From assembly GCA_009379825.1 (NCBI GenBank), contig WHTA01000008.1, positions 62,001 through 126,000 of the forward strand: a DNA stretch of 64,000 nucleotides, given 5' to 3'. The DNA comes from Streptosporangiales bacterium. Its GTDB lineage: Bacteria > Actinomycetota > Actinomycetes > Streptosporangiales > WHST01. The translations under genes were made by a program, and so were the position numbers. The notes beneath the pieces were generated by a model that made no database searches, was not told the DNA's origin, and worked only from the letters and a program-made list of their open reading frames with translations. Positions 1 to 64,000 of this stretch are shown here, piece by piece; positions within the stretch are counted from its first letter, which is position 1; each line of letters starts with the position of its first letter.

Positions 1-1277
<1,277 letters not shown>

Positions 1278-1435
1278 ACCTCCAGCGTGTCACGCCGCCG
1301 CCTGGTCGGCGGCGAGGGCCGTCGAGCACCGTGACACCGAGCACCCGGCACTCCAGCGCTGCCCCAACCTTGGGACTCGGCGTACTCGACATTGGGCCCG
1401 AGCAGGTCGATGTAATCCCAGACTCCACCTACCTC

Positions 1436-1756
1436 TCATGCGAAGTAGGCCAAGGCACCGAGAGCGCGCAGCCCGAAGACGAGCGGCGCGGCGATCTTGC
1501 CGAAGGCACGTCGGTAGACGTGCAGGGTGAGCGCGCATGCGAAGAACACGACCAAGCCGATGGCGGCCAGCAACCCGATCGTTCCAGCGCCGGCCAGGCC
1601 GATACCGAGGCCGACAGCAGCGACAGCCTTCGGTATGCCGGTCAGTGTCACGAAGGTTGGCGAGAGCCCCAGGCTGCGTGCATTGGCCAGCACGAAATCC
1701 GCGGTTCCGGTGACGGCCGTCTGCTGGATCCTGCCGATGATCGGCGCGATGGTCAC
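1436..1756 (-). CDS. DoxX-like membrane protein, apparently lacking the first membrane helix
   Basis: The 106-residue product from a GTG at 1756 contains LGLSPTFVTLTGIPKAVAAV and hydrophobic segments, followed by a short basic tail segment (RRAFGKIAAP). This matches the last three helices of DoxX/DoxX-like proteins (usually about 120-140 aa with four helices). The usual first helix (an FLxAGxxKL-type segment) is not found in any frame upstream, so the gene is either N-terminally truncated or starts abnormally. The frame stays open to 2023, but the extra N-terminal sequence is hydrophilic and overlaps the divergent DUF1772 gene, so I do not accept it. It may be a remnant. Confidence 0.55.
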   Translation of the reverse strand: MTIAPIIGRIQQTAVTGTADFVLANARSLGLSPTFVTLTGIPKAVAAVGLGIGLAGAGTIGLLAAIGLVVFFACALTLHVYRRAFGKIAAPLVFGLRALGALAYFA

Positions 1757-1776
1757 CCACGTCCGGCACGGCTCAC

Positions 1777-1800
1777 CCAAGTTCGTGACGGTGAACTTGG
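1777..1800. promoter_or_regulatory. Inverted repeat, candidate operator
   Basis: CCAAGTTC, 8 bp, then GAACTTGG: perfect 8-bp arms in the gap between the divergent DoxX-like and DUF1772 genes. This is a geometry typical of TetR/MarR-class operators. No cognate regulator is visible next to it. Confidence 0.4.
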
Positions 1801-1805
1801 TTATC

Positions 1806-1817
1806 TTGCTATAGCAA
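1806..1817. promoter_or_regulatory. Perfect 12-bp palindrome TTGCTATAGCAA (MarR-like operator)
   Basis: The palindrome lies between the DoxX-like and DUF1772 genes. Its core contains a TATAGC/GCTATA element that could be a -10 box on either strand, so a protein bound here would block both promoters. The TTGC-AT-GCAA style resembles known MarR-family sites; the assignment is inference. Confidence 0.45.
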
Positions 1818-1900
1818 CGTTCATCGCATGGGGCCGCTTCGGACCGGAGTCGTTCACCGGCTGACTGCGATGGGGAATGTCTATCGATCGGAGGACCGGC

Positions 1901-2359
1901 ATGAACGTCGGTCAGGTCGTCACCGTGCTGGCCCTCGTCGTCGCGGGGTTCACGGCCTGCGCCGAGTTCGGCTCGTACGCGTTCGTCCACCCGGTGATCC
2001 GCCGGCTGCCATTCGAACACCACGTCGCCGTCGAGCAGGGGCTGGTACGGACGTTCGGCCGGTTCATGCCGGTGGCGATGCCGGCCTCGTTCGCCCTGCT
2101 CGTCGCCTGGAGTGTGGTCGGGCAGAGCAATCCGTGGCTCGAGGTCGCGGCGCTCGTCCTGTGGGGCGCGGGTCTCGTCACGACGATCGTGGTGAACGTA
2201 GCGATCAACCGGCAGACCGCACGGCTGGACGTGGCCACCGTCGACGCCGAGCAGTGGCGTGCGGCGCGGGCCAGGTGGGAGCTGTTCCAGGCGTTCCGGT
2301 CATGGGCGTTCCTGCTGTCTTTCGTCATCGTCTGCGTCGCAACCGGCGCCGCCGGCTAG
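1901..2359 (+). CDS. DUF1772 (anthrone oxygenase-like) membrane protein
   Basis: The product is a 152-residue integral membrane protein with about four helices. It has the family pattern of an N-terminal helix ending near FVHP, a mid-protein WxVVGQSNPWLE loop, and a C-terminal RARWELFQAFRSWAFLLSF signature. The DUF1772 family includes fungal anthrone oxygenases and many bacterial proteins of unknown role. I chose ATG 1901 over ATG 1877 because GGAGG sits seven bases upstream of 1901. It is divergent from the DoxX-like gene, with two palindromes in the gap. Its last four bases overlap the convergent MmcQ/YjbR gene. Confidence 0.75.
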   Translation: MNVGQVVTVLALVVAGFTACAEFGSYAFVHPVIRRLPFEHHVAVEQGLVRTFGRFMPVAMPASFALLVAWSVVGQSNPWLEVAALVLWGAGLVTTIVVNVAINRQTARLDVATVDAEQWRAARARWELFQAFRSWAFLLSFVIVCVATGAAG

Positions 2360-2730
2360 CCGCCTCCCGGCCTGGCCACCTGTTCCGCGAGCCGTGCGGG
2401 CGCCTGGATGCAGTACGAGTCGGTCAGCAGCTCGGCCAGCTCGTCCCAGTCGGTGGCGTCGTCGAGCAGCAGGCCGACGACGTTGTGGCCCCACTCCGTC
2501 TTGAAGTACGGCGGCCCCAGCTGCTGGAACGCCATGACCTCGTCGGACGCGGCGCGGAAGGTGATCCGGTAGAGCTGGTCCTCGCCGCCGAAGACGTGCG
2601 CCACCGTCGCCTGGCCGACGCGCCAGCGCACGCCGACCCAGGCGTCCTCGAACACGCACTCGGGGAAGGCCTCGAGCACCGCGCCGAGCCGACGCACCCA
2701 CTCCTCGGGAACCTCGGGTCGCTCGCCCAC
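2356..2730 (-). CDS. MmcQ/YjbR family protein
   Basis: The 124-residue product has the CyaY-like MmcQ/YjbR fold pattern: a short N-terminal helix (LGAVLEAFPECVFED), WVGVRWRVGQATVAHVFG, a central strand pair, and a late FKTEWGHNVVGLLLDDATDW segment followed by a helix with YCIQAPARLAEQ. These proteins are often called DNA-binding by homology, but their function is not established. GTG 2730 was chosen because GGGGAG lies nine bases upstream; the open frame continues further 5' without family similarity. The 3' end overlaps the convergent DUF1772 gene by 4 bp. Confidence 0.75.
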   Translation of the reverse strand: MGERPEVPEEWVRRLGAVLEAFPECVFEDAWVGVRWRVGQATVAHVFGGEDQLYRITFRAASDEVMAFQQLGPPYFKTEWGHNVVGLLLDDATDWDELAELLTDSYCIQAPARLAEQVARPGGG

Positions 2731-2789
2731 GGCAGCAGTCTCCCCCACCCCACCGACACCGACGCGCCCCATCCTCGAGGAGCACGAGC

Positions 2790-3437
2790 TCAGCGTTCTG
2801 CTGCATCGTGAACGAGCAGCGCCGCCTGGACTCGGTTGGTGAGACCGAGCTTGGCCAGCGAGCGACTCACGTGTGCTTTCACGGTTGCCTCCCGCATCGA
2901 AAGCGCGCGACCGATCTCCGCGTTGGACAGTCCCTTCGCGACAGCCTGCAGCACCTCGTGTTTCCGGTCGATGAGTACGGCGAGGCGTTCGCGCGCGGCG
3001 TCGGCCTGGTACGGCCTGCGGTCGGCGCACGAGTCGATGAGCCGCTTGGTGACGGTGGGCGCGAGCATGGCGTTGCCCTCGACCACGGTCCGGACCGCCG
3101 TGACCAGGTCGCGCGGCGGCGTGTCCTTCAGCAGGAACCCGGCCGCGCCCAGGCGCAGCGCCTCGTGTACGTACTCGTCGAGGTCGAAGGTGGTCAGCAT
3201 GACGACCCTCGCCGGTACCTCCGAGCCGGTGATCTTCGCCGCGGCGGCAAGGCCGTCCATTCCCGGCATGCGCACGTCCATGAGCACTACGCCCGGAGAT
3301 GTCCGCAGCACTGCCGCGACGGCGTCCTCACCGTTGGCGGCCTCGGCCACGACGGAGATGTCGCTGGCCGACTCCAGGATCGTCCGCAGCCCGGCGCGCA
3401 CGAGCGGCTCATAGACGACGACGACCACTCGAATCAT
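2790..3437 (-). CDS. NarL/LuxR-type response regulator with an altered acidic pocket
   Basis: The 215-residue product has a receiver domain (residues 1-120) and a C-terminal LuxR helix-turn-helix (about 150-210, LSNAEIGRALSMREATVKAH). The phospho-acceptor Asp54 (LMDVRMPG), Thr82/83 and Lys104 (FLLKD) are present. The conserved Asp-Asp pair at the end of strand 1 is not: the N-terminus reads MIRVVVVVYEPLV, with Val8-Tyr9 where DD is expected. That pair coordinates Mg2+ for phosphorylation, so activation may be weak or phosphorylation-independent. It overlaps the histidine kinase gene by ATGA and is surely co-transcribed with it. Confidence 0.93.
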   Translation of the reverse strand: MIRVVVVVYEPLVRAGLRTILESASDISVVAEAANGEDAVAAVLRTSPGVVLMDVRMPGMDGLAAAAKITGSEVPARVVMLTTFDLDEYVHEALRLGAAGFLLKDTPPRDLVTAVRTVVEGNAMLAPTVTKRLIDSCADRRPYQADAARERLAVLIDRKHEVLQAVAKGLSNAEIGRALSMREATVKAHVSRSLAKLGLTNRVQAALLVHDAAER

Positions 3438-4654
3438 GACGTGCTCTCCGGCTCCGGTACGGGCAACCGCGCATGGACGGTAAAGCCGTCGTCCGCGTCC
3501 CGTCCGGCGTCGAGTGTCCCGCCGAGCAGCCGCGCACGTTCCCGCAGTCCGACCAACCCGAGGCCACTGCCAGGCGGCGAGGAGACGGGGCGGACAGGTC
3601 GCTCGTTGTGCACGGTCACCTCGACATGGTCCCGCGAGTACTGCCGCGCCACCCTGGTCGGCACGCCGCCCGCGTGTTTGCCCACGTTCGTCAGGGCCTC
3701 CTGCACGATCCGGTATGCGGTGTGGTCGACAGCGGCCGGCAACGGCCGTATGTCGCCGCTGTCGGTACGACCGACGCCGACGCCGGCGGCGCGAGACCGG
3801 TCGAGCAGCTCGTCGAGGTCGTCGAGGGTCTGCTGTGGTTCCCGCTCCTGGTCAGTCCCGGACGGCGAGCGCAGCACACCGAGGACGTGCCGAAGGTCCG
3901 CCAGTGCCTCCCTCCCGGCGCTGCGAATGACGGTCGCCTTCTCCGCAGTGCTCTCATCCGGCGCGGACACCGCAAGCGCCCCTGCCTGCAGAACGACCAG
4001 CGACACCTTGTGCGCAACGACATCGTGCATCTCGCGCGCGATACGCGCGCGCTCCTCCGCCCGGGCCTGCTCGTATCGGCTTTCTCGCTCGCGCTCCAGG
4101 TGCATGGCACGTTCGCGGAGCCCGGCGACCAGCTGGCGTCGCATCCGCACCCATAGTCCTACGAGGAACGGCAGCCCGATCAGTAGTGCCGTGACCAGAC
4201 CTGCGGACACGTACGGCTGCCCGGAGATCGCGGCGGTAACGAACAGTGGGATCGTGACGACCGCAGTCGTGCCGACGACGTATCGAAGGCGCTCGACTCG
4301 CCCGACCGGCAGGGTAGCCGCGTAGTACGAGGCGACGAACACGGCCGGCCACATCGCGAACAACAGCCAGACCGCCACCGCCACAGCGACCAGCGGCCAC
4401 AATCGTAGGCGTGCTGTCGCCGCAACTACCCCGGACGCGGCCGCGGGTACGACGACGAGCCAATCGGGCAGCTGCCATACCGACTGGACGTCGGTCACGG
4501 ACTGCACCGTCATGAACCCGTCGACCACGACCAGGGACAGCAGCAACACCGACAGACCAAGCACCCACGGAGCAGCTGCGTCGGCTACGCGCCCTGCTCT
4601 CGTCAGCACCCGGCGGCCGGTCGAAGGCGGCACCGAGGAATCTTCCACGGCCAC
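3434..4654 (-). CDS. Sensor histidine kinase (HisKA_3, NarL-type partner)
   Basis: The 406-residue product has several N-terminal membrane helices (about residues 28-175), a dimerisation/phospho-acceptor helix with His210 in IAREMHDVVAHKVSL, and a HATPase_c domain (N-box near YRIVQEALTNVGKHA, G-box GSGLGLVGLRERARLLGG). This is the DesK/NarX-like architecture that phosphorylates LuxR-type regulators. The partner response regulator follows directly with a 4-bp overlap. The sensed signal is unknown; there is no extracellular sensor domain, so sensing is probably in the membrane. Confidence 0.93.
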   Translation of the reverse strand: MAVEDSSVPPSTGRRVLTRAGRVADAAAPWVLGLSVLLLSLVVVDGFMTVQSVTDVQSVWQLPDWLVVVPAAASGVVAATARLRLWPLVAVAVAVWLLFAMWPAVFVASYYAATLPVGRVERLRYVVGTTAVVTIPLFVTAAISGQPYVSAGLVTALLIGLPFLVGLWVRMRRQLVAGLRERAMHLERERESRYEQARAEERARIAREMHDVVAHKVSLVVLQAGALAVSAPDESTAEKATVIRSAGREALADLRHVLGVLRSPSGTDQEREPQQTLDDLDELLDRSRAAGVGVGRTDSGDIRPLPAAVDHTAYRIVQEALTNVGKHAGGVPTRVARQYSRDHVEVTVHNERPVRPVSSPPGSGLGLVGLRERARLLGGTLDAGRDADDGFTVHARLPVPEPESTS

Positions 4655-4758
4655 CAGCGTAGGTCGCCCGCCCGGAGCCGACGCTCATACTTAAGTAGCA
4701 GCGCCGGATCGCCGGTCGGTCGATGTCGCTTCCCGCGAGCGGCGGCATGTTGGGTGAC

Positions 4759-6224
4759 ATGCACACCAGCCAGTCATTGCGATCCCTGCTGACGGCGGTT
4801 GCCGTCAGCGCCCTGCTGCCGGCGACCTCGGCCCCGAGCGCACCGTCGAGAAGTACGTCCAGGACACCGTCGAGTCTGGGGTGCCAGGGATCGCCGTCGC
4901 CGTGCTCGAAGGCGACGAGATCCTGCACACCGCAGCCGCAGGGACCAATGGCCGCGGCGGAGAACTGACGACGGGCACGCCGATGCGCATCGAGTCGCTG
5001 TCCAAGTCGTTCACGTCGCTGGCCGTGATGCAGCTCGTCGAGCGTGGCAGCGTCGATCTCGACGAGCCCGTCAGGCGATACCTGCCGGAGTTCGAGCTGT
5101 ACGATGCTCGCCAGGACCGGGTCACCGTGCGTCAGCTACTGAACCAGACGTCCGGTATGGCGGACGAGGCCGCACCCGACCTCTACGAGGCGGACACGAC
5201 CACCCTCGCCGAGTCGGTCGCCAGGCTGCGCACCGCACATCTGGTGTCCGCCCCGGGAGCCCAGTCCCACTACCACAATCCGAACTACGCGGTGGCCGCC
5301 CGTCTCGTCGAGAAGGTCAGCGGGCAACCCTTCGCCGACTACCTCGACAAGAAGGTGTTCGAGCCGGTCGGCATGCACTCGACCTTCGACACCCAGACCG
5401 CGGACCAGCGCGTTCCCGGCATGGCCGCCGGCCACACCATGGCCTACGACCGACCGTTCGAGAGCGACGGCATCGACTACTTCGCCGAAGGCTCGGGCGG
5501 TGTGGTGAGCACAGCGGACGACCTGGCCCGCTGGCTGGTGACGCAGAGCTCCCGGGGACGCACATCCACCGGCGACCAGCTGGTCTCGCCGGAGGGCATC
5601 GCCGAGATGCACCGCCCGCAGCCGAACGCCGATGGCTACGGCCTCGGCTGGTACCACGCCGAGTCGGCCGAGGGCCCACCGGTACGGACCTCCCACACCG
5701 GCTCAGGCGCGAGCTTCGGGGCCTACCAGGGTCTGTTCACCAAGTCCGGGTACGGAGTCGCCGTCCTCGTCAACCACGGGGCCGGGTTGACCGCCGCGGA
5801 CCCGGGCGTGCTCGGCCAGAACCTGCTGTCCGAGCTCGATCCCGATATCCCGCCCCTGTCGGGCAGCGGCCACGGGCTGCGCAACGACCTCATCCTCACC
5901 GCGCTCGTGCTTCTCACCCTCGCCCTGGGCGTACGCGGGGTCGTACGTGCACGCCGCCGGGCGCAGCGGCGCGTCAACCGGTCGCGACTCGGCACCGCAG
6001 CTCGACTGCTGCCGCTGCTGCTGGTCGTTGCGGCCGTGCTGAGCGTGCCGACCCTGCAGCTCATGGCGACCGGTCGGACGGCACCGTACTCGTTGCTCTT
6101 CTACGTGATGCCGGTCGCAGTGGTCTGGCTGCTCCTCGCCGGACTGGCCGCGAGCTCGGTGCTCGCCCTCCGGTCGTTGCACTACGTCCGCGCTCGCCGG
6201 GCGACATCGGACAACAAACCGTGA
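4759..6224 (+). CDS. Class C beta-lactamase-fold serine hydrolase with C-terminal membrane helices; frameshift after the signal peptide
   Basis: The mature enzyme has the SxxK nucleophile motif (SLSKSF), a YxN motif (YHNPNY) and a C-terminal HTGSG box, typical of D,D-peptidase/esterase-like serine hydrolases. About three membrane helices follow at the C-terminus. The catalytic frame has no start before GTG 4881, but a good signal peptide (MHTSQSLRSLLTAVAVSALL) begins at ATG 4759 in another frame. One base missing near 4842 would join them into a 488-residue secreted, membrane-anchored protein. As written, the catalytic frame could only start at 4881, inside the first strand. Confidence 0.85.
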
Positions 6225-6375
6225 CCAACTCGCTCGTATCCGTATGCACCGGGTCTCGGACCGACAACGCGCCCGCCACGCTTCGCGTTGAACCGGATGG
6301 CGCGTGTGATCCACGTCGCCAAACCACGTACCATGCGGTACTGCTGGCCGTGCGGGAGAAGGCGAAGGAACATAC

Positions 6376-7410
6376 ATGGCAGACGGTCCTGGCCGTCCGA
6401 CAACCCCCGCAGGTGGCGTCGGCCCCAGAATCGCAGCGTGTGCCCTCATCGTGGGGGTCGGTGTGCTCGTCGCCCTCCTGCTGATCCCAGGTGTCGGGAA
6501 CCGCGCCAGCGCAGGTGACCGGGACGAACCCGGCGCCACGCCGACGCCGGTCGACTCCAAGTCGCTGCACGACTTCGGTGACCGGCTGCCCGCCAAGGAC
6601 CGCACCGCCCGGCTCGCGGACATCGAGGAAGTACGCATCCCGGTCGACGGCGTGACGCGCAAGGCGCTGGTCTACATCCCGTCCGGGGTCAGCAAGAACG
6701 CACCGGCGTTCGTCGCCGTACACGGGTACACAAGCAGCGCGCAGGCGCTGGTCAGGCGGACGAGCTACGTCGACCTCGCCGAGCGCAACGGCTGGATCCT
6801 GGCGATGCCGCAGGGCCGGAAGTACGCCAACGGTCAGCACGCCTGGAACGCCGGCACCTGCTGCGGCGGGGCGCCGTCCGCCGAAACCGACGACGTGAAG
6901 TTCATCGACGCCCTCGCGAAGGAGCTGGTGGACGACTACGGCGCCGACCGGGACCGGCTCTTCTACCACGGCTACTCGAACGGAGCGATGCTCGGCTACA
7001 AGGTCGCGTGCCGCCCGCAGCAGCCGTTCCGCGCCTTCGCGTTCCTCTCCGGCACCCTGGTCAGCCCGTGCACGCAGAGCTCGGGCGCGCCCATCCTCGC
7101 CATCCACGGCCTGCGCGACGGCACCGTGCCGTACGTCGGCAGCCGATGGCGGGTGGGACTGCAGACCAAGCTGCCGCCGGTGCTCGACTCGGCCAACACC
7201 GCGGCCGTGCTCAACGGCTGCCGATCGCCGCTGGACAGCAGCTCACCGCGGGATCGGCAGGTGCGGGTGCTCGAGGCCGACTGCCCGTCGGAGTCCCCGG
7301 TCGAGCTGGTCACGGTGTCGAATATGACCCACCAGTGGACCGAGGACGGCGACCGCTACGGCCTCAACGAGACCCGCTACTCCACGAAGTGGCTGCTCGC
7401 GCACTCCTGA
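6376..7410 (+). CDS. Membrane-anchored alpha/beta hydrolase, LpqC / PHB-depolymerase-like esterase (COG3509)
   Basis: The 344-residue product has one N-terminal membrane helix or signal anchor (residues 20-40). It is followed by an esterase domain containing FVAVHGYTSS (oxyanion region), QHAWNAGTCCG (a family hallmark), and the nucleophile elbow HGYSNGAM. ILAIHGLRDGTVPY carries the likely Asp, and NMTHQW the His. The family includes polyhydroxybutyrate depolymerase-like, feruloyl and mycobacterial LpqC esterases; the substrate is unknown. GAAGGA precedes the ATG. It ends 6 bp from the convergent small membrane gene. Confidence 0.85.
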   Translation: MADGPGRPTTPAGGVGPRIAACALIVGVGVLVALLLIPGVGNRASAGDRDEPGATPTPVDSKSLHDFGDRLPAKDRTARLADIEEVRIPVDGVTRKALVYIPSGVSKNAPAFVAVHGYTSSAQALVRRTSYVDLAERNGWILAMPQGRKYANGQHAWNAGTCCGGAPSAETDDVKFIDALAKELVDDYGADRDRLFYHGYSNGAMLGYKVACRPQQPFRAFAFLSGTLVSPCTQSSGAPILAIHGLRDGTVPYVGSRWRVGLQTKLPPVLDSANTAAVLNGCRSPLDSSSPRDRQVRVLEADCPSESPVELVTVSNMTHQWTEDGDRYGLNETRYSTKWLLAHS

Positions 7411-7416
7411 CGCGCG

Positions 7417-7575
7417 CTACTCGCCGCGGTCGACGTCGATCTTGCGCAGGTGCTTGATCATCGACCTGGCCAGCAGGAACACCGCGAGGCCGAGGAACGC
7501 GAACAGCGCGAAGCCGAGCAGTCCCGGCGTCACCGCCCACTTGGAGATCAACACGCCCGCGAAGGTCAGGTACAT
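7417..7575 (-). CDS. Small one-to-two-helix membrane protein downstream of mca
   Basis: This 52-residue ORF starts MYLTFAGVLISKWAVTPGLL, is almost entirely hydrophobic, and ends in a basic/acidic tail (MIKHLRKIDVDRGE). Its ATG lies inside the last codons of mca (10-bp overlap), which suggests translational coupling. A short membrane gene in this position is, from memory, common next to actinobacterial mca. No function is known. Confidence 0.7.
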   Translation of the reverse strand: MYLTFAGVLISKWAVTPGLLGFALFAFLGLAVFLLARSMIKHLRKIDVDRGE

Positions 7576-8495
7576 GGCGCCTCGATCCGGTCGCGCACCC
7601 CCGCGAAGAGGTCGGCCTCGGGGAGCTCGACCTCGACGTGCGAACGTGCCAGGTGGTAGTCGTCCGTGGGCCAGGCTACCTGCTGGACGTCGAGCGGCAC
7701 GGCGAACCAGTGCCCGTTCGGGTCGACCTGGGTGGCGTGCGCGAGCAGCGCCCGGTCGCGTATCTCCAGGTAGTCGGCACAGTCGACGTTGGTGGTCACC
7801 GGCACCACCTTGCGGTCGTCGTGCTCCCACTGCGCCAGCCGCTCGCCGTACGGCGACTCCAGCCCGCGCCGCTCCATCTCCGCGTGCAGCGCCGCGAACC
7901 GGTCGTAGTGGAACGAGACGTTGTAGTAGAGCTTCTGCGGCTGCCAGGGCTCGCCCGCGTCCGGGTAGCGCTGCGGGTCGCCGGCGGCCTCGAACGCCTC
8001 CACCGAGACCCGGTGGCACATGATGTGGTCCGGGTGCGGGTAGCCGCCGTTCTCGTCGTACGTGGTGATCACGTGCGGCTTGAACTGCCTGATCAGCCGC
8101 ACCAACGGCTCGGCCGCCACCTCGATGGGCTGCAGTGCGAAGCAGCCGTCGGGCAGTGGCGGCAGCGGGTCGCCCTCGGGCAGGCCGGAGTCGACGAACC
8201 CCAGCCAGACGTGGTCGACGCCGAGCGCCTCGATGGCCCGCGCCATCTCCTCCCTGCGCACCTTCGGCAGGTCGGCAAGCAGCTGCGGGTCTTCCTGCAA
8301 TGCGGGATTGAGCACGTCTCCCCGTTCACCACCGGTGCAGGTGGCGACGACGACCTCGGCGCCCTCGGCGAGGTACATGGCGAGACTCGGCGCACCCTTG
8401 CTGGACTCGTCGTCCGGGTGCGCGTGCACAGCCAACAATCGCAGGCCCGCAGACGGGCCTGGCCGGCCGTCGGGGCCAGTGACAACACGGGGCAC
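7566..8495 (-). CDS. mca: Mycothiol S-conjugate amidase
   Basis: The 309-residue product is a PIG-L/LmbE-family zinc amidase. The zinc-binding motif LLAVHAHPDDESSKG lies near the N-terminus and GYPHPDHIMCHRVS in the middle; TCTGGERGD is also typical. Mca cleaves mycothiol S-conjugates to a mercapturic acid and GlcN-inositol, detoxifying electrophiles and antibiotics. Its length and full-length similarity favour Mca over the deacetylase MshB. I chose GTG 8495, with GGGAGG about 10 bases upstream; an ATG at 8528 is also open. It is divergent from greA. Confidence 0.93.
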   Translation of the reverse strand: MPRVVTGPDGRPGPSAGLRLLAVHAHPDDESSKGAPSLAMYLAEGAEVVVATCTGGERGDVLNPALQEDPQLLADLPKVRREEMARAIEALGVDHVWLGFVDSGLPEGDPLPPLPDGCFALQPIEVAAEPLVRLIRQFKPHVITTYDENGGYPHPDHIMCHRVSVEAFEAAGDPQRYPDAGEPWQPQKLYYNVSFHYDRFAALHAEMERRGLESPYGERLAQWEHDDRKVVPVTTNVDCADYLEIRDRALLAHATQVDPNGHWFAVPLDVQQVAWPTDDYHLARSHVEVELPEADLFAGVRDRIEAPCT

Positions 8496-8592
8496 GAAAC
8501 GTAGCCCTCCCAATTCGCTTGGACGCATGGCAGACTTACACGTCACAATTGTCGCTGAACCCGAGCTTCGACCGAGCGGAGACCCGCTGACC

Positions 8593-8694
8593 GTGAGCAG
8601 CACACGACCGCAGGCCACCGGAGACGCTACGCGTCGCCGGGTGGTGGCTGTGGGCTGCCTGGTGGACGGTCGCACTTCGTCGCGCTGGCGCTGA
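8593..8694 (+). other. Very short ORF in the mca-greA gap, possible remnant
   Basis: A 33-codon frame (GTG start, VSSTRPQATGDATRRRVVAV) sits where many actinomycetes carry a DUF4307 membrane gene between mca and greA. It resembles only the start of such a protein, and the gap is too short for a complete one. It could be a remnant or chance. Confidence 0.2.
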
Positions 8695-8753
8695 GCCGCG
8701 CGGGTCGCTCGAGTTTTCTTTCCCGTATTCCCCTGTATCCGAGGAGTGCTGTC

Positions 8754-9239
8754 GTGACCCATAACAGCGTCAACTGGCTCACCCAAGAGGCTTACGACCG
8801 CCTCAAGGAGGAGCTTGACCACCTGACCGGACCTGGTCGCACGGAACTCGCGAAGAAGATCGAAGAGGCCCGCGCCGAAGGTGACCTGCGCGAGAACGGC
8901 GGTTACCACGCCGCCAAGGAAGAGCAGGGCAAGGCAGAGGGGCGGATCAGGCAGCTCCAGGACATGCTGCGCAACGCCGAGGTCGGACAGAAGCCGGCGG
9001 ACAGCGGCGTGGTCGAGCCAGGGATGCAGGTCACGGTGCAGTTCCCCGACGGCGACGAGATGTCGTTCCTACTCGGCTCCCGGGAGGTGGCCGCGGACGG
9101 CATCGAGGCGTACTCCGTGCAGTCGCCGCTCGGTTCGGCCATCAACGGCAAGAAGATCGGCGACAAGGCCGCCTACACCCTGCCGAACGGCAGCGAGATG
9201 GCCGTCACCGTGACGGAGGCCAAGCCCTTCGCGGCCTGA
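8754..9239 (+). CDS. greA: Transcription elongation factor GreA
   Basis: The 161-residue product has the N-terminal coiled-coil of GreA with the acidic tip residues in EGDLRENGGYHAAKEEQGK (Asp and Glu of the DLRE tip, which deliver Mg2+ to the RNA polymerase active site). The C-terminal FKBP-like domain includes SPLGSAINGKKIGDKAAYTLP. GreA rescues backtracked RNA polymerase by stimulating transcript cleavage. The start is GTG 8754, preceded by GAGGAGTG. A strong hairpin follows the gene. Confidence 0.97.
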   Translation: MTHNSVNWLTQEAYDRLKEELDHLTGPGRTELAKKIEEARAEGDLRENGGYHAAKEEQGKAEGRIRQLQDMLRNAEVGQKPADSGVVEPGMQVTVQFPDGDEMSFLLGSREVAADGIEAYSVQSPLGSAINGKKIGDKAAYTLPNGSEMAVTVTEAKPFAA

Positions 9240-9266
9240 CCCGCGTACGCAGAGTTGCACGCTGCA

Positions 9267-9293
9267 TGGTGCCCGGTCGTCGACCGGGCACCA
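9267..9293. terminator. Hairpin between convergent greA and Lrp gene
   Basis: TGGTGCCCGGTC, a GTC loop, then the exact complement: a 12-bp GC-rich stem with a 3-nt loop. It has no U-tract, as is usual for high-GC actinomycetes. It sits between the converging 3' ends of greA and the Lrp/AsnC gene and would work in both directions. Confidence 0.8.
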
Positions 9294-9299
9294 CCCGTG

Positions 9300-9767
9300 T
9301 CAGCCACCGACGCTGGTCCGTACGAGCGGCAGGACGCGGTACGGCACCGGCGTGGACATCGCGATCACCGTGGACATCCGGATGATGCCGGCGAAGCCGA
9401 GTACCTGGTCGATCACCTGCTGCAGGTCGCCGTTGCTGCGCGCGACGATGCGACAGAGCAGGTCGCCCGGCCCGGTGATGGTGTGCACCTCGAGCACCTC
9501 GGGTATCTCGGCGAGGTGCTCCGCGACCTCGTGCCCGCTGCCCTGCCTGATCTCCACCGTCGCGAACGCCGTGACGCCGTAGCCGATCGCCGCAGCGTCC
9601 ACGTCCGGCCCGAAGCCGCGCACTATGCCGGTACGTTGCAGCCGGTCCAGCCTGGCCTGCACGGTGCCCCTGGCGACGCCGAGCCGGCGGGAGCACTCCA
9701 GCACCCCAAGCCGCGGCTCGTCCTCGAGCAGGCTGAGCAGGCGCGCGTCGAGCGCGTCGATCCCCAT
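9300..9767 (-). CDS. Lrp/AsnC family regulator next to hppD
   Basis: The 155-residue product has an N-terminal winged HTH (LDARLLSLLEDEPRLGVLEC then RRLGVARGTVQARLDRLQ) and a C-terminal RAM/AsnC ligand domain (VHTITGPGDLLCRIVARSN). ATG 9767 has GGGAGGCGG upstream; the longer open frame lacks family similarity and runs into the hppD leader. It is transcribed away from hppD with about 160 bp between them. The arrangement suggests control of tyrosine catabolism, with an amino acid or keto-acid as effector. Confidence 0.9.
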   Translation of the reverse strand: MGIDALDARLLSLLEDEPRLGVLECSRRLGVARGTVQARLDRLQRTGIVRGFGPDVDAAAIGYGVTAFATVEIRQGSGHEVAEHLAEIPEVLEVHTITGPGDLLCRIVARSNGDLQQVIDQVLGFAGIIRMSTVIAMSTPVPYRVLPLVRTSVGG

Positions 9768-9859
9768 CGCACCGCCTCCCGGTGAGCATGCTGAACAGAT
9801 CAGCGGCATAGTCGCCGTGCCCACTGTACATATTGACCAGTTGATTACGGCTGAGTTGA

Positions 9860-11095
<1,236 letters not shown>

Positions 11096-11109
11096 CCGCC
11101 CGCCGTTCG

Positions 11110-11138
11110 GGTCCCGGCCGCCACGTTCGGCCGGGACC
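11110..11138 (+). terminator. Hairpin after hppD
   Basis: GGTCCCGGCCG, a 7-nt loop, and CGGCCGGGACC form an 11-bp perfect stem 14 bp after the hppD stop. There is no U-tract, consistent with an actinobacterial terminator. Confidence 0.7.
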
Positions 11139-11197
11139 AACCCCCCGTCCCCACCGGTTGTGCTGGACGCCGCCAGCCGATACGGCAGGATGGGCAC

Positions 11198-12169
11198 ATG
11201 CCAGACGAGCGCGCCCCAGAGGCCGCCCCGGACGACGCCCCGCCCCCGGCAGCGTCGCCGTCGGAGCAGACGCCGGCCCACGCCCCGACGCCACCCACCC
11301 CGCCGGCGGCAGCCGCATCGACGGCCGACCAGCCCCCGGAAGGCGCCACGCCCCCGGCGGCGCAGCAAGAGCCGACACCACCAGCCTCAGCACAGGCACC
11401 AGCATCGGAGCAGGCGCCAACGCCGCCCGCCCCGGCGGCGGAGCACGACCCGACACCCGCACCATCGCCGGCATCGGCGGCGGCCCAAGGCCCGACGCCG
11501 CCGGTGGCGGGGCCTGAGTCGGTGGCGCCGGCTGGTGAGCCGCCAGCGCCGCTGTTCGGTACCAGGGAGTCGGCGGCCGGCTTGCCGTATGCCACGAGCG
11601 CCGGCGCCGGGGGCTCGTACCAGCCCGGACTCGGCCCGCCGCCGGTTGATGCGCTCGCCCCTCCCGGGCGGCGGCTGGCCGCCCGGGTCATCGACACGGC
11701 GATCGTCGGGCTCGTGCTGTCGGTGCTGCAGACGGCGCTGTGGGTCGTCATCTTCCTGTACTCGCCGCGGCTGCGGCAGCTCGCGACCGACTACGTCAAC
11801 GACCCCACCGGCGAGCTGCAGACCCAGCTGCAGCAGGCGATCACGCCGTGGGCGTGGCTGTCGGCGTTCGTCGTCCTCGCCGTGTGGTTCCTGTACGAGG
11901 TGCCGTTGACGGCGAAGCGCGGCCAGACCCTCGGCAAGATGGCGTTGGGCATAAGGGTCGTCGGCAGCTCCCAGACGGGACGCGTCGGCATGGGACCGGC
12001 CACCGCCAGGTGGGCCATCCTCGCGCTGCCCGGTCTCATCCTCGGCGTCTTCGGGCTGCCGATCCAGGCCATCGACTGCGGCTGGATGCTGACCGACAAG
12101 GTCGGCCGCCGCTGCCTGCACGACCGCCCGGCGAAGACCTACGTCATCGCGCGGACCGCCGTCGGCTGA
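11198..12169 (+). CDS. RDD family membrane protein with long Pro/Ala-rich N-terminus
   Basis: The 323-residue product has a low-complexity Pro/Ala/Glu N-terminal region (about residues 1-145, repeated PTPPAPA-like segments). The RDD domain (about 150-315) contains GRRLAARVIDTAIVGLVL, three to four hydrophobic segments, and AKRGQTLGKMALGIRVV, the typical RDD loop. The Pro/Ala region is probably cytoplasmic and disordered. RDD proteins are poorly understood; some are implicated in ion transport. There is no clear ribosome-binding site; CAGGAT six bases before the ATG could be a -10 of a leaderless transcript. Confidence 0.8.
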   Translation: MPDERAPEAAPDDAPPPAASPSEQTPAHAPTPPTPPAAAASTADQPPEGATPPAAQQEPTPPASAQAPASEQAPTPPAPAAEHDPTPAPSPASAAAQGPTPPVAGPESVAPAGEPPAPLFGTRESAAGLPYATSAGAGGSYQPGLGPPPVDALAPPGRRLAARVIDTAIVGLVLSVLQTALWVVIFLYSPRLRQLATDYVNDPTGELQTQLQQAITPWAWLSAFVVLAVWFLYEVPLTAKRGQTLGKMALGIRVVGSSQTGRVGMGPATARWAILALPGLILGVFGLPIQAIDCGWMLTDKVGRRCLHDRPAKTYVIARTAVG

Positions 12170-12180
12170 CCACCGCAGCC

Positions 12181-12357
12181 TCAGGTCGAGGCAAGCGATG
12201 CGATGTCGTCGAGGCTGATCGACGTGGCGACAGGGATGTCCGCTGCCGTCGGGTACGCCGCGGCCGCCCAGGAGCCACCCACCTCGCGGCCGTGCACGAC
12301 GAGGTGGCAGCGGGGCGCTGAGGGCGGCTGTGGCATTGAGGTGACGCGCCCGATCAT
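12181..12357 (-). other. Short ORF (58 aa), possible gene remnant in an otherwise empty 380-bp gap
   Basis: The frame from ATG 12357 ends in REVGGSWAAAAYPTAADIPV and SISLDDIASLAST. That stretch has normal actinobacterial codon usage and looks like the C-terminal tail of a larger protein, while the first 20 residues look random. I do not recognise the family. Nothing else is visible between the RDD gene and the lipoprotein gene. Confidence 0.25.
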
Positions 12358-12548
12358 TCCTCGTCAGCACGACTCGTGCGGTCGACCGGCTACCGACGTC
12401 GCCCGGTGCCAGCCGACCGGCGACGAGGCACATCGCGGCAATGGCGACGACGCCGGGGCGGCTCCGGCCTCAGCGCGGTTCGGGTTCAGTTTGAACGACG
12501 TCACGGCGCATCGCGTAGTACCTCGTAAAGGCGCGGCGAGGAGCAGCC

Positions 12549-12971
12549 ATGTGGAGACCTGCGTCGATGGTCGGCACGATACTGGCGACCGTGGTACTCG
12601 CGGCCGCATGCGGGGGTTCTGGCAACGGCTCGGATGGCGGCGGGAAGCTGAGGATCACGTCGCCAAGCGACGGCGCTTCCGTCGGCCAGCCATTCACGCT
12701 GAAGTTCGACGCGGGTGACATCGGCCCGCCGGACTCGGGTAAGAATCACGTGCACGTGTTCATCGACGGTGAAGAAGACGACTACACGGTCGTGACGAAG
12801 GGGTCCTTCGTGGTCAAGGGCCTGTCGAACGGCGACCACACGATCACGGTTACCAAACAGCGCGCTGACCACTCGCCCACCGGGGCGGAGGCCGAGATCG
12901 ACGTCAATGTCACCGGCGGTGACAAACGGGATGACGACACCGATGACGACGGCGGTGGCTACGGCTACTGA
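12549..12971 (+). CDS. Small lipoprotein with an Ig-like/DUF4399-type domain
   Basis: The 140-residue product has a signal peptide ending in a lipobox (VLAAAC, Cys20-21). A single beta-rich domain follows (ITSPSDGASVGQPFTLKFDA ... NHVHVFIDGEEDDYT ... LSNGDHTITV). The NHVHVFIDG and GDHTI elements match proteins annotated as DUF4399 or presumptive Cu/anion-binding surface lipoproteins. The tail is Asp/Gly-rich (DKRDDDTDDDGGGYGY) and may bind cations. The start is ATG 12549, preceded by GAGGAG. Function is unknown. Confidence 0.75.
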   Translation: MWRPASMVGTILATVVLAAACGGSGNGSDGGGKLRITSPSDGASVGQPFTLKFDAGDIGPPDSGKNHVHVFIDGEEDDYTVVTKGSFVVKGLSNGDHTITVTKQRADHSPTGAEAEIDVNVTGGDKRDDDTDDDGGGYGY

Positions 12972-13043
12972 TGCGCAGACTTGGCCGGGTTGGTTCGAAC
13001 GGCGCGAGCGGCAGTAGAGTCGGAGGGTGACGGGCATACCGGC

Positions 13044-13797
13044 GTGACGCCGTGGGAGATCGCCGCCGTCCTCGGAGCTGGAGCCGGCGCGGGTGCCATC
13101 AACACCGTGGTGGGCTCGGGGACACTAATCACGTTTCCGGTGCTGCTCGCCGTCGGGCTGCCAGCCTTGACCGCCACCGTGTCGAACGCGCTCGGCCTCA
13201 TCCCCGGCAGCATCAGCGGCGCCATCGGGTACCGCAACGAGCTGGAGGGCCAGCGCCGTCGCCTGGTCACCCTGGCCACCGGCGCCGTACTCGGCGCACT
13301 CACCGGAGCGAGCCTGCTGCTCGCGTTGCCGGGCGGCGGCGTTCGAGATGATCGTGCCGGTGCTCGTCGGTATCGCCGTACTGCTCGTCGCGTTCCAACC
13401 CGTGATCAGCCGCGCGGTCCAACGTCGCCGCAAGGGCAGGGCGGAGGCCGGCCCGCTGCTGTGGACGAGCATCACGCTCGCCAGCGTCTACGGCGGTTAC
13501 TTCACGGCAGCCGCCGGCATCATCTACATGTCCCTGATGGGCGTGCTGCTGGACGAGAGCGCGCAACGGCTAGTCGCGGCCAAGAACGTCCTCAACGTCG
13601 TCGTGAACATGGTGGCCGCGGTGTTCTTCCTGTTCGCCGCCGAGTTCGACTGGACGGCTGTGTTGCTGCTCGCGGCCGGGTCGGCGCTGGGTGGGCAGCT
13701 CGGCGCACGAGTGGGTCGGCGGCTGAGCCCGTCCGTCCTCCGCGCACTCGTGGTCGTCGTCGGGACCGTCGCCATCGTCCAACTGCTCCGACACTGA
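13044..13797 (+). pseudogene. TSUP (TauE/SafE) family permease, single frameshift
   Basis: The first frame (to about 13335) carries GAGAGAINTVVGSGTLITFP and SNALGLIPGSISGAIGYRNE, the N-terminal half of a sulfite-exporter-like TSUP protein. The second frame (from 13348) carries the C-terminal half (YGGYFTAAAGIIYMSLMGVL, GALGARVGRRL-like end). One extra base in the GGCGGCGGCG run near 13330-13340 separates them; removing it restores LPGAAFEMIVPVL and a 250-residue protein of normal length. This may be a sequencing error. A -10-like TAGAGT lies 6 bases before GTG 13027, which opens a 6-codon frame ending at the gene start, so the true start could be 13027 if another base is missing. Confidence 0.8.
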
Positions 13798-13859
13798 CCT
13801 GTCGATCCTGACGGCTGCCGTTCGTGTAGAGGGTGAAGGACCTACCACGAGGAGGCATC

Positions 13860-14720
13860 ATGACGGGCGAGATCCTGCTGACCGGCCTGAAGATCGGCGA
13901 GTCCGCACGCTGGCACGACGGCCGGCTGTGGCTGTCGAACTGGGGCACGCACCACGTGCTCGCGGTCGAACCCGACGGCACCACCGAGGTGACGGCCACG
14001 GTGCCCACCACCATCCCGTTCTCCTTCGACTGGCTGCCGAGCGGCGAGCTGCTCGTGGTGAGCGGTCCGGAAGGACGGCTGCTGCGCCAGCAGGCCGACG
14101 GGTCGCTGGTCGACCACGCCGACACGGCACAACTGGGCACCGGCCTGAACGAGATCGTCGTGGACGGCCGCGGCAACATCTACGTCAACGGCGGCAACGA
14201 CTTCCATCCCGGCGAGGGCGAGGCACCTGGTTTCATCGCCCTCGTCACGCCGGGCGGGACGGTGCGGCGCGTGGCGGAGCGAATCGCCTTCCCCAACGGC
14301 ATGGCCGTGACGCCCGACGGGACGACGCTGATCATCGCCGAGTCGTTCGCCGGTACGCTCACCGCGTTCGACATCGCCGGCGACGGCTCGCTGTCGAACC
14401 GGCGCGTCTGGGCACCGCTGCCTGGCGACGGCATCGTGCTCGACGCCGACGGCGCCCTCTGGACGCCCGGGTGGGACGAGCCCGGCCCCGCCTGCCTCCG
14501 TGTCGCCGAGGGCGGACAGGTTCTGCAGACGATCCCGCTCGACCGTGCCTGCTTCGCCTGCACGCTCGGCGGCGACGACGGCAGGACCCTGTTCATGCTC
14601 ACCTCGGACTGGCACAACGACGACGGTTTCGAGGACAACATCGAACGCCTGCTGACCGGCCCGGAGACCGGCCAGGTCGTCACGGCACGTGCGCCGGCGC
14701 CGCACGCCGGGCACCCGTGA
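13860..14720 (+). CDS. SMP-30/gluconolactonase/LRE family protein
   Basis: The 286-residue six-bladed propeller protein contains GESARWHDGRLWLSNWG (metal Glu near the N-terminus), GLNEIVVDGRGNIYVN (metal Asn), FPNGMAVTPDGTTLIIAES and a late LDADGALWTP (catalytic Asp region). Members are Ca/Zn-dependent lactonases acting on sugar lactones. GAGGAGG precedes ATG 13860, so the upstream ATG at 13833 is not used. It ends 3 bp from the convergent peptide ABC operon. It stands alone and its substrate cannot be read from context. Confidence 0.88.
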   Translation: MTGEILLTGLKIGESARWHDGRLWLSNWGTHHVLAVEPDGTTEVTATVPTTIPFSFDWLPSGELLVVSGPEGRLLRQQADGSLVDHADTAQLGTGLNEIVVDGRGNIYVNGGNDFHPGEGEAPGFIALVTPGGTVRRVAERIAFPNGMAVTPDGTTLIIAESFAGTLTAFDIAGDGSLSNRRVWAPLPGDGIVLDADGALWTPGWDEPGPACLRVAEGGQVLQTIPLDRACFACTLGGDDGRTLFMLTSDWHNDDGFEDNIERLLTGPETGQVVTARAPAPHAGHP

Positions 14721-14723
14721 GTG

Positions 14724-16577
14724 TCAGGCCGAGCTGGGCGCGTCGTGCGGTAGCTCGGGGATCGCGGCCAGCAGGTCCCTGGTGTACGGATGTTGCGGTA
14801 CGTCCATCACCCGGTCGGCGGTGTCGATCTCGACGATCGCGCCCTGCTTCATCACGGCGATGCGGTCGGCCACGTAACCGACCACGTTGAGGTCGTGCGT
14901 GATGATGAGCAACGTCAGCGACAGCCGGTCGCGTAGGTCCTGCAACAGGTTCAGGATCGCGGCCGCGGCCGACACGTCCAGCCCGGCGGTCGGCTCGTCG
15001 GCCACCACGACGGCCGGCTGCATGGCGAGGGCACGGGCGATGCCCACGCGCCTGGCCTGCCCGCCGGACAGCTCGTGCGGGTACTTGGTCGCCTGTTCTG
15101 CGGCGAGGCCCACCAGGCCGAGCAGCTCGTCGACGCCGTACTGGTCCTGCGGTGGCGTCTTGTTGATGCGGTACGGCTCCGTGACGAGCTGGTCGACGCG
15201 CAGCCGCGGGCTCAGCGAGCCGTACGGCTCCTGGAAGATCATCTGCAGCCCGCGCCGCACACCACGCCACCGACGGCGGTCGAGGGTCGCGATGTCGGTG
15301 CCGTCGAACACCACCTGGCCACCAGTGACCGGCACCAGCCGCAGCAGCGCCTTGCCCAACGTTGTCTTGCCCGAGCCGGACTCGCCGACGAGACCGACGA
15401 TCTCGCCGCGGTCGAGGCCCAGGTCGACACCGTCCACGGCACGTACGGCGGTCGGTCCCTTCGCGGACAACCGGTCGAGCAACCCACGGCGGCCGGCGAA
15501 GTGCACGCGCAGCTGCTCCGTACGCACCAGCACACTCGACTCGCGTTCCGCGCCGGAAGCCGCAGGCGCCGCGTCGCCGGGCAGCTCGACGGACGGCGCT
15601 GCGTCGCGCACCTCGGGCAGGCAGCGCACCTGCCGGCCGGCCACGTCGACCAGCGGCGGTTCACCGTTGGTGCAGGCGTCCTGCGCGGCATGGCACCGGT
15701 CGGCGAACGTACAGCCGGCCGGCAGCTCGGCGAGGCTGGGCACCCGCCCAGGTATCGTCGACAGCCGTTCGTCGCGGCGGTGCCTGGACGGCACGGCGGC
15801 GAGCAGCTTGCGGGTGTACGGGTGCTGCGGACGCTGCAGCACCTCGGCCGCCGCGCCGCTCTCCACCACGCGTCCCGCGTACAGCACCAGCACCTGGTCG
15901 GCGAGCTGGCTGATGACGCCGATGTCGTGCGAGATGACGACCAGCGCCGTCCCCTGTTCGCGGCACAGCTCGGTGAGGATCTGCAGGATCTGGGCCTGGA
16001 TGGTGACGTCGAGCGCGGACGTGGCCTCGTCGCAGATGAGTACGTTCGGCTGCAGCAGCAACGTGGTCGCCACAATGATCCGCTGCCGCATGCCGCCGGA
16101 GAACTGGTGCGGGTAGTCGTCGATCCGCAGCTGCGGGTCGGGGATGCCGACCCGCTCCAGCATCCGCACGGCTTCCGCGCGCAGCTCGTCGCGCCGCCGA
16201 CCACCGGTGTCGGCATGTGCGCGCTGCGCGTTGATCATCTGCGTCGACACCCTGAACGTCGGGTTCAGGCTGGTGAGCGGGTCCTGGAAGATCATGCCGA
16301 TCTCGCGGCCGCGCACCTCCCGCAGCTCCCGGCAGGAGAGCGTCAGCAGGTCGCGGCCGTGCAGTGCCAGCCGGCCGGACGTGACGCGCCCGTTCGGCGG
16401 CAGTAGCCGCATCATGGCCGACGCCAGCGTCGACTTGCCGCACCCCGACTCGCCGACGATGCCGACGACGCTGCCCGCCGCGACGTCCAGGTCGATGTCG
16501 TGCAGCACCTCGAAGCTGTGCGACTTGACGCGGTAGTTCACGTGCAGGCCCTGCACCTGCAGCACGGGCTCAGCCAT
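14724..16577 (-). CDS. Peptide/nickel-type ABC transporter, fused double ATPase (DppD-DppF)
   Basis: The 617-residue product has two ATP-binding domains. The first has Walker A GESGCGKST, signature FSGGMRQR and Walker B LICDEATSALD; the second has GESGSGKTT, LSGGQARR and VVADEPTAGLD. The oligopeptide-type C-terminal extension after domain 1 carries Cys residues (GCTFADRCHAAQDACTNGEP), which bind an Fe-S cluster in some family members. Separate DppD and DppF subunits are usual; here they are one chain. The start overlaps the permease stop by 8 bp. It is the last gene of the CocE operon. Confidence 0.93.
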   Translation of the reverse strand: MAEPVLQVQGLHVNYRVKSHSFEVLHDIDLDVAAGSVVGIVGESGCGKSTLASAMMRLLPPNGRVTSGRLALHGRDLLTLSCRELREVRGREIGMIFQDPLTSLNPTFRVSTQMINAQRAHADTGGRRRDELRAEAVRMLERVGIPDPQLRIDDYPHQFSGGMRQRIIVATTLLLQPNVLICDEATSALDVTIQAQILQILTELCREQGTALVVISHDIGVISQLADQVLVLYAGRVVESGAAAEVLQRPQHPYTRKLLAAVPSRHRRDERLSTIPGRVPSLAELPAGCTFADRCHAAQDACTNGEPPLVDVAGRQVRCLPEVRDAAPSVELPGDAAPAASGAERESSVLVRTEQLRVHFAGRRGLLDRLSAKGPTAVRAVDGVDLGLDRGEIVGLVGESGSGKTTLGKALLRLVPVTGGQVVFDGTDIATLDRRRWRGVRRGLQMIFQEPYGSLSPRLRVDQLVTEPYRINKTPPQDQYGVDELLGLVGLAAEQATKYPHELSGGQARRVGIARALAMQPAVVVADEPTAGLDVSAAAAILNLLQDLRDRLSLTLLIITHDLNVVGYVADRIAVMKQGAIVEIDTADRVMDVPQHPYTRDLLAAIPELPHDAPSSA

Positions 16578-17463
16578 TGGTCACTCCCCGCACCCCGGAC
16601 AGCCGCGGGTCGAGGTGGTCGCGCAGCGACTCCCCGAGCAGGGTGAAGCCCAGCGTGGTGAGCACGAGCGCGATCGCCGGCACGAGCAGCGGCCACGGCG
16701 ACTCCCACACGTGCGCGAACGCGTCGGCGAGCATCACGCCCCAGGACGGTTCGGGTGGTGGCACGCCGAGCCCGAGGAACGAGAGCCCGGAGGCAATCGT
16801 GACGGCGACCGGGATGTTGATCGCCATCAGGATGAACAGCGGCGCGATCACGTTCGGCACGATGTGCACGCCGAGGATGCGCAGGTTCCCCGCGGCGAGC
16901 GAGCGTTCCGCCTCGATGTAGGGCTGCTCGCGTACGACGAACACCGACGCTCTCGCCATCCGCGCGTACGCAGGCGTGAACCCGACGGCGATGACGAGGA
17001 TGACGTTGCGCTGCGACGGCCCGAGCAGGGAGAGCAGCGCGAGCGCGAGGATCACCGCGGGGAAAGCCTGCATGCTGTCCATCAGGACCACGAGCACGCG
17101 ATCGGTGCGACCGCCGACGTACCCGGCGACGACGCCGATAGTCAGCCCGAGCACCAACGCGATCAGCCCCGCGGGGATCGCCACGGACATCTCGATCCGC
17201 GCCCCGAAGATGGCCCGCGACAACAGGTCGCGGCCGAGCGTGTCGGTACCGAGCCAGTGCTCGGCGGACGGTCCCTGCAGGCGCGCCTGGATGTCCTGTG
17301 CCAGCGGGTCGTACGGCGCAAGCAACGGCGCGAACGCCACCGCGAGCACCACGAGCCCGACGAGGACGAGTGACAGCGTGCCTGTCCACGTGCTCGCGAC
17401 ACCTCGCGTCACACCGAACGACATCCGGCCGCCCTTGCGTACGACCTGGGTCAGAGACGTCAT
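16570..17463 (-). CDS. ABC transporter permease, DppC type
   Basis: The 297-residue product has the N-terminal OppC_N region (FAPLLAPYDPLAQDIQARLQ, HWLGTDTLGRDLLSR) and a binding-protein-dependent permease domain with the EAA-loop region EAERSLAAGNLRILGVHI. About six membrane helices are expected. The start at ATG 17463 overlaps the DppB stop by ATGA; the open frame extends upstream but that part is antisense-like noise. Confidence 0.93.
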   Translation of the reverse strand: MTSLTQVVRKGGRMSFGVTRGVASTWTGTLSLVLVGLVVLAVAFAPLLAPYDPLAQDIQARLQGPSAEHWLGTDTLGRDLLSRAIFGARIEMSVAIPAGLIALVLGLTIGVVAGYVGGRTDRVLVVLMDSMQAFPAVILALALLSLLGPSQRNVILVIAVGFTPAYARMARASVFVVREQPYIEAERSLAAGNLRILGVHIVPNVIAPLFILMAINIPVAVTIASGLSFLGLGVPPPEPSWGVMLADAFAHVWESPWPLLVPAIALVLTTLGFTLLGESLRDHLDPRLSGVRGVTNG

Positions 17464-18419
17464 GCCAGCCTCCCCGACTCCTCGACCCTGATCCGCGGAT
17501 CCAGCACGCGGTAGGAGAGATCCGCGGCGAGGTTCGCGAGCACGAACAGCAGCGCGATGACGAGAACGGCGCCGCGGACGATCGGATAGTTCCGGTCCTC
17601 GATCGCCTCGACGATCAACGAGCCGAGCCCGGGTCGGGCGAAGATCACCTCGACGAAGACCGCCCCGCCCAACAGGTCGCCGAGACCTACGCCGAGCAGC
17701 GCGACCGTCGGGACGATCGCGTTCTTCAACGCGTAGCGATACGCGATCAGCCGCTCGCCCAGGCCGAGTGCACGCGCCGCGCGGATGTAGTTGGCGCCGA
17801 GCACTTCGAGCATCCCGCTGCGTACGACGCGCGCGAGATAGCCGACCCACACCAACGCCAGTGCGACGGCGGGCAGCACCAGGTGACGGATGTAGTCCGC
17901 CGGCACGGTGATGTCACCCACCCCCGTCGCAGGGAGCACGCCGAGGAGCACGGGGAAGACCAACAACAACAGCAACGCGACCACGTACGACGGCATGGTG
18001 ATGAACGACACGGAGACCAGGCTGGTGACCGTGTCCACCACGGTCCCCGGCTTGGTCGCCGCGTACACACCCATCGGGATGCCCACCAACGCGGCCAGGC
18101 CGAGCGCCACGACCGCGAGGATGATGGTGTGCGGTAGGTAGGCGGCCAGGATCGCCGCCACCGGCTGGTGGTTGACGAAGTCGGTACCGAGGTCGCCGCG
18201 TACGGCGTTCCACAGGAACATGACCACCTGTACCAACACCGGCTGGTCCAGCCCCATCTCGGCACGCACTTGCCTGGCCAGCTCGGGGCTCGCCCGCGGG
18301 CCCATCACCAACGTCGCCGGATCACCCGGGATGACGTTGACGAGCATGCCGAGGATGGTGGTCACGATGACCGCGACCATCGCGGTCATCGCGAGCCGCC
18401 ACAACAGGTAGCGAAGCAT
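17460..18419 (-). CDS. ABC transporter permease, DppB type
   Basis: The 319-residue product begins MLRYLLWRLAMTAMVAVIVT and contains IPGDPATLVMG and the ARALGLGERLIAYRYALKN EAA loop, with six predicted helices. This is the typical OppB/DppB length and pattern. It lies 11 bp downstream of the binding-protein gene and overlaps the DppC gene. Confidence 0.93.
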   Translation of the reverse strand: MLRYLLWRLAMTAMVAVIVTTILGMLVNVIPGDPATLVMGPRASPELARQVRAEMGLDQPVLVQVVMFLWNAVRGDLGTDFVNHQPVAAILAAYLPHTIILAVVALGLAALVGIPMGVYAATKPGTVVDTVTSLVSVSFITMPSYVVALLLLLVFPVLLGVLPATGVGDITVPADYIRHLVLPAVALALVWVGYLARVVRSGMLEVLGANYIRAARALGLGERLIAYRYALKNAIVPTVALLGVGLGDLLGGAVFVEVIFARPGLGSLIVEAIEDRNYPIVRGAVLVIALLFVLANLAADLSYRVLDPRIRVEESGRLA

Positions 18420-18430
18420 GTCGGCCGACC

Positions 18431-20032
18431 CTAGGACTTGACCGCCCAGGCCCGGTACTTCGCGAACCGCTGCGGGATGAGCGACGTCCGCACCTCCCGC
18501 GGATGGGCGTAGTGGTTCGTGCGGTACATCACCCAGGCCGCGATTGCGTCCTCGTCCATCAGCTCCTGCATCCTGACGTACATGTCGCTGCGCTTGTCCG
18601 GGTCCAGCTCGACGAGGGCGGCGTCGTGCAACCGGTCGAACTCCTTGTTCTCCCAGGACATGAAGTTCCAGTCGCCGACCTGGTCGCCGGTGAACCAGAC
18701 GGTCGCCCAGGACGGGTCGGCCTGGTTGCTGAACGAGAAGTAGAACATCTGCAGCGACTTGACCTGCTCGTGCATCTGGTCACCCGGGTACTTCTTGATG
18801 GTGACCTTTACGCCGACCTTCTTCATGTTCTGCTGCACGATCTCGGCAACCTGCTCGGCCCCGGGCTCCTCGGCGATCCCCATCTCCAGGCTGAGCCCGC
18901 TGACGCCGGCGTCCTTCAGCTGCTGCTTGGCTGCCGCGGCGTCCGGCTGGTACCGCGGAGCGTCCTTCCAGTGCCCGACCGGCACGTCCTCGGAGATGAG
19001 CGCGTGGGCCCGACGGGTCTCGCCGTCGAACGCCGCCTCGAGGATCGAGTCGACGTCCAGCGCCTCGCGCAGCGCCTTGCGCACCTTGACGTCGCGCAGC
19101 TTCGGGTGCGTGACGTTGAAGCCGATGAACGCGTAGTCGAGCGTCGGCAGCGTGGTGACCTTGAAGTCGCCCTTCTTCTTGAACCGCTTGACCGACGAGT
19201 ACGCGATCTGCCCCAGGTCGACCTCGCCGGACTCGACGGCGACGTCGGCCGAGCTGTCGTCAGGGATGGGCACGAACTTGATCCGCTTCCACTGCGGCTT
19301 GTCCGCCCACTTCTGGCTCGGGTACGCCCACTTGTCGAACTGCTTCAGCGTGGTGTGCTGGCTGCGCTTCCACTCGACGAACTCGTACGGGCCGGTACCG
19401 ACGGGCTTGGTCGCGAAGTCCTCCCCCAGCTCGTCGTAGGCGGCCTTGGAGATGATGAGCCCCGCGTTGCCCGGCAGCGTGGTGTAGAACAGCGGCGCGA
19501 ACGGCTTGCTGAGCTTGATCACACCGGTGTGCTTGCCGGTGACCTCGACCTCCTTCAGCGTCGCCCAGTCGCCCTGGTACGTCGACTCGATGTCCGGCTT
19601 CGTCAACCCGGCGATCCGCTCGAAGGAGAACTTCACGTCCTCCGCGGTGAGTTCGCCGTAGCCACCGTGGAACTGCACGCCCTTCTTCAGCGTGAACTCG
19701 TGCGTCAGGCCGTCCTCGGACGAGGTGATCTTCTCCGCCAGCTCGTTGACGGGTTCGGTCTTGCCCGGCACGTACGTGACGAGGTTCTCGGCGATGCAGA
19801 CCATGATGGCGTCGTCGGTCGACGAGGCCATGAACCCCGGGTCGAGGTTCTGCAAGTCCTCGACCGTGCGGATGGCAAGGACGTCGTCGTCACCTTCACT
19901 GCCAGCCCCCTTCACGCCGCTGCACGCGGACAGCACAGGTGCGGCGCCGAGAGCGGCCACGACGAGACCGCTGGTCTTCAGGAATCCACGGCGGGACCAG
20001 TTGGCGGACACGATCGACTTATCGGGGTTCAT
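18431..20032 (-). CDS. Extracellular solute-binding protein, family 5 (peptide), Tat lipoprotein
   Basis: The 533-residue product has a twin-arginine signal (NWSRRGFLKTSGLV) followed by a lipobox (VLSAC). It should therefore be exported folded and lipid-anchored. Family-5 features include DAIMVCIAENLVTY, VKFSFERIAGLTKPD and PVGTGPYEFVEW. It delivers its ligand to the DppBC-DF importer encoded downstream. The CocE hydrolase lies 18 bp upstream in the same operon, suggesting that the ligand is an ester or amide processed by that enzyme. Confidence 0.93.
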   Translation of the reverse strand: MNPDKSIVSANWSRRGFLKTSGLVVAALGAAPVLSACSGVKGAGSEGDDDVLAIRTVEDLQNLDPGFMASSTDDAIMVCIAENLVTYVPGKTEPVNELAEKITSSEDGLTHEFTLKKGVQFHGGYGELTAEDVKFSFERIAGLTKPDIESTYQGDWATLKEVEVTGKHTGVIKLSKPFAPLFYTTLPGNAGLIISKAAYDELGEDFATKPVGTGPYEFVEWKRSQHTTLKQFDKWAYPSQKWADKPQWKRIKFVPIPDDSSADVAVESGEVDLGQIAYSSVKRFKKKGDFKVTTLPTLDYAFIGFNVTHPKLRDVKVRKALREALDVDSILEAAFDGETRRAHALISEDVPVGHWKDAPRYQPDAAAAKQQLKDAGVSGLSLEMGIAEEPGAEQVAEIVQQNMKKVGVKVTIKKYPGDQMHEQVKSLQMFYFSFSNQADPSWATVWFTGDQVGDWNFMSWENKEFDRLHDAALVELDPDKRSDMYVRMQELMDEDAIAAWVMYRTNHYAHPREVRTSLIPQRFAKYRAWAVKS

Positions 20033-20050
20033 CGACGTTCTCCTCTTGGC

Positions 20051-22081
20051 TCAGGTCAGATCTCGGGGTGTACTGAAGGACCACTCGTGCTCGAAGACTT
20101 GCTCCTCACCGTGGTAAGCGGTCAGACCGGTGCGGACATGGAAGGTCGACTCGTCACACGTCAGTACCCCGTTCGCGACCACGCGGACGTGCCAGTCACC
20201 GCGCGCGAGCTCGCTCCAGCGCTGGCAGGTCACGGTCGCGGACCTCGGGTCACCGTCGACGATCTCGAAGATGTCGCGCTCGGACGAGTCCTTGCGCATC
20301 GGCTGGCCGAGCTCCTCGCGGACGAACCCGCCGCCGTTCTGGTAGACGACGGTGGTCTTGCCGGTGGCCAGGTCGCGCGTGACGGTGCCGACGTCGGGTG
20401 GCTTGATCGGCTCGTGCTCGAACGGCCGCAGCCGCTCCGCCGGCGCGAACGGCACCCGCGCGTCCGCACCGCGCGCACGCACCGGCAGGTGGATCGCCGA
20501 GCCGGGGAAGTGCACGATGACGCGCGCCGACCGCGGCGACGGCCACACCATCGGCCAGCAGGCCGGCGCGAGCGCGACCCGCAACCGGTGCCCCTTCGGC
20601 ACCGAGTAGCCGATGGCGTGCAGCGGGAACCGCACGCGGTACCGCTCACCCGGCTGCAGCGGCTCGGGGTGCTCGTGGCTGTCCCTGTGCGTCAGGTTCA
20701 GCACGCCCTGGGTGATCAGCCGCGACGAGCCGTCCGGCGCGACGTCGCAGACCCGCACGGCGACCAACGCCTGCGACTGGTCGGAGCTGACCTCGAGCTC
20801 GGCCTCGGGGACGCCGAGGATCTCCACCGCCTCGGTCAGCGGCTCGCCGTCGAAGCAGGTCGCTAGTGCGTCGTCGGCGCGCTGGTCGACGGGCAGGTCG
20901 TACGCCGTCGCATACGAGCAGGAACGGCCACTGAGCGCGCCGTGTGCCTGTTCCGGCCGCAGCTCGACGGTGCCCGCAGACACCGGCTGCCCGTCGAACG
21001 TGGCGATGCCGGCACCGAGCTGCAGCGGCCGGTCGTCGACGTTCGGCGACGGCCAGGAGTCGTCCACGACCCAGCGGCCAGGCCGCTCCTCGTAGTAGCC
21101 CTGCGGCGGCACCGGCTCCTGCAGCCAGGTGCACAGCTGCGGCTCGTCCTCGATGCCGTTGGGCACGTCCTTCAGCCAGCGGTCCCACCAGCGCAGCGCC
21201 TCCTGGAGGAAGCCGATCTGCGGTCCGGGCTCGGCGACGTGCGGCCAGAGGTGCGCCCACGGCCCGACCAGGCCGCGGCGCGGCACCGACAGCGACTCGA
21301 GCATCCGGAACACCGAGTCGCGGTACGCGTCCACCCAGCCGCTGACCAGGAAGACCGGGCAGCGGATCGCCGCGGGGTCCTCGCAGATCGAGGCGTGCTG
21401 CCAGAACTCGTCCCTGCGCTGGTGTTCGAGCCAGGCCCGGGCGAACGGCGGCGTCTGGTCCAGCCGGCGCTTCCACTCGGTGAGCCACTCGTCGCCCCAG
21501 ACCTCGGGCTCGGGCGGCAGCGCGTTGCGCACCAGCATCGACGTCGCCCACGGCAGCATCTGGTCGGCCAGCACCGCGCCGCCCCAGTAGTGCACGTCGT
21601 CGGCGTACCGATCGTCGGTCGAGCAGAGCGAAAGCACCGCGTGCAGCTCGGGCGGCTGCTCGGCCGCGACCTGCAGGCCGTTGAAGCCGCCCCAGGAGAT
21701 GCCCATCATGCCGACCTTGCCGGTGCACCACGGTTGCGCCGCGATCCACGCGATGCACGCCACCCCGTCGTCGAGCTCCTGCTGGGTGTACTCGTCGGTG
21801 ATGACGTCCTCGGAGTTGCCCGTCCCGCGGATGTCGACCCGCACCACGGCGTACCCGTGGCCGGCGAACCAGGCGGCGTTCGTCGCGTCGCGCAGCGCCG
21901 TGCCGTCGCTCTTCCGGTACGGCAGCAGCTCGAGGATGCCTGGCACCGGGTCCGACGCGGCGTCGTCGGGCAGCCAGATCCGGGCGGACAGCTGCGTGCC
22001 GTCCGCCATGGGGATCCAGGTGTCCCTGACCTCGCGGACCGCCCGCGGTAGCTCGCCGGGATCGCGGTCGATCGTCGCCAT
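20051..22081 (-). CDS. CocE/NonD family hydrolase (X-Pro dipeptidyl-peptidase-like)
   Basis: The 676-residue product has a peptidase S15-type alpha/beta hydrolase domain: VVRVDIRGTGNSED, the nucleophile elbow MMGISWGGFN, acid in VSGWVDAYRDS and His in VGPWAHLWPH. The C-terminal X-Pro-DPP beta domain includes HRLRVALAPACWP. Related enzymes hydrolyse acyl esters (cocaine esterase) or peptides and antibiotics. ATG 22081 has GGAGGT nine bases upstream; longer ATG starts run into the divergent regulator's repeat. It is the first gene of a CocE-binding protein-DppB-DppC-DppDF operon, probably controlled by the divergent IclR gene. Confidence 0.9.
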   Translation of the reverse strand: MATIDRDPGELPRAVREVRDTWIPMADGTQLSARIWLPDDAASDPVPGILELLPYRKSDGTALRDATNAAWFAGHGYAVVRVDIRGTGNSEDVITDEYTQQELDDGVACIAWIAAQPWCTGKVGMMGISWGGFNGLQVAAEQPPELHAVLSLCSTDDRYADDVHYWGGAVLADQMLPWATSMLVRNALPPEPEVWGDEWLTEWKRRLDQTPPFARAWLEHQRRDEFWQHASICEDPAAIRCPVFLVSGWVDAYRDSVFRMLESLSVPRRGLVGPWAHLWPHVAEPGPQIGFLQEALRWWDRWLKDVPNGIEDEPQLCTWLQEPVPPQGYYEERPGRWVVDDSWPSPNVDDRPLQLGAGIATFDGQPVSAGTVELRPEQAHGALSGRSCSYATAYDLPVDQRADDALATCFDGEPLTEAVEILGVPEAELEVSSDQSQALVAVRVCDVAPDGSSRLITQGVLNLTHRDSHEHPEPLQPGERYRVRFPLHAIGYSVPKGHRLRVALAPACWPMVWPSPRSARVIVHFPGSAIHLPVRARGADARVPFAPAERLRPFEHEPIKPPDVGTVTRDLATGKTTVVYQNGGGFVREELGQPMRKDSSERDIFEIVDGDPRSATVTCQRWSELARGDWHVRVVANGVLTCDESTFHVRTGLTAYHGEEQVFEHEWSFSTPRDLT

Positions 22082-22125
22082 CCGCGACACACCTCCATTC
22101 ATGCCGACATTATGCAACACATGAT

Positions 22126-22157
22126 GCAGCATGGCAGCATGGCAGCATGGCAGCATG
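22126..22157. repeat. Four tandem copies of the octamer GCAGCATG
   Basis: Four perfect head-to-tail copies lie at the 5' end of the IclR gene, 45 bp from the CocE start. Each unit contains an ATG, and because 8 is not a multiple of 3 the ATGs run through all three frames. The preceding bases (TGCAACACATGATGCA) form a TGCA-N8-TGCA palindrome that may be the operator. Confidence 0.9.
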
Positions 22158-22181
22158 GCAGGGGCGTCTGAGAATGGTCAA

Positions 22182-22952
22182 ATGCGGCCCGCGGACCAAC
22201 CGCGGCTCGTCCAGTCCGTCGAGCGGGCACTGACCATGCTCGAGGAGATCGCCGCCAGCGAGACGCCACCGTCTGCCACCGAGATCGCCCAGCGTGCAGG
22301 CGTGAACCGGGCTACCGCCTGGCGGTTGCTCGTGACGCTAGAGCACTTCCACCTGATCGAGCGCGACCCGCACAGTGGTCGGTACACGGTCGGTTACGGC
22401 GCGACACGGATCGCTGCGGTCTCGGGTGCCGCTTCGCTGGTCCGGATCGCGCGCCCGGTGCTGGAACAGCTCGGCACCGAGCTCAAGGAGTCGACCTACC
22501 TGCAGGTGGCCAGCGGCAGCAGGCTCGTCGTCCTCGACGAGGTACGTGCGGTGAACCCGGTGCAGGTCGACCTCGGCAACGTCGAGGTGCCGCTGCACTG
22601 CGGCTCGGTCGGCAAACTGTTCCTCGGGTTCCTGCCGGACGGGGAACGCGAGGAGTACCTGGCCCAACCGCTCACCGCGTTCACCGAGCGCACCCTCACC
22701 GACCCCGACCGGCTGCGCACGGAGATCGCCCAGGCGAAGGTCGACCGGTTCGCCATCGCCTACCAGGAACACCTGCCGGACTGGGCCGGCGCCACAGCGG
22801 TGGTGTGCGACCGCAGGGAGCGACCGCTCGCCTACCTCAACGTGACGGTGCCCTGCTACCGCTACACCGAGGAGGACGTGTCCAACTTCCGCACACCGCT
22901 ACGACACGCGGCCGCGGACCTGGAACAGCGCCTGCTCTACCGGCGGATGTAG
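22182..22952 (+). CDS. IclR family transcriptional regulator
   Basis: The product has an N-terminal winged HTH (SVERALTMLEEIA ... TEIAQRAGVNRATAWRLLVTL) and a C-terminal GAF-like effector domain (LHCGSVGKLFLGFLPDG, YQEHLPDWAGATAVVCDRRE). The length from ATG 22182 is 256 residues, normal for the family. In-frame ATGs at 22131 and 22155 lie in the octamer repeat and are less likely, though none of the starts has a strong ribosome-binding site. The gene is divergent from the CocE-peptide transporter operon and is its likely regulator. Confidence 0.88.
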   Translation: MRPADQPRLVQSVERALTMLEEIAASETPPSATEIAQRAGVNRATAWRLLVTLEHFHLIERDPHSGRYTVGYGATRIAAVSGAASLVRIARPVLEQLGTELKESTYLQVASGSRLVVLDEVRAVNPVQVDLGNVEVPLHCGSVGKLFLGFLPDGEREEYLAQPLTAFTERTLTDPDRLRTEIAQAKVDRFAIAYQEHLPDWAGATAVVCDRRERPLAYLNVTVPCYRYTEEDVSNFRTPLRHAAADLEQRLLYRRM

Positions 22953-22953
22953 C

Positions 22954-23508
22954 TCACCGCGGGCGCGTCCTCGCGTAGTGGGCACGCGCCTTCGCCCGGT
23001 TGCCGCAGCGGGTCATCGAGCACCACTGTCGGCTGCGCCGCTGCGAGAGGTCGACGAACCGCAGGCCGCAGTCGTCCGCGGCACACTCACGTACGGCGGC
23101 ATCGCCGGTGGCGAGCTCGATCGCGTCCACCGCTACGACGGCGAGGGCCGCCCCCACCGGGTCGGCGAGCCGGGCAAGGGACCGTTCGACGGTGCCGTCC
23201 GCGGTCAGCCGCAGCCGCGGTACGGGCAGCGCGACGGCGGCCGCCGCGTCGTTGAGCACGCGCACGGCACGCCGGGTCGGCGCGGGCGAGAGCAACACCA
23301 CGTCACATGCCTCGCGTACGGCGAGGAAACCGGCCAGCTGCCCGGCGGTGGGCCGTGGCCGGCGAACGACGAGACCGGCGGCGAGCAACCAGTCGGCCAG
23401 GTCGCCGGTCGTGACGAGCAGCTCCCGCCCGCCCCTCGGCCGGTCCCGCAGTGTGTTGAGCAGGTCCACCGCCGGCCTGCCGCCGTCGAATACCCAGTTG
23501 TCGCTCAT
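22954..23508 (-). CDS. CGNR zinc-finger protein (DUF1470/ABATE family)
   Basis: The 184-residue product has an N-terminal ABATE domain (GGRPAVDLLNTLRDR) and a C-terminal CGNR zinc finger with Cys in VRECAADDCGLRFVD and RQWCSMTRCGNRAKARAHY. These are predicted stress-linked transcription factors in actinomycetes. Its start codon is 17 bp from that of the divergent hydrolase gene, which it probably regulates. The 3' end nearly touches the convergent IclR gene. Confidence 0.88.
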   Translation of the reverse strand: MSDNWVFDGGRPAVDLLNTLRDRPRGGRELLVTTGDLADWLLAAGLVVRRPRPTAGQLAGFLAVREACDVVLLSPAPTRRAVRVLNDAAAAVALPVPRLRLTADGTVERSLARLADPVGAALAVVAVDAIELATGDAAVRECAADDCGLRFVDLSQRRSRQWCSMTRCGNRAKARAHYARTRPR

Positions 23509-23513
23509 CCAGC

Positions 23514-23520
23514 TAACCTA
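23514..23520. promoter_or_regulatory. Shared -10 element TAACCTA for two divergent leaderless genes
   Basis: Read rightward, TAACCT ends exactly six bases before ATG 23526. Read leftward, TAGGTT ends exactly six bases before ATG 23508. Both fit the TAnnnT -10 box of leaderless actinobacterial transcripts. Neither gene has room for a ribosome-binding site in the 17-bp gap. Confidence 0.6.
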
Positions 23521-23525
23521 ACCAT

Positions 23526-24383
23526 ATGAACCAGTTAGAGACAGGTACAGCGCTCGTCAGCGGAATCCGCATGCACTACCAGCGGGCGGGTGCCGGCCCA
23601 CCGTTGGTGCTCCTGCACGGCTGGCCGCAGACGTCGTACTGCTGGCACCGGCTCGTCGAACCGCTCGCCGAGACGTACACGGTGATCGCGCCCGACCTGC
23701 GCGGCTACGGCCGCACCGACAAGCCCAATACCGGTTACGACAAGCGCACCATGGCGACCGACGTCGCCGAGCTCGTACACACGCTCAGCTTCGAGCAGGT
23801 GGGCGTGGTCGGTCACGACCGGGGTGCGCGCATCGCGCACCGGTGGGCGCTCGACCGCCCCGACGAGGTCAGCCGGCTCGCCGTGCTCGACATCGTGCCG
23901 ACCCGCGAGATGTGGCGCCGGATGGACCACGTGCTCGCCAAGGGGTTCTGGCACTGGCTGTTCCACCTGCAGCCTGACCTCCCGGAACGCCTGGCCGGCA
24001 ACGACGTCGCCGGCTACCTGGGCTACTTCTTCGAGCGGTGGACGTACCGCCGCGACGGCCTCACGCAGGAGGCCATCGACGAGTACGTACGCGCGTTCTC
24101 CGCACCAGGCGCGCTGCGCGCCGGCTTCGACGACTACCGCGCCTCGTTCCCCACCGACGCCGCCGACGACGACGCGGACGCAGCCGCCGGCCGGCGGCTC
24201 GGCATGCCGCTGCTCGCGCTGTGGGGCGCGACCGGCCTCATCGACGGGCTGCCGGTGCTGGACATCTGGCGGGAGTACGCCGCCGACGTCAGCGGCACGG
24301 CCATCGCGGAGTGCGGCCACTTCCTCCCGGAGGAGCAACCGGCCACGGTGCTCGCACACATCCGCGACTTCTTCGGCAGCTGA
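23526..24383 (+). CDS. Alpha/beta hydrolase, haloacetate dehalogenase/epoxide hydrolase-like
   Basis: The 285-residue product contains LLHGWPQTSYCWHRLV (oxyanion hole), DLRGYGRTDKP and the nucleophile motif GHDRGARIAHRWALD, in which Asp rather than Ser is the nucleophile. A late GHFLPEEQP supplies the His. This pattern is that of fluoroacetate dehalogenase and related epoxide hydrolases. The Arg after the nucleophile and the FHLQPDLPE segment favour the dehalogenase subgroup. It is divergent from the CGNR regulator, and the pair looks like an inducible detoxification module. Confidence 0.87.
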   Translation: MNQLETGTALVSGIRMHYQRAGAGPPLVLLHGWPQTSYCWHRLVEPLAETYTVIAPDLRGYGRTDKPNTGYDKRTMATDVAELVHTLSFEQVGVVGHDRGARIAHRWALDRPDEVSRLAVLDIVPTREMWRRMDHVLAKGFWHWLFHLQPDLPERLAGNDVAGYLGYFFERWTYRRDGLTQEAIDEYVRAFSAPGALRAGFDDYRASFPTDAADDDADAAAGRRLGMPLLALWGATGLIDGLPVLDIWREYAADVSGTAIAECGHFLPEEQPATVLAHIRDFFGS

Positions 24384-24419
24384 CCGGAACCGTCCCGCCA
24401 CGACGACGGTCCGAGCGCC

Positions 24420-25337
24420 ATGCTGCGCCTCTCGTGGTTCGCCGCGGCGGCCGTCGTGGCCACCGACCTGGTCGTCTACGTCGTCGCGCTCGCCGACACC
24501 AGCCTGCTCGTCTCGGCCGGCTCGGTCCTGTTCTACGGCGTGGCGGTGGCGACAGGGCCTGCGTTGCTCACCGGCGCCGAGTGGCTACTGGCGCGCGGCC
24601 GGGGCCGCGGCAGCGCAGCACTGCTGGTCGGTGTCGGCGTCGTCGGCGGCGGGTACCTCCTGCTGCTGACCGGCCTCGGCCTGCTGGCACCCGTCTGCGA
24701 CTTCGGCAACGGCGACGCCTGCGCGTACGGCACCGCGGGTGCGCCGTTGTGGTACGTATTGCCACGTACGGTATGCATCCTCGCCGTGGCCGCGGGAACC
24801 CTCGGGCTCCTCGCCGGGCTCGGCCGCACCGACACGGGCGGCAGCGGGCCGCCGGTCGCACCGGCGCTGGCGTCATTCGCCGTCTCCGCGGGCTGTGGGC
24901 TCGCGATCTGCGCCGTCAACCTGCCGGCAACGGCCGAGCGGTTGGCCACGGGGGTAGCGGACAGCCAGTTCCTCATCGACGAGGCGGCCAGCGACGCGTA
25001 CACGGCCGCGGGTTGGCTCACTGGCACGGCGGCCGTACTAGTCGGCGGCGTGGTGTTCCTGGCGTTGCTGGCACGGCATTCCGGGCCCCGACGGGGTGCG
25101 GCGCACGTGTTCGGCGGCCTGCTGGCCTTCGCGCAGTTGGCCTGGACCTACACCGCCCTGGCCGCCAACCCGGTGGGCTGGCAGGTACCGAACCGGTTCC
25201 ACCTGGTGTCCGCGCCGCTGCCGTCGTGGTACCCACCCACACTCGCGACCCTCGTCGTACTCGCGTTGGTGGCCACCCTGGCCGGCACCGTCCTGCTGCT
25301 GGCCGCAGGACGCCGACGAGGTATGGCCGACCTATAA
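24420..25337 (+). CDS. Polytopic membrane protein of unknown family
   Basis: The 305-residue product has about eight hydrophobic segments (roughly residues 5-25, 30-52, 66-90, 108-132, 145-168, 195-218, 226-248, 272-295). The extracytoplasmic-looking loop APVCDFGNGDACAYG has two Cys that could form a disulfide. I recognise no domain. The start ATG is 37 bp after the hydrolase stop with no strong ribosome-binding site, so it may be co-transcribed with the hydrolase. Confidence 0.65.
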   Translation: MLRLSWFAAAAVVATDLVVYVVALADTSLLVSAGSVLFYGVAVATGPALLTGAEWLLARGRGRGSAALLVGVGVVGGGYLLLLTGLGLLAPVCDFGNGDACAYGTAGAPLWYVLPRTVCILAVAAGTLGLLAGLGRTDTGGSGPPVAPALASFAVSAGCGLAICAVNLPATAERLATGVADSQFLIDEAASDAYTAAGWLTGTAAVLVGGVVFLALLARHSGPRRGAAHVFGGLLAFAQLAWTYTALAANPVGWQVPNRFHLVSAPLPSWYPPTLATLVVLALVATLAGTVLLLAAGRRRGMADL

Positions 25338-25389
25338 CGGTCGTCCCTAGCCTCGCGTTCGACCGTGCAGTCGAAAGCGATGGCAGCCG

Positions 25390-26970
25390 TTGAACCCACA
25401 GTTCCCGCAGCACACCACGAGAATGCGCCGGTTCGCTGTCGCCGTACCGGTCATTTGCGCGCTGTTCGAGACGGTGACGGTAGCCGAGTGGTACGCACAA
25501 CGGCCCGAGGTTCGGGTCGAGCACCATCCGGCCGGGAGCGTACCCAGACCGCTGCCCAGCTCCGCCCCGCTTCTCGGCGAACACTCGCTGACGTGGCGCA
25601 ACGCGTACACGACCGCCGATCACGTGACGCGGTCACGACTCGTCGGTGGCAGCCTGGTCACCATCACACCCAACGGCGACCAGTACTACTAGCGTCTCGT
25701 CGCACTGCACACGCAGACCGGTGCGGTGCTCTGGGAGAACGACACACCCTGGACGCTGGAAGGGAGCACCGACGACAAGGCTCGACGCACGCACCGGCAA
25801 CCAACGGTGGCGGTTGAGCGCCGCCGACGTCGCCGACTCGCGATGCAGGCCGAAGACCGACCTGGGCAAGCCGCGTAACTCAGGTGTGGTCGTCACAGCG
25901 GCCGTCACCTGCGGGCCCGGCCTGAAGGAGCTGTTCACGGCCGTCGACGCCCGGTCTGGCGAACCGCTGTGGCACGATCGAGTGCCGAGGACTGGTCGAC
26001 GAGAGCCGGCATCACCACGTTCGCCTCGGATGCCGGCGACCGGACACAGTTGCTCGACCGAGCCGGACGAGTGCTGTTCACCACTGACCCGGAAGACCAA
26101 GGACCGCACTACCTCTTCACCTCGCACAACTGGGCAGTCCTCACCCACCGGCGAGAGAACAGTGCACTGCTGGCGATCGTCGACCGGAGGACCGGGCACG
26201 TCCGGCAGTTGTCCGATCCCGGCCGCGGGGCGCCAGGGAGCAGCCACCTCGCCTCGGCCGGCCACCTCTACACACAGAGCACGGTGTGGACGGACGACCT
26301 CGTCGCTGTGCTACCTGTCCGCGGCAGCCGCGTCGATCTCGATACCGGACGTACCCATCATGCGCCCCTGCCGTTCGCCGGTCTGCCCATGTTCCTCGCC
26401 GACGCAGGAGACAACGAGGTACCGGAGCAGGTCTTCGCCGCCGCGGGCGGCAGACTGTTCACCGTCAGCAGGCGGGCGATCTCGCCGGACCGCTGGCACA
26501 GCGTGGTCAGCTCCTACACCGCTGCGAAGAGCGAGCCACCGACCGAGCTGGCCGGTGTCGCGGTGAAGGACTGGCCGAGAGCCTGTGCACCGCTCGCCGA
26601 CGTACCCGGCGTCACGAAGAGCGACCTCGTCGGCGAGGACCAGCGGATCGGGAACCAGTCGATCCCGCAGCAACGCTGCTACCACTACCGCACTCTCGTC
26701 CAGGTGCTATGGGTCGCCCGCACACCCGGGCAGGCCACGGTGATGTTCGGGCGGAACGGTAGGCGCCGGGCGGGTGCGGACCAGGAGCGGCCGATGCCCG
26801 GAGCAGCCGACGGTGCTCGGCTGCTCCGGGTCGGCCGGTACATCGTGTCCATCGACACGGGTTCGGACGACCGAGACGCGGTCGACCGCACTGTCGTGCA
26901 GGCGCTGCGTACCCACGGCCATGACGCCGACAGCGGTGACCCTCAGAGCATCTTTGCGAGGAACCGCTGA
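25390..26970 (+). pseudogene. PQQ-like beta-propeller membrane protein, decayed
   Basis: Fragments in three frames line up into one protein. An N-terminal membrane helix and start (MNPQFPQHTTRMRRFAVAVP) lead to a first blade broken by TAG at 25690 (NGDQYY, stop, RLVALHTQTGAVLWEN). A frameshift near 25785 leads to LDARTGNQRWRLSAADVADS, and another near 25980 leads to a long 3' frame (from 25969) with propeller repeats and a Cys-containing tail. The repeated LxxRTGxxRW/LW units are PQQ-like blades. The in-frame TAG could be a CAG-to-TAG change. An in-frame stop plus two indels makes this the best true pseudogene in the window. Confidence 0.75.
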
Positions 26971-27749
26971 GTGCGTTCGGTCGTCGGGTTGTTGATGGTC
27001 TCGTGCGGATCGCCGGACTCGACCACCTTTCCCTCGTCCATGAACACGACGCGGTCGGCGGCGCGTAGCGCGAAGCCGATCTCGTGCGTGACGACGATCA
27101 TCGTCATGCCCGACTGGGCGAGGTCCTTCATCACGTCGAGCACCTCACCCACCAGCTCGGGGTCGAGCGCCGACGTCGGCTCGTCGAACAGCATGAGCTT
27201 GGGGTCCATGGCGAGTGCCCGCGCGATGGCGACCCGCTGCTGCTGGCCGCCGGAGAGCTGGGTGACCCGCGACTCCGTCCTGTCCTCCAGCCCCACCCGC
27301 GCGAGTAGCTCACGGGCACGCTCGGCCGCCGTCAGCCTGGACTGGTTCTTCACCAGCCGCGGACCGGCCATCACGTTGTCGAGCACGGACATGTGCCCGA
27401 ACAACCCGAACTGCTGGAACACCATGCCGATGCCCTGCCGCTGCTTGGAGATCGTCTTGTCCGACATCTCCCGCACCTTGCCGTTGCGGTCGGTGTACCC
27501 GACGCGCTCACCGTCGACGTAGATCTCACCGGCGTCGATCGGCTCCAGGTGGTTTATGCACTGCAGCAGGGTGCTCTTGCCCGACCCGGAAGGGCCGAGC
27601 ACGCAGACCACCTCACCGCGCGCGACGGTCAGGTCGATCGAGCGCAGCACCTCGGTCTTGCCGAAGCTCTTCCACACTCCGTTGACCTCGACCATCGGCC
27701 TGTCGTCGGCCACGGCCTCGCTCACCTCCTGTGCGTCCTCGGCCGTCAT
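26943..27749 (-). CDS. Polar amino acid ABC transporter ATPase
   Basis: The 268-residue product has Walker A GPSGSGKST, signature LSGGQQQR, Walker B LMLFDEPTSALDPEL and H-loop VVTHEIGFAL, all typical of the GlnQ/HisP family. An unusual insert GYTDRNGKVREMSDKTISKQ lies before the Q-loop; such an insert is seen in a subset of this family. It overlaps the upstream permease gene by ATGA, and its 3' end overlaps the convergent pseudogene by 28 bp. Confidence 0.93.
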   Translation of the reverse strand: MTAEDAQEVSEAVADDRPMVEVNGVWKSFGKTEVLRSIDLTVARGEVVCVLGPSGSGKSTLLQCINHLEPIDAGEIYVDGERVGYTDRNGKVREMSDKTISKQRQGIGMVFQQFGLFGHMSVLDNVMAGPRLVKNQSRLTAAERARELLARVGLEDRTESRVTQLSGGQQQRVAIARALAMDPKLMLFDEPTSALDPELVGEVLDVMKDLAQSGMTMIVVTHEIGFALRAADRVVFMDEGKVVESGDPHETINNPTTERTQRFLAKML

Positions 27750-28636
27750 GCCATCGACCCGTCGCCAAGGCCCTTGCCGAGCCGCCGTTCGAGCAGTCGC
27801 TGCCCGATGGTCAGCACGGAGACCACGATCAGGTACCAGATGCTCGCCACGATGAGCAGCGGGATGGTCTCGAACGTGCGCGAGTAGATGATCTCGGCGC
27901 TGTACAGCAGATCGGGCATGGCGATCACGCTCACCAACGCGGTGTCCTTCAACTCGGAGATGGTGCGGTTGCCCATCGGCGGGATGATCAGCCGGAACGC
28001 CTGCGGCCAGACGATGTGCAGGAACGTCGTACGCCTGGTCATGCCAAGCGCCCTGGCCGCCTTCACCTGGGTCCGGTCGACGCCGAGCAGACCACCGCGC
28101 ACGACTTCGGACATGTACGCGGACCCGTGCAACCCGAGGCCGAGCAACGCGGCGACGAACGGTGTGATCAATGCGTTCGCGCTACCCGACACGAGCTCGG
28201 GACCGAACGGGATGCCGATGGAGATGCGCGGGTACAGCGCCGAGAGGTTGAACCAGAAGATCAGCTGCACCAGCAACGGCGTGCCCCGGAACAGCCAGAC
28301 GTACGCCGCGGCCACCGCGGCGAGCACCGGGTTGCTCGAGACCCGCATGAGCGCGAGGACCGTGCCCAACGGGATCGCGATCACCATGGTGAGCACGGTG
28401 AGCTCGATCGTCCGCAACAGCCCCAGCAGGATCGCCTTGCTGGTGAAGTAGTGGATGACGACGTCCCACTGGAAGTTCTCGTTCGTCAGCACACTACGCA
28501 GCAAAAGCACCAGCAAAAGCAACAGCACTGCGGCGGGCAGGCTGTTGCCGACCGTCAGCTTGCTCCCGCGGCCGAGGAACCTGGCCAGGGGCGAGCCCTG
28601 GCCAGGTTCCGGCTGCGGACTGTCGACGACTGCCAC
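27746..28636 (-). CDS. Polar amino acid ABC transporter permease
   Basis: The 296-residue product has about six helices, the HisM/GlnP-type LLRTIELTVLTMVIAIPLG start of the permease domain and the EAA loop VKAARALGMTRRTTFLHIVW. The N-terminus has an extra 60-70 residues including one helix, as in permeases that act without a separate partner. It starts 3 bp after the binding-protein stop with GTG 28636. It probably forms a homodimer, since only one permease gene is present. Confidence 0.93.
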   Translation of the reverse strand: MAVVDSPQPEPGQGSPLARFLGRGSKLTVGNSLPAAVLLLLLVLLLRSVLTNENFQWDVVIHYFTSKAILLGLLRTIELTVLTMVIAIPLGTVLALMRVSSNPVLAAVAAAYVWLFRGTPLLVQLIFWFNLSALYPRISIGIPFGPELVSGSANALITPFVAALLGLGLHGSAYMSEVVRGGLLGVDRTQVKAARALGMTRRTTFLHIVWPQAFRLIIPPMGNRTISELKDTALVSVIAMPDLLYSAEIIYSRTFETIPLLIVASIWYLIVVSVLTIGQRLLERRLGKGLGDGSMA

Positions 28637-28639
28637 TTG

Positions 28640-29566
28640 TCAGCCGGCCTGGATCTCGTTGATCTTGAACTCGCCCTCGTCGAGCGTGGTCTCCTGCAGG
28701 CCCCAGCGGGCGAACACCTTGTCGTACGCGCCGTCCTTCTTCAGGTGCTCGAGCGCCTGCTGGATCGGCTTCTCCATACCGCTGCCCTTCACCGAGCCGA
28801 TCGCGACCGGGTTCGGGTTGATGGTGCCGGCGGCCTCGATCTTGCCCTTGGACTGCTTCACCGCGTAGCCGAGCACCGGCGAGTCGAGCAGCAGACCGTC
28901 CACCCGCGAGCTGTTCAACGCGAGCAACGAGGCGCTGGAGTCGCGGAACGTCTTCATCTGCACCGGCTTCTCGCCCTGCTTCTTGCACCTCTTGTCGATG
29001 TCGGGGATCACCTCGACGCTCTGGAACGAGCCCTTCTGCACACCGATGGTGGCACCGCACAGGTTCTTCACGTCGAGCTTCTTCGGGTTCCCCTTGGCCA
29101 CACCGAGCGAGGTGCCGGACTGCGCGTAGTTCACGAAGTCGACGGCCTTCGCGCGGTCCGCGGTCGGCGAGAACTGGGAGAGCACGACGTCGTATCGCTT
29201 CGCCTGCAGGCCGGGGATGATCCCGTCGAGCGGCACGCCCTTCACATCGACCTTCAGACCCATCACCTTGCCGAGGAGCACGGCGAGATCGGGGTCCACG
29301 CCCTTCATCCCGCTGTCCGTCTCGAAGTGCGCGGGCACGCTGGACGTGCTCATCACGACGGTCATCGAGCCCTTCTTGCGGATCTCCGCCGGCACCGCGT
29401 CCGCGATGCTCTGGACCTTCTCGACCTTCGGCAGCTTGCCCTTCGCACCACCCTCGGACGACTCAGGATCGGAACCGCCTGATCCACCGCCACCACACGC
29501 GGTCAGGGCAACGAGCGCTGCCGCCGTAAAGGCAACACCAAGCCGACAAAGACGATGCAAAGACAT
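28640..29566 (-). CDS. Amino acid ABC transporter substrate-binding lipoprotein (family 3)
   Basis: The 308-residue product has a signal peptide and lipobox (VALTAC) followed by a Gly/Ser linker. Family-3 features are VPAHFETDSGMKGVDPDLAV, YDVVLSQFSPTADRAKAVDF and GATIGVQKGSFQSVEV. Two extra Cys (NLCG and DKRCKK) may form a disulfide. ATG 29566 has GGAGG close upstream; ATG 29590 is less likely. It sits 42 bp after the FAD oxidoreductase gene, so the imported ligand may be that enzyme's substrate. Confidence 0.92.
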   Translation of the reverse strand: MSLHRLCRLGVAFTAAALVALTACGGGGSGGSDPESSEGGAKGKLPKVEKVQSIADAVPAEIRKKGSMTVVMSTSSVPAHFETDSGMKGVDPDLAVLLGKVMGLKVDVKGVPLDGIIPGLQAKRYDVVLSQFSPTADRAKAVDFVNYAQSGTSLGVAKGNPKKLDVKNLCGATIGVQKGSFQSVEVIPDIDKRCKKQGEKPVQMKTFRDSSASLLALNSSRVDGLLLDSPVLGYAVKQSKGKIEAAGTINPNPVAIGSVKGSGMEKPIQQALEHLKKDGAYDKVFARWGLQETTLDEGEFKINEIQAG

Positions 29567-29608
29567 GTAACCTCCGTAGCCGTACTTCAACGTGGTTCGC
29601 CCGTGCCG

Positions 29609-30820
29609 TCAGTGCACCAGGGCTTCTCGCGATTCCTCGGGTCCCCCGCCGACACGGTACGCGGTGCTCTCGATCGCACCTCCGCGGGTGAACCGATCGG
29701 GGTCGAACGGTTCGATCGGCGCGGCGGAAGCGCGTCCTTCGACGACCAGTTCCGCGATGCACGCACCGATCGCCGGCGCCTTCTTGAAGCCGCCGCCGCT
29801 CATCCCGACGGCCAGCTGTAGTCCCTCGACGCCATCGACGGGGCCGAGCAGGCAGCACCGGTCAGGCGTGACGTCGAGCGGCCCCGCAGCCGAGTCGCGT
29901 ACGGCCGAGTCGGCGAACGCCGGCAGTGCGGCGGCCAAGCGTGCTCTCGCGCGGTCCGGGAACTCCCGGTCCACCTCGGAGGCTTCGCCGGAGTCGAGCG
30001 GGCTCGGTTGCGACGCGGAGCTCAGGCCCACGAGCGTGCTGTCCGTCCCGTGCGGCCGGGTGTAGATGCCGTGCCTGCGGTCGATGACGGTCAGGTGACC
30101 GCGCTCACCGCGCAGCGAAGCCGGCCGCTCGACCAGCGTGCGCTGCGCCCGGTACGGGTCGATCGGCACGTCCACACCGATGTCGGCGAGCATGGCCTTC
30201 GACCACCAGCCGTTGGCGAGCACGACCACGTCCGCGGCAATCGTGCCGGCGGCGGTCACCACCCCCGTGACGCGGGATCCCTGCTGCTGCAGGGAAAGCA
30301 CCGGCTCGTCCAACCGCACGGTGGCATCGTGCCGTTGCGCCGCGGCCGCGAAGCCTTCGGTGGTCGCGACCGGGTCGGCGTATCCGCTCCGCGGCTCGTA
30401 CGCCGCCAGCTCGCCGTCGCGCACGGCAAGCGCCGGTTCCAGCGTACGGAGCTCCGCTGCGTCGACCAGCCGGGTGTCGATGCCGACCCGCTGCTGCATC
30501 GCGACGTGGGCACGCAGCAGGTCGTTGTCCTCGGGCAGCACGAGCTGCACGAACCCGGTCTGCACGAAGCCGCAGCTGCCGCCGACGCGTTCCGCCCACT
30601 CCTCGAACCACGGCACCGCCGCCCACGCCATGGCGGCCTCGGGCTCGTTGGTGTAGTGCGTGCGCACGAGCGCGCCGGAACGACCGGTCGCCCCGGCCGC
30701 GAGCCGCTCGCTGCGTTCGAGCAGCGTCACGGCGCCCGCGCCCAACCGGGCGAGGTGGAAAGCGATGCTGGCACCGACGACACCGCCACCGACCACGACC
30801 ACATCCGCTACCGCTGCCAT
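29609..30820 (-). CDS. FAD-dependent oxidoreductase, DadA/sarcosine-oxidase-like
   Basis: The 403-residue product has an N-terminal Rossmann motif (VVVVGGGVVGASIAFHLARL), an ERSERLAAGATGRSGALVRT FAD-contact segment, and a C-terminal GPVDGVEGLQLAVGMSGGGF region typical of the DAO family. Such enzymes oxidise secondary amines or D-amino acids to imino acids plus peroxide or reduced carrier. GGGGGAG precedes ATG 30820. It stands directly upstream of an amino acid ABC importer on the same strand, forming a putative uptake-and-oxidation operon for an N-methylated or D-amino acid. Confidence 0.88.
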   Translation of the reverse strand: MAAVADVVVVGGGVVGASIAFHLARLGAGAVTLLERSERLAAGATGRSGALVRTHYTNEPEAAMAWAAVPWFEEWAERVGGSCGFVQTGFVQLVLPEDNDLLRAHVAMQQRVGIDTRLVDAAELRTLEPALAVRDGELAAYEPRSGYADPVATTEGFAAAAQRHDATVRLDEPVLSLQQQGSRVTGVVTAAGTIAADVVVLANGWWSKAMLADIGVDVPIDPYRAQRTLVERPASLRGERGHLTVIDRRHGIYTRPHGTDSTLVGLSSASQPSPLDSGEASEVDREFPDRARARLAAALPAFADSAVRDSAAGPLDVTPDRCCLLGPVDGVEGLQLAVGMSGGGFKKAPAIGACIAELVVEGRASAAPIEPFDPDRFTRGGAIESTAYRVGGGPEESREALVH

Positions 30821-30904
30821 GCACTCCCCCTTCTCGTCGCCACAGCCTGCCGCCCGCCGACCGAGCCGCACAAGACGGGCTTTGTACGAGAACAATCGCC
30901 GTTG

Positions 30905-32347
30905 TCAGCCCTGAGCACGACGTAACCGTGCCACGGAGTCGCGATAGCGCTGGTACGCCTGCTCGTACCGGCCCGGCCGACCCGGCTCCACCAGGTCGCC
31001 AGTGACCAACGACACAGCCGGTTGCGCCAACCCGGCCGCCGCAGCGCCGAGCATAGCCGCGCCGACGGCCGATGCGCTGCGCAACGCCGTCGGCCGCAAC
31101 GGCAGCCCGAGCACATCCGCGAGCAGGGCACGGAACACGGGTGAAGAACCACCGCCGCCGGTCAGCCGCACCTCGGCCGGTTGCTGCGCGGACGGCAGCG
31201 CCTCGTACGCGTGCCTGATGGCGAAGGCCACGCCCTCGACGGCTGCGCCTGCCAAGGTGGCACGGTCGGTGGCGAGACCCATGCCGAGCCACGCGCCAAG
31301 CGAGCGGGGCTCGAGCACGGGCGAGCGCTCACCGGTGAGGTACGGCACGAAGGTCACCTCGCCGGGCCCGGCAGCCGCGGCGGCGTAGAGGTCGTCCCAC
31401 GCCAGGCCGAGCAGACCGCGTACCCAGTCGAGCGCGATGCCCGCGTTCTGCACCGCCGCCATGGCGTACCAACGGCTCGACGCGTCGTGCGTGGCCGCCC
31501 GGTAGACGTGCGTGCGCGGGTCCGCCGTGCCGGTCGGCCGGTGCAGCGGCCGCACGAGCTGCGCACCGGAACCCACGGACAGCTGTGCATCGCCGGGATC
31601 GCGCAGGCCGGTGGCGAACACCGCGGCCGCCGTGTCACCGGCCCCGACGGCCACCGGCTGGCCGTGCTCCGCAAGCCGCAGCTCCCCCGCGGCTGCGGCG
31701 GTGAGCTGCCCGGCGAGCGCACCGGACGGCCGCACCTCGGGCAGCAGCGCACGGTCGAGGCCCACGGCGTCGACCGTCTCGGTGGCCCAACGATCGCCGG
31801 GCACGTCCCACAACAGGGTGGCCGAGGCATCCGAGGGGTCGGTGGCGAACTCGCCAGTCAGGCGGTAGCGCAGCCAGTCCTTCGGGCTCAGCGCAACGCG
31901 CGCTCGCGCGTACGCCTGCGGCTCGTGGCGTTCGACCCACAGCAGCAGCGGGCCCGCCATGCCTGCGACCAACGGGTTGGCAAGCGCGGCGCGCTGCGGC
32001 TCCGCGAGCCGCCGCCACTGCTCCACCTCGGCCTGTGCCCTGGTGTCCGGCCACAACAACGCCGGACGTACCGGCACGCCGGCGCCGTCGCACAGCACGA
32101 CACCGTGCATCTGGCCGTCGACACCGATGCCCACGACGTCGTACGTACCGCTGGCGAGCACCTCACGCACGGCCGCTGCAGTGGCCTGCCACCACAGCGT
32201 CGGGTCGGTCTCCGCCCAGCCAGGCCCGGCCACCTCGACCGGGTACTCGCGCACCGCCTCGGCCAGCACCCGGCCGTCGAGCCTGAGCGCGAGGGCCTTA
32301 ACCCCGCTGGTGCCGAGGTCAACACCGAGCAGGCACGGCTCAGGCAT
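30905..32347 (-). CDS. xylB: Xylulokinase-like FGGY carbohydrate kinase
   Basis: The 480-residue product begins LLGVDLGTSGVKALAL (ATPase phosphate-1 motif) and has VVGIGVDGQMHGVVLCD (the QMHG sequence is characteristic of D-xylulokinases), VAVGAGDTAAAVFATG and the ADP-contact LTGGGGSSPVFRALL. Length is normal for XylB. It overlaps the epimerase gene by 8 bp as the last gene of the sugar operon. The position after a ketose 3-epimerase suggests a ketose such as xylulose, ribulose or a ketohexose as substrate. Confidence 0.9.
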   Translation of the reverse strand: MPEPCLLGVDLGTSGVKALALRLDGRVLAEAVREYPVEVAGPGWAETDPTLWWQATAAAVREVLASGTYDVVGIGVDGQMHGVVLCDGAGVPVRPALLWPDTRAQAEVEQWRRLAEPQRAALANPLVAGMAGPLLLWVERHEPQAYARARVALSPKDWLRYRLTGEFATDPSDASATLLWDVPGDRWATETVDAVGLDRALLPEVRPSGALAGQLTAAAAGELRLAEHGQPVAVGAGDTAAAVFATGLRDPGDAQLSVGSGAQLVRPLHRPTGTADPRTHVYRAATHDASSRWYAMAAVQNAGIALDWVRGLLGLAWDDLYAAAAAGPGEVTFVPYLTGERSPVLEPRSLGAWLGMGLATDRATLAGAAVEGVAFAIRHAYEALPSAQQPAEVRLTGGGGSSPVFRALLADVLGLPLRPTALRSASAVGAAMLGAAAAGLAQPAVSLVTGDLVEPGRPGRYEQAYQRYRDSVARLRRAQG

Positions 32348-33203
32348 CGCCTGCGGCGGCCAGGCCGTCGACCACGAACTGCTTCGCGTGCGTCGCGAGG
32401 TCCACGCCGTCGCTCCACAGGTTGCGCCACACCGCGAGGTTCGACGACAGCGTCGGGTTCACCACCGCGGACGAGAAGCTCTCGAACGTGATCACGCCGC
32501 CATAGTCCGCCTGGTGCAGGGCGCGGAAGAACTCCGCGAAGTCGACCGTCCCCGTACCCAGGTAACCGCGATGGCCCTCCCCTACGTGCACGTAGCCGAG
32601 CCGCCCCCCGGCTTGCTCGACCGGTGTCGTGAAGTCGGGCTCCTCGATGTTCATGTGGTACGTGTCGAGGTGCACGACCACGTTGTCCGCGCCGATGTCG
32701 TCGATGAGCGCGAGCGCCTGCTCGGTGGTGTTGAGCACGTTGCTCTCGTACCTGTTGACGACCTCGAGGCCGAGCGTGATGCCGTCGGCGGCCGCCCTGT
32801 CGGCCAACCGTGCCAACGAGTCCACGCAGTTCTTCCGCCCGGCGTCGGTGACCGGCTGGGCGTACTTGCCGAGTGCGGAGTAGATCACGCCGCCGAGGTA
32901 GTCGGCACCCACGCCCTTCGCCACGGCGAGAGCGGCGTCGAGCAGCTCCTGCCCGCGAGCCACGGCCGCCGGGTCGCGACTGGAGATGTCGGCGTCGAAG
33001 CTCAGTCCGAGCGAGCAGCCGGCGGCAAGCCCGTACTCGTCCAGCAACCTGCGGGTGCCGGCGGCGTCGACGGTGCCGGGGTCGAGCACGGGGATCTCGA
33101 TCAGGTCGTAGCCGGCCGCGGCGGACGCCGAGATCGCGTGGCGCGCCTCCGGCTCACTCCAGCCACCGACCCAGACGAGCGCGTGGATGCCCAGCTTGTT
33201 CAT
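32340..33203 (-). CDS. Ketose 3-epimerase (D-psicose/D-tagatose 3-epimerase family)
   Basis: The 287-residue TIM-barrel product has the four Mn/Co-binding residues Glu147 (LGLEVVNRYESN), Asp180 (VVVHLDTYHMN), His206 (GYVHVGEGH) and Glu241 (VITFESFSS). Their mutual spacing is, from memory, the same as in Agrobacterium D-psicose 3-epimerase. The enzyme interconverts ketoses at C3, for example allulose and fructose. ATG 33203 has AAGGAG upstream. It lies between the transporter ATPase and the kinase in one operon. Confidence 0.88.
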   Translation of the reverse strand: MNKLGIHALVWVGGWSEPEARHAISASAAAGYDLIEIPVLDPGTVDAAGTRRLLDEYGLAAGCSLGLSFDADISSRDPAAVARGQELLDAALAVAKGVGADYLGGVIYSALGKYAQPVTDAGRKNCVDSLARLADRAAADGITLGLEVVNRYESNVLNTTEQALALIDDIGADNVVVHLDTYHMNIEEPDFTTPVEQAGGRLGYVHVGEGHRGYLGTGTVDFAEFFRALHQADYGGVITFESFSSAVVNPTLSSNLAVWRNLWSDGVDLATHAKQFVVDGLAAAGDA

Positions 33204-33211
33204 CGATCTCC

Positions 33212-33967
33212 TTAGCCCGCAACGGCTCCGGTGACCATGGCCACCAGTTCGTCCCCTGTGGTGTCGGCCGACCGGCGGCCACCCACCAGACGCCCCGACC
33301 TCATCACCCACACTTGGTCGGACAGCCGCATCACCTGGTCGAAGTTGTGGCTGATGATCAGCACCGCGAGGCCGTCCTCGCGCAGCGCCCGGATCAGCTC
33401 TTCGACCTTTGCCGTCTCCTGCACACCGAGCGCGGCCGTCGGCTCGTCCATGATGACGAGCTTGGAGCCCCAACCGGCGGCGCGCGCGATCGCGACCCCC
33501 TGCCGTTGCCCGCCGGACAGCTTGCGTACCCGCGCACGCACCGAAGGGACGTTTACGGCGAGGCGCGACAGCATGTCGTGTGCCTCGCGCGCCATGGCCT
33601 TACGGTCGAGCAGCGCCACCGGCCCGAACCCGCACACCCGTTCGCGGTTGAGGAACAGGTTCTGCGTGACGGTGAGGTCTTCGACGAGCGCGAGGTTCTG
33701 GTGCACGGTCTCGATGCCGGCGCGCCGGGCGTCCTCGGGCGAGGAGAACTTCACCGGCTCGTCGTCGAACACCAGCACGCCTTCGTCCGGTGTGTGCACG
33801 CCGGCGATGCAGCGGATGAGCGTCGACTTACCCGCGCCGTTGTCACCGATGATCGCGGTGATCTCGCCACGCTTCACCGAGATCGACACGTCGGTGACGG
33901 CACGGACGTTGCCGAACGCCTTGCTGAGGTCGCGGATCTGCAGCAGGTCGCCTGTGGTGCCGGTCAT
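33212..33967 (-). CDS. Sugar ABC transporter ATPase, single-domain (FrcA-like)
   Basis: The 251-residue product has Walker A IGDNGAGKST, the Q-loop region IETVHQNLALVEDLTVTQNL, signature LSGGQRQG, Walker B LVIMDEPTAALGVQ and H-loop IISHNFDQV. It carries one ATPase domain, unlike the tandem RbsA/MglA type, which matches the fructose/ketose FrcA subgroup. It starts by a 4-bp overlap with the permease stop (ATGA). Confidence 0.92.
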   Translation of the reverse strand: MTGTTGDLLQIRDLSKAFGNVRAVTDVSISVKRGEITAIIGDNGAGKSTLIRCIAGVHTPDEGVLVFDDEPVKFSSPEDARRAGIETVHQNLALVEDLTVTQNLFLNRERVCGFGPVALLDRKAMAREAHDMLSRLAVNVPSVRARVRKLSGGQRQGVAIARAAGWGSKLVIMDEPTAALGVQETAKVEELIRALREDGLAVLIISHNFDQVMRLSDQVWVMRSGRLVGGRRSADTTGDELVAMVTGAVAG

Positions 33968-34941
33968 CGCTGGTACCTCGCGAGGAACGCCGCAGCGACG
34001 ACGATCACGCCGACCGCGAGCGGTTGGTAGAACTGGGATACGCCGAGCAGCGTGAGGCCGTTCACCAGACTGGTGAGCAGCAGCGCGCCGAGCACCGGGC
34101 CGAGCACGGTGCCCTTGCCGCCGTACAGGCTCACCCCGCCGAGCACCACGGCCGCCACCGAGTTGAGCAGGTAGTTGAGGTTCGCTGCCGGTTCCGCCGC
34201 GCCGATGCGCGACACCAGCAGGATGGCGGCCACACCGGCGAGCACACCGGACATGGTGTAGACGGCGATCTTCACGCGTGCCGTGTTGATGCCCATCGCA
34301 CGGGCCGCTTCGTTGTTGCCGCCCGTGGCGAGCAGGTGCACACCGAACCTGGTGCGGAACCACACCACGTGCGCGACTACAGCGATCACCGCGGCGGCGA
34401 TGACCGGGTAACCGATCGGCCCGATGCTGCCGGTGGTGAACTGCAACAGGAACATGCTCTCCACGTCGCGCGGGTTGCCGCCAGAGAGGATCAACGCGCC
34501 GGCGGACGCCGCGGACAGCGAGCCAAGCGTCACCACGAAGTCGGTGATCTTCGCCTTCGCCACCAGCAGGCCGTTGAGGCAGCCGACGGCGGCACCCGCT
34601 ATGACGGCGGCGACGCACGACATCGCCGTACCCCAGCCGCTGGCGTACGCCCAACCGAGCACCACCGCGGCGAACGTCATGGTGGACGCGATGGACAGGT
34701 CGATGCCCGCGGACGCGATGACGAACGACTGCCCCACCGCGAGGATCACCAGCATCGCCGCGGACACCAGCAGCGCCTCGATGTTGCCGATGCTGAGGAA
34801 GGTGGCGTCGAGAACGCCGAACACCAGCACGATCGCCACCAGGCCCACTGCCGCGGCCCACTCGGCCCAGAAGCCGACGTCGCGCAGCCGTGCGGTCACC
34901 GGCACCGCGTCGACGGCCGGATCCCGTTGCACAGCGGCCAT
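33964..34941 (-). CDS. Sugar ABC transporter permease (RbsC/FrcC family)
   Basis: The 325-residue product has 8-10 predicted helices and the family signatures GQSFVIASAGIDLSIASTM, ITDFVVTLGSLSA and GGNNEAARAMGIN (EAA-like loop), with AVVLGGVSLYGGKGTVLGP near the end. ATG 34941 overlaps the binding-protein stop (TGATG). It is part of the ketose operon. Confidence 0.93.
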   Translation of the reverse strand: MAAVQRDPAVDAVPVTARLRDVGFWAEWAAAVGLVAIVLVFGVLDATFLSIGNIEALLVSAAMLVILAVGQSFVIASAGIDLSIASTMTFAAVVLGWAYASGWGTAMSCVAAVIAGAAVGCLNGLLVAKAKITDFVVTLGSLSAASAGALILSGGNPRDVESMFLLQFTTGSIGPIGYPVIAAAVIAVVAHVVWFRTRFGVHLLATGGNNEAARAMGINTARVKIAVYTMSGVLAGVAAILLVSRIGAAEPAANLNYLLNSVAAVVLGGVSLYGGKGTVLGPVLGALLLTSLVNGLTLLGVSQFYQPLAVGVIVVAAAFLARYQR

Positions 34942-35957
34942 CAGTCCGCCTTGTCGCGGAACGGGTCGTCGTACGGCTGGAACGGCTTCGGGAACGCCTT
35001 CAGCGCCTTGTCGGCGGTGTCCTCGGTCACCAGCTGCACGGGCGCGTCCACCTGCTTCGGCAGCTTCTTGCCCGCGGCGGCCGCTGCGCACGCCTCCATG
35101 CCCATCGTGCCCATGGTGTACGGGTACTGCGCGACGCTGGCGGTGAGCTTGCCGTCCTTCACGCCCTCCAGGCCGTCCTCGATCCCGTCCACGCTGATCA
35201 CGTCGACGTCACCGGTCTTGCCTGCGTTGGCCACGGCACGGCTGACACCGAGGCCCATGTCGTCGTTCGCGACGAAGAAGCCCTTGATGCCGGAGTTGCC
35301 GCGCATGATGTCCTGCGCGTCGGTCAGTGCCTTCTGCCGGTCCCAGTCGGCCGCGACGGTCTGCTTCACCTCGAGCTTGCCGCGCACCGCCTGCTTGAAG
35401 CCGGTGAGCCTGGCCTGGCTGGTCACGTCGCCGGCAATACCGCCGACAAGCGCGACCTGGTCGCCGGAGTCGAGATGCTTCAGCATCTCCTTGCCGGCCA
35501 GCCGCCCGGCGGCGACGTTGTCGGTGCCGATGTACGTCGCGATGTCGAGCTTGGCGCGCTTCGCCGCCGACGCGTCCACCGGGCTGTCGATGTTGACGAT
35601 CGGCTTGTCGTTCGCGCTCACCTTGGCCAGCGACTGGGTCAGGTTGGTGCCGCTGATCGGGTTGACCAGGTAGCAGCCGTAGTCCTGCAGCGCCAGCGCG
35701 TCGAGCTTGTCGGCCTGGCCGGTCGTGTCGGTGATGGAGTTCGCGGCCTGCACGGTGACCTCGCCGCCGCCGGCCTTCGACTCCGCCTCGATGCCTTGCT
35801 TCATCGCCTGGAAGAAGGGGTTGTCCAGCCCCTTGATGACCGCGGCGGTCTTGACGTCACCACCGCTCTCCCCGTCCGGGGAGTCCGAGCAGGCGGTCAT
35901 GAGTGCACTCGCGACGGCGACCGTCGCGATGAGCCGGTGCTTCACCTGTGAAGCCAC
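34941..35957 (-). CDS. Sugar ABC transporter substrate-binding lipoprotein (periplasmic-binding 4)
   Basis: The 338-residue product has a signal peptide with lipobox (ALMTAC) and a type-1 sugar-binding fold (VIKGLDNPFFQAMKQGIEAE; INIDSPVDASAAKR-like ligand loop; IKGFFVANDDMGLGVSRAV). GTG 35957 was chosen because GGAGG sits five bases upstream; the ATG at 36047 would run through the promoter region. It is the first gene of the operon binding protein-permease-ATPase-epimerase-kinase. Confidence 0.92.
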   Translation of the reverse strand: MASQVKHRLIATVAVASALMTACSDSPDGESGGDVKTAAVIKGLDNPFFQAMKQGIEAESKAGGGEVTVQAANSITDTTGQADKLDALALQDYGCYLVNPISGTNLTQSLAKVSANDKPIVNIDSPVDASAAKRAKLDIATYIGTDNVAAGRLAGKEMLKHLDSGDQVALVGGIAGDVTSQARLTGFKQAVRGKLEVKQTVAADWDRQKALTDAQDIMRGNSGIKGFFVANDDMGLGVSRAVANAGKTGDVDVISVDGIEDGLEGVKDGKLTASVAQYPYTMGTMGMEACAAAAAGKKLPKQVDAPVQLVTEDTADKALKAFPKPFQPYDDPFRDKAD

Positions 35958-36003
35958 TGCGCCTCCTGTAACGAGAGCCAGACTTCTGTCCCCGTAAGGA
36001 GCA

Positions 36004-36052
36004 AGAATACGCACACTTATGACGTTGTCAATACAGAAGATTGCCATATAGT
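36004..36052. promoter_or_regulatory. Overlapping divergent promoters with a palindromic operator
   Basis: Rightward promoter for the ROK gene: TTGTCA (36025-36030), 16 bp, TATAGT (36047-36052). Leftward promoter for the sugar operon: TTGACA (36031-36026), 16 bp, TATTCT (36009-36004). The two -35 boxes overlap, and the palindrome TGAC-GTT-GTCA (36020-36030) covers them. A repressor bound there, most likely the ROK protein, would shut off both genes. Confidence 0.65.
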
Positions 36053-36087
36053 GGTCCCACGCAAGCTAAAAGGTCGGAGGCGGCGGC

Positions 36088-37284
36088 ATGGAGGGCATCG
36101 AGAGCAGGCTGTCCGGGGCCGGCGAGCTGCTCGACCTGATCCGCAGCCACGGCCCGCTCACCCGCGCGGAGATCGTCGAGCGCACCGGGCTCGCCAGGTC
36201 CACGGTGAACGGCCGTCTCGACACGCTGCTCGGCACCGCGCTGATCCGCCCTGCGGGTGCGAGCGCGTCCACCGGCGGCCGGCGCCCCACCACGTTCGCC
36301 TTCGACACCACCGCAGGCGTGCTGCTGGTGGCGGACCTCGGCGCGTCCGGCATGCGGGTGGCCGTCTGCGACCTCGCCGGCAGCATCCAGGACGAGCGCG
36401 AGGCGAAGCACGACATCGCGGACGGGCCGCAGCCGGTGCTCGACCAGGTGACGAATCTGTTCACCGAACTGCTGCACGACGCCGACCGGACCGCCGCCGA
36501 CGTACGCGGCATCGGCATCAGCGTGCCGGGCCCGGTGGAGTTCGCGACCGGCCGCGTGGTCAGCCCACCGATCATGACCGGCTGGGACGGCTACGACATC
36601 CCCGGCTACTTCGCCGCCGAGTACGACTGCCGGGTGGTCGTGGACAACGACGTCAACGCGATGGCGTACGGCGCACACCGCGCCGAGTACCCCGACACCG
36701 CGCACCTGCTGATGATCAAGGTCGGCACCGGAGTGGGCTCGGGCGTAGTGGCCGACGGCAAGGTGCTGCGCGGCGCACAGGGTGCGGCCGGCGACATCGG
36801 GCACACCAGGGCGGAGATCGCCGACGACACACCGCCGGAGTGCCACTGCGGCAACGTCGGCTGCGTCGAGGCGTACGTCGGCGGCTGGGCGGTCGCCCGC
36901 GACCTGCGCGCCGAGGGCTACCAGACCGCGGCCGTGGACGACGTGGTCGCGCTCGTCCAGGCCGGTGATCCGACGGCCACCCGGTTGATCCGCCGCGGCG
37001 GGCGGATCCTCGGTGCGTCGGTGGCCAGCGCCGTGAGCCTGCTGAACCCGTCCGTGGTCGTGTTCGCGGGCCAGCTCGCCGCCGCCGAGCAGCACCTGCT
37101 CGCCGGCGTGCGGGAGCTGGTGTACCAACGCTCGCTGCCGCTGGCGACGCGGTCGCTGGAGATCGCGGCCAGCCGGCTCGACCTGCAGGCGGGCGCCGTC
37201 GGCCTGTCGTACCTGCTCGCCGACACCATCTTCGCCCCCGACCAGCTCGCCACCCTGGTACGGCGCACCGAACCCACGACGTAG
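36088..37284 (+). CDS. ROK family transcriptional repressor of the ketose operon
   Basis: The 398-residue product has an N-terminal winged HTH (LTRAEIVERTGLARSTVNGR) and a ROK sugar-binding/kinase-like domain. That domain has DLGASGMRVAV, GTGVGSGVVADGKVLRG, the zinc motif CHCGNVGCVE and a preceding GDIGH. ROK proteins of this layout repress sugar uptake operons and respond to the sugar or its phosphate. It is divergent from the ketose ABC operon with a shared operator-promoter region. Confidence 0.9.
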   Translation: MEGIESRLSGAGELLDLIRSHGPLTRAEIVERTGLARSTVNGRLDTLLGTALIRPAGASASTGGRRPTTFAFDTTAGVLLVADLGASGMRVAVCDLAGSIQDEREAKHDIADGPQPVLDQVTNLFTELLHDADRTAADVRGIGISVPGPVEFATGRVVSPPIMTGWDGYDIPGYFAAEYDCRVVVDNDVNAMAYGAHRAEYPDTAHLLMIKVGTGVGSGVVADGKVLRGAQGAAGDIGHTRAEIADDTPPECHCGNVGCVEAYVGGWAVARDLRAEGYQTAAVDDVVALVQAGDPTATRLIRRGGRILGASVASAVSLLNPSVVVFAGQLAAAEQHLLAGVRELVYQRSLPLATRSLEIAASRLDLQAGAVGLSYLLADTIFAPDQLATLVRRTEPTT

Positions 37285-37303
37285 CCGTGGCAGGCTTACC
37301 GTC

Positions 37304-38272
37304 GTGAACTTCGTGATCATCGGAGCCGGCGCGGTCGGCGGTGTCGTCGGCGCCCGGCTGCAGGAGGCCGGGTACGCCGTCACCTTCGTCGCGCGCGGCG
37401 CACACCTGGCGGCGATGGCGGCGGACGGCCTGCGCGTCGAGTCGCCGGCAGGCACAGCCACCCTCGACGTCCGGGCGACGGACGACCTGCGTACCGTCGA
37501 CTGGACCGCCGGGCCGGTGGCGCTCGTCGCGGTGAAGAGCCAGCAGCTACCCGCCGTGCTGACGGACCTCGCCTCGGCGGCGCCACCGGAGACGCCGGTC
37601 GTGTGCCTGCAGAACGGCGTCGCCAACGAGCCCGCGGCGCTGCGGTTGTTCTCCCGCGTCTACGGCGTGAACGTGAACTGTCCCGCGACGTTCCTCGAGC
37701 CCGGCGTCGTGCAGGCCTGGTCCACACCCGTCACCGGGCTGCTCGACATCGGCCGCTACCCCGGCGGCGTCGACGACGTAGCGCGCGACGTGGCCGCCGC
37801 GTTCCGCGCGTCTACCTTCGACGCGTACGCCGTCGAGGACATCATGCGGTGGAAACACCGCAAGCTGCTGACCAACCTGCGCAACGCCGTGGACGCTGCG
37901 TGCGGCCCCGGCGAGCAGAACGCGGAGCTCGCCGCCCGTGCGCTCACCGAAGGCGAGGCCGTGTTGACCGCCGCCGCCCGCTGCTTCGCCAGCCGCGACG
38001 AGGACCGAACGCGCCGCGCGGACCTCCTCGAGCTCGGCGACATCGACGGCCGCATCCGCGGCGGCAGCTCCACCTGGCAGAGCCTGCAACGCGCCACCGG
38101 CGACGCAGAAGCCGACTACCTCAACGGCGAGATCGTGCTCCTCGGCCGCCTACACGGCGTCCCCACACCAGCCAACGCGGCCCTGCAACACGTGACCCGC
38201 CAACTGGCGGTCGACCACCGCCCACCCGGCTCCATCCCGGCGGCCGACATCCTCGCCCAGCTGCACGGCTGA
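37304..38272 (+). CDS. Ketopantoate reductase family (ApbA/PanE) protein
   Basis: The 322-residue product has an N-terminal NADP Rossmann fold (FVIIGAGAVGGVVGARLQEA, then VAVKSQQLPAVL and CLQNGVANE). The C-terminal ApbA_C domain has MRWKHRKLLTNLRNAVDAAC and a late EADYLNGEIVLLGRLHGVPTP with the catalytic Lys/Asn region. True PanE makes pantoate for CoA; many paralogues reduce other 2-keto acids. It is 19 bp downstream of the ROK gene and starts with GTG. Confidence 0.85.
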   Translation: MNFVIIGAGAVGGVVGARLQEAGYAVTFVARGAHLAAMAADGLRVESPAGTATLDVRATDDLRTVDWTAGPVALVAVKSQQLPAVLTDLASAAPPETPVVCLQNGVANEPAALRLFSRVYGVNVNCPATFLEPGVVQAWSTPVTGLLDIGRYPGGVDDVARDVAAAFRASTFDAYAVEDIMRWKHRKLLTNLRNAVDAACGPGEQNAELAARALTEGEAVLTAAARCFASRDEDRTRRADLLELGDIDGRIRGGSSTWQSLQRATGDAEADYLNGEIVLLGRLHGVPTPANAALQHVTRQLAVDHRPPGSIPAADILAQLHG

Positions 38273-38284
38273 CGACCAGCCGGG

Positions 38285-39699
38285 TCAGCTCTGGACCGTT
38301 TCCTCGACAGGTGTCTCGACGCGCGGCTTGGTCAGCGCACTGCCGATCACCAACGCCAGCACCGACAGCGGCAGCGAGAACAACACACTGTTCCAGTCGT
38401 ACGGCTTGTCCAGCACGAACTCCCACGTGATGGTGGCGGCGATACCCGTCAGCATGGACGCCGCGGCACCGACCGGCGTCACCCGCTTGGTGACGAACAC
38501 GGCAAGCAGGCAGGGCGTGATGACCGCGCCGTACATGGTGTAGGCGAAGAGCTGGATCTCCAGCACGCTCGGGAAGAACTTGCCAATCGTGAACGCGAAC
38601 ACGCCGAGCAGCACGATGGCCAGCCGGGTCAGCAACAGGTAGTGGCCCGAGGTGTGTACGTCTGGTCAGACTGGCATAGAGGTCCTGCACGAGGTTGGTC
38701 GCAGTGGACCGCAGGTAGGAGTTGCCCGTCGTGATCATGAAAGCCGTCGCGGCGACCAACAAGGCGACGCCGAGGACGGCCGGAAGTGAATCCGTGGCCA
38801 GCCGCAGGATCGCCGTGTCCGCCGCGATCCCCGGTAGCAGCACGGCGGCACACGACGCCATGATCAGCACCGCGGCGTAGAAGAAGATGTCACCGAAGAA
38901 GAACCCCATCGCGGCTTTCTTGGCGACGCCGGGATCACGTGCGGAGCCGAACCGCTGGTACATGTTCTGGTCGCCGAGGAACAGCATCAGCGTCGGCAGC
39001 CCGAAGCCGAGCAGCTGCATCACCGTCAACCCACCGGTCCACGTCGTCTGCTGCTCCGGCAGGCTCGCGAAGAGCCCGTCGAAGCCGCCGACCGCGATCA
39101 AGGTGGCGATGGTGCCACCGAACAGCGCGACGGTGATGAGAAGTGCACTGATCGCGTCCGTGTACGCCAACGAGAGGATCCCACCGAGCACCGCGGTGCC
39201 GATGACGAGCGCGAGGCCGATGATCTCGCCGTACATCGTCGGCACCCCGGTTGCCATGTTGAGCAGGTAGCCGAGTGCCCGCACCTGCTCCGACGCGATA
39301 GCGATGTACGCGATGATGATCGCCCCCCGCCGACAGGAGGCGGACCTTGCGGCCGTACCTGAGCTCGATGATCTCCGGCACCGTCCGTTTGCCGAGCGCC
39401 CTGATCCGGGATGCCAGGAAGAAGTACATGACGGCGATACCGAGCGGCGCGCCGATGCTGTACAAGATGCTGGCCAACGGGCCATAGGTGTAGGAGAAGT
39501 TGGCCCGCGCCACGATCGTCCCGGCACCGGTCCAGGTCGCGAGCAGTGTGCCGGTGAGCACCAGGCGAGGTAACTGGCGGCCCGCGACGACGAAGTCGTC
39601 GTCGGTCTTGACCCGGCGGCCGTACCAGACACTCAAGCCCACCATGAGGGCGAAGTAGCCGACCAGGACGGCAGTTGTGAGACCGACGTTCACGAGCAC
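38285..39699 (-). pseudogene. Sodium:solute symporter (SSS family), two frameshifts
   Basis: Three frames join into a protein of about 470 residues, normal for the family. The 5' frame (from ATG 39699) covers the first helices and the family motif WTGAGTIVARANFSYTYG. The middle frame holds AIIIAYIAIASEQVRALGYL to FMITTGNSYLRSTATNLVQD. The 3' frame holds the last helices (from LLLTRLAIVLLGVFAF). The first break is an extra G in a six-G run (about 39326-39331), the second an indel near 38665. It lies just downstream of an amidohydrolase gene that is also frameshifted, so the two would form an uptake-plus-hydrolysis pair. Confidence 0.82.
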
Positions 39700-39728
39700 T
39701 CCTCTCGCCGGGCGGGCGACGTCAGGTG

Positions 39729-40964
39729 TCAGGCACGCGCACCGCGGTGATCGGCGACGACGGTGCCGGCCTGGACGACCAGCTGCAGGTGCCGATCCGG
39801 CTGCGCGAGTACTTCGATGTCGTCGAGCGGGTCACCGTCGACCACGATGAGGTCGGCGTGCGCGCCCGGCTGGACCACGCCGACCTCACCGACCGCCCCG
39901 AGGAGCTCGGCGGCCGCCGTTGTCGCTGCCCGGATCACATCGATCGGTTCCTGGACCTCGGCGCGGATCCGGAATTCCTCACACTGCCTGCGGTTCATCT
40001 CCCCCAGCAGGTCGGTGCCGTACGCGAGGTTCACGCCGGCCTCGTACGCGCGCGCCAGCGCCGTCAGGCCGTCGTGCAGGACATCGTCGACCTTCTCCCA
40101 GCTCACCTTCGGCAGCCCGTGCGCCATCCCTTCGGCCTTCAGCGCCGCGTACGTGACCAGGGTCGGCACCAGCCACGCCTCGTACCGCCTGAACAGCTCG
40201 ATGCTGGTGTCGTCGAGCAGGTTGCCGTGTTCGATGCAGCGGACACCCGCATCCAGCGCGCGGTTGATCGCCCGGGCCGGATACGCATGTGCAGTGACGT
40301 ACCTGTCCGCGGCAGTCGCCTCGGCCACGACCGCACGCAGCTCGTCGGTGGAGTACTGCGTGGAGTTGACCCGGTCGTCCGGCGACGACACCCCACCGGA
40401 CGCGTGCACCTTGATGTGGAACGCGCCCTTGCGCAGCTCGTCGCGCCGCCAGACGCACGGCATCGACCCCGTCGGCGACCCTGGCCGTGCCGGTGCAGCA
40501 GCCTTCGTCGGACAGCTTCCGCTCACCCCGCGCGAACTTGTCACCGTGCCCGCCGGTCTGGCTGAGGCTGCGACCGCCGTAGAACAGCCGCGGGCCGCGG
40601 ACCCAGCCACATTGCTGTGCACGCGCCAACCCCCAGTCGCCACCGCCGGTGTCACGTACGGTGGTGAACCCACGGTCGAGGATCGCGCCCATCCGGCGGA
40701 TGGCGCCTGCGACCACGTAGCTCGCCGGCGAGGTCAGCAGCGAGGACAGGTCGGCGCTGATCGCCGCGAGATGCACGTGGCAGTCGACGAGCCCCGGCAG
40801 CACGTACTGCCCCGCCAGGTCCAGCCGCCGGGCGTCCGCAGGTGCCGCGAGCCCGGTCCCACCTCCGTGATCCGGCCGTCGAGCGCGAGCACGTCTGCCT
40901 CGGCGTACTCGCCGGTGCCCGGGTCGAGCACCGTGGCGTTGGTCAGCAGCAGCGGTTCGGGCAT
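39729..40964 (-). pseudogene. Amidohydrolase (imidazolonepropionase/prolidase-like), two frameshifts
   Basis: Restored, it is about 411 residues of a metal-dependent amidohydrolase. It has HVHL metal pair after QYVLPGLVDC, GFTTVRDTGGG, the carboxylated-lysine region HIKVHASGG, His in VTAHAYPARA and CIEHGN, and Asp in AYGTDLLGEM. The first break is one missing G in the CCGGGCTC run near 40855 (restoring VGPGLAAPADARRL), the second an indel near 40442 (restoring LAARDELRKGAFH). ATG 40964 has GGAG five bases upstream. It is divergent from the double-AsnC regulator. Confidence 0.82.
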
Positions 40965-41008
40965 GCCCACTCCAGAATCCCGTCGACACGCGGCCGGGGG
41001 TGCAAATA

Positions 41009-41027
41009 ACGCCCATCACAGTGGCGT
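41009..41027. promoter_or_regulatory. Candidate operator in the amidohydrolase-AsnC gap
   Basis: ACGCC and GGCGT arms with nine bases between them, next to an AT-rich TAATAT (41036) and a leftward TTGACA (41047-41042). The gap is the only control region for both divergent genes. The palindrome is short and could be chance. Confidence 0.3.
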
Positions 41028-41076
41028 ATCTGTCGTAATATTGTCAATCAGTGGCTACTCAGAGGGATATTCGTTC

Positions 41077-42102
41077 ATGACGGTGCGGACGAGTGAGCAT
41101 CACCAGACGTCGGTCGAGCTGACCGCCGCCGACCTCGACCTGATCGCCGCCCTCCAGGTGTCGCCGCGCGCAGAGAACCGGCTGCTCGCTGCGGCCCTCG
41201 GCGTCTCGGTGGCTACGGTGAGCCGGCGGCTGCGCCGGTTACAGCAGCAGCGGGTGCTCGGCTTCGCTGCCGACGTGCCGTGGTGGGCGCGGTCGCAGAC
41301 GCACCCGCAGCACATCTGGATCGAGACCGAGGCCGGGCGGACGCCGGCGGTGGCCGCGGAGATCAGCCAGCTGCCGGACGCGCAGTACGTGGCGCTCACC
41401 ACCGGCGGCGCCGACGTGTACTGCGTCGTGCACCCGTACCACCGCGAACAGGTGCCCGAGCTACTCAGCCAGCGGCTGCCGTCCATCCGCGGCGTGCTCG
41501 CCACCCGCACGGAGGTCGGCCTCGGCTGTTACGCGACCGGCGCCGGCTGGCGGCTGCGCCGCCTCGACGCGACACAGGAACTGGCACTCGGTGGCGTCAC
41601 GGAACCGAACCTGCCGGCCTCGACACCGGTGCAGCTGCGCGACGACGAGCGAGCAGTGCTGCGGCTGCTGCAGGTCGACGGGCGAACGTCGGCGGCCAGC
41701 GCGGCACGGACACTCGGCACGAGCACGTCGACGGCATACCGGTTGATCACGTCCTTGCTGCAGCGCAGGATCCTCGTGCCCCGCGTGGAGGTGGAGCCCG
41801 GCCTGCTGGGCCACCCGTTGGAGGTGGTGGTCTCGCTCGTCGCCGCCCCGGGGCAGATGCCGCAGCTCGCGACCACCCTCGCGGAACACCCGGCGGCGCG
41901 GTACATCGTCACCGTGGCCGGCCGGTCGTCGGTGTTGTTCCACAGCGTCTTCGCGCACGAACGCAACCTCGCCGACTTTCTCGCCGCCGATATGGGCACG
42001 CTGCCCGGCGTCGTCTCCCACGACGTCTCCGTCGTCCTCGACGTGGTGACCAGATACTGGGGCCGGCGCGAGGAGAAGCTGCACGCCGAGCCGCTCTCGT
42101 GA
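41077..42102 (+). CDS. Double-AsnC (two HTH, two RAM) Lrp-type regulator
   Basis: The 341-residue product contains two Lrp/AsnC modules in tandem. HTH 1 is NRLLAAALGVSVATVSRRLR (about residues 30-60) with an AsnC ligand half (YVALTTGGADVYCVVHPYHR). HTH 2 is TSAASAARTLGTSTSTAYRL with its second ligand half. ATG 41077 has AGAGGG ten bases upstream. It is divergent from the amidohydrolase-symporter pair and is its likely regulator. Confidence 0.85.
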   Translation: MTVRTSEHHQTSVELTAADLDLIAALQVSPRAENRLLAAALGVSVATVSRRLRRLQQQRVLGFAADVPWWARSQTHPQHIWIETEAGRTPAVAAEISQLPDAQYVALTTGGADVYCVVHPYHREQVPELLSQRLPSIRGVLATRTEVGLGCYATGAGWRLRRLDATQELALGGVTEPNLPASTPVQLRDDERAVLRLLQVDGRTSAASAARTLGTSTSTAYRLITSLLQRRILVPRVEVEPGLLGHPLEVVVSLVAAPGQMPQLATTLAEHPAARYIVTVAGRSSVLFHSVFAHERNLADFLAADMGTLPGVVSHDVSVVLDVVTRYWGRREEKLHAEPLS

Positions 42103-42136
42103 GCGCGGAGGAACCCAGCTGCCCTAGGCTTGCGCG

Positions 42137-42529
42137 GTGCATCTCCATCTCGTCGCGTTGGTGGTCGCCGAGTACGACCCGGCAATCGACTTCTTCGTCG
42201 GTGTGCTCGGGTTCGAGCTGGTCGAGGACAGCGCTTCGCTGACCAACGACGGGCGGCCCAAGCGCTGGGTGGTGGTGCGGCCGCCGGGGGCCGAGACCGG
42301 CATCCTGCTCGCCCGCGCCGACGGCGCCGAGCAGTCGGCCACCGTCGGCCGACAGGCGGCGAACCGCGTCGGCTTCTTCCTGCGCGTCGACGACTTCGAC
42401 GCCACGTACGCCCGTCTGCAGTCCGCCGGCGTGGAGTTCGTGACCCAACCACGCACCGAACCCTTCGGCCGCGTCGCAGTGTTCCTGGACATCGCCGGCA
42501 ACCGCTGGGATCTCATCGGCCCGGCCTGA
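42137..42529 (+). CDS. VOC (glyoxalase/bleomycin-resistance fold) protein
   Basis: The 130-residue single VOC domain starts MHLHLVALVVAEYDPAIDFF (first metal His) and ends FGRVAVFLDIAGNRWDLIGP. Conserved VLGFEL and VEFVTQPRTEPFG segments are present, as in small lactoylglutathione-lyase-like proteins of unknown substrate. The start is GTG 42137. TAGGCT lies six bases upstream, so the gene may be leaderless. Confidence 0.82.
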   Translation: MHLHLVALVVAEYDPAIDFFVGVLGFELVEDSASLTNDGRPKRWVVVRPPGAETGILLARADGAEQSATVGRQAANRVGFFLRVDDFDATYARLQSAGVEFVTQPRTEPFGRVAVFLDIAGNRWDLIGPA

Positions 42530-42728
42530 TCACCTGCCGCCGTCGGGCACGCTCCACCTGTGCGGCCTGTGTCGGCTCGGTCACCTCCCGTGCTCGTCCA
42601 GTCGCGACCGCACCGACCTGCCCGTTCGACCGATTGCGGTTCGGAGAAGATCCGGTCCCCCCCCTGCGTGGCGGGCGTATCGTCCAAGTCGAAAGGGGTC
42701 GTAGCCAACGGCTCCGGGAGGAGGGGCC

Positions 42729-43985
42729 ATGAAACCTCGCGTAACCCTCATACCCGCACTAATCGGCGCTCTCGCGCTCGCTGCCTCCGCATGCGCCCCC
42801 GCAGAAGAGCAGGCCGCGGAGTTCACGCCAGGTCCGCTAGGGGCGGTGACGGTCCGCCCCGACCAGCCGATAAAGGTCGGCGCCATCCAGGTCATCAGCG
42901 GTGCCGACGCGAGCCTGGGCGAGGACCAGCAGCGGGCTCTCAGGGTCGCCATGGACGACAAGGGCGGCAAGCTGTTCGGGCACGACCTCGAGCTCGAAGT
43001 CGAGGACGCGCAGTGCCTCGCGGAGGGCGGGACTACGGCCGCGCAGAAGCTCGCGGCGGACCCGCAGATCGTCGGCGTGGTGGGGACGAGCTGCTCGGGT
43101 GCGGCGGTGCCCGCGATGGGGATCCTCGCGGACAAAGGCATCTCGATGATCTCCGGATCGAACACCTCGCCGTCGCTCACGTCCAACCTGCGCGGCAAGA
43201 AAGGAGCCGACAACCACAAGGGCTACTTCCGCACTGCACACAACGACGTCATCCAGGGCCAGGCGGCCGCCACCTTCGCCCTCGAGAGGCTGAAGGCGAA
43301 GAGAGCGGTCACGATCCACGACGGTGACCCGTACACCGAGGGTCTGGCCAACGCGTTCGGCGCCGCGTTCAAGGAGCAGGGCGGGAAGGTGGCCCTGGCG
43401 ACCGCCGTGGACAAGAGCGCCACCGACATGCGGCCGATCCTGACCGAGGTGGCTGCCAAGAAGCCGGACCTCGTGTTCTTCCCCATCTTCCAGCCGGCGG
43501 CGGACTTCATCGTCCGGCAGGCCAAGGAGTTCCCTGAGCTGCGCAACGCCGAGAAGCTCATGGGGGCCGACGGTCTGCTCTCGGACACGTTCGTCGTCAT
43601 CAAGGCAACGGAGGGGATGTACTTCTCCGGCCCGGCCACCCCGACGGGTTCGCCCTACCAGGAGTTCGTGGGCAAGTACGAGGAGAAGTTCGGCGAGAAG
43701 CCGATCCAGTCGTTCCACGCCCATGCCTACGACGCGTTCAACATGCTCCACGCCGCGATCAGGAAGACCGCCGTCCGTGAGGACGACGGCACGATCCAGA
43801 TCGACCGCAAGAAGCTGATGGACGCGCTGTACGCGACCAAGAACTTCGAGGGCCTGACCGGGTCACTGCGCTGCGACAAGTTCGGGGACTGTGCAGACGC
43901 GAAGATCGACATCGTGCAGAACACCCAGGAACAGGAGAAGATCTCCGACGTTCGCGGGAACGTCAAGTTCACACACGAACCCTGA
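42729..43985 (+). CDS. Branched-chain amino acid-type ABC substrate-binding lipoprotein (LivK-like)
   Basis: The 418-residue product has a signal peptide with lipobox (ALAASAC) and a Peripla_BP_6 type-1 fold: IKVGAIQVISGADASLGEDQ, VVGTSCSGAAVPAMGILADK and FPEL..FHAHAYDAFNMLHA. These receptors bind leucine-like amino acids but also aromatic acids, amides and other carboxylates. GGGAGGAGG precedes the ATG. It opens the five-gene Liv importer that leads into the HMG-CoA reductase/HyuAB block, so its ligand is probably that pathway's substrate. Confidence 0.92.
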   Translation: MKPRVTLIPALIGALALAASACAPAEEQAAEFTPGPLGAVTVRPDQPIKVGAIQVISGADASLGEDQQRALRVAMDDKGGKLFGHDLELEVEDAQCLAEGGTTAAQKLAADPQIVGVVGTSCSGAAVPAMGILADKGISMISGSNTSPSLTSNLRGKKGADNHKGYFRTAHNDVIQGQAAATFALERLKAKRAVTIHDGDPYTEGLANAFGAAFKEQGGKVALATAVDKSATDMRPILTEVAAKKPDLVFFPIFQPAADFIVRQAKEFPELRNAEKLMGADGLLSDTFVVIKATEGMYFSGPATPTGSPYQEFVGKYEEKFGEKPIQSFHAHAYDAFNMLHAAIRKTAVREDDGTIQIDRKKLMDALYATKNFEGLTGSLRCDKFGDCADAKIDIVQNTQEQEKISDVRGNVKFTHEP

Positions 43986-44070
43986 TAACGGGGAGCACAG
44001 CCGGACCGCCCGTGATACGGGCGATCCGGCTGGCCCCTGACGCCACGTCCGAGGGAGACGAGGGAGAGCC

Positions 44071-45162
44071 GTGGCCGCGACGAAACCCCCGCCGGCGCCC
44101 GTCATCAAGCGGCGGGCTCTTCAGCTCCCGTTCGTCGACGGCTTCCTCTGGCTGGTGCGGATCGCCGTCGTCGTGCTCGTCGTCGTCGGCGCGTTCAACA
44201 GCCTGACGAGTGGCCGCCTCAGTCTCGCGCAGTGGCGGGACCTCGTCGTGTTCGGGATCTCGCAGGGCGCGGTGTACGGGCTCATCGCACTTGGCTACTC
44301 GATGGTGTACGGCGTGCTCGGGTTCATCAACTTCGCCCACGGCGAGGTCTTCATGATCGGCGCGATGACCGGGTTCTTCGCCACGGCCGCCATGGTCAGG
44401 ACGGCACTCTGGGCGGCGGCGCCGTTCGTCGCACTCTTCGTCGTCCTAATCCTCTGCATGACCGTTTCCGCGGTGGCCGCCCTGGTGCTCGAACGTGTCG
44501 CCTACCGGCCGCTGCGCGGCCGTCCACGGTTGGTCATGTTCATCACCGCCATCGGGGCGTCGTTCTTCCTGCAGTACACCGTGCGAGGGCTGTTCGGACC
44601 CGCGCCGCGAAACTACCCTCCGGTCGAGGTCCTCCAGGGCTGGCTCAGCCTGCCCGGTTTCCGGATCCTCAAGATCCACCTACTGGTCATCGTGGTGGCC
44701 GTGCTCATGATGACCCTTCTCTACCTGTACATCGAGAAGACCAAGGCCGGACGGGCCATGCGCGCCGTGGCGGAGGACCAGGACACCGCCAGGCTGATGG
44801 GGATCGACGTCGACCGCACCATCGCCCGGGTGTTCGTCGTCGGCGGTGCGATGGCAGGGGCAGCAGGCCTGCTGTTCGGACTGTTGTTCCAGAGCGTCAA
44901 CTTCTTCAGCGGCTTCCTGCCCGGGATCAAGGCGTTCGCCGCCGCGGTGCTCGGCGGGATCGGCAACCCGATAGGCGCCATGCTGGGCGGGCTCATTCTC
45001 GGCAGCGTCGAGTCGGTCGGACCCAGCCTCGTGCTGTTCGGCCTCGACATCCCATCCGCTCATCAGCTCAAGGACGTCGTGGCGTTCATGGCTCTCATCC
45101 TCGTACTGATCTTCAAGCCCACCGGCCTCCTCGGCGAACGGGTGAGCGAGGACCGGGGATAG
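44071..45162 (+). CDS. Liv-type ABC permease (LivH)
   Basis: The 363-residue product (GTG start) has about eight helices and the LivH motifs ALGYSMVYGVLGFINFAHGE, MRAVAEDQDTARLMGIDVDR (EAA-like loop) and AAAVLGGIGNPIGAMLGGLI. An N-terminal extension of about 40 residues with one extra helix precedes the core. Confidence 0.93.
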   Translation: MAATKPPPAPVIKRRALQLPFVDGFLWLVRIAVVVLVVVGAFNSLTSGRLSLAQWRDLVVFGISQGAVYGLIALGYSMVYGVLGFINFAHGEVFMIGAMTGFFATAAMVRTALWAAAPFVALFVVLILCMTVSAVAALVLERVAYRPLRGRPRLVMFITAIGASFFLQYTVRGLFGPAPRNYPPVEVLQGWLSLPGFRILKIHLLVIVVAVLMMTLLYLYIEKTKAGRAMRAVAEDQDTARLMGIDVDRTIARVFVVGGAMAGAAGLLFGLLFQSVNFFSGFLPGIKAFAAAVLGGIGNPIGAMLGGLILGSVESVGPSLVLFGLDIPSAHQLKDVVAFMALILVLIFKPTGLLGERVSEDRG

Positions 45163-45164
45163 CC

Positions 45165-47000
45165 ATGGCCGAAGACGTCGACACCGCCGTGGCCGCGCCG
45201 GGCGCGGCGGCCGAGCTACTCCCCGCCCGCCAGGTCGACCTGTGGCGCGCGGCGAGGATTGGACCCGTCGGCGGGCTCGTCGCCGTGTTCATCGCAGTCA
45301 ACGGCATGGTCTCGACATTCTCGGAACGGCTGATCCTCGCGTCGATCTCGCTCGCATACCTGGCGCTCGGCGGCATCCCGTTCCTCTTCGGCTACCTGGC
45401 CGGGCGGCCGCCACCGGTACTGCAGGGGTTCGCGACGCCACGCGGCGGGTGGCGGAACCCGACGGCCGGGGCGATCACCGGGCTGGCCATCGGAGTCGTC
45501 CTTGCGGCGTTCGTGATCTTCATCGCCGCGGTCAACATCCGCGGCGTATTCATCAACGTCTCGCCAGACCTGGTGCGGCAAGGCCCTCGGCTGCTGACAT
45601 TCAACCAGGGGGTAGGCCCCGGAATCGGCTTGATCGTCGCGTTCAACCTCGGCTTGGGCATCGTCGGCGGCGGTCTGCACCTGCTCGGCCGCCGCTGGCG
45701 GCGGGCAGTTTTCGCCGCCGCGCTGTGGGTGCTGGGGTTCGGTCTGATGGCGTCGTTCGTCGGCCAGATACTGCGCGGCATCCAGGACACCCTGCGGCTG
45801 TGGACCGCACCAATCGCCGACTTCTTGTACGAGCCGAGCGGGGCGTTGCGGGTCGCGGGGGCGATCACGGTCGGCGTCGTGGGCTTCGGCCTGTCCGTGC
45901 TGTCGACCCGGCAGCGACGTCGCCCGGTACGGGAGCGGTTCGAGCGGCTGCCCGAACGGTCCCGCCGGCTCGGTCGGCTGATGATCCTCGTGCTCGTCCT
46001 GCTCGTGTTGGGGCTGCTGCCCCAGCTCCTCGGGCCATTCTTGACCGAGGTGCTGAACATCGCCGCGATCTTCCTGCTCATGGCACTCGGGCTGAACATC
46101 GTGCTCGGGCTCGCCGGGCTGCTCGACCTCGGCTACGTCGCCTTCTTCGCCGTGGGTGCCTACACGACGGCGGTGCTCATCTCCCCGCAGTCGAGTCTTG
46201 GTCTCGGGTGGATCTTCTGGGCGGCGATCCCGTTCGTGGTCCTGACGGCCACCGTCGCGGGCCTGCTCGTGGGCACGCCCGTGCTGCGGATGCGCGGCGA
46301 CTATCTCGCGATCGTCACGCTCGGCTTCGGTGAGATCGCACGACTGCTCTTCCTCTCCGACTGGTTCAAACCCACGTTCGGCGGCGCCCAGGGGATCACC
46401 CGGATTCCGCCCATCACCGTCGGGCCGTTTGTCGCCCGTGATCCCCAACTGTTCTTCTACGCGGTCTTCGTCTTCATCCTGCTGGCCGCGTACGCCACCT
46501 ACGCCTTGCAGGCCTCGCGCGTCGGGCGGGCGTGGATGGCGATGCGCGAGGACGAGTCCGTGGCGGAGGCCATGGGAGTGAACATCGTGGCCGCCAAGCT
46601 GTCCGCGTTCGTCATCGGAGCGATCCTGGCCGGCGTCGGCGGCGCTCTGTTCGCGACGAAGATCGGCTCGGTCTTCCCGCACAGCTTCAACGTGATCGTG
46701 TCGATCACCGTGCTCGTGGTGATCATCGTGGGCGGCATGGCCAGCGTGCCCGGCGTGGTCCTTGGCGCGTTCGTCCTCGTCGGCCTGCCGGAGTTCTTGC
46801 GCGAGTTCGAGGAGTACCGGTTCCTGCTCTACGGCGCGCTGCTGATCTTCATGATGCTGCGGCGACCCGAGGGGTTCATCCCCAGCCGGCGGCGCGCACG
46901 AGAGCTGCACGAGGAAGAGGTCGCGCAGGACGAGTGGCTGCGGCCCGAGGCCGCCGAAGGGGCGGCTGGTCCGGCTTCGGACGGGAGGACCGACCGGTGA
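45165..47000 (+). CDS. Liv-type ABC permease (LivM) with a long extra membrane N-terminus
   Basis: The 611-residue product has two parts. The C-terminal 320 residues are a normal LivM: LLMALGLNIVLGLAGLLDLG, LRMRGDYLAIVTLGFGEIAR and MREDESVAEAMGVNIVAAKL. The N-terminal 280 residues are an additional hydrophobic region of about seven helices, and a charged C-terminal tail is also present. ATG 45165 lies 2 bp after the LivH stop. The extra part may stabilise or gate the transporter; its role is unknown. Confidence 0.9.
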   Translation: MAEDVDTAVAAPGAAAELLPARQVDLWRAARIGPVGGLVAVFIAVNGMVSTFSERLILASISLAYLALGGIPFLFGYLAGRPPPVLQGFATPRGGWRNPTAGAITGLAIGVVLAAFVIFIAAVNIRGVFINVSPDLVRQGPRLLTFNQGVGPGIGLIVAFNLGLGIVGGGLHLLGRRWRRAVFAAALWVLGFGLMASFVGQILRGIQDTLRLWTAPIADFLYEPSGALRVAGAITVGVVGFGLSVLSTRQRRRPVRERFERLPERSRRLGRLMILVLVLLVLGLLPQLLGPFLTEVLNIAAIFLLMALGLNIVLGLAGLLDLGYVAFFAVGAYTTAVLISPQSSLGLGWIFWAAIPFVVLTATVAGLLVGTPVLRMRGDYLAIVTLGFGEIARLLFLSDWFKPTFGGAQGITRIPPITVGPFVARDPQLFFYAVFVFILLAAYATYALQASRVGRAWMAMREDESVAEAMGVNIVAAKLSAFVIGAILAGVGGALFATKIGSVFPHSFNVIVSITVLVVIIVGGMASVPGVVLGAFVLVGLPEFLREFEEYRFLLYGALLIFMMLRRPEGFIPSRRRARELHEEEVAQDEWLRPEAAEGAAGPASDGRTDR

Positions 47001-47785
47001 CCACGGCGTTGCTCGACATCCGCGGGCTCACCAAGGACTTCGACGGAGTCCGGGCGGTGGACGACCTCGACCTCGACGTCCGGCCGGGAGAGATTCTCAG
47101 CGTCATCGGACCCAACGGGGCAGGGAAGACGACCCTCTTCAACCTCTTGACCGGGATGATCGCCACTGACAAGGGTGACGTGGTCTTCGACGGGCAAGAC
47201 ATCGTGGGTCTGCGACCGAGCCAGATCATGGCCCACGGAATCGCCCGCACGTTCCAGAACGTGCGCCTGTTCCCCGAGATGACCGTGCGGGAGAACGTCA
47301 TGGTCGCCCGCCACTGCCGCACCCGGTCGGGGCCGCTCAAGGCGATCCTGCGGCCGCGGTCGTTCAGGCGGGAGGAGGAAGAGACCAGGCGCCGGGCAGA
47401 AGAGGCGCTGGCATTCTTCGGCACCCGGCTCACCGGATGGCGCTTCGACATGCCGGCCAACTCGTTGTCTTACGCCAACCGCCGCAGGCTGGAGATCGCC
47501 CGTGCCATGGCCTCGGATGCCAAGTTGCTGCTTCTCGACGAGCCGACCGCGGGCATGAACCCCCGGGAGACCCAAGAACTCACCGAGCTGATCCGGCAGC
47601 TGCGCGACGTCACCGGTACGACGATCATGCTCATCGAGCACGACATGCGGGTCGTGAAGGGTGTCTCTGACCGGGTCGCGGTGCTCGACTACGGGCACAA
47701 GATCGCCGCGGGTTCGTACGAGGACGTGGCCGGCAACGAGCGCGTCATAGAGGCCTACCTCGGCAGAAAGGCGACCCGCGAATGA
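46997..47785 (+). CDS. Liv-type ABC ATPase (LivG)
   Basis: The 262-residue product has Walker A GPNGAGKTTLFNLLTG, IARTFQNVRLFPEMTVRENV (Q-loop), a family-variant signature (LSYANRRRLEIARAM), Walker B LLLLDEPTAGMNP and H-loop LIEHDMRVV. The start is GTG 46997 in a 4-bp GTGA overlap with LivM. Confidence 0.94.
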   Translation: MTTALLDIRGLTKDFDGVRAVDDLDLDVRPGEILSVIGPNGAGKTTLFNLLTGMIATDKGDVVFDGQDIVGLRPSQIMAHGIARTFQNVRLFPEMTVRENVMVARHCRTRSGPLKAILRPRSFRREEEETRRRAEEALAFFGTRLTGWRFDMPANSLSYANRRRLEIARAMASDAKLLLLDEPTAGMNPRETQELTELIRQLRDVTGTTIMLIEHDMRVVKGVSDRVAVLDYGHKIAAGSYEDVAGNERVIEAYLGRKATRE

Positions 47786-48567
47786 GCCCAGCCGTGAACG
47801 ACGGCCTTCCCGCGGAGCAGCCAGAGCCGTCCGACGGGACGGTCACCGAACCACCGCCGATCCTTGCGCTCCGCAACGTAAGCACCCACTACGGCCTGAT
47901 CCAGGTCCTCCGCGATGTCAGCATCGAGATACGTCCAGGGGAGATCGTCTGCCTGCTCGGCGGCAACGCCAGCGGCAAGACCACCACGCTCAGGACCGTC
48001 CTCGGCTACGTGGTCCCCACGAACGGCGACCTCCTGCTCGACGGGAAGCGGGTCAACGGCCTGCGGACCCAGCGACTGGTCGAGGCGGGAATCTCGATGG
48101 TGCCGGAGAACCGGCGGCTGTTCAAGCGCATGACCGTGCGGGAGAACCTCGAGCTCGGCTGCTACCTGCGAGGGAATCGGGCGGAGATCGCCGAGGACTA
48201 CGACCGGGTCTTCACGCTCTTCCCGCGGGTGCAGGAGCGCCTCCGCCAGCGGGCGGGCTCGCTGTCCGGCGGCGAGCAGCAGATGGTGGCGATGGCTCGC
48301 GCCCTCATGGCACGCCCCAGAATCCTGTTGATGGACGAGCCGTCGATGGGCTTGGCACCCGTACTGGTCGAGCACAACTTCGAGCTCATCCAGGAGATCA
48401 ACCGCCAGGGCATGACGATCTTCGTCGTCGAGCAGAACGCGAACATGGCGCTGTCGATCGCACATCGGGGGTACGTGCTCCAGACCGGGCGGATCGTGCT
48501 GTCCGACACTGCCGCGAAGCTGCTCGACAACCCGCAGATGCGCGAGGCCTACCTCGGCGAGCTGTGA
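47782..48567 (+). CDS. Liv-type ABC ATPase (LivF)
   Basis: The 261-residue product has Walker A LGGNASGKTTTLRTVLG, MVPENRRLFKRMTVRENLEL, signature LSGGEQQMVAMARAL and Walker B ILLMDEPSMGLAP. Walker A has Asn-Ala-Ser rather than the common Asn-Gly-Ala before GKT, a mild variation. It overlaps LivG by ATGA. An N-terminal extension of about 25 polar residues precedes the domain. Confidence 0.94.
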   Translation: MSPAVNDGLPAEQPEPSDGTVTEPPPILALRNVSTHYGLIQVLRDVSIEIRPGEIVCLLGGNASGKTTTLRTVLGYVVPTNGDLLLDGKRVNGLRTQRLVEAGISMVPENRRLFKRMTVRENLELGCYLRGNRAEIAEDYDRVFTLFPRVQERLRQRAGSLSGGEQQMVAMARALMARPRILLMDEPSMGLAPVLVEHNFELIQEINRQGMTIFVVEQNANMALSIAHRGYVLQTGRIVLSDTAAKLLDNPQMREAYLGEL

Positions 48568-48619
48568 GCGGCCATGGTGGACTTGTCGCTGACCACACAC
48601 GCTGGACGGGGGGTGTGCC

Positions 48620-50557
48620 GTGCCTGCTGAGACTCGCGGCCGCGAGCATGAACCGACGCTCCCCGTTGGACGGGTCAAGGAGCTGCTGGACGCTGTTACC
48701 ACTGACTCCGAAGCGGACACGGCCTACCTGCTCGCACAACTGAACTTGCCCGTCGACGAGTCCGCCTCCCTGGAAGGCCGCATCCACAACCTGCGCTCGT
48801 CGTTGTCCCGCTGGTGTCGCCGAGGCCAGGAGCTGTCGGCTCTGTTCTCCAGCGCGCGAGCTCGCGGAACTGCGAGACGCCGACGCCTTGTTGCACCGTC
48901 TCGTCGAACGGACGCACGACCTGATGGGCACGGATGTCACATACCTGTCCGAGTTCGACGAGGCCAGCGACGAGCTTCGGGTCCGTTCCACGCTGGGAAC
49001 GGTTGCCCCGGAGTTTCGCGAGCTGCGGGTGCCACCTGGAATGGGTCTTGCCAGCCAGGTCGTGCGCACCCGCTGCCCGCAGTGGACGTCCGCGTACCAC
49101 GACAACCGGAGGATCCCGCACGAGGCCGGGATCGACGCGGCGGTGACCGCCGAGGGGTTGGTGTCGCTGCTCGGGGTACCGCTCGTAGCCGGCGACCGTG
49201 TGCTCGGGGTCCTCTTCGCGGCGAACCGCAGCGAACACGAGTTCACACCGGACGAGATCGCACTGCTGAGCGCGTTCGCCGATCACGCCGCCGTCGTGCT
49301 CCAGACCACGCGGCTGCTCGAGCGCGCGAACGAAGCAGCGGAGGAAGCGAAGCGCGCCAACGCAGTGCTGGCGAGCAACATGACGGCAATGGAGCGCGCC
49401 GGCGTAGTGCACGAGGCGCTCACCACCGTCGTGTTGCAGGGCGGCAGCGTGGACGGTGTCGCCGACACACTCGGCAAGGCGCTGGACCGGCCGGTACTCA
49501 TCCTGGACAGGGAGCTCGTTCCAGTGGCGCAGACCACAACGGAGGGAACGATGTCTGCCGTCGAACAGGACGGTCAGCTCGTTCCTGAAGCGCGTGCCGC
49601 GATCGACGAGAGCAGACACTCCGGACGATGTGTCTTCCTGGCAGGCAACAGCCCGCTTCCCGAGGTCGCCGTGGCGGTCGTGGCCGCCGAGACGTTCCTC
49701 GGTGCGGTACTGGTCGGCCACGGCGAGCTGGAGCTTCGGGCGGTCGAGCAGCGTACGATCGAGCGCGCCGCGCAGATCTCCGCGCTGGTGGCCGTCAAGC
49801 AGGAGGCAGTCGCTGCGGCGGAGGACAGGGTTCGCGGCGAGCTTGTTGCGGACATCCTCCGTGCCGACGCGTCCCGGTGGCAGGAACTCGTCCTGCGCGC
49901 CCGGGCCGCAACGTGCGGCTGGACGACCTGCGGTCCGCGATCGTCGTCGCGCTGCCACTGGAGAGCCGGCGGGTCGCTACGGATGTGCTGCACGGCGTCG
50001 TGCCCACGGCTCTGGTGGGCGAACGCGACGGAATGCTCGCGGTGCTCGCGGCCTCGCCCGACCCGATCGGTACGGCGCGCGAGGTCTGGACCGCTGTGCG
50101 GGGAGCGTTGCAGGTTCCCACCCTGGTCGTCGCCGGCCCGCTGGCACGTTCGGCGGAGACGCTCGGCCGGTGTTACGACGTCGCCCGACGGTGCGTGGAG
50201 CTGTTGCAGAAGCTCGATACCGCAGACACCGCGGTGGACGCGCGAGCCTACGAGCCGTACCTCGCGATGTTCGGTGGCGGCAGTCAGGATCCGTCCGGTT
50301 TCATCGAGTCGACGATCGGGCCGGTATTGCAGTGGGACAGCGAACGAGGGACCGAGCTGTTCACCACTCTGTGCGCCTTCACCGATGCCGGCGGCAGTCC
50401 CACGCCCACCGCCCGCGCGATGCGCGTCCACATCAACACGGTGTCCCAACGGCTGGACCGGATCAGCGCCCTGCTCGGGTCGGACTGGCGCGACCCCGAG
50501 CCACTGTTCCGCATCTCGGTGGCGGCGCGGCTGCACGCCCTCGCCGGGCACGACTGA
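48620..50557 (+). pseudogene. GAF/CdaR/PucR-type regulator, two frameshifts
   Basis: Restored, it is about 645 residues. An N-terminal helical region is followed by a GAF domain (VTYLSEFDEASDELRVRSTL, LLGVPLVAGDRVLGVLFAAN), a CdaR-like GGDEF-related middle (LRSAIVVALPLESRRVATDV), and a C-terminal PucR HTH (ARAMRVHINTVSQRLDRISA). Breaks lie near 48862 (two bases lost from a CGCGCG run, restoring SSARELAELRDADALL) and near 49905 (one base in a C/G run, restoring GRNVRLDDL). It sits between the Liv importer and the HMG-CoA reductase operon and should regulate one or both. The start is GTG 48620. Confidence 0.82.
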
Positions 50558-50578
50558 GCACGACCAGCAGAGATGAGC

Positions 50579-50616
50579 AATTCGCCCATGCCGCGCGGCC
50601 AAAGTATGGGTGATTT
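50579..50616. promoter_or_regulatory. Imperfect inverted repeat upstream of the HMG-CoA reductase operon
   Basis: AATTCGCCCAT (50579-50589) and ATGGGTGATTT (50606-50616) match at 9 of 11 positions as inverted arms with 16 bp between. The repeat lies 70 bp before the HMG-CoA reductase start and after the PucR-type gene, a natural place for that regulator's site. Confidence 0.4.
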
Positions 50617-50686
50617 ACCTATGTGCGTTGCGTAACTCACTCCCTAGTGTTGCTGGCTACCGAGACGGCCAGCGTAGGAGGTTCGC

Positions 50687-51964
50687 GTGACGACACAGAG
50701 CAGGTTGCCGGAGTTTCGGAACGAGTCTCCCGCGGACCGGCGGATGTTGGTCGCCAAGAACACCGGTGCAGCTCCCGAGGATCTCGACGCACTGACCCTG
50801 GACGCGGGCCTCACCGTCGAGCAAGCCGACCTCATGATCGAGAACGTCGTCGGCGTGTTCGGTGTACCGATGGGTGTGGCCACCACCTTCACCGTCAACG
50901 GCGCGGATGTGTTGGTGCCGATGGTCACGGAGGAGCCCTCCGTGGTCGCCGCGGCGAGCAACGCAGCACGGATCGCACGTGTTCGCGGCGGTTTCCACAC
51001 CTCCAGCTCCGAGCCGATCATGCAGGCACAGGTCCAGGTGCTGGACGTCGCCGACCCCGACGGCGCACGGTTGCGGCTACTGGAGGGCCGTACGGATCTG
51101 ATCCAGCTGGCCAACGAGCAGGACCCCCAGCTCGTCGCGCTCGGCGGCGGCGTGCGTGACCTGTCAGTACGGATCGTCGACGCCCGCCCGAGCCGTTACG
51201 TGGTACTCCACCTCGTCGTGGACGTGCGCGATGCCATGGGCGCCAACGCCGTCAACACGATGGCGGAGGCCGTGGCCACCAGGGTCGGCGAGATCGCCGG
51301 CGGCAGAGTGCTCCTGCGGATCCTGACCAACAAGGCCGATACCAGGCTGGCCCGCGCACGGGCCGTCTTCGACGCCGCTGCGCTCGGCGGGCCCGAGGTA
51401 GTGCGCGACATCGTGCATGCAGCCGGTCTCGCCGAGGCCGATCCGTACCGGGCTGCCACCCACAACAAGGGCATCATGAACGGGATCACCGCCGTCGTGC
51501 TGGCAACCGGGAACGACACCCGCGCGGTCGAGGCCGGCGCACACTCGCATGCGGTCGGTAGCGCTGGACGCTATTCCGCACTCTCGCGATTCGAGGTCAA
51601 CAGCGAGAACGACCTCGTCGGGACCCTCGAGCTGCCGATGCCGGTCGGGTTGGTCGGTGGCGCGACCAAGGTCCACCCCGCTGCCCAGGCTGCTGTGCGG
51701 ATGCTCGGTGTGGCCTCGGCGCACGAGCTGGCCGAGATCATCACCGCGGTAGGGCTGGCGCAGAACCTGGCCGCGCTGCGTGCTCTGGCCACCGAAGGCA
51801 TCCAACGTGGCCATATGTCGCTGCATGCGCGCAACATCACGGTCGCCGCGGGTGCCGCTGCCGATGAGCTGCCGCATGTGGTGAGCCGTCTGGTCGCCGA
51901 GGGCGCCGTGCGTGCCGATCGCGCCGAGCAGGTACTCGCCGACCTCAGAACGCGAAACGGCTGA
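50687..51964 (+). CDS. mvaA: Class II (degradative-type) hydroxymethylglutaryl-CoA reductase
   Basis: The 425-residue product has the class II substrate motif IENVVGVFGVPMGVA, catalytic Glu83 (TEEPSVVAAAS), the cofactor segment DAMGANAVNTMAE, Lys261 (THNKGIMNGI), Asp277 (ATGNDTRAVEAGAH) and His in GHMSLHARN. In bacteria such as Pseudomonas mevalonii this class oxidises mevalonate to HMG-CoA; in others it works biosynthetically. TAGGAGG precedes GTG 50687. No other mevalonate-pathway gene and no HMG-CoA lyase is in the window. It is followed by hyuA, hyuB, a CoA-transferase and a crotonase on the same strand. Confidence 0.93.
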   Translation: MTTQSRLPEFRNESPADRRMLVAKNTGAAPEDLDALTLDAGLTVEQADLMIENVVGVFGVPMGVATTFTVNGADVLVPMVTEEPSVVAAASNAARIARVRGGFHTSSSEPIMQAQVQVLDVADPDGARLRLLEGRTDLIQLANEQDPQLVALGGGVRDLSVRIVDARPSRYVVLHLVVDVRDAMGANAVNTMAEAVATRVGEIAGGRVLLRILTNKADTRLARARAVFDAAALGGPEVVRDIVHAAGLAEADPYRAATHNKGIMNGITAVVLATGNDTRAVEAGAHSHAVGSAGRYSALSRFEVNSENDLVGTLELPMPVGLVGGATKVHPAAQAAVRMLGVASAHELAEIITAVGLAQNLAALRALATEGIQRGHMSLHARNITVAAGAAADELPHVVSRLVAEGAVRADRAEQVLADLRTRNG

Positions 51965-52022
51965 GCGCCCGCTCACACGTAGCTCGGGACGCCGACACCG
52001 ACAGTCAAAGGAGACCACAGCC

Positions 52023-54076
52023 ATGACTCTGCACGTGGGTATCGACGTAGGCGGAACGTTCACCGACGCGGTCGCCATTCACGACGGGCGAGCCGTTCGC
52101 GGCAAGGCGTTCTCGACGCCCGACGTGACGACGGGGATCCTCGACGCGCTCGCCGTGCTCGAAGACCGGATCGGCCTGACCGGCGATAATTTCTATCCCC
52201 GGATCGACCGCTTCGTCCTCGGCAACACGACCGTCACCAACGCCGTCGACGAGCACAAGTACGCGGCCGTGGGCTTGCTCACCACGGAAGGATTCCGCGA
52301 CAGCCTGCGGATCGCCCGGTCCGCGCGGGACGACGAGCATGATCCCCACAAGATGTCCGCGCCGCCGGACATCATCGACCGCAGACGCATCGTCGAAGTA
52401 CCGGAGCGCGTCGACGCCCACGGCGACGTGCTCGTGCCGCTGCGCGACGACGCCATCCGCACCGTGGTCGAGGATGTCCTCGCGACCGGCGCCGAGTCGG
52501 TCGCGGTGTGCCTGCTGTGGTCCTTCCGCAACGCCAGCCACGAGAACGCGATCGGCGAGTACCTGAGCACCCACCACCCGAACGTGCCGTACTCGCTTTC
52601 GAGTGCACTGACTCCGGTCTACCGCGAGTACGAGCGGATGGTGACGACCACTCTGGACGCAGCCGTCAAGCCAATCGTGGCGCAGCACTTCGATCAGCTG
52701 GCTGCCGACCTGGCCGCGCGCGGCCTGCGCACCCGCGTCCAGATCATGCAAGTGCATGGCGGCTTCCTGTCCGTATCGGAGACCAGCAAGGCACCGATCG
52801 CCATGTTCAACTCCGGCCCGGTCGGTGGTGTCACCGGCGCGCGACTGCTCGGTCAGCAGCTCGGGCGTGACCAGGTCCTCACCACCGACATGGGTGGCAC
52901 GAGCCTGGATGCTGTGGCAATCATCGATGACGAGTTCCGGGTACTGCCTCGCGCGGAGATCGGCGGGCTACCGACCAGCCTGACGGCCGTGGACATCGAG
53001 ACCATTGGCGCCGGTGGCGGCAGTATCGCCTGGGTCGACGGGCGCGGCGTGATGCGGGTCGGCCCGCAGAGCGCCGGGTCGACGCCAGGTCCAGCCTGCT
53101 ATGGCAAGGGCGGCGACCGCCCCACGGTCACCACGCCGCGTTGGCGCTCGGTCTGCTCAACCCCGACTATTACCTCGGCGGCAGCGTCACCCTCTACGAA
53201 GACAAGGCGAAGGACGCGATAAGACGCCGCCTTGCCGAGCCGCTGGGCCTCTCCGAGGACGCCGCCGCGCACGGCGTCTACCGGTTGGCCGTCTCGCAGA
53301 TGGCCAACGCGGTACGCAAGATCACTGTCAACCGCGGGCACGACCCCCGCGAGTTCACCCTCGTCGGTTTCGACGGAGCCTGCGGCCTCTTCGCCGCGGC
53401 AATCGCCGCAGAGATCGGCGTCGGTGAGGTGATCGTCCCACGCAACGCTGCCGTGTTCTCCGCCTACGGGCTGCTGCACGCCGACTCGATCTTCTCCGCC
53501 GTGCAGACCACGCCGTGGACGATGTCGGAGCCGGCCGCCGACCTGGAGAAGGAGTTCGCAGCGCTGGAAGAGCGTGCGTACAGGTGGTTCGACGACGAGG
53601 CCATCCCGGAAGAGCGGCGCGAGCTGTACCGCGAGGCCGACATGAAGTTCGTCGGCCAGATCTTCGAGGTCACCACGCGACTGCCGCGCAAGACCTTCGG
53701 TGAAGAGGACAAGGAACTGTTGCGCCAGCGGTTCATCGAGGATTACGAAGCCGAGTTCGGCACCGGCACCGCATGGACGGAGGCAGAGATCCTGCTGGTC
53801 AACTCCCGCGTCAAGGCGATCGGGCGTACCGAGGCCCAACAGGTCACCGAGACCGGTTTCGGTGCCGAGCAGCACGTGAGCAGCACCAGGGAGAGCGTCG
53901 ACCCAGCCACCGGGCAGCGTCACCTCCTCCAGGTGCACCGCGGGTCCAGCACGCTCGGCAAGGCCGACGGACCGTGCCTGATCGAAGAGCCGGACACAAC
54001 CGTGCACGTCCCGACCGGAGCGACGGCCGAGCTCACCGACGGAGGTCATTTCGTCATCCGTCTCGACGCCGAGTGA
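52023..54076 (+). pseudogene. HyuA-like subunit (oxoprolinase/hydantoinase A, acetone-carboxylase beta-like), one frameshift
   Basis: The 5' frame has the ASKHA phosphate motif GIDVGGTFTDAVA, GNTTVTNAVDEHK, ADLAARGLRTRVQIMQ and PGPACYGKGGDRPTV. The 3' frame has LGLLNPDYYLGGSVTLYEDK and the C-terminal domain ending FVIRLDAE. One G missing near 53130 (ACC-ACGCC) separates them; adding it restores TVTDAALALGLLNP and a 684-residue protein of normal length. HyuA subunits bind ATP and act with HyuB in ATP-dependent lactam opening or carboxylation. AAAGGAG precedes ATG 52023. Confidence 0.86.
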
Positions 54077-54124
54077 TAGGCCGACCGCCAGCCGCATGCG
54101 ACCACAACCGTTGAAGGAGACGCC

Positions 54125-56290
54125 ATGAGCTCAACCCACGTCCCGGCCGGGTACGACCCAGTGACCTTGGAAGTGCTCCGGATGCGCCTGGACTCCATCG
54201 TCGAGGAGATGGGCAGCGCAATGATCCGGTCATCCGGGTCGCCGGTCATCACGGAGTCAGGAGACTTCAACACCGCGTTGTTCGACCCGGAAGGAAAGAT
54301 CTACTCCTACTCGGACTTCGTCCAGTTCCACATCGGATCAGGCAGCGTCGCGGTACAGAATCTCGTCGAGGAGATCGAGGGCGAGCCGTTGTACCCCGGC
54401 GACGCGTTCATCTCGAACGACCCGCACACTGCTGGCGCGGCGCATCCGCCGGACACGAACGTCATCTCACCGATCTTCTACGGCGACGAGCTCATCGGCT
54501 GGGCCCAGTCCCAGGCACACCTGGTGGACGTGGGCGGCATGACACCGGGCGGTTTCGCCCCAGGAGCATACGACTGCTACAGCGAGGCGCTGCGGCTCCC
54601 GCCGGGCGTGAAGGTCTTCGAACGCGGCCAGCCCATCGGGTGGGTACGTCGCATGCTGTTGAACAACGTCCGGGTACCGACGCTGTTCTGGAACGACGTG
54701 CGCAGTCTGGTCGCTAGCAACAACACGGGCATCCGCCGACTGTGCGCCACCGTTGAGGAGTTCGGCCTCGACACCTTCAAGGAGTACACCCGTGCCAACT
54801 TCGCTATTGCGGAGCGCGTGGTGCGCGAGCGCATTGCCCTGCTCGCCGACGGCGTGTACGAGGCCGACGAATGGACCGAGCACAACGGGCACGTCGACGA
54901 GCTCTACCGCGTGCACTGCACCATGACCAAGTCGGGCGACCAGATCACCATGGACTTCAGCGGGTCGAGTCCCCAGACCGACGGATTCATCAACCTCAGC
55001 TACGGGACCCTGGTAGGCAGTGTCGCCAGTGCTCTCGTGCCGATCCTGGCATGGGACGTCCCGTTCAACGAAGGTGTGATGACCGCATGCAAGGTGGTGG
55101 CCGAGCGCGGCTCCTTGGTCAATCCCGTACCACCCGCCCCGATCAGCAACGGGCACCTGACCACCGGAGCCCGGGTGAGCCGGCTGGTCACCAAGCTGCT
55201 CAACGAAGCGGCGAGGAACAGTGACCATGAACGCGTCCGTGCCCGAACCCAGGGTGTCTGGGCGGACTCGTGGACGGGCGGGATCTCGGCGGGTACCCGC
55301 GACGACGGCGAGTACTTCGTGCTGTTCAACATGGACGGCGGCGGCATGGGCACAGGCGCACAACCGGTGGCCGACGGTCTCGACTGCGGCGGGATGATGA
55401 CGCAGGTCAACAACGCGCTGCCCGACGTCGAGATGAACGAGATGCTGTACCCGGTCCTGTACCTGTGGAAGCGTCTCAACACCGCCAGTGCGGGACATGG
55501 CGCACACCGCGGCGGGTTGGGACACGAGTTCGCCTGGACACTGCACGGAGCGCCCAAGGTGACTCAGACGGTGTTCGCGCCGAACGCGCAGGTGGTCGCC
55601 GACGGCTTCGGCGGCGGGCTGCCCGGCGGGGGCAGCGGGCACGCGGTCCGGCGCGGGACCAACATCAACGATCTGATCACCGAGGGGACCGTTCCGAACG
55701 AGACCACGCTCACCGAGAGCTCACGGCAACTGCTGGAGATCAACCAGCAGGACGTCACGATCGACGCCAGCGACGTGTTCGTGCAATGGGTCGCAGGCGG
55801 CGGCGGTTACGGTGACCCGCTGCTGCGGGAGCCCGGGCGGGTCGCGTCGGATGTAGCCGACGGCTACGTCAGCGAGCGGGTTGCGTCAACGGTCTACGGA
55901 GTCGTGCTGGACGAAGAGGGTGTCGTCGACGTCGAGACAACCGACCAGCGGCGGACCGCGATACGCACCGAGCGGCTCGCGGGGCAGATCCCGACGGCGA
56001 GCGTCGAGGCCTCGGCGACCGCGGAGGACTCCGCGCCACGGTGGAACGGTGCGCATTGGTACTGCCCGGCCAGCGGCGCCCGGCTAGGGGACGGACAGGA
56101 CTGGCGGACGGATGTGCTCACCCGCACCAGCGTGGCTGCACAGCACCTCGGCGAGCTTGGCGTACGGGTCCGCCCGCGGGATCATGAACCGGCAGTGCTG
56201 ATCGACGAGCTCATCAGTCCCGCCTGCGGCACGTTGCTCGAGACTCGCATCCGGGTGGAGTCGAGCGCGAAGGAGGACGTGGCACCATGA
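54125..56290 (+). CDS. HyuB-like subunit (hydantoinase B/oxoprolinase) with a Cys-containing C-terminal extension
   Basis: The 721-residue product has the HyuB core (VTLEVLRMRLDSIVEEMGSA, GDAFISNDPHTAGAAHPPDT, RGGLGHEFAWTLHGA, GGGGYGDPLLREPGRV). The core ends near residue 590. The last 130 residues are additional: a linker, then WYCPASGARLGDG (Cys647) and ISPACGTLLETRI (Cys701). A similar Cys-bearing small domain occurs in acetone/acetophenone carboxylase systems, so this pair may be a carboxylase rather than a hydantoinase. It overlaps the CoA-transferase gene by 4 bp. Confidence 0.88.
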   Translation: MSSTHVPAGYDPVTLEVLRMRLDSIVEEMGSAMIRSSGSPVITESGDFNTALFDPEGKIYSYSDFVQFHIGSGSVAVQNLVEEIEGEPLYPGDAFISNDPHTAGAAHPPDTNVISPIFYGDELIGWAQSQAHLVDVGGMTPGGFAPGAYDCYSEALRLPPGVKVFERGQPIGWVRRMLLNNVRVPTLFWNDVRSLVASNNTGIRRLCATVEEFGLDTFKEYTRANFAIAERVVRERIALLADGVYEADEWTEHNGHVDELYRVHCTMTKSGDQITMDFSGSSPQTDGFINLSYGTLVGSVASALVPILAWDVPFNEGVMTACKVVAERGSLVNPVPPAPISNGHLTTGARVSRLVTKLLNEAARNSDHERVRARTQGVWADSWTGGISAGTRDDGEYFVLFNMDGGGMGTGAQPVADGLDCGGMMTQVNNALPDVEMNEMLYPVLYLWKRLNTASAGHGAHRGGLGHEFAWTLHGAPKVTQTVFAPNAQVVADGFGGGLPGGGSGHAVRRGTNINDLITEGTVPNETTLTESSRQLLEINQQDVTIDASDVFVQWVAGGGGYGDPLLREPGRVASDVADGYVSERVASTVYGVVLDEEGVVDVETTDQRRTAIRTERLAGQIPTASVEASATAEDSAPRWNGAHWYCPASGARLGDGQDWRTDVLTRTSVAAQHLGELGVRVRPRDHEPAVLIDELISPACGTLLETRIRVESSAKEDVAP

Positions 56291-57513
56291 CCGCCGATAC
56301 GCCCTCGCGGGGACCGCTGGCAGGAGTGGTGGTACTCGACGTCACCCGTGTGGTCGCGGGACCGTTCTGCTCGATGATCCTGGCCGACCTCGGCGCGACG
56401 GTGATCAAGATCGAGCGACCTGGGGAATCAGACTACGCAAGGGACTTTCCGCCGTTCCTCGAATCCGACACCGGTGAACGGTTCAGCGCCTTCTTCGCCC
56501 AGTACAACCGCAACAAGCTCGGCCTCACCCTCGACCTCGGCAATGCCGAAGGCAAGGACCTGTTGAAGCGGCTCGCGGAACGGGCCGACGTGCTGATCGA
56601 GAACTTCCGCCCAGGCACCATGGACAAGCTCGGGCTCGGGTACTCCCAGCTGAGCGAGGTCAACCCGAGGCTCGTCTACACGGCGATCTCCGGGTTCGGG
56701 CAGACGGGCCCGTACCGACGGCGCCCGGCGTTCGACAACAGCGCACAGGCAGCGGGTGGTCTGTGGTCGATCAACGGTTACCCCGATCGGCCACCGGTAA
56801 GGGTCGGCACGATCATCGGGGACCTGTCGGCAACCATGTACGCGGTGATCGGCACACTCGCCGCACTGCGGCACGCCGAGCGAACCGGCGAGGGCCAGCT
56901 GGTGGACGTCGCGCAGCAGGACTCAGTGCTGTCGCCGACCGAGAACGCCGTGGTGTCGTACACCGTGGACGGGAAGGTCGCAGCGCCGCTGGGCAACGCC
57001 CACCCCTTCGTCCGGCCGTACGAGCTCTACCCCTGCAAGGACGGTTGCGTGTTCTTCGGCGGGTACACGGACAAGTTCTGGAGGCTCAGCTGCGCCATGT
57101 TCGGTGAACCCGAGGTCGCCGACGACCCGGAGATCGACACCATGACGAAGCGTTTCGACGCGGACGTCTACGAACGTCGCGTCCGGCCAACGCTCAACAG
57201 GTGGCTCGCTGACCGCACCCGCGCAGAACTGGAAGAGCTGGCCGGTGACCAGGTGCCGCTGACGGCCATCAAGGACATCGGTGACGTCGTCAACGACCCG
57301 CACGTCAGGGCTCGGAACATGATCGTCGACGTCGACTACCCCGACTTCGGCTCGCTGGAGATGTTCGGCCAACCGATCCACCTCGGCGTGACTCCTGCCC
57401 AACCACGTGGGCTCGCGCCACAGCCAGGCGAGCACACCGGCATGCTGCTGCGCGGCATGCTCGGCATCTCCGAGGAGTCGATCGTGCAGCTTCGGGAGTC
57501 TGGGGTGGTGTGA
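56287..57513 (+). CDS. CaiB/BaiF family class III CoA-transferase
   Basis: The 408-residue product has the N-terminal LDVTRVVAGPFCSMILADLG and VIKIERPGESDYARD, and ADVLIENFRPGTMDKLGLGY. The active-site Asp150 is in RPAFDNSAQA, the residue that forms the acyl-aspartyl intermediate. It moves CoA between acids, so the pathway runs through a free acid that is activated here. It overlaps hyuB by ATGA and directly abuts the crotonase gene. Confidence 0.93.
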   Translation: MTADTPSRGPLAGVVVLDVTRVVAGPFCSMILADLGATVIKIERPGESDYARDFPPFLESDTGERFSAFFAQYNRNKLGLTLDLGNAEGKDLLKRLAERADVLIENFRPGTMDKLGLGYSQLSEVNPRLVYTAISGFGQTGPYRRRPAFDNSAQAAGGLWSINGYPDRPPVRVGTIIGDLSATMYAVIGTLAALRHAERTGEGQLVDVAQQDSVLSPTENAVVSYTVDGKVAAPLGNAHPFVRPYELYPCKDGCVFFGGYTDKFWRLSCAMFGEPEVADDPEIDTMTKRFDADVYERRVRPTLNRWLADRTRAELEELAGDQVPLTAIKDIGDVVNDPHVRARNMIVDVDYPDFGSLEMFGQPIHLGVTPAQPRGLAPQPGEHTGMLLRGMLGISEESIVQLRESGVV

Positions 57514-58302
57514 GTGGGCGTCACGCTGGAACGCCAAGGCCCGGTCGCGGTCATCCGGTTCGACCGGCCCGACAAGCTCAACGCCCTGACGCTGGCGATG
57601 TACGACGAGCTGGCCGATGCCTTCGCCGAGGTCCGTGACGACGCTGCGACCGCGGCGGCAGTGCTGACCGGCAACGGTGACCGCGCTTTCTGCGTCGGCG
57701 CAGACCTGCAGGAATCCATCCCAGCCCTGGCCGAGGGACGGTTCGACATATCGCGCTGGGACGGCGCACACCAGAAGCACACCACCCTGTTCAAGCCGGT
57801 GATCGGCGCCGTCAACGGCCTGTGTCTGGGCGGCGGCTTCGAGATCCTGCTCTCCACCGACCTGCGCGTCGCCGCTGAGCAGGCCGAGTTCCAGCTTCCC
57901 GAACCTGGCGTCGGCGTCGTCCCCGCCGGCGGAACACTGGTGCGCCTCACCCGCCAGATCCCCTACGCGTGGGCGATGCAGCTGCTGCTGCTCAGCGACC
58001 GCATCACCGCCGCCGAAGCGCTCAGGTTCGGCCTGCTCAACGCCGTAGTACCGGCCGAGGAACTGCTGCCGACGGCGATGGAGTGGGCGGACCGGATGGC
58101 GAGGCTCAGCGGGACGGCACTCAGCACGGTCAAGGAGGCGGTGCTGAAGCTCGGCGACCTCCCGCAAGACCAGGCATTCCACAGTGAAGCCAGCTACGGA
58201 CAACGGGCGTTCACGTCCGAGGATGCCCGCGAAGGGCTCGCCGCGTTCGCGCTGCGACGCAACCCGGAGTTCCCGTCACGCGTTATCCGCGGAAGCTCTT
58301 GA
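57514..58302 (+). CDS. Enoyl-CoA hydratase/isomerase family protein
   Basis: The 262-residue crotonase-fold product has oxyanion-hole segments FCVGADLQES (near residue 60-68) and NGLCLGGGFEILLSTDL (101-117), and Glu130 in EFQLPEPGVGVVPAGGT. GTG 57514 follows the CoA-transferase stop with no gap, so the two are translationally coupled. Hydration of an unsaturated acyl-CoA (for example a methylglutaconyl-CoA-like compound) would connect to HMG-CoA, but the substrate is not known. Its last 20 bases overlap the convergent OPT gene. Confidence 0.9.
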   Translation: MGVTLERQGPVAVIRFDRPDKLNALTLAMYDELADAFAEVRDDAATAAAVLTGNGDRAFCVGADLQESIPALAEGRFDISRWDGAHQKHTTLFKPVIGAVNGLCLGGGFEILLSTDLRVAAEQAEFQLPEPGVGVVPAGGTLVRLTRQIPYAWAMQLLLLSDRITAAEALRFGLLNAVVPAEELLPTAMEWADRMARLSGTALSTVKEAVLKLGDLPQDQAFHSEASYGQRAFTSEDAREGLAAFALRRNPEFPSRVIRGSS

Positions 58303-59902
58303 AGGTCGACGAGCCGAAGCTGAACAGGGCGTCACCGGCGATTATGCCGCCCGCTACGACCTCCATCTCCGAACGGGCCCGGTCGCTGCGCAGGCGCTGC
58401 CAGGCGAAGCGGATCGCGATACCTGCGAGTACTGCCCAACCCGCCATCGCTACGTCGACCAGTAGTCCGGTGGCGAAGAGAATCCCGGCTTGCCGCTTGG
58501 AGCCACCGCCGAGCTGGACGATCGCACCGGGTATCGCCCACATCGCCAGCGACATCGCGACGTCGGGCGAGACCCCGCCCTTGATGGTCGCGGCGAAGAC
58601 ACGGTCGACCGGCGGTATCAGATCGCGGGAGAAGTAGGACTCCCACATCAGCAGCACGACGGTGATCGCGACGGCGAACGCGATCATGGCCGAGATCAGC
58701 TGCTGGCGACGCCCGGCCAGCTCGAACTCCGGGTCCGCGCCGCGGCCGCGGAGGATGAAGCCGGCCCTGAGGTCGTACCCCATGTCCGCGAAGGCCGGTC
58801 CCGTCGCGGCCGAGAAGGCGACCAGTACGACGAGCCCTTCCAACGGAAACCCGATGATCATGCCGACGACGAGCGTGATGAGTGCGACGGCGAAAGCGGG
58901 GAACCAGCCGGCGTGCATGGCGGCCAGACCGACGATCAGCTCGTGCACCAGAGCCGCGAACCCAGCGTAGATCACGAAACCGACCAGCATCCCGGGTGAC
59001 ATGTCCGCCCACAGGCCACAGACCAGCGCGAGAAACACCGCGATCAGCAGGTAGGCAACCGAGCCGACACCCAAGGTCCGACGCATGTCGGAGTCGGACC
59101 GCGTCGTGCCGCCTACGGTGTTGTTCTTGCGCGCCAGCGTCACGCAGACCTGCACGAGGGCGACCAGCCCCGCACCGATCATGAAACCGTGTGGCACGAA
59201 CGCCGCGTCGATGTCCCCTTTCGGGATGATGGCGGCGAAGAAGTCCCCGCTGAAGAGCTCGGTCGAGTACTGCCGTATCAGCAACCCGATGCCGAACATC
59301 ACCATGGCGACGATGTTGGCGATGAACGCGACGCCGAACGCCGACATCGGGATGCCGAGCGCACTGCCTACCCCACCGACCACGACACCGATGCCGAGCA
59401 GGCCGGCGCGCTTTCCACCCTTGTCGCCCGCCTGGATCGCTTCTGCCGCCGCGACTCCCGGCGGCCACGTCCCGGCCGCGGGGAAGATCTTCGTATCGAA
59501 GAGCCGGTAGACCATGACGGCATCGACGAGCATGGCCAGCGCGACACCGCAGAACATCGGCAACACGAGATCGGGGCGGCCGAGTGCCCACGGAATGCCG
59601 ATCGGCAGCAGCAGGCTGTTGGCCGCACCGAAGGTGGCCGACGAGATCCCGCTCTGGATAAGGTTCTGTGAATGGACCGAGCGGTAGTTCGCGAACAGCG
59701 ACATCGGCACCCTGGCCAACACCATCGCGACGAGCGCGCCGATCAGCGAGGTATTCGCCGCGATCCCCAGGTCGACCAGGATCTGCATCCCGATGATGGC
59801 GCCGAAAACGCTGAGGATCACGATCAGAACGAGGTTGCCGGGCGCGAGCGCCCGAGGGTGCCGCTTTTCGGTCTTGGCGGCGACAGTCTGCTCTTCGGAC
59901 AT
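58283..59902 (-). CDS. OPT-family (oligopeptide transporter-like) membrane protein
   Basis: The 539-residue product has about 13-15 hydrophobic segments. Family-like features are a conserved N-terminal VFGAIIGMQILVDLGIAANT helix, FPAAGTWPPGVAAAEAIQAG, ATGPAFADMGYDLRAGFILR and a late GGGSKRQAGILFATGLL. OPT/YSL proteins are proton-coupled importers of peptides or metal chelates; this is a short bacterial form. The start overlaps the HyuAB stop (TGATG), so the two are co-transcribed and the transporter probably imports the HyuAB substrate. Confidence 0.8.
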   Translation of the reverse strand: MSEEQTVAAKTEKRHPRALAPGNLVLIVILSVFGAIIGMQILVDLGIAANTSLIGALVAMVLARVPMSLFANYRSVHSQNLIQSGISSATFGAANSLLLPIGIPWALGRPDLVLPMFCGVALAMLVDAVMVYRLFDTKIFPAAGTWPPGVAAAEAIQAGDKGGKRAGLLGIGVVVGGVGSALGIPMSAFGVAFIANIVAMVMFGIGLLIRQYSTELFSGDFFAAIIPKGDIDAAFVPHGFMIGAGLVALVQVCVTLARKNNTVGGTTRSDSDMRRTLGVGSVAYLLIAVFLALVCGLWADMSPGMLVGFVIYAGFAALVHELIVGLAAMHAGWFPAFAVALITLVVGMIIGFPLEGLVVLVAFSAATGPAFADMGYDLRAGFILRGRGADPEFELAGRRQQLISAMIAFAVAITVVLLMWESYFSRDLIPPVDRVFAATIKGGVSPDVAMSLAMWAIPGAIVQLGGGSKRQAGILFATGLLVDVAMAGWAVLAGIAIRFAWQRLRSDRARSEMEVVAGGIIAGDALFSFGSSTFKSFRG

Positions 59903-62900
59903 CAGGCCTCCTCGGCCGGACCGTAGTCGCAGTCGCGCGACTGCTCGGAAATGAGGCCCTCACGCAGATCCCGCTCGACGTCTGAGCGTGCCCGCGCGGC
60001 CGGATCGCCGTACCCGGCGCCACCGGCGACGTGTATCTCGATGACCTCTTCTGTAGTGGAGACCTGAACCAGCTCGCCGCTGCCACAGTCGTGCAGGGTC
60101 GCTCCGGCCGGGTCACGCACGATCCCCCGTGCGCTGCCTCCCGCGTGCCCCCCGAACAGGCCCGGAGTACTGGACTTGACGCCTTCCGGGTAGACGGAGA
60201 CGTGCACGGGCAGCCCGTCATCGTGGCGCTTGCGTAACGCGAAGCGCTGGCCGAGTCCGCCGCGGTGCTCGCCCGCTCCGCCTGTGTCCTCGACGAATGT
60301 CTTCTCCAGGATGAGAACAGGGACCCGGGACTCGAACAGCTCGATGGACGTGTTCGCGGCCGAGGTGGGGTAGAGCAGGCCGGACTTCCCGTCCTCCCGG
60401 CTCGACGCGCCCTGTCCGCCGCCGACGAAGAACATATCGGAGAACGTGCCACCCTCGGCGTCCGCGCCGTAGATGTTCGCGGCCACCGGGAGCCCGGTGA
60501 AGGACTGCACCTTCCCCGGCGCGGCTTGCGCCAGCGCCTTGAACAGGTTCGGCGCGATGTACCAACCGGTGCGGGTGCGCAGGTTCACCGACGCGGGACG
60601 GTCCGCGTTCAGGATGGATCCCTTCGGCGCGGACACCTCGAATGGCCGGTAGCAGCCCGCGTTGCCACGGACATTGGGCGTCAGCATGCACTTCAGCGGG
60701 TACGTGGCGTGCGCGGCCGTGTAGTTCATCGTGCAGTTGATGCCACCCTGCGGCAGCTGCGCAGGGGCGCCGTCGAAGTCGATGGAGATCCGATCGCCTT
60801 CGACGGTGACCTCGACCGGGTACCTCATCACCTCGCCGAGCGGGTTGTTCTCGACCTCCGACGTGTACACGCCGTCCGGCAACGCGGTGATGGCCTGCCG
60901 CATGGCGTCCTCGGAGCGCTTGGTCACGACCGAAGCCAGGGCACGTAGGTCGTGCATGCCGTACTCGCGTACGAACGACAACAACCGTTGCTCGCCAAGT
61001 GCGTTCGCCGCCACGAACGCATGGATGTCGCCGATCACCTGACTCGGGTTGCGGACGTTCTCGGCCAGCAACGTGAACAACGACTGGTCCGGCTCACCCG
61101 CGGAGTAGAGCTTCATCGGCGGGATCTGCAGTCCCTCCTCGAACACCTCGCGTGGGTGCAGGTAGTCCTTCGTGCCGCCGATGTCGGACACGTGCCCCAC
61201 GGTGCCCATCAGCCCGGTCAGCCTGCCCTCGTGGAAGGCCGGGGTGACCAACGCGATGTCGAAGAGGTGGCCGGCGCACAGCCACGGGTCGTTGGTGATC
61301 AGGACATCGCCGGGCCGTAACGTCTCGGCTGGATACTTCGCCAGCAGTGCCTTGACGGCTCGTGGCAGGGTCAGGTTGAACACCGGCATCGCGCGCGGCG
61401 AGTGCGCGAGCGTCTCGCCATCCGGGTCGAGGAGCTCGCACGCGAAGTCCTGCGCCTCGGACACGACGAGGGAGAACGCGGTGCGGCACACCGTCTGCCA
61501 CATCTCCTCGACCACGTTGACGAGGCGGCTCCACATGATCTCCAGCGCGATCGGATCGGCCTCGATCACCTCCACCGCCTCCTGGTGCGGGGTCTCGGCG
61601 GTGACCACCGCCGCCGCCTCCTCAGGGAGGCCGACGGCTATGCGCAGGTTCAGCGCGGTGTCGACGTGCATACTGTCGCCAGGTGGGATCACCGTGGTCG
61701 ACTCGCGCTCCTCGATGATGGCCGGGCCGTCGATGCGGTCACCCGCGACCAACGCGTAGCGGTCGTAGACCTCGACGCCCACCCACCCGGAGCCGAAGTA
61801 CGCCGTCCTCGTCCCCTTGAGACCTCGGGCAGCCCCGCTCGTCGTCGAAGTACCCGTCAGCGACACCGAAGGTGTCGGCCCGGCACACGTGACGCGGAAG
61901 CTGATCGCCTCGATCTCGGCGCCTTCGTACAGCGAGGTGTAGCGCGCCTTGTACGTGTCGGCGAACGCATCCCTGATTGCGCCGATGCTGCCGGCGTCGA
62001 TCACGCCGTCCGGCAGCGGTACGGAGATCTCGTGCATCTGTCCGATCAGGCGCATGTCGGCGGTGCGCTCGACCTGGACGTCGGCGTCCGCAACACCGGC
62101 CTCGGCGAGCTTGGCCCTGCCCTGGTCCTCCAGGTCGCCAGTACGGCGTTCACCGCGCCGGCGTCGAAACCGGCTGTCATCCGGACCGGCAGCGAGCGCA
62201 CCTGCTCGAACGAGAGCGGCGCGGCGAGGAAGCCGACGGCCGCCGCCGCACCGGACGCCGGCGGCACGATCACCTCGCGGACACCCAGCGCCCTGGCCAC
62301 CCCGACGGCATGCGCGGGGCCTGCTCCGCCGAAACCGACCATCGCGTACCGGCGCGGGTCCTTCCCGTTCTCCACGAGGTGCACCCTGGCCGCGCCGGCC
62401 ATGCTCTCCACCACGACCTTGTGGATGCCCCAGGCGGCTTCCTCCGGTGTGAGCCCGAGTGGCTCGGCCACCTCGGACACGGCCTCCTCGGCCGCGGCCT
62501 TGTCCAGTGCCATCTGCCCACCGAGGAAGAACCCTGGGTCGTAGTAGCCCAACAGCAGGTTCGCGTCGGTGACGGTCGGCTCGGTGCCGCCCTTGCCGTA
62601 GCAGGCCGGTCCCGGATCGGAACCGGCAGAACGGGGCCCCACCCGGAGCAGGCCGACCTCGTCGATCGACGCGATCGAACCACCGCCGGCACCGATCTCG
62701 ATCATGTCGATGACCGGCGCCTTGATCGGCAGGCCGGAGCCCTTCTTGAAGCGGTCGACCCTGGCCGCCTCCATCATCGGTGCGATCTCGGCACGGTCGT
62801 CCTCGATCATGCAGGCCTTCGCGGTGGTCCCGCCATGTCGAACGAGATCACGTCCAGCTTGTCCGCAGAACGCCCGAACAGCGCCGTGGCGAGGCCGCCG

Positions 62901-63699
62901 CCCGCGGGCCCGGACTCCAGCAGCCGGATCGGGAACTCGCGCGCGGTCGAGGGTGCGATCAACCCACGGCCGAGTGCATCAGGCGTAGCGCACCCGCGAA
63001 GCCGCGTTCGGCCAGCGCGTGCTCCAGGCGCCCCAGGTAGCGGTCCATCAGCGGCCGCACGTACGCGTTCGCACAGGTCGTGACCGCGCGCTGGTACTCC
63101 CACAGCTCGGCGACGACATCCGAGGACAGCGAGACCGCGAGCGCTGGGAACTCCTCGCGGGCGAGCTCGCCGATCCGACGCTCGTGCTCGGGATTGCGGT
63201 ACGAGTGCAGCAGGCAGACGGCAACCGCTTCGATCCCGTCGCTGGCGAACTGGCGCAGCTGGGTTCGTACGGCGTCGAGATCGAGCGGCACCACGACCTC
63301 GCCGTCGGCATCGATACGCTCTGGCACCTCGCGACGGTCACGGCGCGCGACCAGCGGGTCGGGGAACGGGATGAACAGGTCGTAGATGTCGTAGCGCTGC
63401 TCGGTGCCCGCCTCGAGCACGTCCCGGAAGCCCTCGGTGGTGAGCAGGCCCAGTTTCGCGCCCTTGCGTTCGATCACGGCGTTGGTGACGAGAGTGGTGC
63501 CATGCACGATCTCGCCGATGTCCGCGAGCCCGACCCCGGCGCGCTCGACGAGCTCCTCGATGCCCGCAAGCGCGGCGACCGAGGGATCGTGCGGCGTGGT
63601 CAGGCGCTTGTGCAGTTCGAGTGTGCGCCCTTCGCTGTCGTAGAGCACGAAGTCGGTGAAGGTGCCGCCGATGTCGAAGCCGATGCGCAGGCGCGACAT
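59902..63699 (-). pseudogene. Fused HyuA-HyuB (5-oxoprolinase-like) protein, three frameshifts
   Basis: Restored, it is 1,266 residues in one chain, like 5-oxoprolinase. HyuA part: RIGFDIGGTFTDFVLYDSEG, VHGTTLVTNAVIERKGA, IEIGAGGGSIASID, DPGPACYGKGG. The HyuB part starts near IEADPIALEIMWSRLVNVVE and ends VAGGAGYGDPAARARSDVER. Each break is one missing G: near 62965 (restores HSAGGLIAPS), 62835 (restores FDMGGTTAKA) and 62140 (restores LADLEDQGRAKL). ATG 63699 has GGAGGA upstream. It follows the IclR gene by 28 bp and overlaps the OPT gene. ATP-dependent opening of a cyclic amide is likely. Confidence 0.86.
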
Positions 63700-63727
63700 A
63701 TGTTCCTCCATCTTTGGGTATGCTGAG

Positions 63728-64000
63728 TCAGGACTCGGTTCGCCGGAACTGGTCACCGACCAGGTCGGCGATCTCCTCGGTACGGGTCAGCATCAGCTCG
63801 CGAAGTGCCTGGACCTCGTCGTCCGAGACGGTGGCGAGCGGGTACGAGATGCACATTGCGAGTGCCTCGTCGTCCTGGGTCCCGACGGCGGCGGCCACTA
63901 CGCCGACACCGCGGACCGCCTCGTCCTTGGACTCGGCGAACCCCTGGCTTCGCACCAGGGCCAACCGGTCGAGCAGCTCGTCGATCGACTGAGGTGCCGA
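63728..64000 (-). CDS. IclR family regulator, C-terminal part (5' end outside window)
   Basis: The open frame enters from the window edge. The visible 90 residues (SIDELLDRLALVRSQGFAES ... GVGVVAAAVGTQDDEALAMC ... FRRTES) match the end of the IclR effector domain, with its final dimer-contact helix. It lies 28 bp upstream of HyuAB on the same strand and is probably the first gene of an IclR-HyuAB-OPT operon that it controls. Confidence 0.75.
   Translation of the reverse strand, partial: SAPQSIDELLDRLALVRSQGFAESKDEAVRGVGVVAAAVGTQDDEALAMCISYPLATVSDDEVQALRELMLTRTEEIADLVGDQFRRTES

Follow-up and report, generated by a model that had tools for sequence, protein, structure and literature searches.

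Positions 23509-23525 of the window, by which we mean the whole stretch of 64,000 nucleotides analysed here, separate two divergent genes by only 17 bp. This gap is likely to be the control region of an autoregulated divergon of two leaderless genes, in which a dimer of a CGNR zinc-finger protein would sit on a palindrome and thereby cover both promoters. On balance we also slightly favor a broader proposal, namely that the ABATE-CGNR proteins are widespread actinobacterial autoregulators that read TAACC-N9-GGTTA in leaderless promoters, that a single element of about 21 bp can at once be the operator of two divergent genes, their shared -10 region and their translation start, and that collapse of a two-operator spacer at this locus gave rise to an 18-bp bidirectional leaderless promoter.

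Two divergent genes and the gap between them

The leftward gene (22954-23508, minus strand) encodes a 184-aa member of the ABATE-CGNR family, with Pfam scores of 60.2 bits for ABATE and 66.3 bits for zf-CGNR against cut-offs of 24.4 and 24. A sequence search of the PDB with this protein returned no match; fold comparison of its AlphaFold model (mean pLDDT 89.7) recovered a single significant PDB match, Jann_2411 (3h0n; E 5.7e-6, probability 1.00, TM 0.55), whose fold the model shares. Four zinc-binding cysteines, C142, C147, C163 and C168, are invariant in 28 homologues, and at least one relative of the protein is found in 57 of the 61 genomes searched. The authors of the Jann_2411 structure proposed it to be a dimeric, ligand-sensing DNA-binding regulator (PMC2954205). 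The rightward gene (23526-24383, plus strand) encodes a 285-aa alpha/beta hydrolase (Pfam Abhydrolase_1) of the fluoroacetate dehalogenase/epoxide hydrolase-like type, with the PDB relatives 3qyj, 4bat and 3r3u; the closest solved structure is that of Alr0039, an epoxide hydrolase and fluoroacetate dehalogenase. Its GHDRGAR segment, which aligns with 3qyj and 4bat, contains the predicted Asp nucleophile motif GHDRG. Close copies of both genes are absent from two other genomes of the same genus, and horizontal acquisition or loss of the gene pair is possible.

The gap reads CCAGCTAACCTAACCAT and lies between the leftward ATG at 23508 and the rightward ATG at 23526, the distance from start codon to start codon being 18 bp. 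On the plus strand TAACCT (23514-23519), the predicted -10 element of the hydrolase gene, is followed by the six nucleotides AACCAT and then by the ATG; on the minus strand TAGGTT (23520-23515), the predicted -10 element of the CGNR gene, is followed by AGCTGG and then by the ATG. A re-reading of the sequence bears out the first-pass annotation, which had described TAACCTA as a TANNNT element on both strands exactly 6 nt from each ATG; its remark that neither gene can have a ribosome-binding site agrees with the finding of no Shine-Dalgarno-like sequence in either direction of the gap. Both genes have the hallmarks of leaderless genes, a TANNNT about 12 bp upstream of the start and no Shine-Dalgarno sequence, and TAACCT/TAGGTT (23514-23520) places a TANNNT on both strands over the same bases, as in bidirectional promoters. 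No -35 element is evident in either direction.

The annotated starts hold on their upstream side, where both ATGs are closed off by in-frame stops situated 12 nt before them and within the -10 elements themselves, namely TAA (23514-23516) for the hydrolase and TAG (23520-23518) for CGNR. As these stops bar upstream-extended proteins, leaders would need transcription to start farther back, within the opposite gene. There is no alternative CGNR start ahead of the conserved W5; a later hydrolase start at the codon-16 ATG (23571) is possible in principle, and would drop a segment that aligns in the orthologues.

The complete pattern CAT-N5-TANNNTA-N5-ATG occurs once in the 6.15-Mb genome and its reversed control not at all. 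The per-position frequency in the window is 0.0006 for TANNNT and 0.00003 for TANNNTA; given one TANNNT, the symmetry needs just one extra base (A 23520), so that the information sits in the two spacings. In 395 genomes of the class we count 128 sites of the pattern; the reversed control gives 51 and a variant with 9/9 spacing gives 33, an enrichment of 2.5-4 fold over both controls. Open reading frames of at least 80 aa stand on both sides at 5 of 30 sampled sites. The geometry is real and enriched, but genuine back-to-back pairs with it are rare. Other actinobacterial sites of this pattern that lie between two frames of at least 80 aa (L180, L181, L185, L190 and L193) are candidate back-to-back leaderless pairs. 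Elsewhere in the window (22126-22165), about four tandem copies of an 8-bp repeat, GGCAGCAT/GCAGCATG, lie at the starts of two divergent genes, one for a CocE-type hydrolase and one for an IclR-type regulator; every copy has an ATG in a different frame, so that copy number could alter the N-terminus or the spacing.

A palindrome that accompanies CGNR genes

What the first-pass annotation had overlooked is a 21-bp palindrome that overlaps both promoters and whose CTAACC half-sites are the source of most of the gap sequence. This predicted CGNR operator, CTAACC-N9-(A/G)GTTAG, lies at 23518-23538, agrees at 11 of 12 arm positions and spans the hydrolase ATG. Another CTAACC (23513-23518), adjoining the CGNR gene, appears to be the left-over half-site of a second operator: in Amycolatopsis loci a second copy of the palindrome adjoins the CGNR gene, and the window retains only a left arm, at the distance from the CGNR ATG that the left arm of that second operator has.

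A hydrolase-based search, combined with loci from a genome search, yielded 49 other divergent CGNR/hydrolase pairs, many of them from Pseudonocardiales; their gaps range from 21 to 158 bp. With the window included there are 50 pairs, and every one carries the palindrome CTAACC-N9-GGTTAG, 38 with 12/12 and 12 with 11/12 arm positions. It is found in none of 17 hydrolase orthologues in which no divergent CGNR gene was detected (scores 6-8), and in 933 background windows the score never exceeded 9. The locus displays, as autorepressed divergons do, a conserved palindrome that overlaps the promoters of a regulator and its divergent target, and the initial guess that the hydrolase is the target of the CGNR regulator is well supported by the conserved linkage and the shared operator. 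In 23 orthologues the palindrome crosses the hydrolase ATG with the offset found in the window, and there it encodes an N-terminus of the form MN[RQ]LE or similar. Its arm also forms a TTA leucine codon, the fourth of the hydrolase (23535-23537, plus strand) and the only TTA in the gene, which recurs in 22 orthologues whose operator is placed likewise. In actinomycetes of such high GC content TTA is seldom used, and one tRNA alone decodes it (bldA in Streptomyces).

The association extends to other CGNR genes. The 6.15-Mb genome holds only two operator sites at one mismatch or fewer (none for the reversed control), and both lie between a CGNR gene and a divergent neighbor; at the second (L200, 1501-1521, contig C37) these are a CGNR paralogue, 46% identical, and a CMD-family gene. 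This carboxymuconolactone decarboxylase-family gene is followed by one for a HAD hydrolase. Sites of the exact CTAACC form are too few to test across the class: 148 other genomes contain a single match, with no CGNR gene nearby. The sister form GTAACC-N9-GGTTAC, searched for in 297 genomes without regard to genes, has 22 sites, which is not above the 20 of the reversed control, so that the informative part is their location and not their number: 14 of the 21 loci read sit directly upstream of a CGNR gene. In many CGNR paralogues the palindrome abuts the start codon and contains the -10 element; a comparison of upstream regions across the CGNR family also found some genes with no such palindrome. 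Scoring inverted repeats in the family by arm pairing alone gave a spacer of 9 in 22 of 52 as against 9 in the control, a noisy signal in which spacers of 7 and 11 were also raised.

A second CGNR subfamily has a divergent Glyoxalase_6 partner, and here both start codons abut the ends of GTAACC-N9-GGTTAC across a gap of 21 bp. In several loci TATANT stands 6 nt before the start on the CGNR strand and TATAAN 7 nt before the partner start. These loci pack operator and start codons alike, and the compact architecture thus recurs with a different partner gene. Loci of this type are L207, L211, L213, L214, L216, L217 and L222, around position 1501-1521, the CGNR frame of L222 not being recovered. 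Residue 177 in the zinc-finger helix is His or Phe with TAACC half-sites and mostly Leu or Tyr with other arms, a link that is suggestive but no proof, since the sequences are related. From its conservation in the pairs and the location of its sites beside CGNR genes, the palindrome is very probably the DNA target of the adjoining CGNR regulator.

It is highly improbable that the palindrome belongs instead to another regulator, such as one of the IdeR/DtxR iron type, with CGNR as a bystander: all that speaks for this is the half-site, where GCTAACCTAA resembles an IdeR half-site, whereas the presence of the palindrome tracks that of a CGNR gene across several partner genes. An iron box was considered as the meaning of CTAACCTAA and rejected; one half-site matches by inspection, and the full 19-bp palindrome of the consensus is not present.

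Promoters and the proposed mode of regulation

On the CGNR side, TANNNT is found 5-7 nt ahead of the start in 41 of the 50 pairs, against a background of 0.0009 per position, often as a TAGAAT formed from the operator arm; the TAGGTT of the window matches these elements in position. The other nine pairs have no TANNNT at this distance, and some of them have Shine-Dalgarno-like leaders. On the hydrolase side, TANNNT stands at 5-8 nt in 28 of the 50 (at 8 nt in 22 and at 5-7 nt in six, the window included). Judged by these positions, the CGNR gene is very likely leaderless and the hydrolase gene probably so, and the earlier assertion of two leaderless genes survives with that difference in strength.

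The same annotation had made the single symmetric -10 the governing principle of the locus and had suggested comparing the gap in related genomes for conservation of TAACCTA. The element is present here, and was not seen in the other 49 pairs. Where both -10s occur they are mostly two separate ones, the hydrolase element being of the TACCGT type 8 nt from the ATG in 22 loci. Leaderless starts would on this comparison be a feature of the CGNR/hydrolase system at large, and the fused -10 appears to be confined to the window. We consider it unlikely that the symmetric -10 is itself the regulatory device, with competition between polymerase orientations deciding which gene is expressed. Its exact symmetry, the optimal start-to-start geometry and the enrichment of the pattern in the class favor such a device, but the -10s are separate in relatives that share the genes and the operator, and five E. 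coli bidirectional promoters that were tested proved too weak for competition at basal activity (PMC12825309). As a conserved device it was rejected, the fused element not being retained by the other pairs. The accompanying claim that only one gene can fire at a time is true in the steric sense, exclusion of polymerase at the fused -10 being physically unavoidable; given the basal weakness of the E. coli promoters, it is expected to matter only if one direction is strongly active.

We propose instead that the CGNR protein binds CTAACC-N9-GGTTAG, probably as a dimer, where the palindrome overlaps both the CGNR promoter and that of the divergent hydrolase gene. Both genes would be transcribed from a TANNNT -10, the mRNA beginning at or beside the start codon. 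From its site at 23518-23538 CGNR would cover the hydrolase promoter from -8 to +13 and, from -30 to -10, the -10 and spacer of its own promoter; in the simplest model it represses both genes, and a putative ligand, perhaps akin to the substrate of the enzyme, releases it. That CGNR activates the hydrolase from this palindrome is a still less probable reading than the symmetric device. The lack of a clear -35 element in either direction and the existence of divergent regulators that activate would suit it, but the site occupies positions, on the hydrolase side at the same offset in 23 orthologues, at which a bound protein is expected to block polymerase.

Under the autorepression model, the two promoters, which are separate in two-operator relatives with gaps of 47-53 bp, would have merged here into a common -10 that is written in overlapping half-sites (CTAACCTAACC) and serves starts at a distance of 18 bp. 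We infer that the fused form derived from separate promoters. In a tree of both proteins the window adjoins two loci that each have two operators and a 53-bp gap (support 0.62, low), a position consistent with spacer collapse though no proof of it.

The predicted operator would be the first predicted binding site for the poorly known ABATE-CGNR family: a search of open-access journal papers found no described operator or target site for CGNR regulators. Such regulators are common in actinobacteria, and a defined 21-bp operator together with a natural target gene opens the family to direct tests. The locus further illustrates that an operator, a -10 element and a start codon can share a single segment of DNA, and it suggests that bidirectional promoters may originate through loss of the spacer between two ordinary promoters.

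Relation to known systems

In bacterial bidirectional promoters divergent starts lie 7-25 bp apart with an optimum at 18 (PMC10268837, PMC12825309); at 18 bp the -7T and -11A of the two promoters pair, and an A at +1 gives a T at -18 (PMC10268837; see also PMC12825309). A shared -10 combined with an 18-bp distance between starts is this already known optimum geometry, and two back-to-back ATGs 18 bp apart fit it automatically. The locus resembles these promoters in its single -10 on both strands, the spacing of its predicted starts and the predicted A at +1 on both strands, here supplied by the start codons; it differs in the predicted leaderless mRNAs in both directions and in the placement of the -10 within the half-sites of a predicted local operator.

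About 19% of actinobacterial genes are predicted to be leaderless, with TANNNT some 12 bp upstream of the start (PMC3160421), and in M. tuberculosis 26% of the genes with a primary start are leaderless (PMC3898074). The two genes share with these the position of TANNNT and the absence of a Shine-Dalgarno sequence, and differ in standing back to back across a 17-bp gap. The CGNR protein resembles Jann_2411 in its two-domain fold with a CGNR treble-clef zinc finger, and that protein too was proposed to be a dimeric ligand-responsive regulator (PMC2954205); unlike Jann_2411, which has no known DNA target, it can be assigned a specific candidate palindrome and target gene. Finally, the arrangement recalls the autorepressed divergons of TetR- and MarR-type regulators, in which a divergent regulator and target enzyme have a common palindrome over both promoters, whereas here the regulator belongs to an unrelated family, a zinc finger takes the place of the helix-turn-helix, and the predicted operator reaches into the coding sequence of the enzyme.
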